Below, piece after piece: positions 1-43,516 of a DNA stretch of 43,516 bases; positions within the stretch are counted from its first letter, which is position 1, and the number at the start of each line of letters is the position of its first letter. This DNA is from a virus. The position numbers and the translations under genes were made by a program. The notes under the pieces are model-generated. The model worked only from the letters and a program-made list of their open reading frames with translations, was not told the DNA's origin and made no database searches. The stretch lies in the IMG/VR virus record IMGVR_UViG_3300042474_000958, positions 1-43,516 of that record. One strand, 5' to 3'.

Positions 1-199
1 TTATTAAGATATTCAATTACATCATCTGGTTTCATTTGATACTTATTACAATAGTATTTGCATTAGGTTTTACCACTCCTAAGCTATTTGTTTTAATTTG
101 CTTAGGTGTGCTTACTACATTTTTATTAGTTCCACAACATCCCATAGTTATTGATTTGTTTTAGCTTCTAATTCTTTTATTCTAGCTTCAGCAATAGGA
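1..199. repeat. Direct terminal overlap, left copy
   Basis: Bases 1-199 match 43318-43516 with one difference (A at 128, C at 43445). This is what assembly of a circular or circularly permuted phage genome gives, leaving 43,317 unique bases. The left copy holds the start of the neck-protein gene (leftward ATG at 35), the whole 37-residue gene 32-145 and the end of the scaffold gene. It could instead be a true short terminal repeat, which read coverage would show. Confidence 0.9.
32..145 (-). CDS. Small Cys-containing protein, 37 aa (left copy)
   Basis: Short ORF starting MGCCGTNKN and ending in TGA. The stop overlaps the ATG of the following neck-type gene (TGA at 34-32, ATG at 35-33), which suggests translational coupling. 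It follows the scaffold gene by 2 bases, so it is placed inside the head and neck operon. The Cys-Cys pair right after Met-Gly echoes the Cys-rich ends of other virion proteins here. The only difference from the right copy (base 128) is the third base of a Thr codon, so it is silent, which supports the frame being coding. Function unknown. Confidence 0.6.
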   Translation of the reverse strand: MGCCGTNKNVVSTPKQIKTNSLGVVKPNANTIVISIK

Positions 200-933
200 T
201 TAAGTTTTACTGCTCCTGCTGGTGGTGTAAATGGTTGTCCATTGTTTGCAGGTGGATTTTGTCCGCCCCCATTTGACTTTTGATTATATGGTTCTAGTAC
301 TGCCGAAAATACTCCATCTAAATCATTTAATTGATATGTTTTATCACCTATTTGTGGTAATAATCCTGTTTCTTTTTGCTTTACTATTACAGATTTCTTT
401 TCACCATCATATCCTAATTCCAAACCCATTGACTGCAGTTTACTTTTACCAATTAATATTCTATCCTCAATTGGTAAAATGCTTTTTTCTAATTTAGATG
501 CACTAGTATTTAAAGCCAAATCTATGTAAACTTGATTTACTTTGCTTTGCTCTTCAACTCTTATTGCAGGGATTATTTCTTTTTCAAATTGTATTAATTT
601 TCCCTCTGCATCTGCTAGTTTTGTTTGTAGTTCTTGAGCAGTTAATTCACTATTACTTATTAATTGCTTTCTGCCTTTTTCAAGTAAACTATCTACATTG
701 TCAGTATCTTCAATAGTTACTCCAAGTATCTTAGCTATTTTCTTTTCAGCTACTTTTATAGCTCCTAATTTTTCTTTATCTGCTATTGCTTTGTAATTTG
801 CAGGATTGTTTATTACGGATTCTTTTATTGAATCTTTGTAAGTGTCTGCAATTTCTTGTTGTTCTTCAGCCGTTCCACTTGTTGCCTTTGTAATTTGGTC
901 TTCTGTAAGACCTAGTAGTTTTAAAAATTCCAT
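148..933 (-). CDS. Putative capsid scaffolding protein
   Basis: 261 residues, highly charged and helical: MEFLKLLGLTEDQITKA at the N-terminus, then a long Lys/Glu/Gln-rich coiled-coil-like middle (about residues 85-125) and a Pro/Gly/Asn-rich stretch near residues 218-242 before a short helical tail. This profile matches phage scaffold proteins of the GP20 type, which guide capsid assembly and then leave the head. It lies downstream of portal and head-morphogenesis genes, as scaffolds often do, although the major capsid gene is far away at 38642-37551. Family assignment rests on architecture and context, not a catalytic motif. Confidence 0.6.
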   Translation of the reverse strand: MEFLKLLGLTEDQITKATSGTAEEQQEIADTYKDSIKESVINNPANYKAIADKEKLGAIKVAEKKIAKILGVTIEDTDNVDSLLEKGRKQLISNSELTAQELQTKLADAEGKLIQFEKEIIPAIRVEEQSKVNQVYIDLALNTSASKLEKSILPIEDRILIGKSKLQSMGLELGYDGEKKSVIVKQKETGLLPQIGDKTYQLNDLDGVFSAVLEPYNQKSNGGGQNPPANNGQPFTPPAGAVKLNPIAEARIKELEAKTNQ

Positions 934-960
934 TTGTTTTTTTTGTTTATGATTAAAAAA

Positions 961-1398
961 TTATTTTTTAGCTGGTCTGCCTGATTTCTTTTTAGGTGTT
1001 ATTGTTTCTTCTTTGGATTCTTTTATTGCATCTTCTATCGATTGATTCCTGTCTATGCCTCGTGTACCTTTAAAATGGTTGTCAAAACCAATAGGCTCTC
1101 TTTTTTCTAACTCTTCTAAAATATCATTAATAGGTTCTTCTGTAGTTTCAATAGGTGATTCTACTTCATCTAAATTGATGCCTTTAGTAGCTAAATATTC
1201 TCTTACTCCTTGCTCATCTAAGTACTCCCAATCATTTGTATTAAATTTTACAACCTTATCAAATTGAATTGTTTTTGGATAACTTACAATAGCTATCACA
1301 TTTTTACGCTTGTCAAATAATACCTTTTCGTTTCCTTTGATTTCATCAACTTGGTTCGGATTTTCAAGTGTCTTTAATTTTCTTAATAGTTCTATCAT
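961..1398 (-). CDS. Hypothetical head-region protein, 145 aa
   Basis: Unrecognised protein of 145 residues with an acidic middle and a basic C-terminal tail (ETITPKKKSGRPAKK) of the kind that contacts DNA. It has its own late-type promoter (1421-1451), with about 22 bases between the -7 element and the ATG. It lies between the head-morphogenesis gene and the scaffold gene, so a head-assembly or decoration role is reasonable but unproven. Confidence 0.6.
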   Translation of the reverse strand: MIELLRKLKTLENPNQVDEIKGNEKVLFDKRKNVIAIVSYPKTIQFDKVVKFNTNDWEYLDEQGVREYLATKGINLDEVESPIETTEEPINDILEELEKREPIGFDNHFKGTRGIDRNQSIEDAIKESKEETITPKKKSGRPAKK

Positions 1399-1420
1399 TG
1401 TGTTTTATTTATGAGTTTTT

Positions 1421-1451
1421 TAAATATAACATTTTAAAAACAAAATGCAAA
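1421..1451 (-). promoter_or_regulatory. Late-type promoter, TTTG-N19-TATATTTA
   Basis: On the minus strand TTTG (1451-1448), 19 bases, then TATATTTA (1428-1421). The layout matches the Bacteroidetes consensus TTTG-N19-TAnnTTTG with the last G changed to A. The same form precedes the tape measure gene, the 83-residue gene and, with CTTG, the capsid gene. It would drive the gene at 1398-961 and the scaffold gene. Confidence 0.7.
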
Positions 1452-1472
1452 TATTTTTTATAGTTTATAAAA

Positions 1473-2303
1473 TTATATCAAAGTGCCATAAGCCTTATGA
1501 ATGCAATTATAACCGCCTCTATTACGGATAAATTCGCTTACTGTTTTAGTTGGTACTATCATACCTTGCCCAAATCCTTTGGGGTCTTTATCTGCTTTAT
1601 TTAGTAATAACAATAACTCTTCATTGCTTATTTCAGCTTTGTAAGTGTCTATTATTTTTGTGCATATAGGTCTTGAACGCTCAATTAAAATGTTTGGAGT
1701 GTATATAATTCCATTTAATCCTAATTCATCGTAAATACCTGCGTTTAACTCACCAGTGTATTGATATAAACTATCCTGTGCAACTTGTTTAGTGTATTTG
1801 TATAAGTCGCCTGTATCATCTGTAGCATCAAAATACTTTTCTAAATTAGCTTTTAACTCTAATACGGATACATTATTTTTTAAAGAATTATAAATTAAAC
1901 TTTGCACTCGATTAACTACATTTACTTCATAACCACCAGCTGTTAAACCCTCATAAAATATTCCTGTATTGTTTAGTAGTTTATTCGTTACATTGGATGC
2001 AACTTTATTGCCAAGCTCCTTATTGATTGTAATATCCTTACCTGCTACTCCTTTGCTATTATCTACAAACTTTAAAACATTTGCTTTGTAGTTTGTTTTA
2101 ATTGTTGCTTGTATAACGTATTCACGTATAAGATTAACTAAGTTATCATTGTATTGAACTTGTCCATCTTTTACATCAATTTTACCTAATATCTTTTTGT
2201 AAACTTCATCGTAGACCTCGTTAAAATCCCCTACTATTGATTTTAAAAAGTCTTTGATTACATCACTAGATTCTTGTTGGCTCTCTTGGAATAATTTTTT
2301 CAT
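1473..2303 (-). CDS. Phage head morphogenesis protein (SPP1 gp7 / Mu gpF-like)
   Basis: 276 residues. The C-terminal third carries the family signature: ERSRPICTKI (about 208-217) followed by NRGGYNCIHKAYG near the end, corresponding to the conserved R-x-x-C ... CxH segment of the SPP1 gp7/Mu gpF family. Such proteins bind the portal and enter the procapsid in small number. The N-terminal half is helical. The start overlaps the portal gene by 38 bases, typical of translational coupling. The usual Arg before His is Ile here (CIH). Confidence 0.75.
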   Translation of the reverse strand: MKKLFQESQQESSDVIKDFLKSIVGDFNEVYDEVYKKILGKIDVKDGQVQYNDNLVNLIREYVIQATIKTNYKANVLKFVDNSKGVAGKDITINKELGNKVASNVTNKLLNNTGIFYEGLTAGGYEVNVVNRVQSLIYNSLKNNVSVLELKANLEKYFDATDDTGDLYKYTKQVAQDSLYQYTGELNAGIYDELGLNGIIYTPNILIERSRPICTKIIDTYKAEISNEELLLLLNKADKDPKGFGQGMIVPTKTVSEFIRNRGGYNCIHKAYGTLI

Positions 2304-3969
2304 AAGCCAAAGTTACAAGTTCTGAATTTGTTTTGCTCATATTACTTTCAGCTTCTAGTAATTCACTTAACCACTTATACCCGTTCATGTGAAATTCAAA
2401 AGCATTATTATCTAATCTTTGCATAGCCTGTAGTGTAGATAAATCTTGTAATGAATAATCATAGTAAATATCATTCTCGATAAGTATTTCTAATATTCTT
2501 TTTTCATTACCATCATACTCCATTTCTACATACTCCAGTGATAATGGCTTTGCAAGGCTTTTATTTACTGCATTTAATTCAGTTATTTCTTTTACTACAC
2601 TTTCTTTATTTCGTATTTCATAACGTATAGGCTCAATTACTCTTACTTGAGTATCATCAAATTTATACTTAGAAATACATTTAACTGAAAACTCTAATAA
2701 GCTAAATAAATTATTACCTATTACAGAAATAAAATCACGTTTTTGTTCTCTATCAATTTCTTTAGCTACTCCACTTTGATTATCAAATGACTGATAAATA
2801 GATATTGATTGTTCTGCTTTATCCATCATTTCATACCAATATTCTTTATTGATAGCTATTGCATCCATTGGTGGTGAATAGTATCTTATTGTTGGTATAT
2901 CGGTTGCAACTTCCCCATTGATAGGATTTGGTGGTGATTTTAATATTTCACTATAAGGTGATAATGCTATCTCAACCCCTAAGCCATTGCAATTAGGACA
3001 TCTTATGTCTTTGCAATCGTTATTATTACAATTTGGCTCTGGTATTTCTTTTCTACCTTTACAAGTATTACATACTGTTGCTAATCTTTCTGTAACTGGG
3101 AATCCATATCTAACTTTAACTGCATCTGTTTCACTTGATGCGATTATAGCCTTATTTGCCCATGAATTATATGCTGTAAAGTAAGTATCAAATAATCTAT
3201 ATTCTTTATTTACTTTTTTATTTTTTTCTTTTACTTCTGCACTTTTAATTGTGTCTAAACCGCCTAAAACTCTAAATGGTATAAATCCAAAATTGTGATT
3301 ATAGTATGGTCTTAACTCATAGATTAATTCATTTTTATCATTAAATTTTGTAGGGTGGTATATCCAAATATCTGTATCGTTTACTATTTTGTAAACTATA
3401 CATTCTACTTCATCTACATAAGTTGTTTTATAATTATAGACTAAGATATTTTCATCTATGTATCGAATATTTTTGCTTGGTATATATTTGATTTCAATAT
3501 CTACTTCACTTGTTTTATCTACGTTATCAGGGATGTCATTTTTATCAAATGGATTAACCGCTTCAACAAATATTACAGCGTTTGGGTCTTCCGTATTTAA
3601 TTGCAAAAATGACTTGAATATCAAATCATAAATATTTAATTTATTGATTGATACAACGCTTTCAAATTTCTTTTCTTTTAGATATTCTTTGATGTTATCG
3701 CTACAAATTAACTTATAATCACTTTGTTTAATTAAGTGATAAGTTGAATTTAAAGCCTTTAAAATAGGGTCTTTTGTGATAGGAAAATAAGTATCAACTC
3801 GATACTTGATTATTTCTTTTGGCTCGTTTGGTCTATTGATTTCTAGTAGTTCTTTTGGTTGCTCACCTCTAGTGTGAACTATCATGCTATTATAGATAGA
3901 AACCCACAACTTTCTCAATTGTGGGTCTATCTCTAAATTTGTATATTTTAATAGTTCCTCAACTAGCAT
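2266..3969 (-). CDS. Portal protein with an inserted CxxC zinc-ribbon-like segment
   Basis: 567 residues, normal size for a siphovirus portal, directly upstream of the head-morphogenesis gene. It would form the dodecameric ring at the capsid vertex for DNA entry and tail joining. Residues about 300-330 hold a Cys cluster: CNTCKG, then two further cysteines, then CPNCNGLG, which resembles DnaJ-type CxxCxGxG zinc ribbons. A helical C-terminal half (about 380-560) fits the stem, wing and crown. The assignment rests on size, position and overall look rather than one diagnostic motif. Confidence 0.75.
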   Translation of the reverse strand: MLVEELLKYTNLEIDPQLRKLWVSIYNSMIVHTRGEQPKELLEINRPNEPKEIIKYRVDTYFPITKDPILKALNSTYHLIKQSDYKLICSDNIKEYLKEKKFESVVSINKLNIYDLIFKSFLQLNTEDPNAVIFVEAVNPFDKNDIPDNVDKTSEVDIEIKYIPSKNIRYIDENILVYNYKTTYVDEVECIVYKIVNDTDIWIYHPTKFNDKNELIYELRPYYNHNFGFIPFRVLGGLDTIKSAEVKEKNKKVNKEYRLFDTYFTAYNSWANKAIIASSETDAVKVRYGFPVTERLATVCNTCKGRKEIPEPNCNNNDCKDIRCPNCNGLGVEIALSPYSEILKSPPNPINGEVATDIPTIRYYSPPMDAIAINKEYWYEMMDKAEQSISIYQSFDNQSGVAKEIDREQKRDFISVIGNNLFSLLEFSVKCISKYKFDDTQVRVIEPIRYEIRNKESVVKEITELNAVNKSLAKPLSLEYVEMEYDGNEKRILEILIENDIYYDYSLQDLSTLQAMQRLDNNAFEFHMNGYKWLSELLEAESNMSKTNSELVTLAYEKIIPREPTRI

Positions 3970-3970
3970 A

Positions 3971-4573
3971 TTAAGATACTACTGTGTCAAATAATGCTGA
4001 ATCCATACCTGCTACATAACGTCCAATTATTACTGGCTCATCATATACAAATGTAAAAGCAAGTTTATATGTTTGTAGTTCTTTGATTGCATCTGTTGTA
4101 ATATCTAAACCACCACTTACCACCATTTGCAAACCACTTTGAATAGTAGTTGACCCTGTTGTATAGTGATTGTTATAGTATATCAAACCATTACAATCTA
4201 CATAAAACCATCTATAGCCTAATGGATTTTTTAATATTTTATTGTAGTATTCAAAATCTGTATTTAATGTTTTATCTACAAATGAACTTTCAAAAGTAGC
4301 AGTATGTGTCCATACGCCTATTGGCATATCCGGAAGACATGAAGCTAATTTTTTATTCTCGCTTGATGGAACTGGTTTTGCACCAATACCTATAGGCAAC
4401 ATTTGGATTATTCCATTTGCTACAGCAGTAGTAACGTCTGCAACATCTGTTAAATCTATATTTTCGTTACATGGAAAAAATCCATAACTTTTTATACCTG
4501 CACTTCTAGTTTCATTTTTACATGAAGTAAATGGAGTTGGCATATCTGGAGCGCACAATGAATTACAAATCAT
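3971..4573 (-). CDS. Virion protein, possible tail tube protein, 200 aa
   Basis: Beta-rich 200-residue protein with cysteines near the N-terminus (MICNSLCAPDMPTPFTSC). It ends two bases before the portal ATG and its own ATG overlaps the end of the 83-residue gene at 4563. Size and predicted beta content fit a major tail tube protein, consistent with tail genes upstream, but I see no diagnostic motif. A connector or minor capsid role is also possible. Confidence 0.5.
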   Translation of the reverse strand: MICNSLCAPDMPTPFTSCKNETRSAGIKSYGFFPCNENIDLTDVADVTTAVANGIIQMLPIGIGAKPVPSSENKKLASCLPDMPIGVWTHTATFESSFVDKTLNTDFEYYNKILKNPLGYRWFYVDCNGLIYYNNHYTTGSTTIQSGLQMVVSGGLDITTDAIKELQTYKLAFTFVYDEPVIIGRYVAGMDSALFDTVVS

Positions 4574-4814
4574 CTTTTTTCTTTTTTTTAGTGTTAATTA
4601 ATGGCTCGTCTGTTTTGTTTATAGTATCTTCAGGCGTTTCATAATCGCCATTTAATTTTTCTTTTAGCTCATCTTCCAATTCTGTAACTAATTTCTTAGT
4701 ATCTACAACCCTTGTATAGTTAGGGAATGTTTGTCCTAAACTAACCATTTTATTATACTGCTTTTCGTTCATGTTGTGAACTTTACCAGTAATATTATGC
4801 TTTAATTGTACCAT
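4563..4814 (-). CDS. Small charged hypothetical protein, 83 aa
   Basis: 83 residues, beginning MVQLKHNITGKVHNMNEKQYN and ending in a basic run (KKKKKDDL). The ATG lies five bases after a late-type -7 element, so the mRNA should have almost no 5' leader. The end overlaps the following gene by 11 bases. N-terminal wording of this type is seen in small phage head/neck proteins, but I cannot name a family. Confidence 0.55.
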   Translation of the reverse strand: MVQLKHNITGKVHNMNEKQYNKMVSLGQTFPNYTRVVDTKKLVTELEDELKEKLNGDYETPEDTINKTDEPLINTKKKKKDDL

Positions 4815-4819
4815 ACTTT

Positions 4820-4850
4820 TAAATATAATATTTATTTTTATAAATGCAAA
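4820..4850 (-). promoter_or_regulatory. Late-type promoter, near-leaderless
   Basis: Minus strand TTTG (4850-4847), 19 bases, TATATTTA (4827-4820), then AAAGT and the ATG at 4814. The 13 bases TATATTTAAAAGT before the ATG are identical to those in front of the tape measure gene. If the -7 element sets transcription start as in Bacteroides, the leader is about 2 bases. Confidence 0.75.
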
Positions 4851-4871
4851 TAATATTTAAAATAAATTTGA

Positions 4872-5741
4872 TTAACAATTTTTATTAATAATCTCGCAAC
4901 TTTTTTCAAGTTTAACAATCGGAAACCAAAGCGAACCCTTTTCATTGCCCTTTTCAAATCCACTCTTAACTTGTAGTGTATAAATTCTACCATTTGGAGC
5001 TGTAATAGTCAAGTTTTTACCAGCTAAAACTGCCTTAATTCTATCAACTTGCCACTCTGGAATACCCCATATTCTCAATTCATATTGGTCTATTGTTTTG
5101 CTTTTAGTGTGTACTATTCTAGTTGATAGACTTGTATTTACTTCATCATAAGTATTTTCTTCTGCTATTCCTTTACGTTCTATTACTGCCTTTAATCTCA
5201 TACAATTAGAGTAAACAACCGCAGGTAATGTACTTGTATTGTGAATTACTGAATAATTATATATAGTTCCATTACAATCTTTTTTAGTGTAATCACTACA
5301 AAATAACAATGTTGGTTCTTCACATTGTACTTTACAAAAACCACCACTCATATAAGTTATAGTTTTATAAGTTACTTGTACTTTGAAACAATCTACACCT
5401 GCCAAAGTGCTATATGTACTCATATCAAATTCTAAATTCGTAAAAGCTCCAAACTCTGTTAGTAATGAAGTTGCATCAAATAATGGGACGTTTGCAATAA
5501 ATACTTCATCGAGTGTATATAAATCTACACTTTTAACAACATCATAGCTTTCTAATGGTATTTGAAATATAAATTTATCACCATCAATAAATGGTTGGCA
5601 ATAACAAGCACCACACTCATCTACTTCATTAAACCCTAATACTCTGGCACAATCACCAAAGATTAATTGCAATCTTTCAGTTCTTGAATCATTGCTTGTT
5701 TCCGTTCCTACTAAACATAAAGGATATGTATATATTATCAT
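4872..5741 (-). CDS. Cys-rich tail protein, 289 aa
   Basis: 289 residues, beta-rich, with many cysteines: DECGACYCQPF around residue 42, GGFCKVQCEEPTLLFC around 132-147, and CEIINKNC at the very end. Position within the tail block, one base from the 580-residue gene, points to a tail tip or baseplate part. Paired cysteines in an extracellular particle suggest disulfides or metal binding. No named family recognised. Confidence 0.6.
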   Translation of the reverse strand: MIIYTYPLCLVGTETSNDSRTERLQLIFGDCARVLGFNEVDECGACYCQPFIDGDKFIFQIPLESYDVVKSVDLYTLDEVFIANVPLFDATSLLTEFGAFTNLEFDMSTYSTLAGVDCFKVQVTYKTITYMSGGFCKVQCEEPTLLFCSDYTKKDCNGTIYNYSVIHNTSTLPAVVYSNCMRLKAVIERKGIAEENTYDEVNTSLSTRIVHTKSKTIDQYELRIWGIPEWQVDRIKAVLAGKNLTITAPNGRIYTLQVKSGFEKGNEKGSLWFPIVKLEKSCEIINKNC

Positions 5742-5742
5742 C

Positions 5743-7485
5743 TTATACTTTTTTAATTATTACTTCTAAACTCCATGATAAAGTCTTATCTAGTCCGCTT
5801 GTATCCAGATAGAACACTGCACAATCAGAACCTGCAAATGTAGCAGGAACTCCTACAAAATAACTATTTGTTAATTGTGGCATAACTGCAGTACTATACG
5901 GGTCATATTCAAATGTATTCACCCCTTGTTTTAGCACGGGTATTATATTAAACTCATCTGTATCTAATTTACATATTGTTACTTTAAAATAATCTAAACA
6001 AGTTGAATTTAAAGTTACTATATTGTCAATTATTGAAGTTATTACATCGCCCGTATCTGGATTAATTAATTCGATGCTATGAATTTTTGGAACTGCTAAA
6101 GCCATATCATAATTTAATATATGATTTAACGAACTACATTGTATTGTTTCAGTATGAGTAGTTGAATAAATTATATCAAGTTCAAACTCTGCTAATATAT
6201 ACTCACCTAACCATTCATTTCGCATTGTAAATAAGAATTGATACCATGAAGTCGTTGTGTTTACAGTCATTGAACCTGTGCCAAAAACTGGTACTGCCGT
6301 CCAAGCTCCTAAACTATAAACTGCTGTTGATTCATGGACTACTACACCTGTACTTTGAATACTTAATTTTAATCTTGCTACTTTATCATAATTTTCATAT
6401 CCTAAAGGAAAACAATCTGGAGTTAATACATCTATCTTATTAAAATCTGTTCTACTTACTCTGAAACCATATAAAACCCTTTCACTCATTGTAGATTCTA
6501 AACAATCACCTATATAAGGATTATTGTAATCACCATATCTAGGTTTAATAGTTGGATAACATCCATATATTACTTCTGGTGCATTCAATTTTGCACTATA
6601 AACAAGTGAACCTGCATCATCATAAACTATTGCTAATATATCTTTTGTAGATGGAGTTAATGCAGTTAAATCAGCTTCTAATGTGTAACTACTTCCAACA
6701 TTTGACATTGTGGCAATCTGTGAATCTTCAATTATCGAATCGTTAAAACTTCCTGTACTTTCACCATTTTTGTTTATTAACATTATTTTTGCACTACTCG
6801 GAGTTGTAGCTCCACTATCAAATTCTATAGTAGTTGTAACTGGTGTATTAATTATTAATTGTTGAGGTGTAGTTAAAGTCCAACCATCTGTAACAAATGT
6901 AGTTGATTCGTTTTCGTAAAATCTAGCATAGGCAATATCATAATCTAAATACCTTTCATTTGCATTTGTGTTTATTCCGTCAATACTAAGAAACTTAGTA
7001 AAATACTTAGTACTATCATATACGCTTGTTTGATTGTTATTATTAGCACTTGTAGATTTATTTTGCAACCAATTACTAAAACTATTAGCACCATTTTGAC
7101 CTATGAAAGTATTTGTATCATCAGTTACATAAAATTTATGTCTGATTGTGAAAGTATTTAAACTATCTTTTGTAAAATAGACTTCATAATTTTTACCTTG
7201 ATAGTAATTGCTATCTTGCGAACTTCCATCAACTTCTAAGCTCATAGGATATTCAACTCCTGTAGTAAGATTACTAGTTGATATTTTCCAGCTATTATCT
7301 GTTGTAGGTTCTATTGGTACATCTAAAGCAAATGCACTATTATATTTGACTATAACATCATCTAAACAAGTATCACAACCATATTGTGCTTCCATTTGCT
7401 TAAACTCACCTATTGCACAAATTAAATCGGTACTTGAAGTTAATCCGCTTATATCATCAGTATATGCTATGCTTATTCTTTTCAT
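5743..7485 (-). CDS. Large tail protein, possible baseplate or receptor-binding component
   Basis: 580 residues, rich in Thr, Ser and beta-strand patterns, with few charged helices and several repeating beta-sandwich-like stretches (for example around 200-330 and 390-480). Cysteines occur in pairs (YGCDTCLDD near residue 35). It follows the 555-residue tail gene with a 1-base overlap and precedes the 289-residue Cys-rich tail gene. Downstream of a tape measure gene such proteins usually belong to the tail tip or host recognition. No enzymatic motif seen. Confidence 0.6.
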   Translation of the reverse strand: MKRISIAYTDDISGLTSSTDLICAIGEFKQMEAQYGCDTCLDDVIVKYNSAFALDVPIEPTTDNSWKISTSNLTTGVEYPMSLEVDGSSQDSNYYQGKNYEVYFTKDSLNTFTIRHKFYVTDDTNTFIGQNGANSFSNWLQNKSTSANNNNQTSVYDSTKYFTKFLSIDGINTNANERYLDYDIAYARFYENESTTFVTDGWTLTTPQQLIINTPVTTTIEFDSGATTPSSAKIMLINKNGESTGSFNDSIIEDSQIATMSNVGSSYTLEADLTALTPSTKDILAIVYDDAGSLVYSAKLNAPEVIYGCYPTIKPRYGDYNNPYIGDCLESTMSERVLYGFRVSRTDFNKIDVLTPDCFPLGYENYDKVARLKLSIQSTGVVVHESTAVYSLGAWTAVPVFGTGSMTVNTTTSWYQFLFTMRNEWLGEYILAEFELDIIYSTTHTETIQCSSLNHILNYDMALAVPKIHSIELINPDTGDVITSIIDNIVTLNSTCLDYFKVTICKLDTDEFNIIPVLKQGVNTFEYDPYSTAVMPQLTNSYFVGVPATFAGSDCAVFYLDTSGLDKTLSWSLEVIIKKV

Positions 7486-9152
7486 TATATTATTCCTGTT
7501 ATTCTAGCTGTTCTATCTTTAAAATTAAATTCTATACTTTCTATTATTGCTTTTGTTGGAGTTCCAAATACATTAATCATTATTGCACTATCATTTTGAT
7601 ATGATAAATATTCTGCACAACTAAAATCAATAGTTAGTGAGTATTTTAACCATTTTCTTTGATACTTACCATAAATTCCTCTGTGGTTTGGTAAATTTCT
7701 AGGATTTTCTATGAAGTGAAAATTATCATACAAATTACAATCTTCATAGTTTGATAATCCGTTACCGCTATATATTGATATATTTGCCCATAGATTATCT
7801 TTTCCTACATCTGTGACTGCTTGTCTATAATTGCCATTAAACCACATTGCACTATTAGCTTTGTGAACTGCACTAGCGTATATACTACTATCATATTGCC
7901 CTAAATTTATTGGATTAAATTCATTACTAAAATCAATAGTATTATATCCTGCAATACATATACTTGGTGGAGCTATTACACTTTTACCTTTTAATGCTAA
8001 GCAATCATATAGATTATTACTAGTTGTATAATCCGAATGTCCATATAAAGGCATCCAACCAAAAGAACAATAAGCTCCATATTCATCTTTTTGAATTGGA
8101 TTGATTGGATTATTCCATTCTACAATATCATTGTATAATTCTTTAAATGTAGCAGTATCTAAATCATCTTCACCTGCTGACAACATTTGCCATTGCATAT
8201 TTGCATAGGCAAACATATTTCTATTATCTATTTCAAAACATAATTGATAATCTGTACAATCTTTCCATATTACAGAATTATAATAAAAATAATCTTTTCT
8301 TTCAAATATAAATTGAACTACACCGCCTACACTTTTTAATAAATAATCTGCATTGAAAATAGGTTTTAATTGTTCTAAAAATTGCTTTGTAGTTTTTACA
8401 TATCTATGTTCTAACCTTATTTTATTTCCTATTTCAGCTTCCTTTAATGGTTTTGATACATCGTTGTTTAATAAATAAGCATGATAATAAGGGTTTAAAT
8501 TACTTTGATAGCTATGTCCAGCAGGAGTGTAATTGTAATTATCTCCTGTCCATCCATTTAATGAATTTGTACTATTTAATATTCCAGATGCAAATATAAA
8601 ATTTGGTTGGTTGGCTATTGTAGCACTTAATAAACCACCTATTCTAGCACCCTCTTGATATTTATATCTAGTGGCTAGAAGTCCTAATTTTATAGGAAAA
8701 TTTAAAAACTTTTCACCAATTACCTTATAAGCATCATAATCTAAAACATTATTTAAACTAAAATAAGCATCAGTAACCTCATCATATTCTGTTGCTCTAG
8801 CTAATATATAACACTCATCTGTACACCATTCTATTTTATCCCTTGTAATTTGTCCTTTGAATATCCATACTCCGCATTCACAATCATAAAACCTAACCCA
8901 CATATATTGAGCGTTATTATCGTAGAAATTAGTAAGTAGTAAGTCTTTAGTTCCATTATAAAATTTAATATCGCCACTCATTTTTCGCATTACTTGATTG
9001 CCATCTTGACGCTCACAATTTAATGTAAGCTCTTCAAGCCCTTCAACATCCTGCTCTGGAACATCAAACCATGTAACTGGCAATGAAGCTAAGTTATAAA
9101 CTGGCTTTGATGTTACTGGTTGTACTGATTGATATGCTAATTGTAACTTCAT
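7485..9152 (-). CDS. Distal tail / tail tip protein, 555 aa
   Basis: 555 residues directly after the tape measure gene, the usual place of the distal tail protein in siphoviruses. The N-terminal region (about 40-140) has short beta segments typical of distal-tail-like or baseplate-hub domains (GDIKFYNGTKDLL, WVRFYDCECGVWIFKGQI). The rest is Tyr/Asn-rich, consistent with cell-surface contact. The sequence closes with a beta-strand pair (AIIESIEFNFKDRTARITGII). Assignment by position and general look. Confidence 0.6.
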   Translation of the reverse strand: MKLQLAYQSVQPVTSKPVYNLASLPVTWFDVPEQDVEGLEELTLNCERQDGNQVMRKMSGDIKFYNGTKDLLLTNFYDNNAQYMWVRFYDCECGVWIFKGQITRDKIEWCTDECYILARATEYDEVTDAYFSLNNVLDYDAYKVIGEKFLNFPIKLGLLATRYKYQEGARIGGLLSATIANQPNFIFASGILNSTNSLNGWTGDNYNYTPAGHSYQSNLNPYYHAYLLNNDVSKPLKEAEIGNKIRLEHRYVKTTKQFLEQLKPIFNADYLLKSVGGVVQFIFERKDYFYYNSVIWKDCTDYQLCFEIDNRNMFAYANMQWQMLSAGEDDLDTATFKELYNDIVEWNNPINPIQKDEYGAYCSFGWMPLYGHSDYTTSNNLYDCLALKGKSVIAPPSICIAGYNTIDFSNEFNPINLGQYDSSIYASAVHKANSAMWFNGNYRQAVTDVGKDNLWANISIYSGNGLSNYEDCNLYDNFHFIENPRNLPNHRGIYGKYQRKWLKYSLTIDFSCAEYLSYQNDSAIMINVFGTPTKAIIESIEFNFKDRTARITGII

Positions 9153-12113
9153 TTATCTTTTCCAAGCGTTTTCTTTGTCAATTATTTGTTTCATTCTAAA
9201 ACTTAAACCTCTACTATCTGCATTGAATGAAGCCTGTGGCATCCTATTAGGTAAATCAATTATAGCCTTTTCAACTTGTTTTAATCTATCTTCTAATTGT
9301 CCGTTTTGATTTACAAATGTAGTGGATAATATCGGATTTAATTGCATTGAATCTAATCTTACACTAGCTAATAAATTATCCAAATCAATTTTTTCGTTAT
9401 TAATTTTATCAAACCATTTTTGATTCTTTAATGAAGTTTCACGATTGAAAATAAACTCATCTCCTTCCATTTCGTACAACTCATTTCTACCTTGCACACC
9501 AAACTTAATACCGCCTTGCTCATGTGATGCACCTTTCATCATCCCTGTTGGTACTTTACCACCTTTTCTGAATTGTTGGCTAGATACTACTCCAATTTGC
9601 ACCGCAGTAAGCGCCGCTAAAAGTCCAGTTAGTACTCCAGCTATTATTGGTCCAGCAGGAGCTTGAGAACCCCATTGCGCCCATATATTAGCTATACCAA
9701 CCGCATTATTAATAAGTATTTCAGCTATTGCAATAGCTTTCTTTTTACGTGCTTGTTCACGTCTTAATTCCTCTAACTTAGCTTCTTTTTTTAATTCAGC
9801 ATCGTATAATTGTGAGTTGCCTTTATCTGCTATTTGTTTAGCCTCTGCTACATTTACTTTTTGTTTTTCAATTAGCTTATCTAGGTTTGCAATATTCCTA
9901 TCTATTGAGTTCGATATTATTTGAGTGAATCCTAAAAATATATCACCAACATATTTTGCTATTTGTCCAGATGCTTTTTTTAATCCATCTTCTAAAGATA
10001 ATAACTTACTTTCTTGGTCTTTAATATTCTTAGTTTGTGTATTTAATCCAGTTTCATATTCTTTTTTAAGTTCTTCAACAGATGCTTTTGCTTCTTTAAT
10101 CCTATCCTCATTTCCGCTTTTTTCCGCTTTAGCTAATTGAGCATTGGCTTGTATCATTTTGCTATTAAACTCGCTTTTAAAAGCGTTTAAATCACTATAC
10201 GCAAGGCTAATAATGTTCTTTTGTGTTTTAATGCCTTTAATTAAAGTATCTACATCAAATAAAGATGCAGTAATATTTCCTAGATTACCAAATACTCCGC
10301 TAAAGTCACCACCTATATTACTTGTAGCTTGTGTAAATGCTTGTTTAATTGTTTCTGTTGCTTTTAGTGCTTCATCTACACTAAAATCTGCTGACAAAGG
10401 TAATATTAAGTCGAAGCCTTTTATTGCTTCTTGTAGTTCAGCTTCAATAGCAACTCCATCAACTACATCTGCATTGATTTGCATTGCAGTTGCTTTTACG
10501 TCTAATTTGTCGGTTTGTACCTTTGTTGTTTTAGTTTTGATGCCACCACCACCTTTGCCTTCTATTTTAGTATCTGCTAATCCAAAGGCTTCAATAAGTG
10601 CCTTAATCTGTGCATCTGCATTTTTTACTCTATTTTCTGCATCCCTAATAAAACTACCACCATCTTTTGTAAGATTTTGCATTCTTTCTTGCATAATCTT
10701 ATTGTAATCGTCTGCATTTTTAGCTTCTATTGCTCCAACTTGCTTAGCTAACAATAATCTATCTTTTAATGTAGATTGTATAATTTTTTCTATTTCTAAT
10801 TCAGATGCTTTTATTGCATACATTCTTATAATAGCATTAGTTTGTCTTTCAATAGCTTGTGTAACTAAATTAGAATTATCAATTTGGTTTTCATCTATTT
10901 TATTGCTTTCATCTGCTAATTTATTATATTCTCTAACGGCTTTTAGTCTTTCTTCATAAGATAAATTTTGGTCGTTTATTGCAATCCCCAAACGTATAAC
11001 ATTAGCTAATTCTTTACTAGAATTTTCAACCGATTCTTCTCTAATTTTATTTAAACTTGACGTTATTCTTTCTTGTTGTTTTTCTTGTTCGGTTAATTCT
11101 CTTGAAAGTCCTAAATATTTACTAACAGATTTGCCAAGTTCTTCGTAATTAAAAGCTAAATATATAATTCCTGCAACCAATACGCTTAATCCTAATGTTG
11201 CAACCGCCCAACTTTGAGCAATAGTTAAACCTGTAATTCTCGATATATTAGCTACTACTGTACTTGCAACTCCATAAGCCTGTAAAGCATAAGTTTTAGC
11301 ACTTATTACAAATCCACTTTCCTTATCTAAAGTATTTTGTATTTGTTGCAATCCTTGAAGTACTGCCATTGCACCATTAACTTTTAATAATGCTTGTTGT
11401 ACCTTTTCATTTTCTCCACCAAATAAAGCAGATGCCCCTCGTAATGATGCAAATATCCCAACACCCAAAGATAAGCCTTGCATTGCAGTATCTAATGCTC
11501 TGGTATCACTACCTAATATTTTTGTTTGTACAGATAAATCACTTGCTTTGTCTTTCATATCAGCAAGTCTTTGTTTTGCTATAACTAGCTCATCACCTTT
11601 TAACTTACCACTATTAATTAATTCGGTAAGCTGTCGCATTTCTTGTTTGAATGACATGGTTTTTTTAGTCATGTCTTCAGTACGATTACTTAACTCCTTA
11701 ACACTATTAACTCCTTTATTAATTGCATCTTCTAAGATTTCAAAAGCCTGTGCATTACTTATTGCACCCTTTTCAACTGCTTCTGCCACCTCACCTGCTA
11801 CTTTCATAAACTCCTTATCTTTCATTAAGACGTTTTGAAGCTCATTTGCTAATTCTTTTACCTCCTTTGTACTTGATGCAATAGATATATCATTAAATTG
11901 TTTTTTAGCCTGTGCTAAGTTTTTTAAACCATCCGCTCCACCTTTAACATTCTTATCAAATTCAGATAGTTCTTTTTGTGTTGTGTTAAGTGATACGTTA
12001 AGGTCATCAGTAGCCTTGCTAGTGGTCTGCATAACCTTATCAAGATTCTTTGCACTTGATACTGCTTCCGATGTATCAAATAAAACTTTTAATACTACAT
12101 TCTCATTTGCCAT
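9153..12113 (-). CDS. Tail tape measure protein
   Basis: 986 residues, the longest gene here. Long helical coiled-coil regions (about 1-200, 350-480 and 650-780) flank hydrophobic segments near residue 305-325 (LGLSVLVAGIIYLAFNY) and around 830-860 (AGPIIAGVLTGLLAALTAVQ), the usual build of a siphovirus tape measure that sets tail length and may act in genome entry. By the rule of about 1.5 angstrom per residue the tail would be near 150 nm. The start is set by a late promoter whose -7 element lies five bases upstream. Confidence 0.9.
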   Translation of the reverse strand: MANENVVLKVLFDTSEAVSSAKNLDKVMQTTSKATDDLNVSLNTTQKELSEFDKNVKGGADGLKNLAQAKKQFNDISIASSTKEVKELANELQNVLMKDKEFMKVAGEVAEAVEKGAISNAQAFEILEDAINKGVNSVKELSNRTEDMTKKTMSFKQEMRQLTELINSGKLKGDELVIAKQRLADMKDKASDLSVQTKILGSDTRALDTAMQGLSLGVGIFASLRGASALFGGENEKVQQALLKVNGAMAVLQGLQQIQNTLDKESGFVISAKTYALQAYGVASTVVANISRITGLTIAQSWAVATLGLSVLVAGIIYLAFNYEELGKSVSKYLGLSRELTEQEKQQERITSSLNKIREESVENSSKELANVIRLGIAINDQNLSYEERLKAVREYNKLADESNKIDENQIDNSNLVTQAIERQTNAIIRMYAIKASELEIEKIIQSTLKDRLLLAKQVGAIEAKNADDYNKIMQERMQNLTKDGGSFIRDAENRVKNADAQIKALIEAFGLADTKIEGKGGGGIKTKTTKVQTDKLDVKATAMQINADVVDGVAIEAELQEAIKGFDLILPLSADFSVDEALKATETIKQAFTQATSNIGGDFSGVFGNLGNITASLFDVDTLIKGIKTQKNIISLAYSDLNAFKSEFNSKMIQANAQLAKAEKSGNEDRIKEAKASVEELKKEYETGLNTQTKNIKDQESKLLSLEDGLKKASGQIAKYVGDIFLGFTQIISNSIDRNIANLDKLIEKQKVNVAEAKQIADKGNSQLYDAELKKEAKLEELRREQARKKKAIAIAEILINNAVGIANIWAQWGSQAPAGPIIAGVLTGLLAALTAVQIGVVSSQQFRKGGKVPTGMMKGASHEQGGIKFGVQGRNELYEMEGDEFIFNRETSLKNQKWFDKINNEKIDLDNLLASVRLDSMQLNPILSTTFVNQNGQLEDRLKQVEKAIIDLPNRMPQASFNADSRGLSFRMKQIIDKENAWKR

Positions 12114-12118
12114 ACTTT

Positions 12119-12149
12119 TAAATATAGTAAATTATTTGATTTATGCAAA
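12119..12149 (-). promoter_or_regulatory. Late-type promoter before the tape measure gene
   Basis: Minus strand TTTG (12149-12146), 19 bases, TATATTTA (12126-12119), AAAGT, ATG. Nearly the same as the elements at 4820-4850 and 1421-1451. It predicts a near-leaderless tape measure mRNA separate from terminase transcription. Confidence 0.75.
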
Positions 12150-12161
12150 TTTTAAAGTCTA

Positions 12162-13451
12162 TTAATTAAAATCTAACTTATCTTTAAAATTATTGATTAA
12201 AAGATACTTCAAGCAATCCATTAAGTGTGATAATTCAGAGCCTGTGCCTGTAGTTTTCTTTAATAACTTGCCATCACTACCAACCTCGCAATAAGTCAAG
12301 TCATTTATCATAAGTTTACAATTCGGATTGATATAACACAAATCAGTATGGAACGCCCTGCTAATTAACTCCCTGCTATTCAAATTAGAATGATTGACAC
12401 TAGGTATTACAAATTGATAGCCAGATAGCTTTAATTTGTCTGCAATTACTTGATAATAAGTTATTCCACCCTTACTAATTGCTTGTCTATTTTTGCCTGT
12501 GGCATCACCTGTTACCATTATATTATTAGATTTTGGCAATTTCATTCTTATATGGTCGCATAGTTCGTAAATATCACTATCTCTTAATACAAATTCTTCA
12601 ATTACTACAATCTTATTGCCTTGTAATTGCCCTGCTATACAAGTCATAGGATTGACGTTAAAGTCAAAGCTAAGGTAAATAGTTCCATTATTATATTCAC
12701 AATCTTGTACGTGTTTTTCTTTTCTGAATGTAGGGATAAATGGTTTGTCTACTTCGGCTTTACCCCATTTACCATATAAATTGACATCGAGTAAATTTTG
12801 ATTATGTGAATAATTGAGCCTTAATGTTTCTTCATATTTTTCTCTATCTATAAATTCGTTATTGGCAAATGTAGAATGATTAACATAAGAATCTAAGAAA
12901 TCAACTTTTATTTTACTATCATTATTTTCATCAAAGAAATAAGTCCTTAACCAGCTATTGACATCAACTGGATTAAAGCTAATTATAAATTGATGATTCT
13001 TATTTAATGGAGTTCTAAGTAGTGCATTTAATGTAGTAAAATCATCTTGACTACCTTTGTTTATCTCATCCCACCATATAATAGTAGGGTCTGAAAGTCC
13101 TTTTGTATTTTCTGCATTATCCATTCCGAGTGCTGTAAACTCTGTGCCTGTAATTAAGTTTTTAAATCCGTAATTGGTTTTATTAATACTAAAGTACTTA
13201 GTCAATCCAAGTGCTTTTAATACCTTAATTATATCTTTGAATTGATTTTTACGAATGTCACCAAATACCTTATTGACATATACTATATGATTATACTCCT
13301 GTAGAAATGATATTGATATTAGTTTAAGTATAATGTTATGTGTTTTACCACCACCTCGACCGCCCCACAATATTTGATACCTATTTTTAGAAGCTAAAAA
13401 AGATTTGAAGTGTAAACTATACCATTCTCTTTTTATCTTGAATTTTTGCAT
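12162..13451 (-). CDS. terL: Terminase large subunit
   Basis: 429 residues. ATPase: Walker A WGGRGGGKT at 29-37, Walker B IIWWDE with D128 and E129. RNase H-like nuclease: SFDFNVNP (D263), TGDATG (D316) and HLMDCLKYLL (D412), the three acidic metal ligands expected. It translocates DNA into the procapsid through the portal and cuts the concatemer. The ATG overlaps the end of the small-subunit gene by one base. All key residues are present. Confidence 0.95.
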   Translation of the reverse strand: MQKFKIKREWYSLHFKSFLASKNRYQILWGGRGGGKTHNIILKLISISFLQEYNHIVYVNKVFGDIRKNQFKDIIKVLKALGLTKYFSINKTNYGFKNLITGTEFTALGMDNAENTKGLSDPTIIWWDEINKGSQDDFTTLNALLRTPLNKNHQFIISFNPVDVNSWLRTYFFDENNDSKIKVDFLDSYVNHSTFANNEFIDREKYEETLRLNYSHNQNLLDVNLYGKWGKAEVDKPFIPTFRKEKHVQDCEYNNGTIYLSFDFNVNPMTCIAGQLQGNKIVVIEEFVLRDSDIYELCDHIRMKLPKSNNIMVTGDATGKNRQAISKGGITYYQVIADKLKLSGYQFVIPSVNHSNLNSRELISRAFHTDLCYINPNCKLMINDLTYCEVGSDGKLLKKTTGTGSELSHLMDCLKYLLINNFKDKLDFN

Positions 13452-13774
13452 TATTCCTCAATGAATAAATCATCTGCACCTTTTAATATTGTGATATCTT
13501 GTTTTGTAGAAGCATTCCACCCGAATACATCAATTAGTAGTTTTATTGCTTGTAAGTCGCCTTTATTTGCCTTATCCATTAATACATAAGCGATATTGCT
13601 TTCTAGTGTTAATTCAGTACCTCCAACATTACTTTTGACCACTTCTCCAAAGTGATTTAAAGCATCTTTAAACCTAGTTATTCTTTTAGGAACTCTTTTA
13701 GCTTCATTTGGTGGTTGATTTGTGCTACTGAATAACTTACCCCCCTTACCTTTTAAATTCTCTCCTTTTGGCAT
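13451..13774 (-). CDS. terS: Putative terminase small subunit
   Basis: 107 residues beginning MPKGENLKGKGGKLFSSTNQ. The disordered basic start followed by a short helical domain (about 30-100) resembles small terminase-associated proteins of Bacteroidetes phages. It immediately precedes and overlaps the large-subunit gene, the canonical place for the DNA-recognition subunit. It is shorter than most small subunits, and the N-terminal helix-turn-helix expected in that family appears instead in the neighbouring gene 13798-14445. Confidence 0.65.
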   Translation of the reverse strand: MPKGENLKGKGGKLFSSTNQPPNEAKRVPKRITRFKDALNHFGEVVKSNVGGTELTLESNIAYVLMDKANKGDLQAIKLLIDVFGWNASTKQDITILKGADDLFIEE

Positions 13775-13797
13775 TTTATATCGTTTTTACATGGTTT

Positions 13798-14445
13798 TTA
13801 TGATACAATATATTTAAACTTATAAGTTTCATAATTTTCACATATTATTCTTTTAGCTTCAATTTTTGTAATATCAATTCCATTTATCATTATAGGATTT
13901 ACTGCGAATTTTCTAATTACATTAAGAACCATATTAACACGTTCTGTTATTCCTAAAATATTAACTGAATGTATATTCCCTACTTTAGGAAAATTTTTAA
14001 ACATATTAATTAACTTATAAATTGGATATTCACTAACTCCTTTATTATAAATAACATTGCATAATTTAAAATTCAAACTATTGCATCTAATTATTAATTC
14101 CTTTTCAATTTTATATGCTTGTAATTCATTATTGGTAGTATAAAGAATTGAATAAGTTATTATATTTTCATTTTGAGCTAATTCATTATTTATGCTATTA
14201 TTTGAACTTTTATAAAAATGTGTTAATACTCTATTTTTTTTACCTTTACCTATATACCATATTTTATTATTTTTAAATATGCCATAAATATAATAACCTC
14301 TTTGTGGTATAGATTTATCAAAATTTGCATTAGATTTTTGTATGTTTGAAATTATTATATCTATATCATTTTGATAGCTTTTTATAGCATCATTTGTGAG
14401 TATATACTCATCTGCAAATATTTGATGTTTTTTGTTTGGTATCAT
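13798..14445 (-). CDS. GIY-YIG-type nuclease domain protein with terminase-like N-terminus
   Basis: 215 residues. Residues 5-25 (KKHQIFADEYILTNDAIKSYQ) resemble the start of small terminase subunits (xxQxxFxxEYxxxxNAxxSYx). Residues 50-135 look like a GIY-YIG nuclease: GYYIYGI at 50-56, WYIGKG at 63-68, N-R72-VLTHF with the likely catalytic Arg, and IEKELI near 113-118 with the conserved acidic residue. The gene sits between the dioxygenase gene and the terminase small subunit, a common place for intronless homing nucleases. It may be a homing endonuclease that captured or invaded a terminase small-subunit gene, or a packaging-linked nuclease. Confidence 0.7.
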   Translation of the reverse strand: MIPNKKHQIFADEYILTNDAIKSYQNDIDIIISNIQKSNANFDKSIPQRGYYIYGIFKNNKIWYIGKGKKNRVLTHFYKSSNNSINNELAQNENIITYSILYTTNNELQAYKIEKELIIRCNSLNFKLCNVIYNKGVSEYPIYKLINMFKNFPKVGNIHSVNILGITERVNMVLNVIRKFAVNPIMINGIDITKIEAKRIICENYETYKFKYIVS

Positions 14446-14448
14446 AAT

Positions 14449-15246
14449 TTAGTCTTTTAATCCTACAAATGCCTTTAATGGATAAAAAACAAGTGAATTT
14501 CTATAGCCACCTTCGTGAGTTGGTATAATTGGTGTTACGCCATGAACATTTCGCCACGCTGGATAAACTAATATTGAATTGTCTTGCTGACCAATAGTAG
14601 CTCCGTAATCTGGAACGTGCAAATCTCCACCTTTTGAATTGAATTTTTTACAAATAATTACGTTTACTGCTCCAACTATATTGCCAGCGTCACGGTGGAA
14701 TGGTGCTGAAATATTATAATTTGAAATAGAACTTGTAAACAGATTTCCAAACTTCCATTTTTCTGGCACTTGTTTAAATAATTCAACTTGCTGCTCATAT
14801 TGTTTTGGCAATAATTCTTTTATTAATTGCTCACTTTCTTTTGCTAATAATAGCATAGCTTTTATAAATGTTTGTGCTGTTTTTACTCCGTGAACACTTG
14901 ATAAAGTTGCATAGTTTCTTCTCATATGTGGCTTTGGAGGTACAGAACCGATTATTGTAGAATATTGCAATACTACATTTTTATATTTATACTTTCCTGT
15001 TTTTTCATCAATACCATCTGTAGGTGCTCTTTTCATTTCTGTTTTAGGTACATTTTTAGTCCTTAATTCAGAATTGGCTAAATCAGCTAATTTGCACATT
15101 TTTTCTGGCATTTGCTTCATATAAAAGCCTATTGGTTCGCCATCTGCATAAAATATACAATCTTCTGTAATGTTTGGCTCGATATACTCACAGGCTTCGC
15201 CAATTTTACGATTATGTTCTATTGGTGTTAAATCAATTATTTTCAT
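14449..15246 (-). CDS. 2OG-Fe(II) dioxygenase, TET/JBP-like, probable DNA base hydroxylase
   Basis: 265 residues. The C-terminal double-stranded beta-helix shows the full iron and cosubstrate set: H184-x-D186 in APFHRDAGN, H235 in WRNVHGV, and R249 fourteen residues later for 2-oxoglutarate (GGYRNSLVFY), with the GGDLHVPDYG strand between. This order is that of TET/JBP-type oxygenases, which oxidise the methyl group of 5-methylcytosine or thymine. The start overlaps the upstream glycosyltransferase gene by 14 bases, and a ParB-like gene precedes that. A free-nucleotide or protein hydroxylase cannot be excluded, but the neighbours favour a DNA base. Confidence 0.8.
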   Translation of the reverse strand: MKIIDLTPIEHNRKIGEACEYIEPNITEDCIFYADGEPIGFYMKQMPEKMCKLADLANSELRTKNVPKTEMKRAPTDGIDEKTGKYKYKNVVLQYSTIIGSVPPKPHMRRNYATLSSVHGVKTAQTFIKAMLLLAKESEQLIKELLPKQYEQQVELFKQVPEKWKFGNLFTSSISNYNISAPFHRDAGNIVGAVNVIICKKFNSKGGDLHVPDYGATIGQQDNSILVYPAWRNVHGVTPIIPTHEGGYRNSLVFYPLKAFVGLKD

Positions 15247-15967
15247 ATAATTTTTTCTTATTAATTTGTATTTGATTTAATCTTTTGCTATGTGGTTCTA
15301 GTATGCCATTGTGTTTACTTATTACATACGAATTGCATATTTTTTCTTTTTCTATAGTTCTATAATCATTTGCACCTCCTTTATTATTTCTGTGTGGGAA
15401 TTTCATTTGTAAACAATCAAACCTCATTATTGTATATCCACTTTTAATTTGAGTTACATACATATCATAATCTTCTTTTAAATCTGCAAACTCATCATAT
15501 TCTATTTTATTTCTAATTAATATACAATCATTAACTACTAATTGATTCAATGATATTGGTTTACCAGTATAATGCAATATACTATCTGTAATTGAAACAC
15601 CAGCTAAATTACATTTATCTATTTTAATAAAATTATTTAACATAAATGCTAGTGCTTTCTTAAAAGTTATTTTTGTTCTTAAATAATTACCTTTTTCACC
15701 ATGAATTAAATTGCAATATTGATAATCATCAGATATTTGTAAGCAAATTAAATTTTTTGAATCTAATATAGCTTTATTTCTTGCTTTACAAATATTACCA
15801 TCAACTTCTACAACATTAGTAGCACCATAATTCAAATATGTTTGTTTTTCATTTTTTTTTGTATAAAAAGTAAATTTTAAACCAGTATTATCTTCTATTT
15901 TTTTTATATTCTCTGGTCTATTTGTAGATATACAAGCACAATATATATTAAATTCATGATTAATCAT
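15233..15967 (-). CDS. Glycosyltransferase, TET-associated / GREB1-JGT-like, probable DNA base modifier
   Basis: 244 residues from the ATG at 15967, which overlaps the ParB stop as ATGA; a longer frame reading back inside parB is less likely. GT-A features: N-terminal strand INHEFNIYCACISTNRPENI, an acidic SDDY motif at 79-82 for metal and sugar nucleotide, then LKEDYDMYV at 163-171 and NNKGGANDYR at 194-203. The KEDYD and GG pattern is what I recall from glycosyltransferases beside phage TET/JBP oxygenases, related to kinetoplastid base J glucosyltransferase. It probably attaches a sugar to the hydroxylated base made by the overlapping downstream gene product. Confidence 0.7.
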   Translation of the reverse strand: MINHEFNIYCACISTNRPENIKKIEDNTGLKFTFYTKKNEKQTYLNYGATNVVEVDGNICKARNKAILDSKNLICLQISDDYQYCNLIHGEKGNYLRTKITFKKALAFMLNNFIKIDKCNLAGVSITDSILHYTGKPISLNQLVVNDCILIRNKIEYDEFADLKEDYDMYVTQIKSGYTIMRFDCLQMKFPHRNNKGGANDYRTIEKEKICNSYVISKHNGILEPHSKRLNQIQINKKKLYENN

Positions 15968-16578
15968 AATTTTTCTTTTTCTGCTTTTAGCTTTTCCATT
16001 AAGAACCCACCTACATACAATTTTTGTTCTCTCCAAAATTTCACAAGTTGATAAGCTTCTTCATAGTGTTCTGATTCAAACTCTATTTGTATGGCTTTCT
16101 TTACACCATTTGTCATATCGTTTAATTGGTCTTGTACATCATCATCATCTAGTATTGAATAATCTATTTTTGATTCTTGATTTTTTACATCTACAAAAAC
16201 CTCTTCAACCTCAAATTCAAATTCATTAGCAATTATCTCTACAAGCTCCACATCAATATTTTGGTTCTTTTGCGCTACTGTGTTTGCAAGTATCGAAGCC
16301 TTATGAAATTCTTTTGTACCACTTTCAATATCCGTTCTTTTTATTACTACTGGAGTAGTTCCATCTGTTTCTACTATTATAGCATCATTTGTGAATTTTT
16401 GCCCTATTTTCTCGTGCCTAGCATTTCCGCTTATAATTACATTATCATTGCTTATAGTTACACTTTCAATAATTCCTACTTGTTCTAGTGAATTATCTAG
16501 TGTGTGCATACCATACTCGGTGTGCTTGTTTGTATTCCTGCTATCAGGTTTTATATCTTTAAATTTTATTTTTGCCAT
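15964..16578 (-). CDS. ParB/Srx-like domain protein
   Basis: 204 residues from ATG 16578; a GTG three bases upstream is an alternative. The N-terminal ParB/sulfiredoxin fold is clear: an Asn-rich opening (RNTNKHTEYG), LDNSLEQVGIIESVTI, then the nucleotide-binding motif SGNARHEKIG at 50-59. The C-terminal part is acidic and helical. ParB-like proteins of this class often accompany phage DNA-modification genes and may bind DNA or hydrolyse CTP. It is translationally coupled to the glycosyltransferase gene. Confidence 0.8.
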   Translation of the reverse strand: MAKIKFKDIKPDSRNTNKHTEYGMHTLDNSLEQVGIIESVTISNDNVIISGNARHEKIGQKFTNDAIIVETDGTTPVVIKRTDIESGTKEFHKASILANTVAQKNQNIDVELVEIIANEFEFEVEEVFVDVKNQESKIDYSILDDDDVQDQLNDMTNGVKKAIQIEFESEHYEEAYQLVKFWREQKLYVGGFLMEKLKAEKEKL

Positions 16579-16586
16579 CACTTAAT

Positions 16587-16682
16587 CTATTTTGAGCCAT
16601 AATCAAATATAGTACTTTTTAATCTATTACAATTAACACTATCCCACACTTCATCACCTACTTTAAATTTTGTTGTTTGCAT
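16587..16682 (-). CDS. Small hypothetical protein, 31 aa
   Basis: ORF from ATG 16682 to TAG, beginning MQTTKFKVGDEVWDS, a pattern of small SH3-like beta proteins. It lies between the SSB-like gene and parB in the same orientation, 8 bases before the ParB start. No family beyond the KVGDEVW start is recognised. Confidence 0.45.
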   Translation of the reverse strand: MQTTKFKVGDEVWDSVNCNRLKSTIFDYGSK

Positions 16683-16706
16683 TTTGTTTGTTTTTAGTTT
16701 ATTTGT

Positions 16707-17003
16707 TTAAAATGGCAATCCATCCTCTATTTCACTTTTAGTTGGTTCAGCTGGTGCTTTGGCAGTTCAGTTGCTACCATTACTTTTTGGCTCAAATGTA
16801 TTCAAAACAAAGCTCAAAGCGTTTTCATCTTTCTTTTGCTTTAATATATCAAAGTTCACATAACCACTACTATTTGCATTTTCTTTTAAAAATGTGATAG
16901 CATCCTCAACTTTTATATTTAGAGTGCCTAATACGTAATCAGGTGCGCCTTGTCTTGGAAGTTTACCATAAAATCCTTTGCCATATACTTTTTCGTTTGC
17001 CAT
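16707..17003 (-). CDS. SSB-like protein interrupted by an in-frame TGA
   Basis: The plain frame (17003 to TGA at 16769-16767) gives 78 residues beginning MANEKVYGKGFYGKLPRQGA. Past the TGA the same frame stays open for 19 residues, TAKAPAEPTKSEIEDGLPF, then TAA at 16709-16707. The acidic tail ending in DGLPF mimics the C-terminal tip of bacterial SSB (DDIPF), which recruits replication and repair proteins. Small phage ssDNA-associated proteins of this size often carry such a tail. TGA is an ordinary stop elsewhere here, so this is a nonsense mutation, sequencing error or programmed readthrough. Confidence is for the 78-residue gene being real. Confidence 0.7.
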
Positions 17004-17006
17004 TGT

Positions 17007-17375
17007 TTAATTGTTTAATCGTTCTTTTAATTTAATATTGTCTATTTTTATTATGTTTAGTAGGTGGTCTGGTAAATTTGAATTGATAATGCAACTTGTA
17101 TTATGTGATTCATTTTCATATTTACCACTCCTGCAACCTATTAATTCTAATTTTATGTCATCTATTGCCATACCTTTAATAGTCAATAAGCTACCATCTA
17201 TTACAAGTGAAGCACCTATATCGTTATTCTCAAACACTAGATTTTTACCAGTATGAAAGTAATTTACAGGGCAATTTATAAATTGTCTTATCTTGTTATC
17301 ATAGATTGCATACACTCTACAAAATGCAGTTTTTCTAGTATTTATAATTTGTAAGACCTCTAAATGATATTGCAT
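17007..17375 (-). CDS. Hypothetical early leftward protein, 122 aa
   Basis: First gene of the leftward unit. The start at 17375 (MQYHLEVLQIINTRKTAFC) is chosen because a good promoter ends four bases before it; the frame stays open further upstream but would read through the promoter. The sequence is mixed alpha/beta with no known motif. It ends 3 bases before the SSB-like gene, so a DNA-metabolism role is possible. Confidence 0.55.
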   Translation of the reverse strand: MQYHLEVLQIINTRKTAFCRVYAIYDNKIRQFINCPVNYFHTGKNLVFENNDIGASLVIDGSLLTIKGMAIDDIKLELIGCRSGKYENESHNTSCIINSNLPDHLLNIIKIDNIKLKERLNN

Positions 17376-17379
17376 AATG

Positions 17380-17410
17380 CAAAAATAGTACTTTTTTATC
17401 ATTTTACAAA
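17380..17410 (-). promoter_or_regulatory. Leftward promoter, leaderless
   Basis: Minus strand TTTG (17410-17407), exactly 19 bases, TATTTTTG (17387-17380), then CATT and the ATG at 17375. A full match to TTTG-N19-TAnnTTTG. Transcription should start at or next to the A of the ATG. It would drive the hypothetical, SSB-like, ParB, glycosyltransferase and dioxygenase genes. Confidence 0.8.
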
Positions 17411-17447
17411 TTAAATTATATGATTTATTTAAACTAAATTTTATTAC

Positions 17448-17530
17448 CTTGATTATCAATAACTTACACTTTATTTTGCATATTTGTAAAAATAAATTTT
17501 TATTTTCGTAAAAAGGTTGTATATTTGCAT
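17448..17530 (+). promoter_or_regulatory. Rightward early promoter with upstream conserved box (copy 1)
   Basis: Contains CTTGATTATCAATA (17448-17461), then a 48-base promoter block (17483-17530) ending in TATATTTG (17520-17527) with TTTT at 17497-17500, 19 bases upstream, in the -33 position. The block matches 30241-30288 with 4 differences. The predicted transcript starts near 17531, 19 bases before the first gene. The shared upstream box may be an activator or repressor site common to both units. Confidence 0.7.
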
Positions 17531-17549
17531 ATAATTTAAAACAAAAAAA

Positions 17550-17777
17550 ATGAAAAATTACAATAAAAAAACAAAAAAAGCATACGTGCCTAGATTTACA
17601 AGTGATGGTGTTGTTAGTCAAGAGTATATCAATAATAGAAATGAGAATTATAAACAAAATCGTGCTAATTTCGACACAACATTACCATCATGGCATAATA
17701 TGAGTGCCGAAGATAAATATAAATTTGAATTAGAAAGAGAAGCCGATAAAAGAGGTTCTCATAGTACATTTAATTAA
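17550..17777 (+). CDS. Small early hypothetical protein, 75 aa
   Basis: 75 residues, basic N-terminus (KNYNKKTKKAYVPRF) and an acidic helical end (SAEDKYKFELEREADKRG). It is the first gene after the early promoter repeat, a typical place for host-takeover genes. No family recognised. Confidence 0.55.
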   Translation: MKNYNKKTKKAYVPRFTSDGVVSQEYINNRNENYKQNRANFDTTLPSWHNMSAEDKYKFELEREADKRGSHSTFN

Positions 17778-17794
17778 TAATTAAAACAAAAATT

Positions 17795-17953
17795 ATGAAA
17801 ACTGCACAAAAATTAGAAAAAAAAGGATATAATATAATTTATAATATGGGTTATAAAAATGGAGAGCAATGTATTGTTTCAGTAACTGCTAATAATGGCA
17901 TTTATAAAACAACTGCTAATAATATTACATCATTGTTTAAGATATTAAATTAA
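17795..17953 (+). CDS. Small hypothetical protein, 52 aa
   Basis: ATG at 17795, TAA at 17951-17953, starting MKTAQKLEKKGYNIIYNMGY. It has an alternating beta pattern and reads like a small antiparallel sheet. It lies 17 bases after the 75-residue gene and 1 base before the next one. Function unknown. Confidence 0.5.
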   Translation: MKTAQKLEKKGYNIIYNMGYKNGEQCIVSVTANNGIYKTTANNITSLFKILN

Positions 17954-17954
17954 T

Positions 17955-18164
17955 ATGCTAACATACTACACACTAGAATATTATCCCACTACTTCAAATA
18001 TTGGAGTTAGAAATATAAGTAGCACAGGAATATTTAAAGGCTCATTTGAACCTTTAAAACCTTATAATCTTAGCAATTCAGATTGTGTTAGATTACCTCA
18101 TATTGATTATGAGCTATTAGGTAGAGTTTTAGAAGCTAAAAAAAATAAATTAAACAATAATTAA
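17955..18164 (+). CDS. Small hypothetical protein, 69 aa
   Basis: 69 residues beginning MLTYYTLEYYPTTSNIGVRN, with a basic helical tail. It is tightly packed between the 52-residue gene and the IbrA-like gene. No recognisable domain. Confidence 0.5.
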   Translation: MLTYYTLEYYPTTSNIGVRNISSTGIFKGSFEPLKPYNLSNSDCVRLPHIDYELLGRVLEAKKNKLNNN

Positions 18165-18169
18165 ATTAT

Positions 18170-19465
18170 ATGAAAAGATATTTAGATAAAAACGTATATG
18201 ATGCATCTACTGAAAGATTAAACTTTATTTTTTTAAATTTTGAAAAAGTATATATTTCTTTTTCAGGCGGTAAAGATAGTGGAGTTTTGCTAAATCTAGT
18301 TATTGATTATGTTCGTAAAAACAATATTAATAAAAAAATAGGCATACAGATATTAGATAATGAAGCTAATTATGAATATTCATTAACTTTTATGCATAAA
18401 ATTTTAAAAGCAAATTTAGATATATTAGATATTTATTGGTGTTGTTTACCAATTACACTTCCTTGTACAGTCTCTTCTTATGAAACAGATTGGCAGTGTT
18501 GGGGAGTTAATGACCAAAAAAGGTGGATAAGACCAATGCCAAAAGAAGATTATATTGTAAATATAGATAATCATAAATTTAACTTTTTTAAAGAAAATAT
18601 GCAATATGACCATTTTTGGGATGGATTTGCTGAATGGTATGCTGATGGTAAATTAACAGCTAATTTAATAGGTATTAGAGCAGATGAAAGTTTAAATAGG
18701 TTCAGGGCAATAGCTAATGATAATAAAGAAACATTAAAAGGCAATATTTGGACTAAAAAAAACACAACAAATGTATTTAATTGCTATCCTATATATGATT
18801 GGAAAACAAAAGATATATGGGTTGCAAATGCAAAGTTTAATTGGTTATATAATGAATTATATGATGTGTTTTATATGGCAGGTCTTAACATTGCTCAAAT
18901 GAGAGTAGCAAGTCCATTTATGAGTGAAAGTAAGTCATCATTAAATCTATATAGAGTTATAGACCCAAACGTATGGCAAAGGCTATGTGCTAGAGTAATG
19001 GGAGCAAATTTTGTTGCTACTTATGGAAAACAATTAGATTATAAGTCTTTTAAATTACCAGAAGGACACACATGGAAAAGCTTTGTTAAGTTTCTATTAA
19101 ATACATTGCCAGAAGAAACATCAAAAAATTTTAAAATGCGATTTATTCAATCATTTAAGTATTGGGGTAGAATAGGTCGTGGATTGAAACCCCAAGTAAT
19201 AAAAGATTTGAGTAAAATTGGAATTAATTATCGTTTAAATGGCAAAACTGTTCATGGTTCAAAAGAACTTGATAGAGTTATAATAAAATCATTCCCAGAC
19301 CATGTAGATGGATTAAGTGGTAATCATAGTGATGTAGCTAGTTGGAAAAGATTTGCTATTACTATTCTTAAAAATGACCACACTTGCAAGTATATGGGAT
19401 TAGCACCTACAAAAGAAAAATTAGAAAGACTTAAACAAATAAAACATAAATATAGTAAAATATGA
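18170..19465 (+). CDS. IbrA-like PAPS reductase family protein (DUF3440)
   Basis: 431 residues. The N-terminal adenine nucleotide alpha-hydrolase fold has the PP-loop SGGKDS at 32-37. LIGIRADESLNRF (about residues 166-178) and NCYPIYDWKTKDIW match conserved stretches of the PAPS reductase/DUF3440 family (E. coli IbrA). The helical C-terminal half is also typical. No iron-sulfur cysteine set of true PAPS reductase is obvious, so an adenylating role, perhaps on nucleic acid, is more likely than sulfate reduction. The cupin gene overlaps its end by 4 bases and an IbrB-like gene follows. Confidence 0.8.
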   Translation: MKRYLDKNVYDASTERLNFIFLNFEKVYISFSGGKDSGVLLNLVIDYVRKNNINKKIGIQILDNEANYEYSLTFMHKILKANLDILDIYWCCLPITLPCTVSSYETDWQCWGVNDQKRWIRPMPKEDYIVNIDNHKFNFFKENMQYDHFWDGFAEWYADGKLTANLIGIRADESLNRFRAIANDNKETLKGNIWTKKNTTNVFNCYPIYDWKTKDIWVANAKFNWLYNELYDVFYMAGLNIAQMRVASPFMSESKSSLNLYRVIDPNVWQRLCARVMGANFVATYGKQLDYKSFKLPEGHTWKSFVKFLLNTLPEETSKNFKMRFIQSFKYWGRIGRGLKPQVIKDLSKIGINYRLNGKTVHGSKELDRVIIKSFPDHVDGLSGNHSDVASWKRFAITILKNDHTCKYMGLAPTKEKLERLKQIKHKYSKI

Positions 19466-19833
19466 AAGTAGTAAACGTAAATGATTTAGCAAATACTAAC
19501 AGAGATGTTAAATTTAAAGAAGGATGGTCAATAAGACCAGTTGTAAAAAGTGATGGTATGGGATTTAGCGTACATAAAACAATGATTAGAAAAGGAACTA
19601 TAGGACATTGGCATTATAAAAATCATTTAGAAAGTTGTTATTGTATTTCTGGCAAAGGTATTTTGACATCTTTAGATGATGGAAAATCATATGAAATAAC
19701 TCCAGATGTAATATATTCTTTAGATAGTCATGATAATCATACTTTTGAAGCTATAACAGATGTTGTATTAATATCAATATTTAATCCGCCAGTAAAAGGG
19801 AATGAAACACATAAAGAAGATGGAAGCTACTAA
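19462..19833 (+). CDS. Ectoine synthase-like cupin
   Basis: 123 residues, close to full length for EctC. Conserved stretches: HYKNHLESCYCISGKG (51-66), YSLDSHDNH (85-93) and NPPVKGNETHKEDGSY at the end. The iron ligands I recall for a characterised EctC (Glu57, Tyr85, His93) fall on the same residue types and numbers here. EctC cyclises N-gamma-acetyl-diaminobutyrate to ectoine; no ectA or ectB is present, so the phage would need a host supply or use another substrate. It overlaps the IbrA-like gene by ATGA. Confidence 0.75.
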   Translation: MKVVNVNDLANTNRDVKFKEGWSIRPVVKSDGMGFSVHKTMIRKGTIGHWHYKNHLESCYCISGKGILTSLDDGKSYEITPDVIYSLDSHDNHTFEAITDVVLISIFNPPVKGNETHKEDGSY

Positions 19834-20221
19834 AAAAACTTTTTATTATTGGGAAACATATAAAAATGGAATGTATAAAACATATTCTGAAATTGAAAAC
19901 TATGATTACTTATTTAATTGTGCTAAAAATGTTTTAACTAATCAATCAATTTTTCATGAATTTGGAATAAGTTTAATTACTAATTGGCATATAGTATGTA
20001 ATGTTTTTTTAAATAATTCACATATTAATAAAACCGCTTTTATTGGTCAAGCATCGTGTTGTTATGCATATAAAGTGCCAGAAATTATAACTAAAGATGT
20101 TTGGAAAATTTTAGATATTGAAACACAAAATAAAGCAAATAAAACAGCAATTATAATAATAAAAGAATATGAAGCAAGATATAGAAAATTATATTCAAAA
20201 ATGGAAGAAATATGGATATAA
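19820..20221 (+). CDS. Hypothetical protein in the IbrA/IbrB module, 133 aa
   Basis: Start taken at ATG 19820 (MEATKKTFYYWETYKNG); an earlier ATG at 19802 would add six residues. Both overlap the cupin gene. It is aromatic-rich in the first half and has a helical end (KAIIIIKEYEARYRKLYSKM-like). No known domain. Its place inside the overlapping gene string suggests a partner of the flanking modification-type proteins. Confidence 0.55.
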   Translation: MEATKKTFYYWETYKNGMYKTYSEIENYDYLFNCAKNVLTNQSIFHEFGISLITNWHIVCNVFLNNSHINKTAFIGQASCCYAYKVPEIITKDVWKILDIETQNKANKTAIIIIKEYEARYRKLYSKMEEIWI

Positions 20222-20423
20222 AGAAATTCCTGATGAAGTACCATTAAGAATACAACAATTAGGATTAGCACCAAGCTATAAGGAATTATGTATATTAATT
20301 TTAAACAATGAAATACAAATTAAAAAAAATAAAAAGTCTGCTATATACTATGAATTAAAAAGAATAGAATTAACAGATAAAGGTAAAATATTTAAATCAA
20401 ATCAACTAAAATTAAAATTATGA
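20169..20423 (+). CDS. Small IbrA-associated protein, 84 aa
   Basis: 84 residues. The segment IPDEVPLRIQQLGLAPSYKE followed by LCILILNNE resembles a short conserved protein or domain that I recall beside DUF3440/PAPS-reductase-like genes. It overlaps the preceding gene by 53 bases and the ParB-like gene by 4 (ATGA), showing tight coupling. The role is probably structural or DNA-targeting within that module; no catalytic residues are evident. Confidence 0.6.
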   Translation: MKQDIENYIQKWKKYGYKEIPDEVPLRIQQLGLAPSYKELCILILNNEIQIKKNKKSAIYYELKRIELTDKGKIFKSNQLKLKL

Positions 20424-20944
20424 AAGAATTTATTAGTCCAGTTTACAATGTACTTAGAATACCGTTAAGTAAAATTAAAGCAAATAGTTATAACCCTAAC
20501 TCAGTTGCTCCACCTGAAATGCAATTACTTGAAACATCTATATGGGAAGATGGATATACTCAACCAGTCGTATGTTATTATGATAAAGATGAAGATATGT
20601 ATATTGTTGTTGATGGTTTCCATAGATATAGAATATGTAAGGAAAGTAAAAGGGTAAATGAAAGAGAAAATGGAACTTTGCCTATTGTAGTTATTGATAA
20701 AGAAATAGGAGATAGGATGGCTTCAACAATCAGACATAATAGAGCAAGGGGTTCACACAATATAGAATTAATGAGTAGCATAGTTGCAGAACTTGTTGAG
20801 ATAGGTAAGGGAGATGCTTGGATATGTAAACATATAGGCATGAGTTCAGATGAACTTTTAAGACTAAAGCAAATTACTGGATTAGCTTCTTTATTTTTAA
20901 ACCAAGACTTTTCTAAAAGTTGGGAAATAGAAAAAGGATTATAA
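20420..20944 (+). CDS. IbrB-like ParB domain protein
   Basis: 174 residues. ParB/Srx domain: IPLSKIKANSYNPNSVAPPE at 14-33, DGYTQPVVCYYD at 44-55, VVDGFHRYRI at 63-72 (nucleotide-binding core), and RHNRARGSHN at 105-114, followed by a helix-turn-helix-like region (WICKHIGMSSDELLRLKQI). It matches the known IbrB arrangement and pairs with the IbrA-like gene upstream. ParB domains of this type bind or hydrolyse nucleotides and may direct the partner to DNA. Last gene of the early rightward string. Confidence 0.8.
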   Translation: MKEFISPVYNVLRIPLSKIKANSYNPNSVAPPEMQLLETSIWEDGYTQPVVCYYDKDEDMYIVVDGFHRYRICKESKRVNERENGTLPIVVIDKEIGDRMASTIRHNRARGSHNIELMSSIVAELVEIGKGDAWICKHIGMSSDELLRLKQITGLASLFLNQDFSKSWEIEKGL

Positions 20945-20959
20945 TTAACCTTATTTTAA

Positions 20960-20991
20960 TTTGCAAAATCAAATATTATTTATTACTTTTG
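20960..20991 (+). promoter_or_regulatory. Promoter of the replication leader
   Basis: TTTG (20960-20963), 20 bases, TACTTTTG (20984-20991): a full Bacteroidetes-type promoter. Transcription should begin near 20995, giving about 118 bases of leader before the replication gene at 21113. Confidence 0.75.
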
Positions 20992-21009
20992 CAGTAAATC
21001 CACAAATCA

Positions 21010-21120
21010 ATGTACAATTTTATTAAAAATATAGCACCTGAAAACACATGCCTCCGTATGTGGGTTAGTGGATTATCCAGAGGGTGCTTTTTTTCTTTAA
21101 AAAATCCACTAAATGGCTAA
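21010..21120 (+). CDS. Candidate leader peptide, 36 aa
   Basis: ATG at 21010, TAA at 21118-21120, starting MYNFIKNIAPENTCLRMWVS. The frame crosses the whole terminator-like hairpin and ends inside the first codons of the replication gene (ATG 21113) in another frame. Ribosomes translating it would open the hairpin and finish beside the next start codon, as in attenuation or termination-reinitiation. Whether it is translated is unknown. Confidence 0.4.
   Translation: MYNFIKNIAPENTCLRMWVSGLSRGCFFSLKNPLNG
21033..21094 (+). promoter_or_regulatory. Attenuator-like RNA structure before the replication gene
   Basis: AGCACC (21033-21038) pairs with GGTGCT (21083-21088), followed by seven T from 21088. 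Inside lie CACAT/ATGTG (45-49 with 58-62 of 21000) and GGAT/ATCC (21070-21078), a three-way junction. TTAGTGGATT (21065-21074) can instead pair with AATCCACTAA (21103-21112), which abuts the ATG, or with AATCCAC (20997-21003). These exclusive pairings suggest a switch controlling termination or start-codon access. Confidence 0.55.
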
Positions 21121-21871
21121 AAGATTTACAGATACTGAATTATGGGATAAAGAATGGTTTATGACCTTATCTTTAAAGCAAAAATGTATAGTCAAATTTA
21201 TTCGAGATAAAGCTGATTTATGCGGTGTTTGGTCGCCTAATTTTGTTATTGCATCTGCTTATATAGGTGAAAAAATAACTGAAAAAGACATATTAACAAT
21301 AGATAAAGGAAATCAATTTAGAAAATTAGATAATGGTAAAATTTATTGTATTGGATTTGTTGAATTTCAGTATGGAAATATTTTGAGTGAAAAAAGTCCA
21401 ATTCATAAAAAAATTATTGGATTATTAGAAAATAATGGAATTTTAGAAAATTACAAGAAAGACTATTTATACCCTATCAATAGGGTATCAAATACCCTGC
21501 AAGAAGAAGAAGAAGTAAAAGAAGAATATAAAGTAATGGTAAAAGAAGAAAAAAAAGTAAAAGAAATTGCAAAAATTGAAAAAAATGAAATTGAATTACT
21601 TTTTGATGAATTTTTAAAAATGAGAGTTAAGATAAAAAAACCTGCTACTGATAAAGCTATTCAATTATTAAAAAAGAAACTTAATGAATTATCTGGTGGA
21701 AATGAATATAAGGCTATAAAAATAATTGAGCAGTCAATAGTTGGTGGATGGCAGGATTTTTATGAATTAAAAAATGATACTAATGCTGAAAGTAAAATAA
21801 GTAAGCTCAAATCAGTTTCAGACGAACTAGACATAAAATTAGGAATTAACCAAAATAATCAAATAAAATAA
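21113..21871 (+). CDS. Replication initiator / replisome organiser-like protein
   Basis: 252 residues. The N-terminal 100 residues (MAKRFTDTELWDKEWFMTLS then KCIVKFIRDKADLCGVWSPN) match the winged-helix start common in Bacteroidetes phage replication proteins. A charged linker (about 125-150) leads to a helical C-terminal domain (150-235) like DnaD-type helicase-loading domains. The coding region contains TACCCTA/TAGGGTA repeats at 21470-21498, much as lambda O holds its own origin. Expression is likely controlled by the leader structure upstream. Confidence 0.65.
   Translation: MAKRFTDTELWDKEWFMTLSLKQKCIVKFIRDKADLCGVWSPNFVIASAYIGEKITEKDILTIDKGNQFRKLDNGKIYCIGFVEFQYGNILSEKSPIHKKIIGLLENNGILENYKKDYLYPINRVSNTLQEEEEVKEEYKVMVKEEKKVKEIAKIEKNEIELLFDEFLKMRVKIKKPATDKAIQLLKKKLNELSGGNEYKAIKIIEQSIVGGWQDFYELKNDTNAESKISKLKSVSDELDIKLGINQNNQIK
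21470..21498. repeat. TACCCTA iteron-like repeats inside the replication gene
   Basis: TACCCTA at 21470, TAGGGTA at 21481 and TACCCT at 21493: three copies, alternately inverted, spaced 11 and 12 bases, about one helical turn. They are candidate initiator-binding sites of the replication origin. The same heptamer occurs twice more at 24152 and 24193. Confidence 0.45.
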
Positions 21872-21876
21872 ACAAA

Positions 21877-22236
21877 ATGAATAGAGTAATTAAATTTAGA
21901 GCTTTTGATGGTGAAAAAATGATTTATCAAAGCCAAACAATTATGACTGATAATATTGACCAGTTATGGTATTTTTTTAAAAATATCTGTAAAGATGCAA
22001 TATTTATGCAATTCACAGGACTTATTGATATAAACGGAAAGGAAATTTATGAGGGCGATATTATTAAATATTTCAATAGAGTAGCGCAAATCAAATATAG
22101 TGATATGGACGCTTGTTTTTATATGCTTACCGAATATGATAAACAAAGTTTTTCGTTATGCCATACTATAAATGATTCTAAAAAAGACTTAGAAATAATT
22201 GGAAACATATTTGAAAATCCAGAATTAATTAAATAA
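21877..22236 (+). CDS. YopX family protein
   Basis: 119 residues with the full YopX pattern: IKFRAFDGEKM near the start, MQFTGLIDINGKEIYEGDII in the middle, and LEIIGNIFENPEL at the end. YopX proteins are frequent in phages of Firmicutes and Bacteroidetes; their function is not established. It lies 5 bases after the replication gene. Confidence 0.85.
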   Translation: MNRVIKFRAFDGEKMIYQSQTIMTDNIDQLWYFFKNICKDAIFMQFTGLIDINGKEIYEGDIIKYFNRVAQIKYSDMDACFYMLTEYDKQSFSLCHTINDSKKDLEIIGNIFENPELIK

Positions 22237-22237
22237 T

Positions 22238-22978
22238 ATGAAATATCAAATTAAAGAAATCAAAGAATTTATTTTAAGATGCTATGCAAGTGCAGGGCAA
22301 AATTCAAATAGTGAGGACGCAGCACTTTTAATAAATCTATTTTGTAGAGAGGTTGAAACGAACTGGAAAAGACACATAAGAATTACAAACAAAGGTCAAG
22401 AAAATGAAATCTGGAATTTGAATGAGATATTTTATTTTATTGATTTAGGACTGTCTAAAGTGTTTGGGGATTACTTTGGGATTAATTTAATCACGTTTAA
22501 GCAATTTGAACACGCTTATAGTAAAAACGAAAATAGTTATTATAGAAAACAATATTTACTTAAAAACCCATTGCCAGTATTAGAAGCAATAGAACAACAT
22601 ACAGAAAGTGGCAAAGATGAAATAGTAATTGATGCAATGATAAGCAAGTTAAAATCAAAGAATTATACAGATGCAGATTTGAACGTATGGTATGATTTTC
22701 TCGAACAAAAATCAGCAATAAAATTAGATAGATGGAAACAATATGAAACGGAAGGAGCTGAAAAATACAAAAAAGAACTACACAAACGCTCAAATTTCGC
22801 ACAACATAATAATTTAAAGGATTTATATAATGAAATAAAAAAATCATTAGATTTGACAAAAGAATTAAAATATGATGTAATTGAATTAACTTACCACTCA
22901 AAGGTTCATTTTATGGAATTAACTTTTTGCACAGATGAAAATATTAATAAACTAGAAACTTTTTTAAAAACTAAATAA
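22238..22978 (+). CDS. Hypothetical protein, 246 aa
   Basis: 246 residues, mostly helical and charged, one base after the YopX gene. No recognisable motif. The place between replication-related genes suggests an early replication or host-takeover role. A slightly higher GC content begins near its start and continues to 23489. Confidence 0.6.
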   Translation: MKYQIKEIKEFILRCYASAGQNSNSEDAALLINLFCREVETNWKRHIRITNKGQENEIWNLNEIFYFIDLGLSKVFGDYFGINLITFKQFEHAYSKNENSYYRKQYLLKNPLPVLEAIEQHTESGKDEIVIDAMISKLKSKNYTDADLNVWYDFLEQKSAIKLDRWKQYETEGAEKYKKELHKRSNFAQHNNLKDLYNEIKKSLDLTKELKYDVIELTYHSKVHFMELTFCTDENINKLETFLKTK

Positions 22979-23285
22979 CGGTTTGCAGATTGCCGATGTT
23001 GGCGATTTGGAACACTAAACTTTCAACTTAAAAATACACTTTATATGAAACACGAAACTTCAAATAACCGAGAAACCGCCAATATTGGCAATGTGCTGTT
23101 AGCAGAAGTCAAAGCTGGCACTCACAAACAATTCATTCTAAATACCGAAAAAGAACGAGTTGAATGTAGATGCGGACACGTTGCTATATGGTGGCGAACT
23201 GGTTATTTATGCGGAACAATTACGGCTTATCCTTGTCGGTTCAATTGATTTCTGCTAACTTTAAAATAATAAAAGCAGTAGCGAT
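22979..23285 (+). other. GC-richer structured element with nested inverted repeats
   Basis: About 307 bases between two genes. A 16-base arm at 22989-23004 pairs fully with 23077-23092 (two G-U pairs), and GTTAGCAGAA (23098-23107) pairs exactly with TTCTGCTAAC (23250-23259). GC content is visibly above the surroundings. An ORF 23045-23248 lies inside. This may be a folded RNA, a captured palindromic element or a small mobile-element remnant. Confidence 0.45.
23045..23248 (+). CDS. Doubtful ORF inside the structured element, 67 aa
   Basis: 67 residues starting MKHETSNNRETANIGNVLLA and ending in a Cys/Trp-rich part (CRCGHVAIWWRTGYLCG). Codons are unlike the AT-rich neighbours, and the frame is contained between the arms of inverted repeats, so it may be a by-product of a structured element rather than a gene. 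Confidence 0.25.
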   Translation: MKHETSNNRETANIGNVLLAEVKAGTHKQFILNTEKERVECRCGHVAIWWRTGYLCGTITAYPCRFN

Positions 23286-23489
23286 ATGGAAAAACAAATT
23301 TATGATTTATTGCAAGCCGTTCAAAACGGAGAACAAAGCATTGGTGAAGCACAAAGCCAGCTATTGCTTTTATTTAGTGTTGTAGGGGCTTCAGCCGAAC
23401 AGTTAAAGGCTTTTCTCGATTGGTTGGAAGATAACTCAGAAAATAGTGTAGATAGGGATTGGATAAATGAGTATTTAAAAAGCCTTTAA
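23286..23489 (+). CDS. Small helical hypothetical protein, 67 aa
   Basis: 67 residues (MEKQIYDLLQAVQNGEQSIG...), helical and acidic, with higher GC than most genes here. It directly follows the structured element and may have arrived with it. No family recognised. Confidence 0.5.
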   Translation: MEKQIYDLLQAVQNGEQSIGEAQSQLLLLFSVVGASAEQLKAFLDWLEDNSENSVDRDWINEYLKSL

Positions 23490-23591
23490 TTGCCTAAAAC
23501 TAGTATATTGTAGAAATTAATTGTACAATAAAACATTAATTATCAATGCAAATTTATACAAAATTTCTATGGTTTTATAAAACAATATTTA

Positions 23592-23599
23592 TATATTTG
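23592..23599 (+). promoter_or_regulatory. -7 element TATATTTG
   Basis: TATATTTG 21 bases before the ATG at 23621. No clear TTTG lies 19-21 bases upstream, so only the -7 element is supported. It is used to place the start of the next gene downstream of the promoter. Confidence 0.45.
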
Positions 23600-23620
23600 C
23601 ATATAATTGATAATAATAAT

Positions 23621-23839
23621 ATGACAATTTATACAAAGTGGATAGCTTATGATGGATTAGTAGGAGTAACTGAAAATTATGAATACTATGATTTAACAAA
23701 TTGCAAAAGATTAATTAAAGAAGTGCATCAAGGCTCAATTTACTATAGAGAAAATGGAAGTAAAAAAAGGTATTCTTTTAAAAAAATAAATAAAACTAAG
23801 AAATTAGAAAAAATTGAAATTATTAATTTACCATTTTAA
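23621..23839 (+). CDS. Small hypothetical protein, 72 aa
   Basis: Start set at ATG 23621 (MTIYTKWIAYDGLVGVTENY) because the longer frame reads through the -7 element. 72 residues with a basic C-terminal half (GSKKRYSFKKINKTKKLEK). Function unknown; it precedes the winged-helix gene by 11 bases. Confidence 0.5.
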   Translation: MTIYTKWIAYDGLVGVTENYEYYDLTNCKRLIKEVHQGSIYYRENGSKKRYSFKKINKTKKLEKIEIINLPF

Positions 23840-23850
23840 AATAAATAAAA

Positions 23851-24147
23851 ATGAAACTATCAAAACCAACAACTGCACTAACAGAGGTGCTTTATGAACT
23901 GCTCACAAAGAAAGCTATAAGCAATGCAGATTTGCCTTATATGTGGGGATTCCGTTCAAGAATAAGTGACTTAATTAATAAGTATGGTATAGATTTACAT
24001 ACTACAGAAGTAAAGGCTAAAAATAAGCATGGTAGAGCTTATTCATACGTACAACATCAGTTAATGAAAAGAAAAGATGCTTTAAAAACCTATAATAAAC
24101 TTATAGGAAATGAAAAAAAAGAAATTATCAAATATTTTAAAAAATAA
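23851..24147 (+). CDS. Winged-helix-like DNA-binding protein, 98 aa
   Basis: 98 residues. The pattern TEVLYELLTKKAISNADLPY, then MWGFRSRISDLINKYGIDLH and a basic region with a likely wing (KAKNKHGRAYSYVQH) fits the small helix-turn-helix proteins common in Bacteroidetes phages. It could recognise the TAGGGTA sites just downstream (24152-24199), acting as a regulator or replication accessory. Confidence 0.6.
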   Translation: MKLSKPTTALTEVLYELLTKKAISNADLPYMWGFRSRISDLINKYGIDLHTTEVKAKNKHGRAYSYVQHQLMKRKDALKTYNKLIGNEKKEIIKYFKK

Positions 24148-24151
24148 CCGA

Positions 24152-24199
24152 TAGGGTATAAAATCGTACTAAATCATATAATTAACACCCTTTAGGGTA
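24152..24199. repeat. TAGGGTA repeats before the DnaA-like gene
   Basis: TAGGGTA at 24152-24158 and a dyad ACCCT-TT-AGGGT at 24187-24198 that includes a second TAGGGTA (24193-24199). Same heptamer as the cluster within the replication gene. It lies in the 72-base gap before the DnaA-domain gene, so it is an operator or part of an origin. Confidence 0.45.
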
Positions 24200-24219
24200 C
24201 AAACTAAAACAAACAAACT

Positions 24220-24888
24220 ATGCAATATCAAAGCAAAATAAACAATATCTTAGCTGATGTTATAAGAGGAACTAGAAACGAAATACAATACACAATTACA
24301 GATGCTAATTATGATATTCACAATATATTTAATGGTAAAGTAACCCCAGAAATACTAGAAAAAACAAGCACTATTGATTATTTAATCAATGAATCTTGTT
24401 CAGTATTTGGCATACAAGATAGAGAAGAAATATTTAGTCCATCTAGGAAAAGAGCTAGGGTATTAGCTAGACAAACTTGTATGTATTTGCTAGACAAATA
24501 TAGAGCTGGAACTTTAGAGCAAATAGGTAGAATGTTTGGAGGTCGAGACCATTCAACAGTTATTCATAGCAAAAATGCAATTCAAAATATAATTGATGTT
24601 GAAGATGCTTTTTATGATAAGGTTGCATTAGTAGAAGAGAGACTTGTTGAATACATGAACTCGTCTAATAAGGCAATAAATGTAACAGAATTAACGCCAC
24701 CAAAACCACCTTTTAACATACATTTGCTTGTTGAAAAAATAAATCAAATTAGACATAAGCAATTATTTTCAGTAGACCCTGAATTAATAAAATCTAGTAA
24801 AATTGAAAAAGGTACGTGTGATATAATTTTGTCTTTAATAAAAGAAATAAGTAATGAACAAGAGGCAACTATACTATCAAGCAAATAA
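24220..24888 (+). CDS. Orphan DnaA C-terminal (domain IV) protein
   Basis: 222 residues. Residues about 51-130 match DnaA domain IV, with KRARVLARQTCMYLL and the signature IGRMFGGRDHSTVIHS (GRDHSTV at 108-114), the DnaA-box-reading helix-turn-helix. The ATPase domain is absent. Such a protein could bind host DnaA boxes to block or redirect host replication, or mark the phage origin. The rest is a helical C-terminal extension without a known match. Confidence 0.85.
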   Translation: MQYQSKINNILADVIRGTRNEIQYTITDANYDIHNIFNGKVTPEILEKTSTIDYLINESCSVFGIQDREEIFSPSRKRARVLARQTCMYLLDKYRAGTLEQIGRMFGGRDHSTVIHSKNAIQNIIDVEDAFYDKVALVEERLVEYMNSSNKAINVTELTPPKPPFNIHLLVEKINQIRHKQLFSVDPELIKSSKIEKGTCDIILSLIKEISNEQEATILSSK

Positions 24889-25117
24889 AGAACGAATAAA
24901 AGCAAAGCAAAGGGAATGGAGAGCTAAAAATCCAGACTTGGTATATGCAAGTAAAGTTCATTTTAGAGCAAAATATCAAAAAGAATTACATGATGTTTAC
25001 ATTAAGGAAGTGCTAGTGAATAGAAAAGGATACAAACGCTCTGAAATAACTCCAGAACTTATCGAAATTCAAAGAAATATTATAAAACTAAGTAGATATG
25101 TTAAACGAACTAAATAA
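24854..25117 (+). CDS. Small basic hypothetical protein, 87 aa
   Basis: 87 residues, very basic helical start (YYQANKERIKAKQREWRAKN) and an end LIEIQRNIIKLSRYVKR similar to small phage proteins that end with a helix of this type. Overlaps the DnaA-like gene by 35 bases. Probably nucleic-acid binding by charge; no catalytic motif. Confidence 0.55.
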   Translation: MNKRQLYYQANKERIKAKQREWRAKNPDLVYASKVHFRAKYQKELHDVYIKEVLVNRKGYKRSEITPELIEIQRNIIKLSRYVKRTK

Positions 25118-25301
25118 AGCCTTATTAGGGCAAATAAAGAAAATTGAATCTGAAAAGAATTTAGATACAGAGGTGTTAAAATCAAAAGAAATTTGTAGAT
25201 TGAGCAATCAAGTTATAAATTTGCATAAGTTAAATTTAGAAGCTCATAAGCTGGAAAATTTGGGAGATGTTAAAGTATTGCATGAATTTTTTAAAAAGTA
25301 A
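25098..25301 (+). CDS. Small coiled-coil protein, 67 aa
   Basis: 67 residues, almost entirely one amphipathic helix (heptads of Leu/Ile with Lys/Glu). Overlaps the previous gene by 20 bases. No known family. Confidence 0.5.
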   Translation: MLNELNKALLGQIKKIESEKNLDTEVLKSKEICRLSNQVINLHKLNLEAHKLENLGDVKVLHEFFKK

Positions 25302-25326
25302 ATTCGTGATTCGCGAATTGCGAATT
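25301..25326. repeat. 26-base near-perfect palindrome
   Basis: Two 13-base arms without a spacer, centred on TCGCGA; the two central mismatches become G-U pairs in RNA. It begins on the last base of the preceding stop codon. A further ATTGTAG/CTACAAT pair flanks the following 45 bases. It may be a dimer-protein binding site or a transcript end structure; no T-run follows. Confidence 0.5.
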
Positions 25327-25432
25327 GTAGGATAAAATACTCATAGATAGGTTATAAATTCTACAATGATGCTTAATATCTACATAAAGGTAAATATAGT
25401 AAGTAATAATCAACAAATTTCTAAAAAATAAA

Positions 25433-25561
25433 ATGAAACAACTATATAATTACATCATCACAAAAATAGCTTTTTACTTATATGCAGGAAAAGACAATAA
25501 AAAACTAACTGCCGAAAGTTTTGCAAAGGCTATTAAATTCTGCGAAAAACATCAAAAATAA
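25433..25561 (+). CDS. Small basic protein, 42 aa
   Basis: ATG at 25433, TAA at 25559-25561, beginning MKQLYNYIITKIAFYLYAGK. Helical and basic, with a hydrophobic first half that may touch membranes. It lies 3 bases before the next gene, which supports translation. Confidence 0.45.
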   Translation: MKQLYNYIITKIAFYLYAGKDNKKLTAESFAKAIKFCEKHQK

Positions 25562-25564
25562 AAT

Positions 25565-25966
25565 ATGCAAATAAATAATATTAAAAAAGAAGATGTAAAA
25601 AAGATATATAGTGATGCTATCTTAAATTCTTATAGTCATCATATAGATATATTCGACCCCAAAAAACACTACAACAGAAGTCCATCAGATATAGGATTTA
25701 AAGAATTTTTAGATATGTTTTCAAAAGAAAAATTTAAACATATAACAATAATATACAGAGAAGCTAGAACCGATTGGGATTTCGAGCATTGGGAGTTTGG
25801 TCTGTGTAATACTAGTATATATTTAAACATCAAAGTGTCAATAAAACAAGCTGAATTAATTTTTAAAAAATACAATTTAACATACAAAAAATGCAAGTGC
25901 AATACATCCAATACTGAATTTGTACAAATGTGTGATAAGTGTATAGATACTATTAAGCTAGGTTAA
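25565..25966 (+). CDS. Hypothetical protein with C-terminal Cys cluster, 133 aa
   Basis: 133 residues. The C-terminus has C-x-C (KCKCNTSNTEF) and C-x-x-C (MCDKC), a possible metal site. The middle (TIIYREARTDWDFEHWEFG) is aromatic and acidic. No named family. Last gene of this rightward run, followed by a weak terminator. Confidence 0.5.
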   Translation: MQINNIKKEDVKKIYSDAILNSYSHHIDIFDPKKHYNRSPSDIGFKEFLDMFSKEKFKHITIIYREARTDWDFEHWEFGLCNTSIYLNIKVSIKQAELIFKKYNLTYKKCKCNTSNTEFVQMCDKCIDTIKLG

Positions 25967-25988
25967 GATATAGTAATAAATATCTTTT
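25965..25988 (+). terminator. Weak hairpin terminator
   Basis: AAGATAT (25965-25971), an 8-base loop, ATATCTT (25980-25986) and TTTT. It overlaps the stop codon of the preceding gene and separates it from the convergent HNH gene. The stem is AT-rich and weak. Confidence 0.4.
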
Positions 25989-26001
25989 CAGTTTTACTAA
26001 T

Positions 26002-26523
26002 TTATATTTTTTTGCTTTCCATTCCAGTAACACTACACCAGCTATAACCTCTTTTTATATCTGATATAGTAGGAATAGATATATTATATTTTTTAGCAAT
26101 TATACTATATTTTGAATTATCTTTAAATATTTCCAACACTTTGTTATTCGTTAATTTAGATTGACTATTTTTTTCTCCTTTTGCTGACCTAAGTCCTATT
26201 TTTATAGCATGTTTTTGATTTTCACTTTGAGTATTCCATTCTAAATTTTCAAGTCTATTATCACTCTTTAATCCGTTAATATGGTTTACTTGTGGCTTTG
26301 ATGATTTATTATCTATAAATGTATTAGCAATCAATCTATGCACTAAAAATCGTTTAACTTTTTTATCTTTTACTAAATCAACAGCATAATAACCAAAAGT
26401 TACTTTTATAGGTTTTAATATCCTAGTGCCTTTTCTTGTTTTTTTAGGTAAACTAATAATATCTCCATTTGAACATGCTGAATATAATCCCTTATATCCA
26501 GTAATTTGTTTAAAAATATTCAT
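26002..26523 (-). CDS. NUMOD4/HNH homing endonuclease
   Basis: 173 residues in three parts: NUMOD4 at the start (FKQITGYKGLYSACSNGDI), HNH core (VHRLIANTFIDN then QVNHINGLKSDNRLENLEW), and a C-terminal DNA-binding repeat with helix-turn-helix (SKLTNNKVLEIF, IAKKYNISIPTISDIKRGYS). Free-standing homing endonucleases of this kind are frequent phage passengers that cut phage genomes lacking them. It has its own TATATTTG element at 26547-26554. The conserved HNH residues appear intact. Confidence 0.9.
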   Translation of the reverse strand: MNIFKQITGYKGLYSACSNGDIISLPKKTRKGTRILKPIKVTFGYYAVDLVKDKKVKRFLVHRLIANTFIDNKSSKPQVNHINGLKSDNRLENLEWNTQSENQKHAIKIGLRSAKGEKNSQSKLTNNKVLEIFKDNSKYSIIAKKYNISIPTISDIKRGYSWCSVTGMESKKI

Positions 26524-26578
26524 TTTATTTTACTTGATTACGACCACAAATATAATAAATTAAATATTAATATATAGA

Positions 26579-26998
26579 TTATTTTATCCTTAATACTTGC
26601 TTTCTGTTTTTGCCATGATTATAACTTATATGTACCCATTCAGGACCACTATTATCCCCATATTCAAAAATTAGTTGGTCAAATTCTAAATTATCCTTAG
26701 CAAAATCAAATAATTTTTTATTTTCAATCTTACTTCCAGCATCAATATCAATAGCTTGACCTTTCAAATGTTGCGAATTTTTAGCACCACCTACTTTTCT
26801 ATTTAATTCTAAAGACCTAAAAAAACTACTAACTCTTAATGGTTTGCCATAAAATTCTCTAATTGGGTCGAAACATTTAGTACCAACTATTTTCATATTT
26901 TGTAACTGCTCATCATTAGGCTCGTTTTTAATCCCGTGTCTTATTGCCGTTTGGCTTTTAGTTGCTTCGTTGTATGATATATATTTAGATATTTCCAT
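26579..26998 (-). CDS. Endolysin, peptidase M15 family
   Basis: 139 residues. Zinc peptidase motif: SQHLKGQAIDID with H77 and D84, and EWVHIS with H123. Such M15A/VanY-like enzymes cut peptidoglycan cross-links for lysis. No signal peptide, so it needs a holin; a holin-like gene lies far away at 36493-36669. Its promoter carries an inverted repeat (27012-27038) that could hold it off until late. Confidence 0.9.
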   Translation of the reverse strand: MEISKYISYNEATKSQTAIRHGIKNEPNDEQLQNMKIVGTKCFDPIREFYGKPLRVSSFFRSLELNRKVGGAKNSQHLKGQAIDIDAGSKIENKKLFDFAKDNLEFDQLIFEYGDNSGPEWVHISYNHGKNRKQVLRIK

Positions 26999-27011
26999 TT
27001 GATTTTATTTT

Positions 27012-27038
27012 GTAACAAATTTAGCACATATTTGTTAC
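27012..27038 (-). promoter_or_regulatory. Operator-like inverted repeat on the endolysin promoter
   Basis: GTAACAAAT (27012-27020), 9 bases, ATTTGTTAC (27030-27038): a perfect 9-base dyad. The minus-strand -7 element TAAATTTG (27023-27016) lies inside it, 17 bases before the endolysin ATG. A dimeric repressor bound here would block the promoter. Confidence 0.55.
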
Positions 27039-27193
27039 TAATTTTTAATATTTTTCAATTCTAGTAGGCATTTTTCTAAGTTTAATTTAGAACGCTCCAT
27101 AGCTTCATAGTCATTCTTTTCTTCAAACATTGCTATTAATTGCTTATAGGTTGCAATATCCTTTTCAATTTCTTTTTTAGTTCTTTTTTTCAT
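27038..27193 (-). CDS. Small coiled-coil protein, 51 aa
   Basis: ATG at 27193, TAG at 27040-27038, beginning MKKRTKKEIEKDIATYKQLI. A single charged helix. Three bases after the 68-residue gene. Its stop codon overlaps the endolysin operator. Function unknown. Confidence 0.5.
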   Translation of the reverse strand: MKKRTKKEIEKDIATYKQLIAMFEEKNDYEAMERSKLNLEKCLLELKNIKN

Positions 27194-27196
27194 ATT

Positions 27197-27403
27197 TTAC
27201 TTCATTCCAAACATATTCTTTAAATTCTCAAGTACATCATCATCATTTATTCCCTCATTTATTCCCCCATTTATTCCCTCATCTATTTTGATAATGTTTA
27301 TATTGTTTTTCAATTTATTGATAGCGTCATTTTTGCTTTCAGCTTCTACTTCGTACTTCATCTTTTTGCCAAAAATTTCAAAGTAAATTTTATATGTTTT
27401 CAT
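27197..27403 (-). CDS. Small protein with GIN repeats, 68 aa
   Basis: 68 residues: a ferredoxin-like beta start (MKTYKIYFEIFGKKMKYEVE), a helix, then a low-complexity run EGINGGINEGINDDD. The DNA repeat behind it (ATTTATTCCC units around 27247-27283) could change copy number by slippage. Function unknown. Confidence 0.5.
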   Translation of the reverse strand: MKTYKIYFEIFGKKMKYEVEAESKNDAINKLKNNINIIKIDEGINGGINEGINDDDVLENLKNMFGMK

Positions 27404-27413
27404 TTTATATAAT

Positions 27414-27683
27414 TTAAGCGTAAATACTACCGATTACTTCTATTTTACTCATTACTTTGCTATCTTCTACTATTATCTTATTCATAACCTCATCTATCCC
27501 ATATTCGCTCCATAAGTAGTGATACAAGTACTTTATAAATTCAATACTGCATTGACTATTATTCAAATTCAAATAAATCCTATCGTATGAGTCATAGATA
27601 GTGCTTATTCCGTTAAATAATTCAACTGAATCTACTTTGTTAAGCATCCCAGTTTTGAAATATTTTATTTTTATAATTTTCAC
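27414..27683 (-). CDS. Hypothetical protein with GTG start, 89 aa
   Basis: 89 residues, reading MKIIKIKYFKTGMLNKVDSV if GTG at 27683 is the start. The GTG lies four bases after TATATTTG, so it would be leaderless. First gene of the leftward block that ends in the endolysin and HNH genes. No family recognised. Confidence 0.5.
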   Translation of the reverse strand: MKIIKIKYFKTGMLNKVDSVELFNGISTIYDSYDRIYLNLNNSQCSIEFIKYLYHYLWSEYGIDEVMNKIIVEDSKVMSKIEVIGSIYA

Positions 27684-27687
27684 AAAG

Positions 27688-27695
27688 CAAATATA
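27688..27695 (-). promoter_or_regulatory. -7 element TATATTTG before a GTG start
   Basis: Minus strand TATATTTG (27695-27688), then CTTT and GTG at 27683. No TTTG is seen 19 bases upstream. It predicts a leaderless mRNA. Confidence 0.5.
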
Positions 27696-27742
27696 AATAT
27701 TAATTATTATATTTACACGTTCATTTTTATTGTTTTGGTTTG

Positions 27743-27760
27743 GGGAGTATTTATACTCCC
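27743..27760. other. Hairpin between divergent promoters
   Basis: GGGAGTA (27743-27749), loop TTTA, TACTCCC (27754-27760), followed by a T-rich stretch on the plus strand. It lies between divergent genes, so it could stop antisense read-through from the left or serve as a shared operator. Confidence 0.45.
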
Positions 27761-27763
27761 TAT

Positions 27764-27793
27764 TTTGTTTTTAATAAATAATGTTTATATTTG
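27764..27793 (+). promoter_or_regulatory. Promoter of the metallophosphoesterase gene
   Basis: TTTG (27764-27767), 18 bases, TATATTTG (27786-27793). It lies inside the longer reading frame, which shows that the ATG at 27781 cannot be the start on this transcript and favours ATG 27814. Confidence 0.65.
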
Positions 27794-27813
27794 CGAAACC
27801 AATAGTCAAAAAA

Positions 27814-28788
27814 ATGACAAAAACAGATATATGTAGAACTTATTTAAAGAAATTTCCAAATTTTCCAAACGCTAAATTGGCGAGGATTATAGTCAAAGAT
27901 AATCCGTTAATGTTTGAGAGTGTAGAAGCCACTAGAAGCATAATTAGAGGAATAACAGGTAATATTGGTAAGCGAGTTGTAAAAATAGATGCTGAAAATA
28001 AAACTCCACCAAAACCAATGAATCCATATAAACTTCCTGCGTCCGATGAAACAAGTTTTACTCAATTTGTTATTAAAGCTAGTAAAGTATTAGTACTTTC
28101 TGATATTCACATACCTTATCATTCCATTAGTGCATTAACTGCTGTATTTGATTATACAAAGAAAATGAAAATAGATGCTATTTTACTTAATGGTGATGTC
28201 CTAGATTTTTTTGGATTAAGTAGATATTGCAAAGACCCTAAGAAAAGAAATTTTGCAGAGGAATTAAAAGCATTTGAAGAATTTATGGATATACTTAACA
28301 ATATCTATAAATGCAAAATTTACTTAAAAATTGGAAACCATGAAGAAAGATATAATCATTTCCTTTGGCAAAAAGCAGGAGAAATAGCTGATGTGGAGGA
28401 GTTTCAACTTGAAGAAATAATTAAAAAAAGAGCCAAAAATGTTACAATAATTGGTGAAAAAAGAATTATAAAATTAGGACATTTGAACGTGTTGCATGGA
28501 CACGAATTTGCTGGTGGTGTATTTAGTCCTGTAAACATTGCAAGGGGTTTATTTTTAAAAGCTAAGGCATCAGCTATGCAAGGACACAACCACCAAACAA
28601 GTGAACATTCAGAGAGCAATTTAGAGGGCAAATTGACTACAACATTTAGTTTAGGATGTTTATGTGAATTGAATCCTGAATATATGCCTATAAACAAATG
28701 GAATCATGGTTTTGCAATAGTAGATATAGATGCTAAAGGCAATTTTGAAGTTCAAAACAAAAGAATATTAAAAGGTAAAGTACTATAA
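27814..28788 (+). CDS. Calcineurin-like metallophosphoesterase
   Basis: 324 residues from ATG 27814, chosen because the promoter covers the upstream ATG. Full two-metal motif set: LSDIH (D97, H99), GDVLD (D128), GNHEER (N175, H176), then LHGHEF and GHNHQT. The first 80 residues are helical and may bind nucleic acid. Such phage enzymes hydrolyse phosphodiesters or phosphoproteins, and DNA-repair nucleases share the fold; the substrate is not evident. Confidence 0.85.
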   Translation: MTKTDICRTYLKKFPNFPNAKLARIIVKDNPLMFESVEATRSIIRGITGNIGKRVVKIDAENKTPPKPMNPYKLPASDETSFTQFVIKASKVLVLSDIHIPYHSISALTAVFDYTKKMKIDAILLNGDVLDFFGLSRYCKDPKKRNFAEELKAFEEFMDILNNIYKCKIYLKIGNHEERYNHFLWQKAGEIADVEEFQLEEIIKKRAKNVTIIGEKRIIKLGHLNVLHGHEFAGGVFSPVNIARGLFLKAKASAMQGHNHQTSEHSESNLEGKLTTTFSLGCLCELNPEYMPINKWNHGFAIVDIDAKGNFEVQNKRILKGKVL

Positions 28789-29120
28789 TGATACTATCAT
28801 TAATAATATTATCTATTTGGGTGTTAGGGCTAACTTACTTTATATTTACTAGAAAATATCAAGATGACGAGGTTATTGACGAAGAGTTGGAAGAAGATAT
28901 AGATTTTGAATTTGAAGCTCCTACTAGAGCTGAAAATATGCAAGTAATATCACTTGCACATGAATTATTTGAGCAAAGCGACCCCATGATTAAAAGCCAA
29001 CAATCTACTAAGGAACGCACTATTAAGAAGTGTAAAAAGATTGCAAAAAGATACGTAGATGAGATTTATGATGAAACTTTTTATGTAGAAAAAACAGAAG
29101 AAAATGGAACAGAAAGCTAA
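28788..29120 (+). CDS. Single-pass membrane protein, 110 aa
   Basis: 110 residues. One N-terminal membrane helix (MILSLIILSIWVLGLTYFIF), then an acidic patch (DDEVIDEELEEDIDFEFE) and a basic helical tail. It overlaps the phosphoesterase stop by one base. Possibly a membrane-anchored partner of its neighbour; no family known. Confidence 0.55.
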   Translation: MILSLIILSIWVLGLTYFIFTRKYQDDEVIDEELEEDIDFEFEAPTRAENMQVISLAHELFEQSDPMIKSQQSTKERTIKKCKKIAKRYVDEIYDETFYVEKTEENGTES

Positions 29121-29466
29121 AACAAAAGAAAAAGAATTAAATGCTTTTAGGAAGCATAAATTATTCGCAGGTAGGATAATTTCATTTTCAAAGAGTGGAT
29201 ATAGAAAAGCATACCCAAACAATGAAGTTATATTTAACTCATTTATTTACACTCCCAAAGGTAGAGTAGTGTGGTATGGCGATATTGATTTAAGTAGAAG
29301 TTGGAAGCAAGTATGGAAAGCTATGCAAGATTTAGGACTTAAAGAATTGCACATACAGTATGAAAATAGCGAATATCAAAAAGAAGCATCAATGTATATA
29401 ATACGTGACAATAAATTATTTAAGTACGTGCGAGTAGCGAGTAATTTTACTTATAGAATATTTTAA
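29104..29466 (+). CDS. Hypothetical protein, 120 aa
   Basis: 120 residues, overlapping the membrane protein by 17 bases. Basic start, alpha/beta core (GRVVWYGDIDLSRSWKQVWK). No known motif. Confidence 0.5.
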   Translation: MEQKAKTKEKELNAFRKHKLFAGRIISFSKSGYRKAYPNNEVIFNSFIYTPKGRVVWYGDIDLSRSWKQVWKAMQDLGLKELHIQYENSEYQKEASMYIIRDNKLFKYVRVASNFTYRIF

Positions 29467-29488
29467 TTTTAATTTAATAATATTTGTA

Positions 29489-29584
29489 TATATTTGCAAT
29501 ATTATTCACCAGTTTTTGGGTAATTCTGGGAGAGTTTTCATTTTATTGTTTGGTTTAAAGGTGCTAATAATTAGCACCTTTTTT
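29489..29584 (+). ncRNA. Candidate small RNA with its own terminator
   Basis: TATATTTG at 29489-29496 predicts a start near 29500. A strong intrinsic terminator follows: GGTGCTAAT (29560-29568), A, ATTAGCACC (29570-29578), six T. No ATG-started frame lies between, so an RNA of about 85 bases could be made. No good -33 element is seen, so the terminator may simply serve the gene upstream. Confidence 0.35.
29560..29584 (+). terminator. Intrinsic terminator
   Basis: A 9-base-pair perfect stem (GGTGCTAAT/ATTAGCACC) with a one-base loop and TTTTTT. It ends the rightward phosphoesterase unit; its T-run overlaps the stop codon of the convergent ninG gene. Confidence 0.85.
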
Positions 29585-30134
29585 ATTTTTCCAATTCTTT
29601 TATTTTAGCCTTATAAGTTTTTATTAAATCTTGTATTTCTGGAATGGTTAGCCTTAATACATTTGCTCTATTACTCGTTAATATTTCAAACCTTTCAGTT
29701 CCTATTCTTTTAGGTAAATTTATTGCATATTCGCTTATATTTCCATGTTTCTTGCAGTTGCATGAACTACATTGTTTGTGGACATTATCTTCGTTAAATC
29801 GTAAACTAGGATTTGAGCCAACTGAATAAAAGTGTCCAGCATGATATTGAACATTATTCTTTAAAGTATTGCAGGTTATACAAGGCAAATGTTTATCACG
29901 TAATCGAATATAAGTATTAAACACTTTTTGAAATATATTAAGCCATTCACTTAAAGTCATTACCTTTTCTTTGAGTTCTTTCTTTTCTTTGAATTTAGCC
30001 TTTTGTATTTGTTTTGAACGTAATTCTTTGACAGATTGATTAAATGCTTTTATGCACTCTATTTCATCCATGCAATACTTTTGATTAAAGTATTTAGGTG
30101 TGAATTTAACTTTGCATTGCTTACATTTAGGCAT
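29583..30134 (-). CDS. ninG: NinG-like recombination protein
   Basis: 183 residues. N-terminal zinc-binding motif CKQCKVKFTPKYFNQKYC (4-21), a Lys-rich helical linker, then the NinG core: CITCNTLKNNVQYHAGHF, LRFNEDNVHKQCSSCNCKKH and GNISEYAINLPKRIG. This is the Rap/NinG arrangement, an endonuclease of branched DNA that supports phage recombination. It has its own promoter-like TAAATTTG upstream and stands alone in the leftward direction. Confidence 0.9.
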   Translation of the reverse strand: MPKCKQCKVKFTPKYFNQKYCMDEIECIKAFNQSVKELRSKQIQKAKFKEKKELKEKVMTLSEWLNIFQKVFNTYIRLRDKHLPCITCNTLKNNVQYHAGHFYSVGSNPSLRFNEDNVHKQCSSCNCKKHGNISEYAINLPKRIGTERFEILTSNRANVLRLTIPEIQDLIKTYKAKIKELEK

Positions 30135-30194
30135 ATTGTACGTTTATTTTACAAATTTACTATAAAATTATCACTTTTTATGCAATTTTTTAGG

Positions 30195-30288
30195 CTTGAT
30201 TATCAATACTTTATAAAAATAATGCTTTTTTATTTGCATTTTTGTACAAATAAATTTGCATATTCGTAAAAAGGTTGTATATTTGCAT
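30195..30288 (+). promoter_or_regulatory. Rightward early promoter with upstream conserved box (copy 2)
   Basis: CTTGATTATCAATA (30195-30208), then the 48-base block 30241-30288 with TTTG (30255-30258), 19 bases and TATATTTG (30278-30285). It matches copy 1 (17448-17530); the box-to-promoter distance is 11 bases longer, one helical turn. It would start the recombination gene unit near 30289. Confidence 0.75.
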
Positions 30289-30314
30289 CATCAATTAAAC
30301 AAACAAAATAAAAA

Positions 30315-30560
30315 ATGAAGATTCTAATTAAAGACACAAACACAAACGAGTATTACGCAGTAGGATGTGAAGCTAATCCTAAAGGTTTTTTATCGAATGC
30401 GCAAGATGAAGGTAGCCCTGATATTAATGATTTTCCATTTTGGACAGATAATATTGATGAGGCTTATGATTTTGGAAGCAAAAGTCTAGCGATTCATGAA
30501 ATGAATATGAATGACACTACCGAGGACGGAACTCGTAATCCAATAATTGTTGCTGAATAA
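30315..30560 (+). CDS. Small acidic hypothetical protein, 81 aa
   Basis: 81 residues, acidic, starting MKILIKDTNTNEYYAVGCEA. First gene after early promoter copy 2. Charge mimicry of DNA is possible but not shown. No family recognised. Confidence 0.55.
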   Translation: MKILIKDTNTNEYYAVGCEANPKGFLSNAQDEGSPDINDFPFWTDNIDEAYDFGSKSLAIHEMNMNDTTEDGTRNPIIVAE

Positions 30561-30604
30561 AATAGTTGTATTATAATACACCAATTAAACAAACAAAATA
30601 AAAA

Positions 30605-30823
30605 ATGAAAAATTCAATAAGTATATCAGATTTTAATTTAAAAAGAGTAGGTTATGGACAATATAATGTAACATATATTAGTCCAGCTACAGGCAAAGAA
30701 TACACATCAAGAACCACAGATAGCAGTTTAATAGACGCTACATTTAATTCAGATAGTCCGAAAATAAAAGACTTAAATTTATTAAAAAAGATAGCAAAAC
30801 ATAGTTGTAGACATAGTTGGTAA
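30605..30823 (+). CDS. Small hypothetical protein, 72 aa
   Basis: 72 residues, beta-rich first half (VGYGQYNVTYISPATGKEYT) and a basic helical tail ending HSCRHSW. The bases before its ATG (AATTAAACAAACAAAATAAAAA) repeat those before the previous gene, an apparently duplicated translation leader. Confidence 0.5.
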   Translation: MKNSISISDFNLKRVGYGQYNVTYISPATGKEYTSRTTDSSLIDATFNSDSPKIKDLNLLKKIAKHSCRHSW

Positions 30824-30861
30824 TACTCACATTTATATTTTAATAATTAAATAAAATTAAT

Positions 30862-30869
30862 TATATTTG
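30862..30869 (+). promoter_or_regulatory. -7 element TATATTTG
   Basis: TATATTTG 18 bases before the ATG at 30888. The -33 position carries TTTT at about 20 bases. An internal promoter for the recombination genes is plausible. Confidence 0.45.
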
Positions 30870-30887
30870 CATTAAAATAAAATTACA

Positions 30888-31103
30888 ATGATAAGAAAAG
30901 AATTAAGTAAACTAGACAAAGAAAAATTAGCAATATTTGTTCATATGAGGAATAAATTAAAGCTAGGTAATACTTTAAAACGTAAAGGTATAAGCATCTA
31001 CAAGCAAAATCAAATAGTTGAAACTGGATTGTGTGATGATATAGAATTAAATATTATTAATGATGTGTGGGAAACTGTACAACATCCAGAAGGAGTAGAA
31101 TAA
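30888..31103 (+). CDS. Small hypothetical protein, 71 aa
   Basis: 71 residues, helical and basic first half (KELSKLDKEKLAIFVHMRN), then mixed. The stop TAA shares its last A with the next ATG (TAATG), so translation is coupled. Function unknown. Confidence 0.5.
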   Translation: MIRKELSKLDKEKLAIFVHMRNKLKLGNTLKRKGISIYKQNQIVETGLCDDIELNIINDVWETVQHPEGVE

Positions 31104-31387
31104 TGAATAAATTTGTACAAATCGAGTATGATGCAGTCGAGGAATTGCTTACATACTACCTAAATACAGAGGATAGCGAAGAACAAAGTATACATATAAG
31201 TAAACAAGAAATAATTGAAGAACTAGGGTATGAAACTAGAAATAGGTTTGATGAAATTGAGTTTACGGATGGTTCAGTAATTGATAAATTCAATGGCTCA
31301 CATAGTCAAGATGAATGTTGGCAAATACTATCTGAATATGAGCCTACTGATGAAGAACTTTATAAAATAATTGAAATAAAACATTAA
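31103..31387 (+). CDS. Acidic hypothetical protein, 94 aa
   Basis: 94 residues from ATG 31103 (MNKFVQIEYDAVEELLTYYL), preferred because it overlaps the upstream stop as TAATG; a longer frame from 31067 exists. Strongly acidic throughout. No recognised family. Confidence 0.55.
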   Translation: MNKFVQIEYDAVEELLTYYLNTEDSEEQSIHISKQEIIEELGYETRNRFDEIEFTDGSVIDKFNGSHSQDECWQILSEYEPTDEELYKIIEIKH

Positions 31388-31390
31388 AAA

Positions 31391-31588
31391 ATGAATCAAC
31401 TATTAGACTTATTAGTACAATATGCTAAACTTCAACAAGGATATGAGGATATGGCTGAAAATGCAAAAAGAATGGAGCAATGGCAGTTCTATGACGAACA
31501 CATTGCATCTGCTTTATTGCAAAAAGAAAAGGTAGAATCTATTAAATTAGAAATCTTAAAACTCGTACCACATGAAGCAAACAATTAA
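31391..31588 (+). CDS. Small helical hypothetical protein, 65 aa
   Basis: 65 residues, helical (LLDLLVQYAKLQQGYEDMAE). Three bases after the previous gene and overlapping the next small membrane gene by 17 bases. Function unknown. Confidence 0.5.
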   Translation: MNQLLDLLVQYAKLQQGYEDMAENAKRMEQWQFYDEHIASALLQKEKVESIKLEILKLVPHEANN

Positions 31589-31691
31589 CTTACTAATAGA
31601 CTTTATAAAGTCTTTAGATTTTTACAAATTATTTATTTATAGTGCATTTACAATAGGTGCATTAATAGTATTATATAAATTATTTAACTAA
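31572..31691 (+). CDS. Small membrane protein, 39 aa
   Basis: ATG 31572, TAA 31689-31691. One membrane helix in its C-terminal half (FIYSAFTIGALIVLYKLF), short N-terminal helix MKQTINLLIDFIKSLDFYK. Overlaps the preceding gene. Could be inhibitory to the host membrane or a lysis helper. Confidence 0.45.
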   Translation: MKQTINLLIDFIKSLDFYKLFIYSAFTIGALIVLYKLFN

Positions 31692-31714
31692 ACAAAAAAC
31701 AAACGAACAAACAA

Positions 31715-32257
31715 ATGAAAAACCTAGTAAACATTCAAAACGAACTGAAAGTACCCAAAGGGAATCTAAACAAATTTGGTAATTATAAGTATAGAAGTGC
31801 AGAGGATATACTTGAAGCAGTAAAACCTATTTTATTAAAATATGGTGCTACATTAACACTTACTGATGACATAGTAAGTATAGGAAATAAAATATTCTGT
31901 AAAGCTACTGCTACACTAATGCTAGATAGTGAAAGTGTATTATGTAACGGATTTGCTGAAACTAGTGAGCATAAAGGAATGAGTGCAGAACAAACAACTG
32001 GAACTGCATCTAGTTATTCAAGAAAATACGCTCTTAATGGTTTATTCTTAATAGATGAAACTGAATCTGATGCAGATAGTCAAAAGCCACAGGAAACAAA
32101 AGAACAAACTAAAAAACTTCCTGAATTAAAATTTGAAACTACACAATACAAACAAACGTATGAAAAATTATTAGCTGGTACAGTTACTATTGCAAAAGTG
32201 AAAGAATTTTATACACTAAGTAGTGAAGTTGAAAATGCTCTAAAATCTCTAAAATAA
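31715..32257 (+). CDS. ERF family single-strand annealing protein
   Basis: 180 residues. The ERF core is clear: GNYKYRSAEDILEAVKPILL at 22-41 and SAEQTTGTASSYSRKYALNG at 90-109, followed by FLIDETESDAD. ERF proteins form rings that anneal complementary ssDNA. The next gene is a YqaJ exonuclease overlapping by one base, giving a Red-like two-component system. The C-terminal 60 residues are less conserved and charged. Confidence 0.9.
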   Translation: MKNLVNIQNELKVPKGNLNKFGNYKYRSAEDILEAVKPILLKYGATLTLTDDIVSIGNKIFCKATATLMLDSESVLCNGFAETSEHKGMSAEQTTGTASSYSRKYALNGLFLIDETESDADSQKPQETKEQTKKLPELKFETTQYKQTYEKLLAGTVTIAKVKEFYTLSSEVENALKSLK

Positions 32258-32874
32258 TGTTAGCAGAACAAAGATTTGGAAAATTTACTGCATCTGAAAT
32301 ATGGAAGCTGTTAGTTAGTGGTAAAAATAAAGGCGATGTGTTTGGTGAAACAGCTAAAACTTACATCAAAGAAAAGGCAGTAGAAATATTAACACAAAGA
32401 CGAAAAGAAAGTTTTTCATCACGTGCTACCGATTGGGGCAATGAATATGAATATAAAGCCGTTCAAGAATACAATAGATTTAATTTTGTAGATGTTGAAT
32501 ACTTTGGAAGTACAAACCCTAAGTTTTTTACTTGTCCTGAATTTGAAAATTACGCTGGTGGAAGTCCTGATTTCATAAATCCTTTAATAGTTGGTGAAGT
32601 AAAATGTCCATACGATAGTGTTAATCACTTAGACAACTTACTACTAAGAAATGTAGATGAATTTAAAAAATTGCATAAAGAATATTACACTCAAATACAA
32701 TTTAACATCCATTGCACAGGCTCGGAAGTAGGACACTTTGTAAGCTATGATTGGAGATTTCAAGATGAAAAGCAACTATTCATACTAGAGATACCAAAAG
32801 ACAAAGAACACATAGAATTGATACTAGATAGGCTTAAGATAGCTATTGATAATTTGAATGAATTGATAATTTGA
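32257..32874 (+). CDS. YqaJ-like recombination exonuclease
   Basis: 205 residues. Lambda Exo/YqaJ fold: GKFTASEIWKLL near the start, WGNEYEYKAVQEY with the first acidic residue, GGSPDFI (D105) and GEVKCPY (E114, K116), the PD-(D/E)xK set. It digests one strand of dsDNA ends to supply the ERF protein. Overlaps ERF by one base and the next gene by 4. Confidence 0.9.
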   Translation: MLAEQRFGKFTASEIWKLLVSGKNKGDVFGETAKTYIKEKAVEILTQRRKESFSSRATDWGNEYEYKAVQEYNRFNFVDVEYFGSTNPKFFTCPEFENYAGGSPDFINPLIVGEVKCPYDSVNHLDNLLLRNVDEFKKLHKEYYTQIQFNIHCTGSEVGHFVSYDWRFQDEKQLFILEIPKDKEHIELILDRLKIAIDNLNELII

Positions 32875-33302
32875 AATACACATCAACTATAAGATTAGAT
32901 AACGGAGTTTTAAAACTCGTAAACAAAGCTGAAATGCTTAAATTTGCATTATCTTTGAATTGTAAGGAGTTTACATTTACTTTGGAAAAGAAACGAAGTA
33001 AAAGAAGCAATGAACAGAATAGATATTATTGGGGTGTAGTAGTTCCATTAGTAAAAAAAGGTCTTACAGAATTAGGGAATGTAGTTAGTTTAGAAAGTAC
33101 ACATGATTTTATAAAATCTGAATTTAATTATAAAGAAATTGTAAATGAAACGACTGGCGAAGTAAAAAAGTTGCCTAATAGTACAACACAACTAAACAAA
33201 ACAGAGTTTAGTGAAATGATTGAACGAGTTAAAATATGGAGTGCTGAATGGTGCAATATTTATATACCAGATGCAGGAGAACAAATAAGTTTTGAACTAT
33301 GA
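32871..33302 (+). CDS. NinB-like recombination protein with TTG start
   Basis: 143 residues. The stretch KKRSKRSNEQNRYYWGVVVP at 41-60 is the NinB hallmark (RSxxQNRYYWG), followed by TELGN and a conserved WCNIYIPD end. NinB (Orf) acts as a mediator with SSB in recombination. The start is TTG 32871 overlapping the exonuclease stop as TTGA; no in-frame ATG precedes it after the TGA at 32859. Confidence 0.8.
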   Translation: MKYTSTIRLDNGVLKLVNKAEMLKFALSLNCKEFTFTLEKKRSKRSNEQNRYYWGVVVPLVKKGLTELGNVVSLESTHDFIKSEFNYKEIVNETTGEVKKLPNSTTQLNKTEFSEMIERVKIWSAEWCNIYIPDAGEQISFEL

Positions 33303-33928
33303 TAACAATATTTTCATACCAACGTAAAGAAATGCTTACTAATTTACTTAGTGAGTTAGAAAAATATGAACCTATTATATTAGATGATGGTAGTGATTTT
33401 AAATTAGAATCATCAAACTTTCATCAATTTGAGCATGGTGGTAAAGAAAATTTCTATAAACTTTGGCAATTTGCATTTAGTGAAGCACAAAAAAGCAATG
33501 ATGATTTTTTTATATTTTTACCTAGTGATTTTAGTAATATTGACTTATATAGAATTTATGATTACTACAATCAATTAAGGCATGAATCTTTTGTTTGTAA
33601 TATTATAAATGATAATCGTAAATCTTGCTGGGGGTCGTACCATCCTATGAAATACAATAGCGAATTAAATAGAGTTTTCTTTACTGATTGCGGATTTTTC
33701 TGTAATAGATTAGCACTCGAAAAAATAGATTTTCACATTAAGGCAGTACCAAAAAGTAGATTTAATAGAACTAATATATCAAGTGGAGTAGGTCAATACT
33801 TAACTTATATATTTAATAAAAAAAATGTAAAGATATACACTCCTATAAGCTCATTAGCTTTTCATGGTGAGCATGAAAGTTTAATGCACCCAGAAGAACG
33901 AATTAAAACACCATTAATAAGTAGATGA
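33299..33928 (+). CDS. Glycosyltransferase-like protein (GT-A type)
   Basis: 209 residues. N-terminal ITIFSYQRKEMLTNLLSELE and ILDDGSD (about 27-33) look like the nucleotide-sugar binding start of GT-A enzymes; FFIFLPSDF near 71-79 may be the metal motif. Also contains FTDCGFFCNR and a His-rich end (LAFHGEHESLMH). Overlaps the NinB-like gene by 4. Could glycosylate DNA, a virion protein or host surface. Confidence 0.6.
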   Translation: MITIFSYQRKEMLTNLLSELEKYEPIILDDGSDFKLESSNFHQFEHGGKENFYKLWQFAFSEAQKSNDDFFIFLPSDFSNIDLYRIYDYYNQLRHESFVCNIINDNRKSCWGSYHPMKYNSELNRVFFTDCGFFCNRLALEKIDFHIKAVPKSRFNRTNISSGVGQYLTYIFNKKNVKIYTPISSLAFHGEHESLMHPEERIKTPLISR

Positions 33929-34167
33929 AAAAAAGAGATTTAAAAGAAATAAAAAAACTTGCTGATAATTTACCACCTAGTAAAGAACTTCATTTGCATT
34001 ATCCAATTATAAAAGGAATAAAACAACCTAAATATATGCTTGTTGATATAAACCATTATGATAGATTAAAAAAAGCATATACTAGAAATAAAGAAACTGG
34101 GATGCAAGGATATATCACTTGGTTAAAAAATAATAACGAAAAGATAAATAAAATGTTTAATCAATGA
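33925..34167 (+). CDS. Small basic hypothetical protein, 80 aa
   Basis: 80 residues, basic, starting MKKRDLKEIKKLADNLPPSK. Lies between two glycosyltransferase-like genes, overlapping both by 4 bases (ATGA). Possibly an adaptor; no domain known. Confidence 0.55.
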   Translation: MKKRDLKEIKKLADNLPPSKELHLHYPIIKGIKQPKYMLVDINHYDRLKKAYTRNKETGMQGYITWLKNNNEKINKMFNQ

Positions 34168-34790
34168 AAATAATAGTAGGCATTGCCACAATGAACGGAC
34201 GTGAAGAGCAATTAAAAGAAACTTTTGAAAGTCTTTGCCCTTATGTAGATGAAATAAACATTTACCACAACGGAATAGAACCAATAGATTATACAGATAA
34301 TGCTAAGTTTGAAAGCCTACAAAGATACAATGAACCGATTTATTTTTTTTCATGTGATGATGACATAATTTATCCCAAAAATTATATAAGTAAAACTATT
34401 GAATTAATAGAAGAGTATAAATGTATCATAACTTATCATGGCAGAATATTAAAAGGTAAAGGATTGAACTATTACAAAGGACATCAAGCGTTCCATTGCA
34501 AAGGTGCTAATTATGTAAATAGATATATTGATATAGCAGGAACTGGAGTAACTGCTTTTAGAACTGATTATTTTAATCCAATAGAACTTTATAAAAGTGA
34601 ATACAAAAGAATGTTTGATTTGGTATTTAGTTTAGAAGCTAAAAAACAAGGCAAAAAAATATTATTAGGTAAGCACGATGCAAATTGGATTAAAGTCCAA
34701 AATATTCCACTAGAAAATACTATATATGGTATGGAAGTCAAAGACTGCTCAATTCAAAATAGTCTAGCAGATGAAATTCTAAGCTATTAA
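34164..34790 (+). CDS. Glycosyltransferase family 2-like protein
   Basis: 208 residues. KIIVGIATMNGREEQLKETF at the start and FFSCDDDIIYPKNYI with D65-D67 as the metal-binding DxD are typical of GT2-like enzymes. FHCKGANYVN and TGVTAFRTDYF follow. It converges with the tail fibre gene, the two stops overlapping by four bases without a terminator. A possible extra sugar-adding enzyme for modified DNA or virion decoration. Confidence 0.7.
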   Translation: MKIIVGIATMNGREEQLKETFESLCPYVDEINIYHNGIEPIDYTDNAKFESLQRYNEPIYFFSCDDDIIYPKNYISKTIELIEEYKCIITYHGRILKGKGLNYYKGHQAFHCKGANYVNRYIDIAGTGVTAFRTDYFNPIELYKSEYKRMFDLVFSLEAKKQGKKILLGKHDANWIKVQNIPLENTIYGMEVKDCSIQNSLADEILSY

Positions 34791-36493
34791 ACTGAATAAT
34801 ATTGTATAGTTGCTCTAGCTGTTCTATAACCTGCTGAAGCTCTATGAATCTTAATTTCATAACCAGTACCTCCACTATTTATTTTTAATTCTGATATACC
34901 ACCATTCAAACTAGGCGACATTCCATCACCTACTACTGCTGTTGCTAATGTACCACTTCCAACACATAACGCAGACCCATTTGCAGTTGAACCACTTATT
35001 GTATCTGGTGTAGGTAAGTCAGATGGTAATGCTAATAATACACTTGTCAAAGCACTTCCAACAGACCCATATATCAATGTAATTCTTAAAGTAACTAATT
35101 TGCCTACTTGCGACCATCTATAAGAATGATTAGTTGCACCAGATGGAGGAGTAGTCCCAGTCCATGTTATTGAACCACTATATACTTGTTCTGCAATATC
35201 TTTAAATGTATTATCTGTAGCGTTTGCAGTTGTATTTGTATTATTAGCTCTAAATGAGTAAGCAGATAATGATGTGCTTTGATATATCGTATCAAAATAA
35301 GTCTTTAAAAAAGCCTTTATATTAGTCCAAGTAATTTTCTTTAATACTGAACTTTCAGCAGTTGCAACTAAATCTGTATTGTTTGGAGTTGCACTAGTAG
35401 AACCATTTATTAAAGAACCTATTGTTGATGCTGTTTCGTTTCCAGTATTAGTCCCACTTAGATTAGTGGCAGTAATTGAACCTGTAAAAGTATCTCCTGC
35501 TTTATTAGCTGGTGTATAACCTAATGCAGTTTGTTTGCCATTAAATGTACTCCAATCTGCCGAACTCAATGCACCTCTATTAGTAGCTGATGCAGTTGGT
35601 AAGTTAAATGTATGAGTAGTACCTAATGATGCAATGTTAAAATTTGTGCCACTTGTTCCAGTTGCAAGTGTTTGAACAGAACCAGTAAGCGAATTAATAG
35701 CAGTTATACCACTTCCACTCATAATACCTGATTGTTGAGTAACTGTAAGAATTACAGAAGCAGCCGATGGTGGTGGACTTCCAGCAGCATAGAATTGCAT
35801 CTTAACATTTGTATGGTTAGTAGTACTCCATATTAATTCATAATATTGACCTGCAATGACTTCAATAACATAATTCCAAGCAACTATTGCATGACCATCA
35901 ATACCACCATGTTTATTAGGTACTGAAACAAAACCAGCAGAACCTAATACATCTACTCCATTTAATCGTAACCATATTGTTACATCATTTAATTGAGTAT
36001 CTGAATTTTGAAATTGTGAACTAAATTGAATATTATAAATCCCAGTATTTGCAAATGTAATTCTTGTTGGATTACTACTTAAATCGTTAGCTATTGATAT
36101 GCCATTTGGTGTAACATCAGCAACTTCAAATCTCATCGCATAACCTGTATTCGAAGCAGAAGCAGTTTGTGTAGTATCTGTTTGCCAAGCACCATAATAT
36201 CCTAATCCAGTACCACCACCACCACCACCGCCTGAACAATCGCATATACACGCTGTACGCAACCCAACTAAATAAGTATATAATAAATCAAATGTAGTGT
36301 AAGTACCACCATTAATCAAAGTAACATCATCTAATTTTATTTCATAGGTATTTCTATAATCCTTAATAGTAAAAGTATATTCACTATATGCAAATGTTGT
36401 TTCAGTTGCATTAAATTCAGCAATTACATTACCATTACTGTCTTTTAAAACTAAAAGACAATCCGATTTACTTATGTCGGTTACTATACACAT
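34787..36493 (-). CDS. Tail fibre / receptor-binding protein
   Basis: 568 residues. The N-terminal 60 residues resemble the separate 56-residue protein at 37305. CICDCSGGGGGGG (about 82-94) forms a Cys/Gly linker. Then a C1q-like beta domain (about 100-255), fibre stretches with ALGYTPANKAGDTFTGSI and AFLKTYFDTIYQS typical of phage fibres, and a beta-rich tip (430-568). It would bind the host. No chaperone domain is apparent. Confidence 0.8.
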   Translation of the reverse strand: MCIVTDISKSDCLLVLKDSNGNVIAEFNATETTFAYSEYTFTIKDYRNTYEIKLDDVTLINGGTYTTFDLLYTYLVGLRTACICDCSGGGGGGGTGLGYYGAWQTDTTQTASASNTGYAMRFEVADVTPNGISIANDLSSNPTRITFANTGIYNIQFSSQFQNSDTQLNDVTIWLRLNGVDVLGSAGFVSVPNKHGGIDGHAIVAWNYVIEVIAGQYYELIWSTTNHTNVKMQFYAAGSPPPSAASVILTVTQQSGIMSGSGITAINSLTGSVQTLATGTSGTNFNIASLGTTHTFNLPTASATNRGALSSADWSTFNGKQTALGYTPANKAGDTFTGSITATNLSGTNTGNETASTIGSLINGSTSATPNNTDLVATAESSVLKKITWTNIKAFLKTYFDTIYQSTSLSAYSFRANNTNTTANATDNTFKDIAEQVYSGSITWTGTTPPSGATNHSYRWSQVGKLVTLRITLIYGSVGSALTSVLLALPSDLPTPDTISGSTANGSALCVGSGTLATAVVGDGMSPSLNGGISELKINSGGTGYEIKIHRASAGYRTARATIQYYSV

Positions 36494-36669
36494 TATTTTC
36501 CAGAAACATTAAAATCTTTTGCAACTGCTCCTAATACAGCTATAGCTACAGCTATAATTAATTGACCTATCTGCTCTTTACTTCCTGTAAATCCTTCCGA
36601 AATAAATGTTTGAGCTACTAATAAGCCTGATGCTATTGCACCTATTAATGTCGTTTTCCAATTTTTCAT
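36493..36669 (-). CDS. Holin-like membrane protein, 58 aa
   Basis: 58 residues starting MKNWKTTLIGAIASGLLVAQ, with two membrane segments (about 7-20 and 35-50) and a charged end. Size and topology match small phage holins, which open the inner membrane for the endolysin. The stop overlaps the ATG of the fibre gene by one base, and its start overlaps the 122-residue gene by 4. Confidence 0.7.
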   Translation of the reverse strand: MKNWKTTLIGAIASGLLVAQTFISEGFTGSKEQIGQLIIAVAIAVLGAVAKDFNVSGK

Positions 36670-37034
36670 AATTTATTTTTTTTAATGTTATTAAATGATT
36701 TTAACCTTTTTTTATTTTGTTTTAAATTTTCAAATTCACTATTTACAATTTGTTCAACTTGTTCAGCATTGTAATCATCTTTTAATATTAATATATATTG
36801 ATTAATTACATCTTTTTGAGAATATTTTTTTAAATCAGTTCTTATATTTTTTCTTATTAAATTATCTTTTTTTATTTCTTTTCTAGTTGCATCTTTTTTT
36901 GCTTCTACAATTTGAACTGGAGTACGAATTTCTTGTTTTTTTTCTATAACTGGCACTAATTCCTTAGTCGTGTCTGAAACGCTAGAAATTGACTTAAAAA
37001 ACTGAATTATTAATTCAATAATTGATTGCCACAT
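36666..37034 (-). CDS. Possible lysis-cassette protein, 122 aa
   Basis: 122 residues. Hydrophobic amphipathic start (MWQSIIELIIQFFKSISSV), then a very Lys-rich helical region. Sits directly upstream of the holin-like gene and overlaps the 89-residue membrane gene by 25 bases. A spanin-related role is suggested by the nesting, but no lipobox is seen. Confidence 0.45.
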   Translation of the reverse strand: MWQSIIELIIQFFKSISSVSDTTKELVPVIEKKQEIRTPVQIVEAKKDATRKEIKKDNLIRKNIRTDLKKYSQKDVINQYILILKDDYNAEQVEQIVNSEFENLKQNKKRLKSFNNIKKNKL

Positions 37035-37279
37035 TTTTTTTCTTCTTTTAATTCAGGTTCTTCACTTTTATTTATGAAAAGATAGCTAAAAAAATTAATT
37101 GGATTAATGTCATCTTTTGCAATGCCAAGTTTATTATTTATTACTGCAACTTGACTTTCTAGCTTATTTGTCTTTTCTACATATTTGTCAATTTTGAAAT
37201 AAGTTTGACTTGTAAAAAAGCAAACAATAGTAAACATTATTCCTGTTATTGTCTTATAAAAAAAATCTTGGTTTTTCAT
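37010..37279 (-). CDS. Membrane protein, possible inner-membrane spanin, 89 aa
   Basis: 89 residues. One N-terminal membrane helix (TITGIMFTIVCFFTSQTYF) followed by a coiled-coil-like periplasmic part (VEKTNKLESQVAVINNKLG). This is the form of i-spanins. Overlaps the next gene. No partner lipoprotein is adjacent; the lipoprotein at 42164 is distant. Confidence 0.45.
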   Translation of the reverse strand: MKNQDFFYKTITGIMFTIVCFFTSQTYFKIDKYVEKTNKLESQVAVINNKLGIAKDDINPINFFSYLFINKSEEPELKEEKKCGNQLLN

Positions 37280-37304
37280 ACAAAATTAAAAATATTTTAT
37301 GGGT

Positions 37305-37475
37305 TTAAAGTTTATACCAACTAGTTTCCGTATCTCGTATAAATATCCTATCTGAAAATAAAGTGTAAGTAGTATTACCAAGTAAAAATTGAGCAACTAT
37401 TTCACTATCTTGATTAGTTAATGTCAATCTGCAATTATCTACTGATATATCTGTTATTATGTTACAACCTGACAT
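37305..37475 (-). CDS. Small paralogue of the tail fibre N-terminus, 56 aa
   Basis: ATG 37475, TAA 37307-37305, starting MSGCNIITDISVDNCRLTLT. It shares the pattern TDIS-x2/3-C-x-L-x-L ... A-x-F ... TT with the first 45 residues of the fibre gene (MCIVTDISKSDCLLVL). Probably a virion part using the same attachment fold, or a fibre remnant. It follows the capsid terminator. Confidence 0.55.
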   Translation of the reverse strand: MSGCNIITDISVDNCRLTLTNQDSEIVAQFLLGNTTYTLFSDRIFIRDTETSWYKL

Positions 37476-37490
37476 ATTTAATATTGATTT

Positions 37491-37521
37491 TAAAAAATAG
37501 GCTGAGATAAACCCAGCCTAT
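37491..37521 (-). terminator. Intrinsic terminator after the capsid gene
   Basis: On the minus strand ATAGGCTG (37521-37514), a 9-base loop, CAGCCTAT (37504-37497), then TTTTT. Placed 30 bases past the major capsid stop. Confidence 0.85.
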
Positions 37522-37550
37522 ATATAAACAAAACAAACGAACTTTTTTTA

Positions 37551-38642
37551 TTATGATACTACTGCTGGACAGAAATTGAAATCTGAACAACTAATATCGC
37601 CACAACCTAATAGGTATTTCAATTTGAAGTTACCCTCACCACCTGTACAAGTATACTTAGCAGTAGGTATGTAGAACAAATCAAAATGTTTAGATAAGGT
37701 TACAGTCCATTGTCCACCATCTACACACGTATCAAACTCCATTGCATAATCATATTTAATTCCATTGATTACCATTGTAGTTCTTACTGAATTTTCTTTG
37801 AACCACTCCCAATTACCTGTATATCTGTAAGGCTCTATAATTTGGATAGCTCCTTTTGCCCATGTAAGCGCCGCACATTCATTTAAAACTGCATCACTAT
37901 TTGAATCATAGTAATATTGTAAGTCTGGTAATTGTGTTGCATCTAATCCTATTGCAGTATTTCCGATTGATAATTTCAATAATTGATTGTACATTTTTAA
38001 CCAACGACCACCTACTACCATATAGCCATCATTCGCACCGATACCATCGTATTCAGCATCTACAAGTGGAAATGTTGCTACATTGACAGCTCCAGAACTA
38101 TTTACTAAGTTCAATGTTTTAGGACTTGTCAAAGATGAAGTTCCATCTGTGTAATTACCCATCAAAGCGTTCGCTCTTGATATTAATTCTTTGTCCATAT
38201 CTCTTAAAACTGCCTTACTAGCTCTTTCAAGTTCTTTTGCTAAATAAGGGTCTTTATTATAACAAACGTCCTCAAATTGAGCATTACTTAAAGTAAATTT
38301 CTTAGCTATATATCCTGTTACAGTTACATCTATTTGTTCATATTGCGCTCCACCCTCTGCTACTGGTGTACATGGGTTAGTATATGAATCACTTGTAGTA
38401 TCTGTACAAAATGATTTTGGTATATTTACTCTTATTTTTGGGAATGAAGTATTAGGAAGTGCCTTATCTCTAAGTTCTTGCTCCATTTTCATCAAAATAT
38501 CTTCGTAACCATTTCTGTTTTGATTACTTATTAAAGCGAAATATGCGCCTGAAGCATCTACATAATTTTCAGGCATACTTGGTTTTGCATTTAAGTCATA
38601 TATTAGACTATTGCAAAGTGTTGCTACTGGTGTTACAGCCAT
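37551..38642 (-). CDS. Major capsid protein
   Basis: 363 residues from ATG 38642 (MAVTPVATLCNSLIYDLNAK); the frame extends to a TTG upstream but that part looks like leader. HK97-like sequence pattern: helical N-arm, E-loop region, ERASKAVLRDMDKELISRAN spine helix, and late beta-rich domain with DGYMVVGGRWLKMYNQ and WAKGAIQIIEPYRYTGNWEW. Several cysteine pairs near the end (CGDISCSDFNFC). Flanked by a late-type promoter and a strong terminator, as expected for a highly made protein. Confidence 0.8.
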   Translation of the reverse strand: MAVTPVATLCNSLIYDLNAKPSMPENYVDASGAYFALISNQNRNGYEDILMKMEQELRDKALPNTSFPKIRVNIPKSFCTDTTSDSYTNPCTPVAEGGAQYEQIDVTVTGYIAKKFTLSNAQFEDVCYNKDPYLAKELERASKAVLRDMDKELISRANALMGNYTDGTSSLTSPKTLNLVNSSGAVNVATFPLVDAEYDGIGANDGYMVVGGRWLKMYNQLLKLSIGNTAIGLDATQLPDLQYYYDSNSDAVLNECAALTWAKGAIQIIEPYRYTGNWEWFKENSVRTTMVINGIKYDYAMEFDTCVDGGQWTVTLSKHFDLFYIPTAKYTCTGGEGNFKLKYLLGCGDISCSDFNFCPAVVS

Positions 38643-38760
38643 TGTTTTTATATTTAAAAATTTGAATAATAATTTTGTTTGCCTTATAGAGTTGCGCTCA
38701 AAAGTTATTTTAGAAAGGATAACCAAACCTCAAAAAGATTCCATATTTCTATGATAAAAA

Positions 38761-38791
38761 TAAATATAATTGTTTTTTTTTAATTTGCAAG
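38761..38791 (-). promoter_or_regulatory. Late-type promoter of the capsid gene
   Basis: Minus strand CTTG (38791-38788), 19 bases, TATATTTA (38768-38761). Same form as the other late promoters, with C in place of the first T. It predicts a leader of about 115 bases before the capsid ATG, far longer than elsewhere. Confidence 0.6.
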
Positions 38792-38830
38792 TTTTATTTA
38801 AAATATTTTTATTTTTTAAATATTTATTAA

Positions 38831-38838
38831 TATATTTG
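38831..38838 (+). promoter_or_regulatory. -7 element TATATTTG before a leaderless start
   Basis: TATATTTG, then CAAT and ATG at 38843. The -33 position has TTTA. The predicted transcription start is at or next to the ATG. Confidence 0.55.
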
Positions 38839-38842
38839 CAAT

Positions 38843-39418
38843 ATGTTGAAATTCATAAAAAAATACTTTAAAAAAGATAGAAAAGAATTAATAGGAAACA
38901 AAGATGTAATTCTTAAGTTAGTTTATACGGATGTGTTTAATAACAAATGGTATGCACCAGAAGAACTTAGCGATTATCCATTTATAAGGCTTAACCAAAT
39001 ACAAACCTATTCAAGATATACAGAATTAAAACTTGATAATTCAAGGCTTGTTAAAATTGCAGATACTTGCATGGAAGCATTAAAAGAGGGTCGCAATCAA
39101 GATGCAATGATATTGATTAATGAGATTAAAGTAGCAGAGCAGTTGTTTTGTGAAAAAAACACGTTATTAAAATTAGCAAGTTCAATGTTCTTGATAAATG
39201 ATGAACGTGCAAATAGTTTAAATGAGCAAACAGAAGCACAAAAGATTGAAATAATGCGCAATGATGCAGATGCAATGGCTTTTTTTTTGCCTATTGCTTA
39301 CCAAACCTTACAAGGCTACAAAAACAACTCGGACTTGCAGGTAGTAGAATATTTACAAAAGACACTTCCAATTATAGAAAGATTGAATTATCTTATATCG
39401 AATACTTCAATAGAGTAG
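38843..39418 (+). CDS. Hypothetical virion-module protein, 191 aa
   Basis: 191 residues: basic start (MLKFIKKYFKKDRKELIG), a mixed domain and a helical second half. A run of nine T at 39280-39288 lies in frame as a T TTT TTT slippery site, and the -1 frame is open from 39265 to 39588. It could therefore be the shorter partner of a frameshifted pair such as tail assembly chaperones. No family recognised. Confidence 0.55.
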   Translation: MLKFIKKYFKKDRKELIGNKDVILKLVYTDVFNNKWYAPEELSDYPFIRLNQIQTYSRYTELKLDNSRLVKIADTCMEALKEGRNQDAMILINEIKVAEQLFCEKNTLLKLASSMFLINDERANSLNEQTEAQKIEIMRNDADAMAFFLPIAYQTLQGYKNNSDLQVVEYLQKTLPIIERLNYLISNTSIE

Positions 39419-39432
39419 TAGATGAAGTAAAT

Positions 39433-39588
39433 ATGAGCTTATTATCTATAAGTGAACACTCAAATATGAGTATAAGTGATTTGACATATAATGTTACTAC
39501 TTTAGAGTTGTTTAGCTTATGGAATAGTATAATACATAAAGTAGAATTACAAAATAAGGCTATAGAGGAACAAAATAATAAATTATAA
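39433..39588 (+). CDS. Small protein or frameshift extension, 51 aa from ATG
   Basis: From ATG 39433 it reads MSLLSISEHSNMSISDLTYN and continues as a helix (LELFSLWNSIIHKVELQNKA). The frame stays open back to 39265 without another ATG, GTG or TTG, and that upstream part (YRKIELSYIEYFNRVVDEVN) also looks protein-like. It may be made as a -1 fusion with the 191-residue protein. Confidence 0.45.
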   Translation: MSLLSISEHSNMSISDLTYNVTTLELFSLWNSIIHKVELQNKAIEEQNNKL

Positions 39589-39589
39589 T

Positions 39590-39619
39590 TTTGTTTTTTC
39601 AAAAAGTTTATTATATTTA
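39590..39619 (+). promoter_or_regulatory. Late-type promoter, rightward
   Basis: TTTG (39590-39593), 18 bases, TATATTTA (39612-39619), then ATACT and ATG 39625. It is the only plus-strand copy of the late form that I found, and is again near-leaderless. Confidence 0.6.
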
Positions 39620-39624
39620 ATACT

Positions 39625-40452
39625 ATGATAAATTGCTTTGAAAATATTATTGGTGTCATTGGATGCAAAGGAGCTGAATCTACTAGTGGACTTTATTTGA
39701 ATGGAACGGAAGGAATCGAAGGTATTAGTATTAAAACGGCTTCACTAAGTGCAGATAGTGAAACTATAACTGGACATGACCTATTAAAAGGATGTATAAA
39801 AAAAGCATCTACTGAAATTATTTTACAAGCAAGTGAAAAACTAAGTAGGTACTTTCAATTTAATACAATACTTGATAACTATACTTACTTAAATAACGGA
39901 GTAGCTACAACTAACCCACCTGCCTTATTGTTTCCGTTTGATAGCTATAATACTTATTCATGTTATTACATTGATACTTTAGTATTTAAAAGCTCTGATA
40001 GTCAAACTGCAATACTCACAATAAATGGAGTTAATCAAAATCTGACATTAGTTGCAAATACTGATTATGTTTTGCAAGTAAACAAAGAATATTATGATAG
40101 CTTAACCATCCAAATAACAGGAACTAACATATATACAAATACATCATTCTTTAATGGCATAATACAAAAAAGATGTAGTGAGGATAAGTTTTGGTGTATG
40201 TATAAAAAAGAATTAGCTATGCCTATAAAGTATTTAGCTGGTTCAATGTTCTTTGCCGAAGTAATAAATAGTGATAGATACAACTTAGTTACTTTTACAA
40301 ATAAAGAATTGGCTAGTGACAATTATACTAGATGCGATGCAATGGCAAAAAAATATTTAACATCTGCTATTGAAAAAATAAAAAATTCAATACCTAATAG
40401 TTGCGGATGTTTGAAATGTACAGATATAAATTACTCATACGCTAAACCTTAA
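39625..40452 (+). CDS. Probable virion protein, 275 aa
   Basis: 275 residues. N-terminal segment with Gly/Ser/Thr (IGVIGCKGAESTSGLYLNGT), a beta-rich middle and a C-terminal helix followed by CGCLKCTD. The Cys-rich tail and the late-type promoter link it to the structural set. It may be a neck or head-tail part; no family known. Confidence 0.55.
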   Translation: MINCFENIIGVIGCKGAESTSGLYLNGTEGIEGISIKTASLSADSETITGHDLLKGCIKKASTEIILQASEKLSRYFQFNTILDNYTYLNNGVATTNPPALLFPFDSYNTYSCYYIDTLVFKSSDSQTAILTINGVNQNLTLVANTDYVLQVNKEYYDSLTIQITGTNIYTNTSFFNGIIQKRCSEDKFWCMYKKELAMPIKYLAGSMFFAEVINSDRYNLVTFTNKELASDNYTRCDAMAKKYLTSAIEKIKNSIPNSCGCLKCTDINYSYAKP

Positions 40453-40455
40453 TAA

Positions 40456-40722
40456 ATGATTTGTTGTGATACATATATAGACTTAGGATGCCTTAATGGT
40501 TGCGCTCCATTGGATTTTGGATTAGCTACTATGGATGGCGTATATACTTTACTTTTAGAATATAACGATGCTGTAAGTTTTTATGAACTTGATGTATTGA
40601 CTGGTGAGCAATTAGAATTTGATGCAAAACTAAATGAAAGCTACTTTTATACTGCAAAATTGATAGACCCTGATGGTGATTCTGTTTGCTATAAATTCAA
40701 AACTAAAATATATGTTTCATAG
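40456..40722 (+). CDS. Small Cys-rich beta protein, 88 aa
   Basis: 88 residues starting MICCDTYIDLGCLNGCAPLD: four cysteines in the first 16 residues, then an immunoglobulin-like beta pattern. Three bases after the 275-residue gene. Probably virion-associated. Confidence 0.55.
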   Translation: MICCDTYIDLGCLNGCAPLDFGLATMDGVYTLLLEYNDAVSFYELDVLTGEQLEFDAKLNESYFYTAKLIDPDGDSVCYKFKTKIYVS

Positions 40723-41023
40723 TTTATTCCTTATATTGTTTACTTATTGTTTATCTACTATGATAGATGAGTTTATGAATCCAAACATGATATTGAATTT
40801 GTATTATACATGGCTTACTAAAATAGGTAATGTAGTAAATGATGAGTTAGGCAATGTTATAAGTGCAAAATGGTTTATTTATCCGATTGGATTTTGTAAG
40901 ATTTGCACGAATATTTGGCTAACTTTCTTTATATGCTTATTTGCTTGTTTATTTGGCTATATCGAGCCTTTTTATATACTTCCTATATTAGTATTCAGTA
41001 ATTATCTTACTATCAAATTTTAG
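40712..41023 (+). CDS. Membrane protein, 103 aa
   Basis: 103 residues from ATG 40712, which overlaps the previous stop by 11 bases. Three or four membrane helices (MFHSLFLILFTYCLSTMIDE; IWLTFFICLFACLFGYI; FYILPILVF) with IGFCKICTNIW between. Could be DUF1360-like or a superinfection-exclusion protein; not certain. Confidence 0.5.
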   Translation: MFHSLFLILFTYCLSTMIDEFMNPNMILNLYYTWLTKIGNVVNDELGNVISAKWFIYPIGFCKICTNIWLTFFICLFACLFGYIEPFYILPILVFSNYLTIKF

Positions 41024-41062
41024 ATTTATTTAATTTTATTTTTATATTTATGTAATTATATA

Positions 41063-41070
41063 TATTTTTG
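41063..41070 (+). promoter_or_regulatory. Promoter of the methyltransferase gene
   Basis: TATTTTTG (41063-41070) with TTTT 19 bases upstream (41040-41043). Predicts a leader of about 11 bases before ATG 41085. Confidence 0.5.
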
Positions 41071-41084
41071 CATTAAATATATTT

Positions 41085-42167
41085 ATGAAAAACAATAAAC
41101 ATAATTTCCCTTACAGGTGGACTTTAAAAGATGCAGTATTTACCAAAGACAAAGGCAAAGTATTTTCTTGCTTTGCTTGTGGTGGTGGTTCAACAATGGG
41201 TTATAAATTAGCTGGATTTGATGTATTAGGATGCAATGAAATTGACCCTAAAATGATTGAAGCATACAAAGTGAACCACAATCCAAAATATGCTTATTTA
41301 GAGCCAATACAGACCTTTAAATTAAGAACTGATTTGCCTGATGAATTATACAATTTGGATATTTTAGATGGTTCGCCACCTTGTAGCAGTTTTTCAATGG
41401 CTGGAAATAGAGAAAAAGACTGGGGAAAAGAAAAAGTGTTTAGAGAAGGACAAGCTGAACAAGTTTTAGATACTTTATTTTTTGATTTTATTGATTTAGC
41501 AAAAGAATTACAACCGAAAGTAGTAGTAGCTGAAAATGTAAAAGGTTTATTAATGGGAGAAGCTAAACAATATGTTATTAAAATTTATGATGCATTTGAT
41601 AAAGCTGGTTATTATTGTCAACATTTTTTGTTAGATGCTTCAAAAATGGGTGTGCCACAAAAAAGAGAACGTGTTTTTTTTATAGCATTAAGACAGAATT
41701 TAGCACAACCGTTTTTACATTTTGCAGATATGTTTACAGAATTACCTAAAATAGAAATTTCTTTTAATGAAAAAGAAATTCCATTTAAAAAAGTAAAAGA
41801 CAAAAACAATAATGACTATCCAATAAGTGATTTTTATAAAACTCTCTGGGAAAAAAGACAAAAAGGAGATGCTTCTTTTGCTAACATAAATGGTAGAGAA
41901 AGAGGAAAAGAGAATACAGGTTTTGGAACTAATTTTTTATATGATGATAATGTTTGTGGCACTTTAACGACAAAAAAAGACTGTTATTGTTTATTTGACG
42001 AGCCAAGATATACGAGCGACACAGAAGCAAAAAAAATAGGAAGCTATCCTCAAGATTATAACTTTTTAGGACTTAAACCAAATTATTTAATAGGAATGAG
42101 TGTTCCCCCTGTAATGACTGCACAAATAGCAAAACAAGTTTATGAACAATGGTTAAGTAAATTTTAA
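41085..42167 (+). CDS. DNA cytosine-5 methyltransferase
   Basis: 360 residues with all main C5-MTase motifs in order: motif I FACGGGSTMG at 30-39, motif IV DGSPPCSSFS with catalytic C100, motif VI AENVKG (E150), motif VIII QKRERVFFI at 192-200, a target-recognition region (about 205-300), and motif X near IGMSVPPVMTAQIAKQV. It would make 5-methylcytosine in phage DNA. No restriction endonuclease lies beside it. It has its own promoter and converges with the lipoprotein gene with overlapping stops. Confidence 0.95.
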   Translation: MKNNKHNFPYRWTLKDAVFTKDKGKVFSCFACGGGSTMGYKLAGFDVLGCNEIDPKMIEAYKVNHNPKYAYLEPIQTFKLRTDLPDELYNLDILDGSPPCSSFSMAGNREKDWGKEKVFREGQAEQVLDTLFFDFIDLAKELQPKVVVAENVKGLLMGEAKQYVIKIYDAFDKAGYYCQHFLLDASKMGVPQKRERVFFIALRQNLAQPFLHFADMFTELPKIEISFNEKEIPFKKVKDKNNNDYPISDFYKTLWEKRQKGDASFANINGRERGKENTGFGTNFLYDDNVCGTLTTKKDCYCLFDEPRYTSDTEAKKIGSYPQDYNFLGLKPNYLIGMSVPPVMTAQIAKQVYEQWLSKF

Positions 42168-42403
42168 GGACATTTATAAGCCTTGCATAATTGCTTTGGA
42201 GTGTAATAAGTCTTTTTAATTACAACCACTCCATTATTATCTGTGAATGTTTCTGTGTATGGATATGTAATTTTATACAATCCGTTATCTTTCATATTTT
42301 TATATGTACACTCATCACAATCTTTTGAGCATGAACATAAATAAACTATCAAAGTAAATAAGAATAAAAAATGAATAACCAAAGTAATAAATAATCGTTT
42401 CAT
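42164..42403 (-). CDS. Small lipoprotein, 79 aa
   Basis: 79 residues: signal sequence KRLFITLVIHFLFLFTLIVY followed by a lipobox-like LCSC, then a Cys-rich mature part (KDCDECTYKN, CKAYKCP). Probably exported and lipid-anchored. Candidates are superinfection exclusion or an outer spanin. Converges on the methyltransferase gene. Confidence 0.65.
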   Translation of the reverse strand: MKRLFITLVIHFLFLFTLIVYLCSCSKDCDECTYKNMKDNGLYKITYPYTETFTDNNGVVVIKKTYYTPKQLCKAYKCP

Positions 42404-42440
42404 ATTGTTTAATATTTTTACAAATATGTAAATATTTTAA

Positions 42441-42866
42441 TTAACAACAACAAGGTTTTTCAATTTCACAATTATTGAAATGCCCAAACATATTAAATTC
42501 AAAAGTATTTACTATTAGATTTGTTCTAATATATTCCTCTGTAAAATTAGTTATAGTAAATTTAGCATTGCTTATACTTCCAGTATCTTGTAGTTTAGTA
42601 TCTAAGAATGCACGTAGCAACCAAGCTGTATAAGAACATTGAGTAATAAATTTAAAAGTATAATTTTGATTTATTTTATTTATATCACAACTTATCTGCT
42701 CAAATTCTGCATCACTTTTAATAGCAAAAAAATAGTTCCCTTTGCCATCCTCAATTCCTACTTCATCGAGTGACTTTTCTTTGTAGTATTTTCCATCCTT
42801 TTCAAATACTACTCCGTAATTATCAAAGTCCTCAATTACTATTTTATCAATAATTTCTCCAAACAT
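42441..42866 (-). CDS. Probable tail-completion or neck protein, 141 aa
   Basis: 141 residues, alpha/beta, ending in EKPCCC. Lies 12 bases after the neck-type gene in the structural operon, where head-tail joining proteins usually sit. No specific signature recognised. Confidence 0.5.
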   Translation of the reverse strand: MFGEIIDKIVIEDFDNYGVVFEKDGKYYKEKSLDEVGIEDGKGNYFFAIKSDAEFEQISCDINKINQNYTFKFITQCSYTAWLLRAFLDTKLQDTGSISNAKFTITNFTEEYIRTNLIVNTFEFNMFGHFNNCEIEKPCCC

Positions 42867-42878
42867 GATTCTATAATT

Positions 42879-43352
42879 TTATTTGCTAGTAAATTCTGCA
42901 ACTTTTCTATTGATGAATTTTGTACCAATCTCAATTGCTTTTTGTTTTTCGCTTTCTTTAGGTGCAAATGTTTCTCCATATTGTTTATCTAAGTATTCAG
43001 ATACTTTAACTGTATTTTCTCCTGTTGGATATTTAACATCTGAAACTGCTATATATGTATTACCTTTATCTTGAACTTGTTTTGTGCTTCCGAATAATGT
43101 ACCACTTGCATATAAATTTACTTTTGATGCTAACTTAGCCCCATACTTTTTTTCTTTTGCCTTTGCATAAGCTGGTGTATAAGTTCCTAAATTAGCACCA
43201 AAGCTATTTTCACTACCTTGTTGATTATTGAATATTCTTTTTGTCATAGTTCCAAGCATTGCACCACTTACAAGCACTTGCATTTCTTGTTGTGATTCTT
43301 GAATGAACTTTGCCATTTTATTAAGATATTCAATTACATCATCTGGTTTCAT
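42879..43352 (-). CDS. Neck / head-closure protein, HK97 gp10-like
   Basis: 157 residues. A helical start, then GTMTKRIFNNQQGSENSFG, an N-x-Y-A-SGTLFGST pattern and a long helical end. The MTKRIF ... SGxLxxS pattern and size resemble phage minor tail/neck proteins of the HK97 gp10 or virion-morphogenesis type. The ATG overlaps the 37-residue gene; the start is repeated at 35-33 in the left terminal copy. Confidence 0.6.
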   Translation of the reverse strand: MKPDDVIEYLNKMAKFIQESQQEMQVLVSGAMLGTMTKRIFNNQQGSENSFGANLGTYTPAYAKAKEKKYGAKLASKVNLYASGTLFGSTKQVQDKGNTYIAVSDVKYPTGENTVKVSEYLDKQYGETFAPKESEKQKAIEIGTKFINRKVAEFTSK

Positions 43353-43516
43353 TTGATACTTATTACAATAGTATTTGCATTAGGTTTTACCACTCCTAAG
43401 CTATTTGTTTTAATTTGCTTAGGTGTGCTTACTACATTTTTATTCGTTCCACAACATCCCATAGTTATTGATTTGTTTTAGCTTCTAATTCTTTTATTCT
43501 AGCTTCAGCAATAGGA
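43318..43516. repeat. Direct terminal overlap, right copy
   Basis: Matches 1-199 except C at 43445. It contains the start of the neck gene, the whole 37-residue gene and the last 52 bases of the scaffold gene. See the left copy. Confidence 0.9.
43349..43462 (-). CDS. Small Cys-containing protein, 37 aa (right copy)
   Basis: Second copy of the gene at 32-145. The single base change turns ACT into ACG, both Thr, so the protein is identical. In the circular genome there is one gene. Confidence 0.6.
   Translation of the reverse strand: MGCCGTNKNVVSTPKQIKTNSLGVVKPNANTIVISIK

Follow-up and report, generated by a model that had tools for sequence, protein, structure and literature searches.

The window analysed here is an IMG/VR virus record of 43,516 nucleotides whose ends carry a near-perfect direct repeat of 199 bp (1 mismatch), which implies that the genome is essentially complete and circularly mapping, at about 43.3 kb. 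Immediately upstream of its terminase genes, three consecutive minus-strand genes encode a ParB-like protein, a GT-A glycosyltransferase and a TET/JBP-type dioxygenase (Table 1). The parB stop and the glycosyltransferase start (ATG 15967) share an ATGA overlap of 4 nt, and the glycosyltransferase and TET genes overlap by 14 nt (TET start, ATG 15246; glycosyltransferase stop, 15233). A sequence-only reading of this DNA had described the three genes, joined by overlapping stops and starts, as a candidate base-J-like hypermodification operon acting together with a distal C5-cytosine methyltransferase; all three are present as described, and the methyltransferase gene is real.

Table 1. Features of the cassette, its flanks and the distal methyltransferase in the window.
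Feature	Coordinates	Strand	Details
ParB-like gene, 204 aa	15964..16578	-	ATG 16578, stop 15964; PHROGs 620/498
ParB N-domain, about residues 1-131	to ~16184		Phage-lineage specific
ParB C-terminal ~70 aa, TET-specific tail	16183-15964	-	
GT-A glycosyltransferase, TAGT family, 244 aa	15233..15967	-	PF20691; DD80-81, ED165-166, GG197-198 conserved
TET/JBP-type Fe(II)/2-oxoglutarate dioxygenase, 265 aa	14449..15246	-	PF12851; H184-R-D186, N189, H235, R249
Exchange cassette (ParB tail + TAGT + TET)	14446..16183	-	Swapped as a unit in sister phages
GIY-YIG-like ORF, weak match	13798..14445	-	Downstream cassette border; presence varies among sisters
Small terminase-like gene	13451..13774	-	Constant flank
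Large terminase	12162..13451	-	PF04466; constant flank, 98-100% in sisters
Distal C5-cytosine methyltransferase	41085..42167	+	PF00145, 1.5e-45

The dioxygenase scores 44.7 bits against PF12851 (Tet_JBP; curated cut-off 34.9), and H184 and D186 of the HxD motif, N189 three residues past it, H235 and R249 are invariant among 39 homologues. When the TET profile is compared with PDB sequences, human TET2 is the first match, followed by CMD1, both being weak, and the HRD motif and the C-terminal His/Arg region align, again weakly, with TET2. The AlphaFold2 model (pLDDT 81, with parts of the active-site surroundings weaker) has the TET/JBP-type double-stranded beta-helix fold, and its best 26 PDB fold matches are all TET/JBP DNA dioxygenases, ahead of any other dioxygenase (CcTet 1.6e-7, human TET2 3.7e-7, NgTET1 7.7e-6 and CMD1 8.7e-6). 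Pfam and fold therefore agree on the identity proposed from sequence, and the best folds are not those of protein hydroxylases. The PHROGs label of this family (phrog_6059), "queuine tRNA-ribosyltransferase", has no support from sequence or fold and is a probable propagated misannotation; the same label stands on TET/JBP genes of RefSeq phages, including NC_020847.1 (17129-17914) and many actinophage records.

The glycosyltransferase matches PF20691 (TAGT) at 38.1 bits against a cut-off of 27.5. D80 and D166, the latter in the KEDYD motif, are invariant among 24 homologues, with GG197-198 nearly so, and the model (pLDDT 93) adopts a GT-A fold. Its proposed membership of the TET-associated glycosyltransferases is thus upheld by the family score, the fold and the acidic metal-site motif. 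The nearest PDB folds are glycan or protein glycosyltransferases. No TAGT was returned by a search of PDB sequences with this protein, and tblastn found no relatives of it in cultured phages.

The locus differs among close relatives of the phage. In the TET-less sister (IMG/VR record 3300042402_003359; 43,102 bp with a 117-bp end repeat), which is 98-99% identical to the window over most of its length, a 380-aa ABC-ATPase/GNAT protein stands in for window positions 14446-16183. Eight loci with terminases 98-100% identical to those of the window hold three alternative occupants, namely the ABC-ATPase/GNAT protein (L171 and L178), a fusion of ParB with an N6_N4 methyltransferase (L172 and L177), and a C5 methyltransferase (L173-L176; the L173 record, at 168,934 bp, may be compound). 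Base-by-base comparison of six loci puts the upstream border inside parB, at window positions 16184-16187, and the downstream border at 14445 in most and at 13798 where the GIY-YIG ORF is also absent. Several independent records have the same borders, which makes assembly error an improbable cause of the exchange. One address is thus common to four different modification modules and, as read from these alignments, the locus is an exchange slot. A relationship of the ABC-ATPase/GNAT protein to Mom was rejected (hhalign probability of 0.1% against Mu Mom), and we name it by its domains only.

Relatives are encoded in at least 600 IMG/VR stretches. The usual gene order among IMG/VR contigs, in a survey of 80 retained loci plus others, is ParB-X-TET-TerS-TerL; this order is also found in cultured Prochlorococcus phages, and cultured actinophages have ParB-TET with the terminase mostly near. 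X is a TAGT glycosyltransferase in 36 cases, an FkbM methyltransferase in 31 and a P-loop kinase in 11 (several with ADDT); otherwise it is a sulfotransferase (1), a protein lacking a Pfam match (3), which may be another glycosyltransferase, or absent. Placed on a quick tree of 85 TETs, the X labels change about 20 times against a minimum of 5, and the well-supported branches alone require at least 6 changes for the glycosyltransferase and at least 6 for FkbM. Moreover, the window TET is 95% identical to that of L002 while their glycosyltransferases share only 21%, and the window glycosyltransferase is 57-59% identical to those of L083, L084 and L086, for which the corresponding TETs reach only 54-58%. 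In Rhodococcus phage Tonitrus, a kinase-like gene lies in a single run with those for ParB, TET and aGPT-Pplase. Several individual loci carry unusual contents. L074 has a sulfotransferase (1663-2241; PF03567, 6e-16) between a TAGT-like gene and TET, which suggests a sulfated sugar on DNA, and between the ParB and TET genes of L078 (3979-6416) lie those for a PLP-type enzyme and an ADDT-P-loop fusion, which would constitute a TET-initiated version of thymidine hypermodification. Proteins with no Pfam match occupy the ParB-TET slot in L016 (2-607) and L030 (5507-6409), and L279, L333 and L340 also carry further proteins there.

Among the sister phages, ParB N-domains are almost identical regardless of the cassette, and the last ~70 residues change with it. 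Compared with other TET-linked ParBs, the window protein is 71% identical in this tail, against a median of 23% (maximum 34%) in the N-domain. With a profile of the tail, 79 of 81 TET-linked ParBs are recovered and 0 of 62 that are linked to ABC-GNAT, and in cross-validation a tail profile built from FkbM, glycosyltransferase or kinase loci alone recovers both remaining classes in full. In the reverse direction, where the window tail was the only query and TET played no part in the selection, a TET lies within 3.5 kb in 79 of 79 loci having enough downstream sequence, a set that covers close tails only and includes about 25 loci on contigs shared with the forward comparison. ABC-GNAT cassettes have their own distinct ParB tail, with ParB directly upstream in 61 of 67. 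By sequence, then, the ParB is chimeric, its N-domain belonging to the phage and its ~70-residue tail to the TET. The protein is probably an adaptor that brings TET to DNA, and docking of TET by the tail would be the simplest mechanism to account for the linkage. Both the exchange slot and the TET-specific tail go beyond what had been noticed in the sequence.

The host is likely to be a Flavobacterium-like member of the Bacteroidetes. Its assignment to this group in the sequence-only reading agrees with the nearest DNA in the phage collection, which is the C5 methyltransferase of Flavobacterium phages (84% DNA identity, phage tooticki), and with a Bacteroidetes-type promoter pattern found 9 times against 3.1 expected; no Flavobacterium phages are among the TET hits. 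A search of 84,980 prokaryote species gave no close TET relatives and hence no prophage evidence on the host, which fits a virulent lifestyle. Elsewhere in the window, positions 18170-20944 form a second variable locus, which encodes a PAPS-reductase-like DUF3440 protein, a cupin resembling ectoine synthase (PF06339, 1e-44) and a second ParB (20420-20944; 24.6 bits, below the Pfam cut-off of 26.3). Sister G025 has a SNF2 helicase/N6_N4 methyltransferase fusion there instead, and in L172 the flanks are nearly adjacent. The second ParB, which the sequence-only reading had paired with the operon, belongs with the DUF3440 gene outside the cassette, a combination that recalls IbrA/IbrB. Two ORFs with weak Glycos_transf_2 matches, at 33299-33928 and 34164-34790 (E 0.033 and 0.0013), also lie outside the slot, in a region common to the TET-less sister. 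A short AT-rich repeat at 17470-17565 and 30229-30322, with matches in sister phages too, may represent a regulatory element that is repeated.

DNA hypermodification is well supported as the predicted function of the cassette, as the earlier reading had it, by family scores above cut-off, the TET fold and the DNA-modifying genes in the sister slots. From gene identities, folds, slot exchange, tail-TET linkage and the independence of the C5 methyltransferase, all read from sequence, we infer chemistry, a thymine target, docking and protection as follows. TET would act on a pyrimidine of the phage DNA and hydroxylate its 5-methyl group, with thymine as the most likely substrate (giving 5-hydroxymethyluracil), and TAGT would add a sugar to the new hydroxyl; the sugar-decorated base would shield phage DNA from host nucleases. 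ParB would serve as the DNA-targeting adaptor, with the N-domain of its own phage engaging DNA and the C-terminal tail docking TET, and the slot beside the terminase genes would allow phages to trade DNA-modifying chemistries. We hold this explanation as a whole, that of a post-replicative hypermodification cassette with a ParB adaptor in an exchange slot, with moderate confidence.

The chain in the sequence-only reading ran instead through cytosine: 5mC made by the distal C5 methyltransferase, or by the host, would be oxidized by TET to 5hmC and then glycosylated by TAGT. Such a route is reported for other phage TET operons (cited in PMC12730594), and according to citing papers the phage TETs studied biochemically act on 5mC (Burke 2021). 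The window genome does carry a C5 methyltransferase, the TET profile aligns with the 5mC enzymes TET2 and CMD1, and Pfam TAGT is named after its TET association. The distribution of the methyltransferase, however, argues against it. Of 44 other viral records with TET, 5 contain PF00145 (2 of them as partial hits), as does 1 of 27 ABC-GNAT control records (Fisher p = 0.40). Since most records are incomplete, these absences are partly uncertain; TET records G015 and G068, which have end repeats and are complete, lack PF00145. Only 2 of 26 records with a close relative of the window methyltransferase have a TET. The TET-less sister G025, with a genome 98% identical to the window, retains the methyltransferase at 100% identity, and two further sisters have homologues at 70-73%. 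In the window, 25 kb separate this gene from the cassette. On the co-occurrence counts and sister G025 we reject the C5 methyltransferase as a cassette partner; it is present here but independent, rather than co-inherited as in a TET/TAGT/C5 methyltransferase system, and the chain through it is not supported. In addition, no thymidylate-synthase-type hydroxymethylase (PF00303) was detected in 30 records (29 TET phages or the window, and one sister), leaving no apparent source of a hydroxymethyl pyrimidine other than TET. Genes for ADDT, kinase-like proteins or P-loop kinases, PLP-type enzymes and aGPT-Pplase accompany related TETs, and kinases of this sort act on 5hmdU in known phages (PMC6449724). 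The missing methyltransferase link, the lack of another hydroxymethyl source and the kinase and amino acid:DNA transferase genes that neighbour related TETs together make thymine the likelier predicted target, as in base J. A base J-like route needs no enzyme that makes 5mC, and none of the 9 complete cultured TET phages has PF00145, although their 5mC could be host-made. Because the chain through the distal methyltransferase lacks support, the base-J-like title of the earlier reading (T to hmU to sugar) is, as a prediction, better supported than its cytosine text. 5mC from the host or from the window's own methyltransferase could still feed TET, but we regard the cytosine route as unlikely.

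The main alternative to an adaptor role of ParB is that the tail is a generic C-terminal domain that travels with TET since the breakpoint falls inside parB, as it does in all sisters, leaving the tail physically on the exchanged piece. Nevertheless, the same tail and TET flank decorator genes that are freely exchanged, and linkage alone would therefore not preserve neighbours. Moreover, the tail is conserved between the window phage and Prochlorococcus phages despite unrelated N-domains, and the ABC-GNAT cassettes have a tail of their own, so that we find mere hitch-hiking doubtful. It is far less probable that the enzymes act on protein, tRNA or a cell-surface glycan, with the slot being a mixed moron site. 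The nearest PDB folds of the glycosyltransferase and the PHROGs label of the TET family point in that direction; DNA methyltransferases among the other slot occupants, the ranking of DNA dioxygenases first among the TET fold matches, and the partners ADDT and aGPT-Pplase, which are DNA-modification families, all argue against it.

Phage operons joining TET/JBP, ParB and decorating enzymes were reportedly predicted by Iyer et al. in 2013. Relative to operons of that type, the TET-specific ParB tail and the exchange of four predicted chemistries among near-identical phages do not appear in the literature surveyed. The phage TET/TAGT/C5 methyltransferase operons of Burke et al. 2021 (PNAS) reportedly also place TET/JBP beside a TET-associated glycosyltransferase; the window differs in its unlinked and independent C5 methyltransferase, its TET-specific ParB tail and its exchange slot. 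The base J pathway of kinetoplastids (JBP1/JBP2 and the J glucosyltransferase) shares the predicted post-replicative hydroxylation of T followed by glucosylation, but the window cassette would serve phage protection rather than mark chromatin, uses a different glycosyltransferase and has no J-binding domain. Thymidine hypermodification in phages M6, ViI and phiW-14 offers the same hmU handle, and kinase, amino acid:DNA transferase and PLP-type genes lie beside related TETs; in those phages, however, hmU enters via 5hmdUTP at replication (PMC6449724), whereas TET would make it here after replication. The CmoX/CmoY carboxymethylcytosine system resembles the cassette in that a ParB-domain protein is often found beside the phage DNA-modifying enzyme, but its handle chemistry and enzymes are different, and the role of ParB in such positions is stated to be unknown (PMC12783734). 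Since the tail occurs only with TET and can be separated from the N-domain, this role can be tested directly.

More tentatively, and with somewhat less than even confidence, we suggest that such ParBs are modular targeting subunits, in which an N-domain particular to each phage binds its DNA close to packaging and is joined to an interchangeable C-terminal plug for one class of DNA-modifying enzyme, so that chemistries (TET-initiated thymine decoration, GNAT, and N4/N6 or C5 methylation) are swapped by recombination in mid-parB. With four modification modules among them, the near-identical sisters are in effect a naturally isogenic panel that could show against what each modification protects. 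From the kinase, ADDT, FkbM or sulfotransferase genes that relatives carry in the slot, a range of DNA bases not yet seen can be predicted. TETs of this kind are present in the cultured phages MED4-184/P-HS2 of Prochlorococcus (with the order ParB-FkbM-TET), Acadian of Mycobacterium, Tonitrus of Rhodococcus and Prairie of Arthrobacter; in MED4-184 the predicted base would be an O-methylated hmU, provided that FkbM uses the hydroxyl. If TET acts on T, phages would possess a T-specific TET that is usable as a DNA tool.

Follow-up and report, generated by a model that had tools for sequence, protein, structure and literature searches.

A conserved in-frame TGA ahead of an SSB-like C-terminal tip in a small phage gene: a candidate for selected stop-codon readthrough

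A small gene in a 43.5-kb viral contig of 28.6% G+C (the whole stretch of DNA analysed here, called the window) has a TGA at codon 79, followed in the same frame by 19 further codons that end in an SSB-like tip and a TAA. This TGA with its SSB-like tail behind a 78-codon ORF is real and not a sequencing error: eight further IMG/VR contigs, i.e. nine of nine with the window, have the TGA at the same codon, an identical 19-residue tail, and the TAA. From the pattern of conservation in the sequence, we consider it probable that the UGA is read through under selection, so that one gene would yield a major form without the tip and a minor form with it.

The gene, its neighbours and its closest relatives

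The window carries genes for a terminase, an Erf annealing protein, a YqaJ nuclease, NinB, NinG, and other phage functions. The gene lies on the minus strand. Its 78-codon ORF, together with the TGA, occupies positions 16767..17003, starts with ATG at 17003-17001, and encodes a folded domain (about residues 10-70) and the beginning of a linker, which together form the predicted tipless product. The TGA (16767..16769) has A as its +4 base, and the stop context is AAC UGA ACU in 9/9 contigs. The 19-codon in-frame extension TAKAPAEPTKSEIEDGLPF (16710..16766) ends with the acidic-hydrophobic tip EDGLPF (16710..16727), homologous to the family tips DDLPF, DIPF and GLPF, and the TAA at 16707..16709 closes the extended frame. 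Only past the TGA does the frame of this gene hold a C-terminal tip of the PF/PW acidic-hydrophobic type. The coordinates agree with the original prediction, which had pointed out an extension of 19 codons ending in EDGLPF and TAA.

Directly upstream, on the same strand, lies an ORF of 123 aa (MQYHLEV...; 17007..17378) that probably forms one operon with the tip gene. A Bacteroidota-type promoter-like site (TTTG ... TANNTTTG; 17380..17410, minus strand; a motif match only) is situated ahead of this operon; a Bacteroidota host for the phage is only a guess from that motif. Downstream, the next small ORF (MQTTKFKVGDEVW..., 31 aa; 16587..16682, minus strand) marks where the following gene starts. 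None of the six contigs examined carries the tip gene a second time in intact form. Elsewhere in the window, positions 30229-30309 repeat, with ca. 84-88% identity, a region on the promoter side upstream of the tip-gene operon (about 17471-17551), and each copy contains, or has close by, a promoter-like match of the Bacteroidota type. The window also encodes a TET/JBP oxygenase (14449-15246, minus strand), a TET-associated glycosyltransferase (15233-15967, minus strand), and a C5-cytosine methylase (41085-42167, plus strand), a set that likely serves to modify cytosines of the phage genome. Genes for a PAPS-reductase-like protein (DUF3440), an ectoine-synthase-like cupin, and a ParB-like protein stand in a row at 18170-20944 (plus strand); annotations of Pseudoalteromonas phage XCL1123 and Mycobacterium phage Gaia show these genes together too.

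The eight further contigs come from different metagenome samples and encode the same protein with 92-97% identity. Relative to the window they are mosaics, and the DNA they share with it is mostly 85-99% identical. When the whole viral collection was searched with most of the tail peptide, allowing any codon usage and any codon at the position of the TGA, only these same eight were returned; a sister of the lineage with a sense codon at this place was found neither in IMG/VR nor in phage or plasmid records. Extra ORFs have been inserted in some of the contigs, directly after the TAA in two of them (L002 and L003) and directly before the ATG in another (L009), never after the TGA. Because the insertions fall at these places, the unit that recombination respects appears to run from ATG to TAA and not from ATG to TGA. 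One contig, IMGVR_UViG_3300034111_001103 (168934 bases; loci L150-L158), has nearly all of its window-matching blocks in its first 43 kb, the remainder being unrelated to the window save for two weaker patches; it may be a chimeric contig, or a different element containing such a phage.

The distribution of variable sites was counted over six distinct haplotypes, all from the single lineage that the nine contigs represent. In the domain, 29 variable sites are synonymous and 7 non-synonymous, and pairwise dS reaches ~0.7. In the tail there are 2 synonymous and 0 non-synonymous variable sites, where ~28 of the latter would be expected at the synonymous rate of the domain. Variable third positions number 2/21 in the TGA plus tail against 31/78 in the domain (p 0.009), and the TGA, tail and TAA together contain 2 variable sites in 63 nt, while all domain windows of that size contain at least 7. 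These statistics serve as a guide rather than as exact probabilities from independent draws, since the haplotypes share ancestry and recombine inside the gene. Low variability is also not unique to the tail, for the gene begins with 41 nt that are invariant as well. Both the stop and its in-frame extension are conserved in 9/9 contigs, the extension with the purifying-selection pattern of a protein.

The distant family and the nature of the protein

Scans with widening alignments gathered ~210 distinct homologues. Of these, 192 have a PF or PW tip (DDLPF, DDIPF, etc.) directly before their natural stop: the search pattern caught 190, and two more finish with QPF. Most of the others carry related acidic-hydrophobic tips, either at the end or a few residues before it. 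In some homologues (L112 and L301) several residues follow DLPF/DIPF, which places the motif slightly inside the C-terminus. None of these ~210 homologues, which come from the other branches of the family, showed an in-frame stop before its tip. A good example is the hypothetical protein UOF82548.1 of the Caudoviricetes record MW202828, which is 45% identical over 53 residues (E 3e-7), with homology over the domain, and also aligns along the whole tail. Its type of family resembles the window gene in domain, tail, length range and tip, but every member outside the window lineage is uninterrupted. The tail is not there by chance, because it aligns with the uninterrupted C-termini of this large phage family (e.g. 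MW202828 ...TASAPKAEPTMSDDVPF). As ~210 homologues bear the tip with no stop before it, the tail behind the TGA is, by these alignments, the family's own ancestral C-terminus, and the TGA in the linker is derived, in one lineage. Alignment with homologues had been proposed beforehand as a way to see which codon occupies this place, and the answer is that distant relatives have sense codons together with the tip, while all members of the lineage have TGA. Homologues that stop at the same place and lack a conserved tail were not what was found, the tail being identical in 9/9 contigs.

AlphaFold2 models the protein as a confident beta-beta-alpha-beta-beta domain followed by a disordered tail with pLDDT of about 50; the TGA falls shortly past the domain. 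Neither the full nor the trimmed model gave a convincing match among solved structures (PDB), and its matches in BFVD are uncharacterised phage proteins. The window protein has no match in Pfam or NCBIfam, and PHROGs gave weak SSB matches in 3/57 homologues. Genes for exonuclease VIII-like, Erf, Sak or RecT proteins and for primases adjoin those of the homologues, in recombination and replication cassettes of distant phages. With this gene context and a tip of the DDIPF/DDLPF type, our best guess is an SSB-like role. The acidic tip of SSB docks partner proteins, as is known for E. coli SSB (PMC10018359). The window protein shares with E. coli SSB, whose 9-residue acidic tip is called SSB-Ct, the context of DNA metabolism, a disordered linker, and an acidic tip in PF. 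It differs from it in being much smaller (78 or 98 aa), in having a domain unmatched to the SSB fold, and in having its tip behind a TGA. E. coli SSB ends in DDIPF, and so do several of the homologues.

Rival readings of the TGA

Besides readthrough, a leaky stop being one option of the original prediction, that prediction had allowed for a recent mutation or an error. A recent mutation is unlikely, since the TGA is older than the divergence of the domain (dS up to ~0.7) and the tail is without decay. An old nonsense mutation deserves more attention: the tip would be dispensable and its loss long tolerated, and the tail, though untranslated, would have stayed intact through regional conservation or recent recombination. 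The contigs do recombine, and not only the 5' end of the gene but also the short intergenic region after the TAA is little varied. This reading must nevertheless explain why the tail has accumulated no amino-acid change while the adjoining domain diverged so far, why the tail is still common to L002 and L003, which differ in the ORF inserted right after the TAA, and why the tip is kept in nearly all other members of the family. We therefore regard it as rather unlikely.

Efficient decoding of UGA as sense, in the host or late in infection, by a reassigned code or a suppressor tRNA, would make the full-length protein the normal product. Few genes in these phages do end with TGA. In the window, the stops of the larger ORFs are TAA (48), TAG (5) and TGA (10). 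Nine of these TGA stops share bases with the start codon of the following gene (ATGA, TTGA and similar); the TGA at codon 79 is the sole free-standing one. In five sister contigs (G001-G005) TGA stops other than that of the tip gene likewise occur only at stop/start overlaps, with one exception in G005, where TGA is directly followed by TAG. Stand-alone genes in the window and in these five contigs use TAA or TAG as their stop, and almost never TGA. Against efficient decoding, however, the nine other ORFs end with TGA at tight overlaps, and the PAPS-reductase homologue has its TGA exactly where the family profile ends. In 38 larger ORFs of the window, all free of in-frame TGA, tryptophan is encoded by 112 TGG codons. 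A phage suppressor tRNA was considered and rejected: the window has no tRNA genes, and the only one in the sister contigs is a tRNA-Gln, far out in one of them. Because TGA ends nine other ORFs at overlaps, Trp is written TGG, and a suppressor tRNA is lacking, UGA is not reassigned in these phages, and the TGA of the tip gene stands out. The window holds no other extension past a stop with such a pattern, and no other conserved gene split by a TGA. Normal full-length synthesis by efficient decoding is accordingly very improbable.

It could also be supposed that only the short form matters as a product and that the tail DNA is conserved as a non-coding RNA or DNA element. The third positions of the tail, which are also more conserved than those of the domain, fit such an element, but the tail encodes the family tip residue by residue, and neither an RNA structure nor an Rfam match was found there. 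A gene overlapping the tail, whether on the opposite strand or in a different frame, was likewise rejected as the cause of its conservation, as no further ORF whose start is conserved runs across it. Small as the chance of efficient decoding is, we put that of a non-coding element slightly lower.

The two weakest readings can be dismissed briefly. Selenocysteine has the in-frame TGA in its favour, but no stable hairpin lies just downstream, the tail RNA folds no better than its shuffles (z 0.08), no Rfam match was obtained, and homologues have no Cys at this site, which lies in a disordered linker; we give it hardly any credence. A sequencing or assembly error is a general possibility in any metagenome contig and no more, and it is excluded by the same TGA in nine contigs that come from different samples and differ in their sequence and in their flanks.

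A proposed readthrough and its meaning

Selected readthrough is favoured by the following argument. In a lineage that needed only the full-length protein, changes of the TGA should have spread, for most single-base changes of this codon give sense; in one that needed only the short form, the tail should have been lost to decay. The sampled lineage shows neither. A leaky stop, on the other hand, would explain why TGA and tail have both been conserved, and this option of the original prediction is the one that gains support from the comparison. The gene product would be a small phage SSB-like protein in which a disordered linker joins a compact domain to a C-terminal tip for docking partners. 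The TGA in the linker would act as a selected weak stop, at which most ribosomes release the tipless protein of 78 residues. A minority would insert an amino acid at the UGA, with Trp the likeliest, through the near-cognate tRNA-Trp and with the help of the A at +4, and would add the tail ending in EDGLPF to give 98 residues. Among stop codons, UGA is the leakiest, and in E. coli tRNA-Trp misreads it with particular ease when an A follows (PMC5289835). No significant RNA structure was found at the site (z -1.0 and 0.1). The tipless form may coat ssDNA, and the tipped form may in addition recruit replication and recombination partners. We infer the readthrough itself, its level, the inserted residue, the binding to ssDNA, the division of labour, and any regulation.

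Recoding is known from other phage and replication genes. The A1 protein of the RNA phage Qbeta arises by readthrough of the UGA stop of the coat protein and has a long extension. As in the present candidate, a phage product is extended past UGA followed by A; here, however, the extension would be a tip of 19 residues on a replication-type protein of a DNA phage. In E. coli, a programmed frameshift in dnaX gives tau and gamma, the long form having partner-binding parts that the short form lacks. With our proposal dnaX shares a replication protein made in long and short forms by recoding; it differs by using frameshifting rather than readthrough of a stop codon, and its protein is much larger. 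A literature search found no papers on an SSB-like protein together with stop readthrough in phages.

Well-supported cases of selected stop readthrough seem scarce in DNA phages, and the whole reading offered here hangs on one codon. Tentatively, the phage may set the share of tipped to tipless protein through UGA readthrough, and perhaps regulate it during infection, in which case the state of RF2 and tRNA-Trp in the host would control the recruitment of partners to phage ssDNA; we hold this to be possible, though doubtful. Since many partners dock at the tip of SSB, tipped and tipless forms made at a set ratio would, if the reading is true, provide a natural test of how many tips are needed per ssDNA coat.
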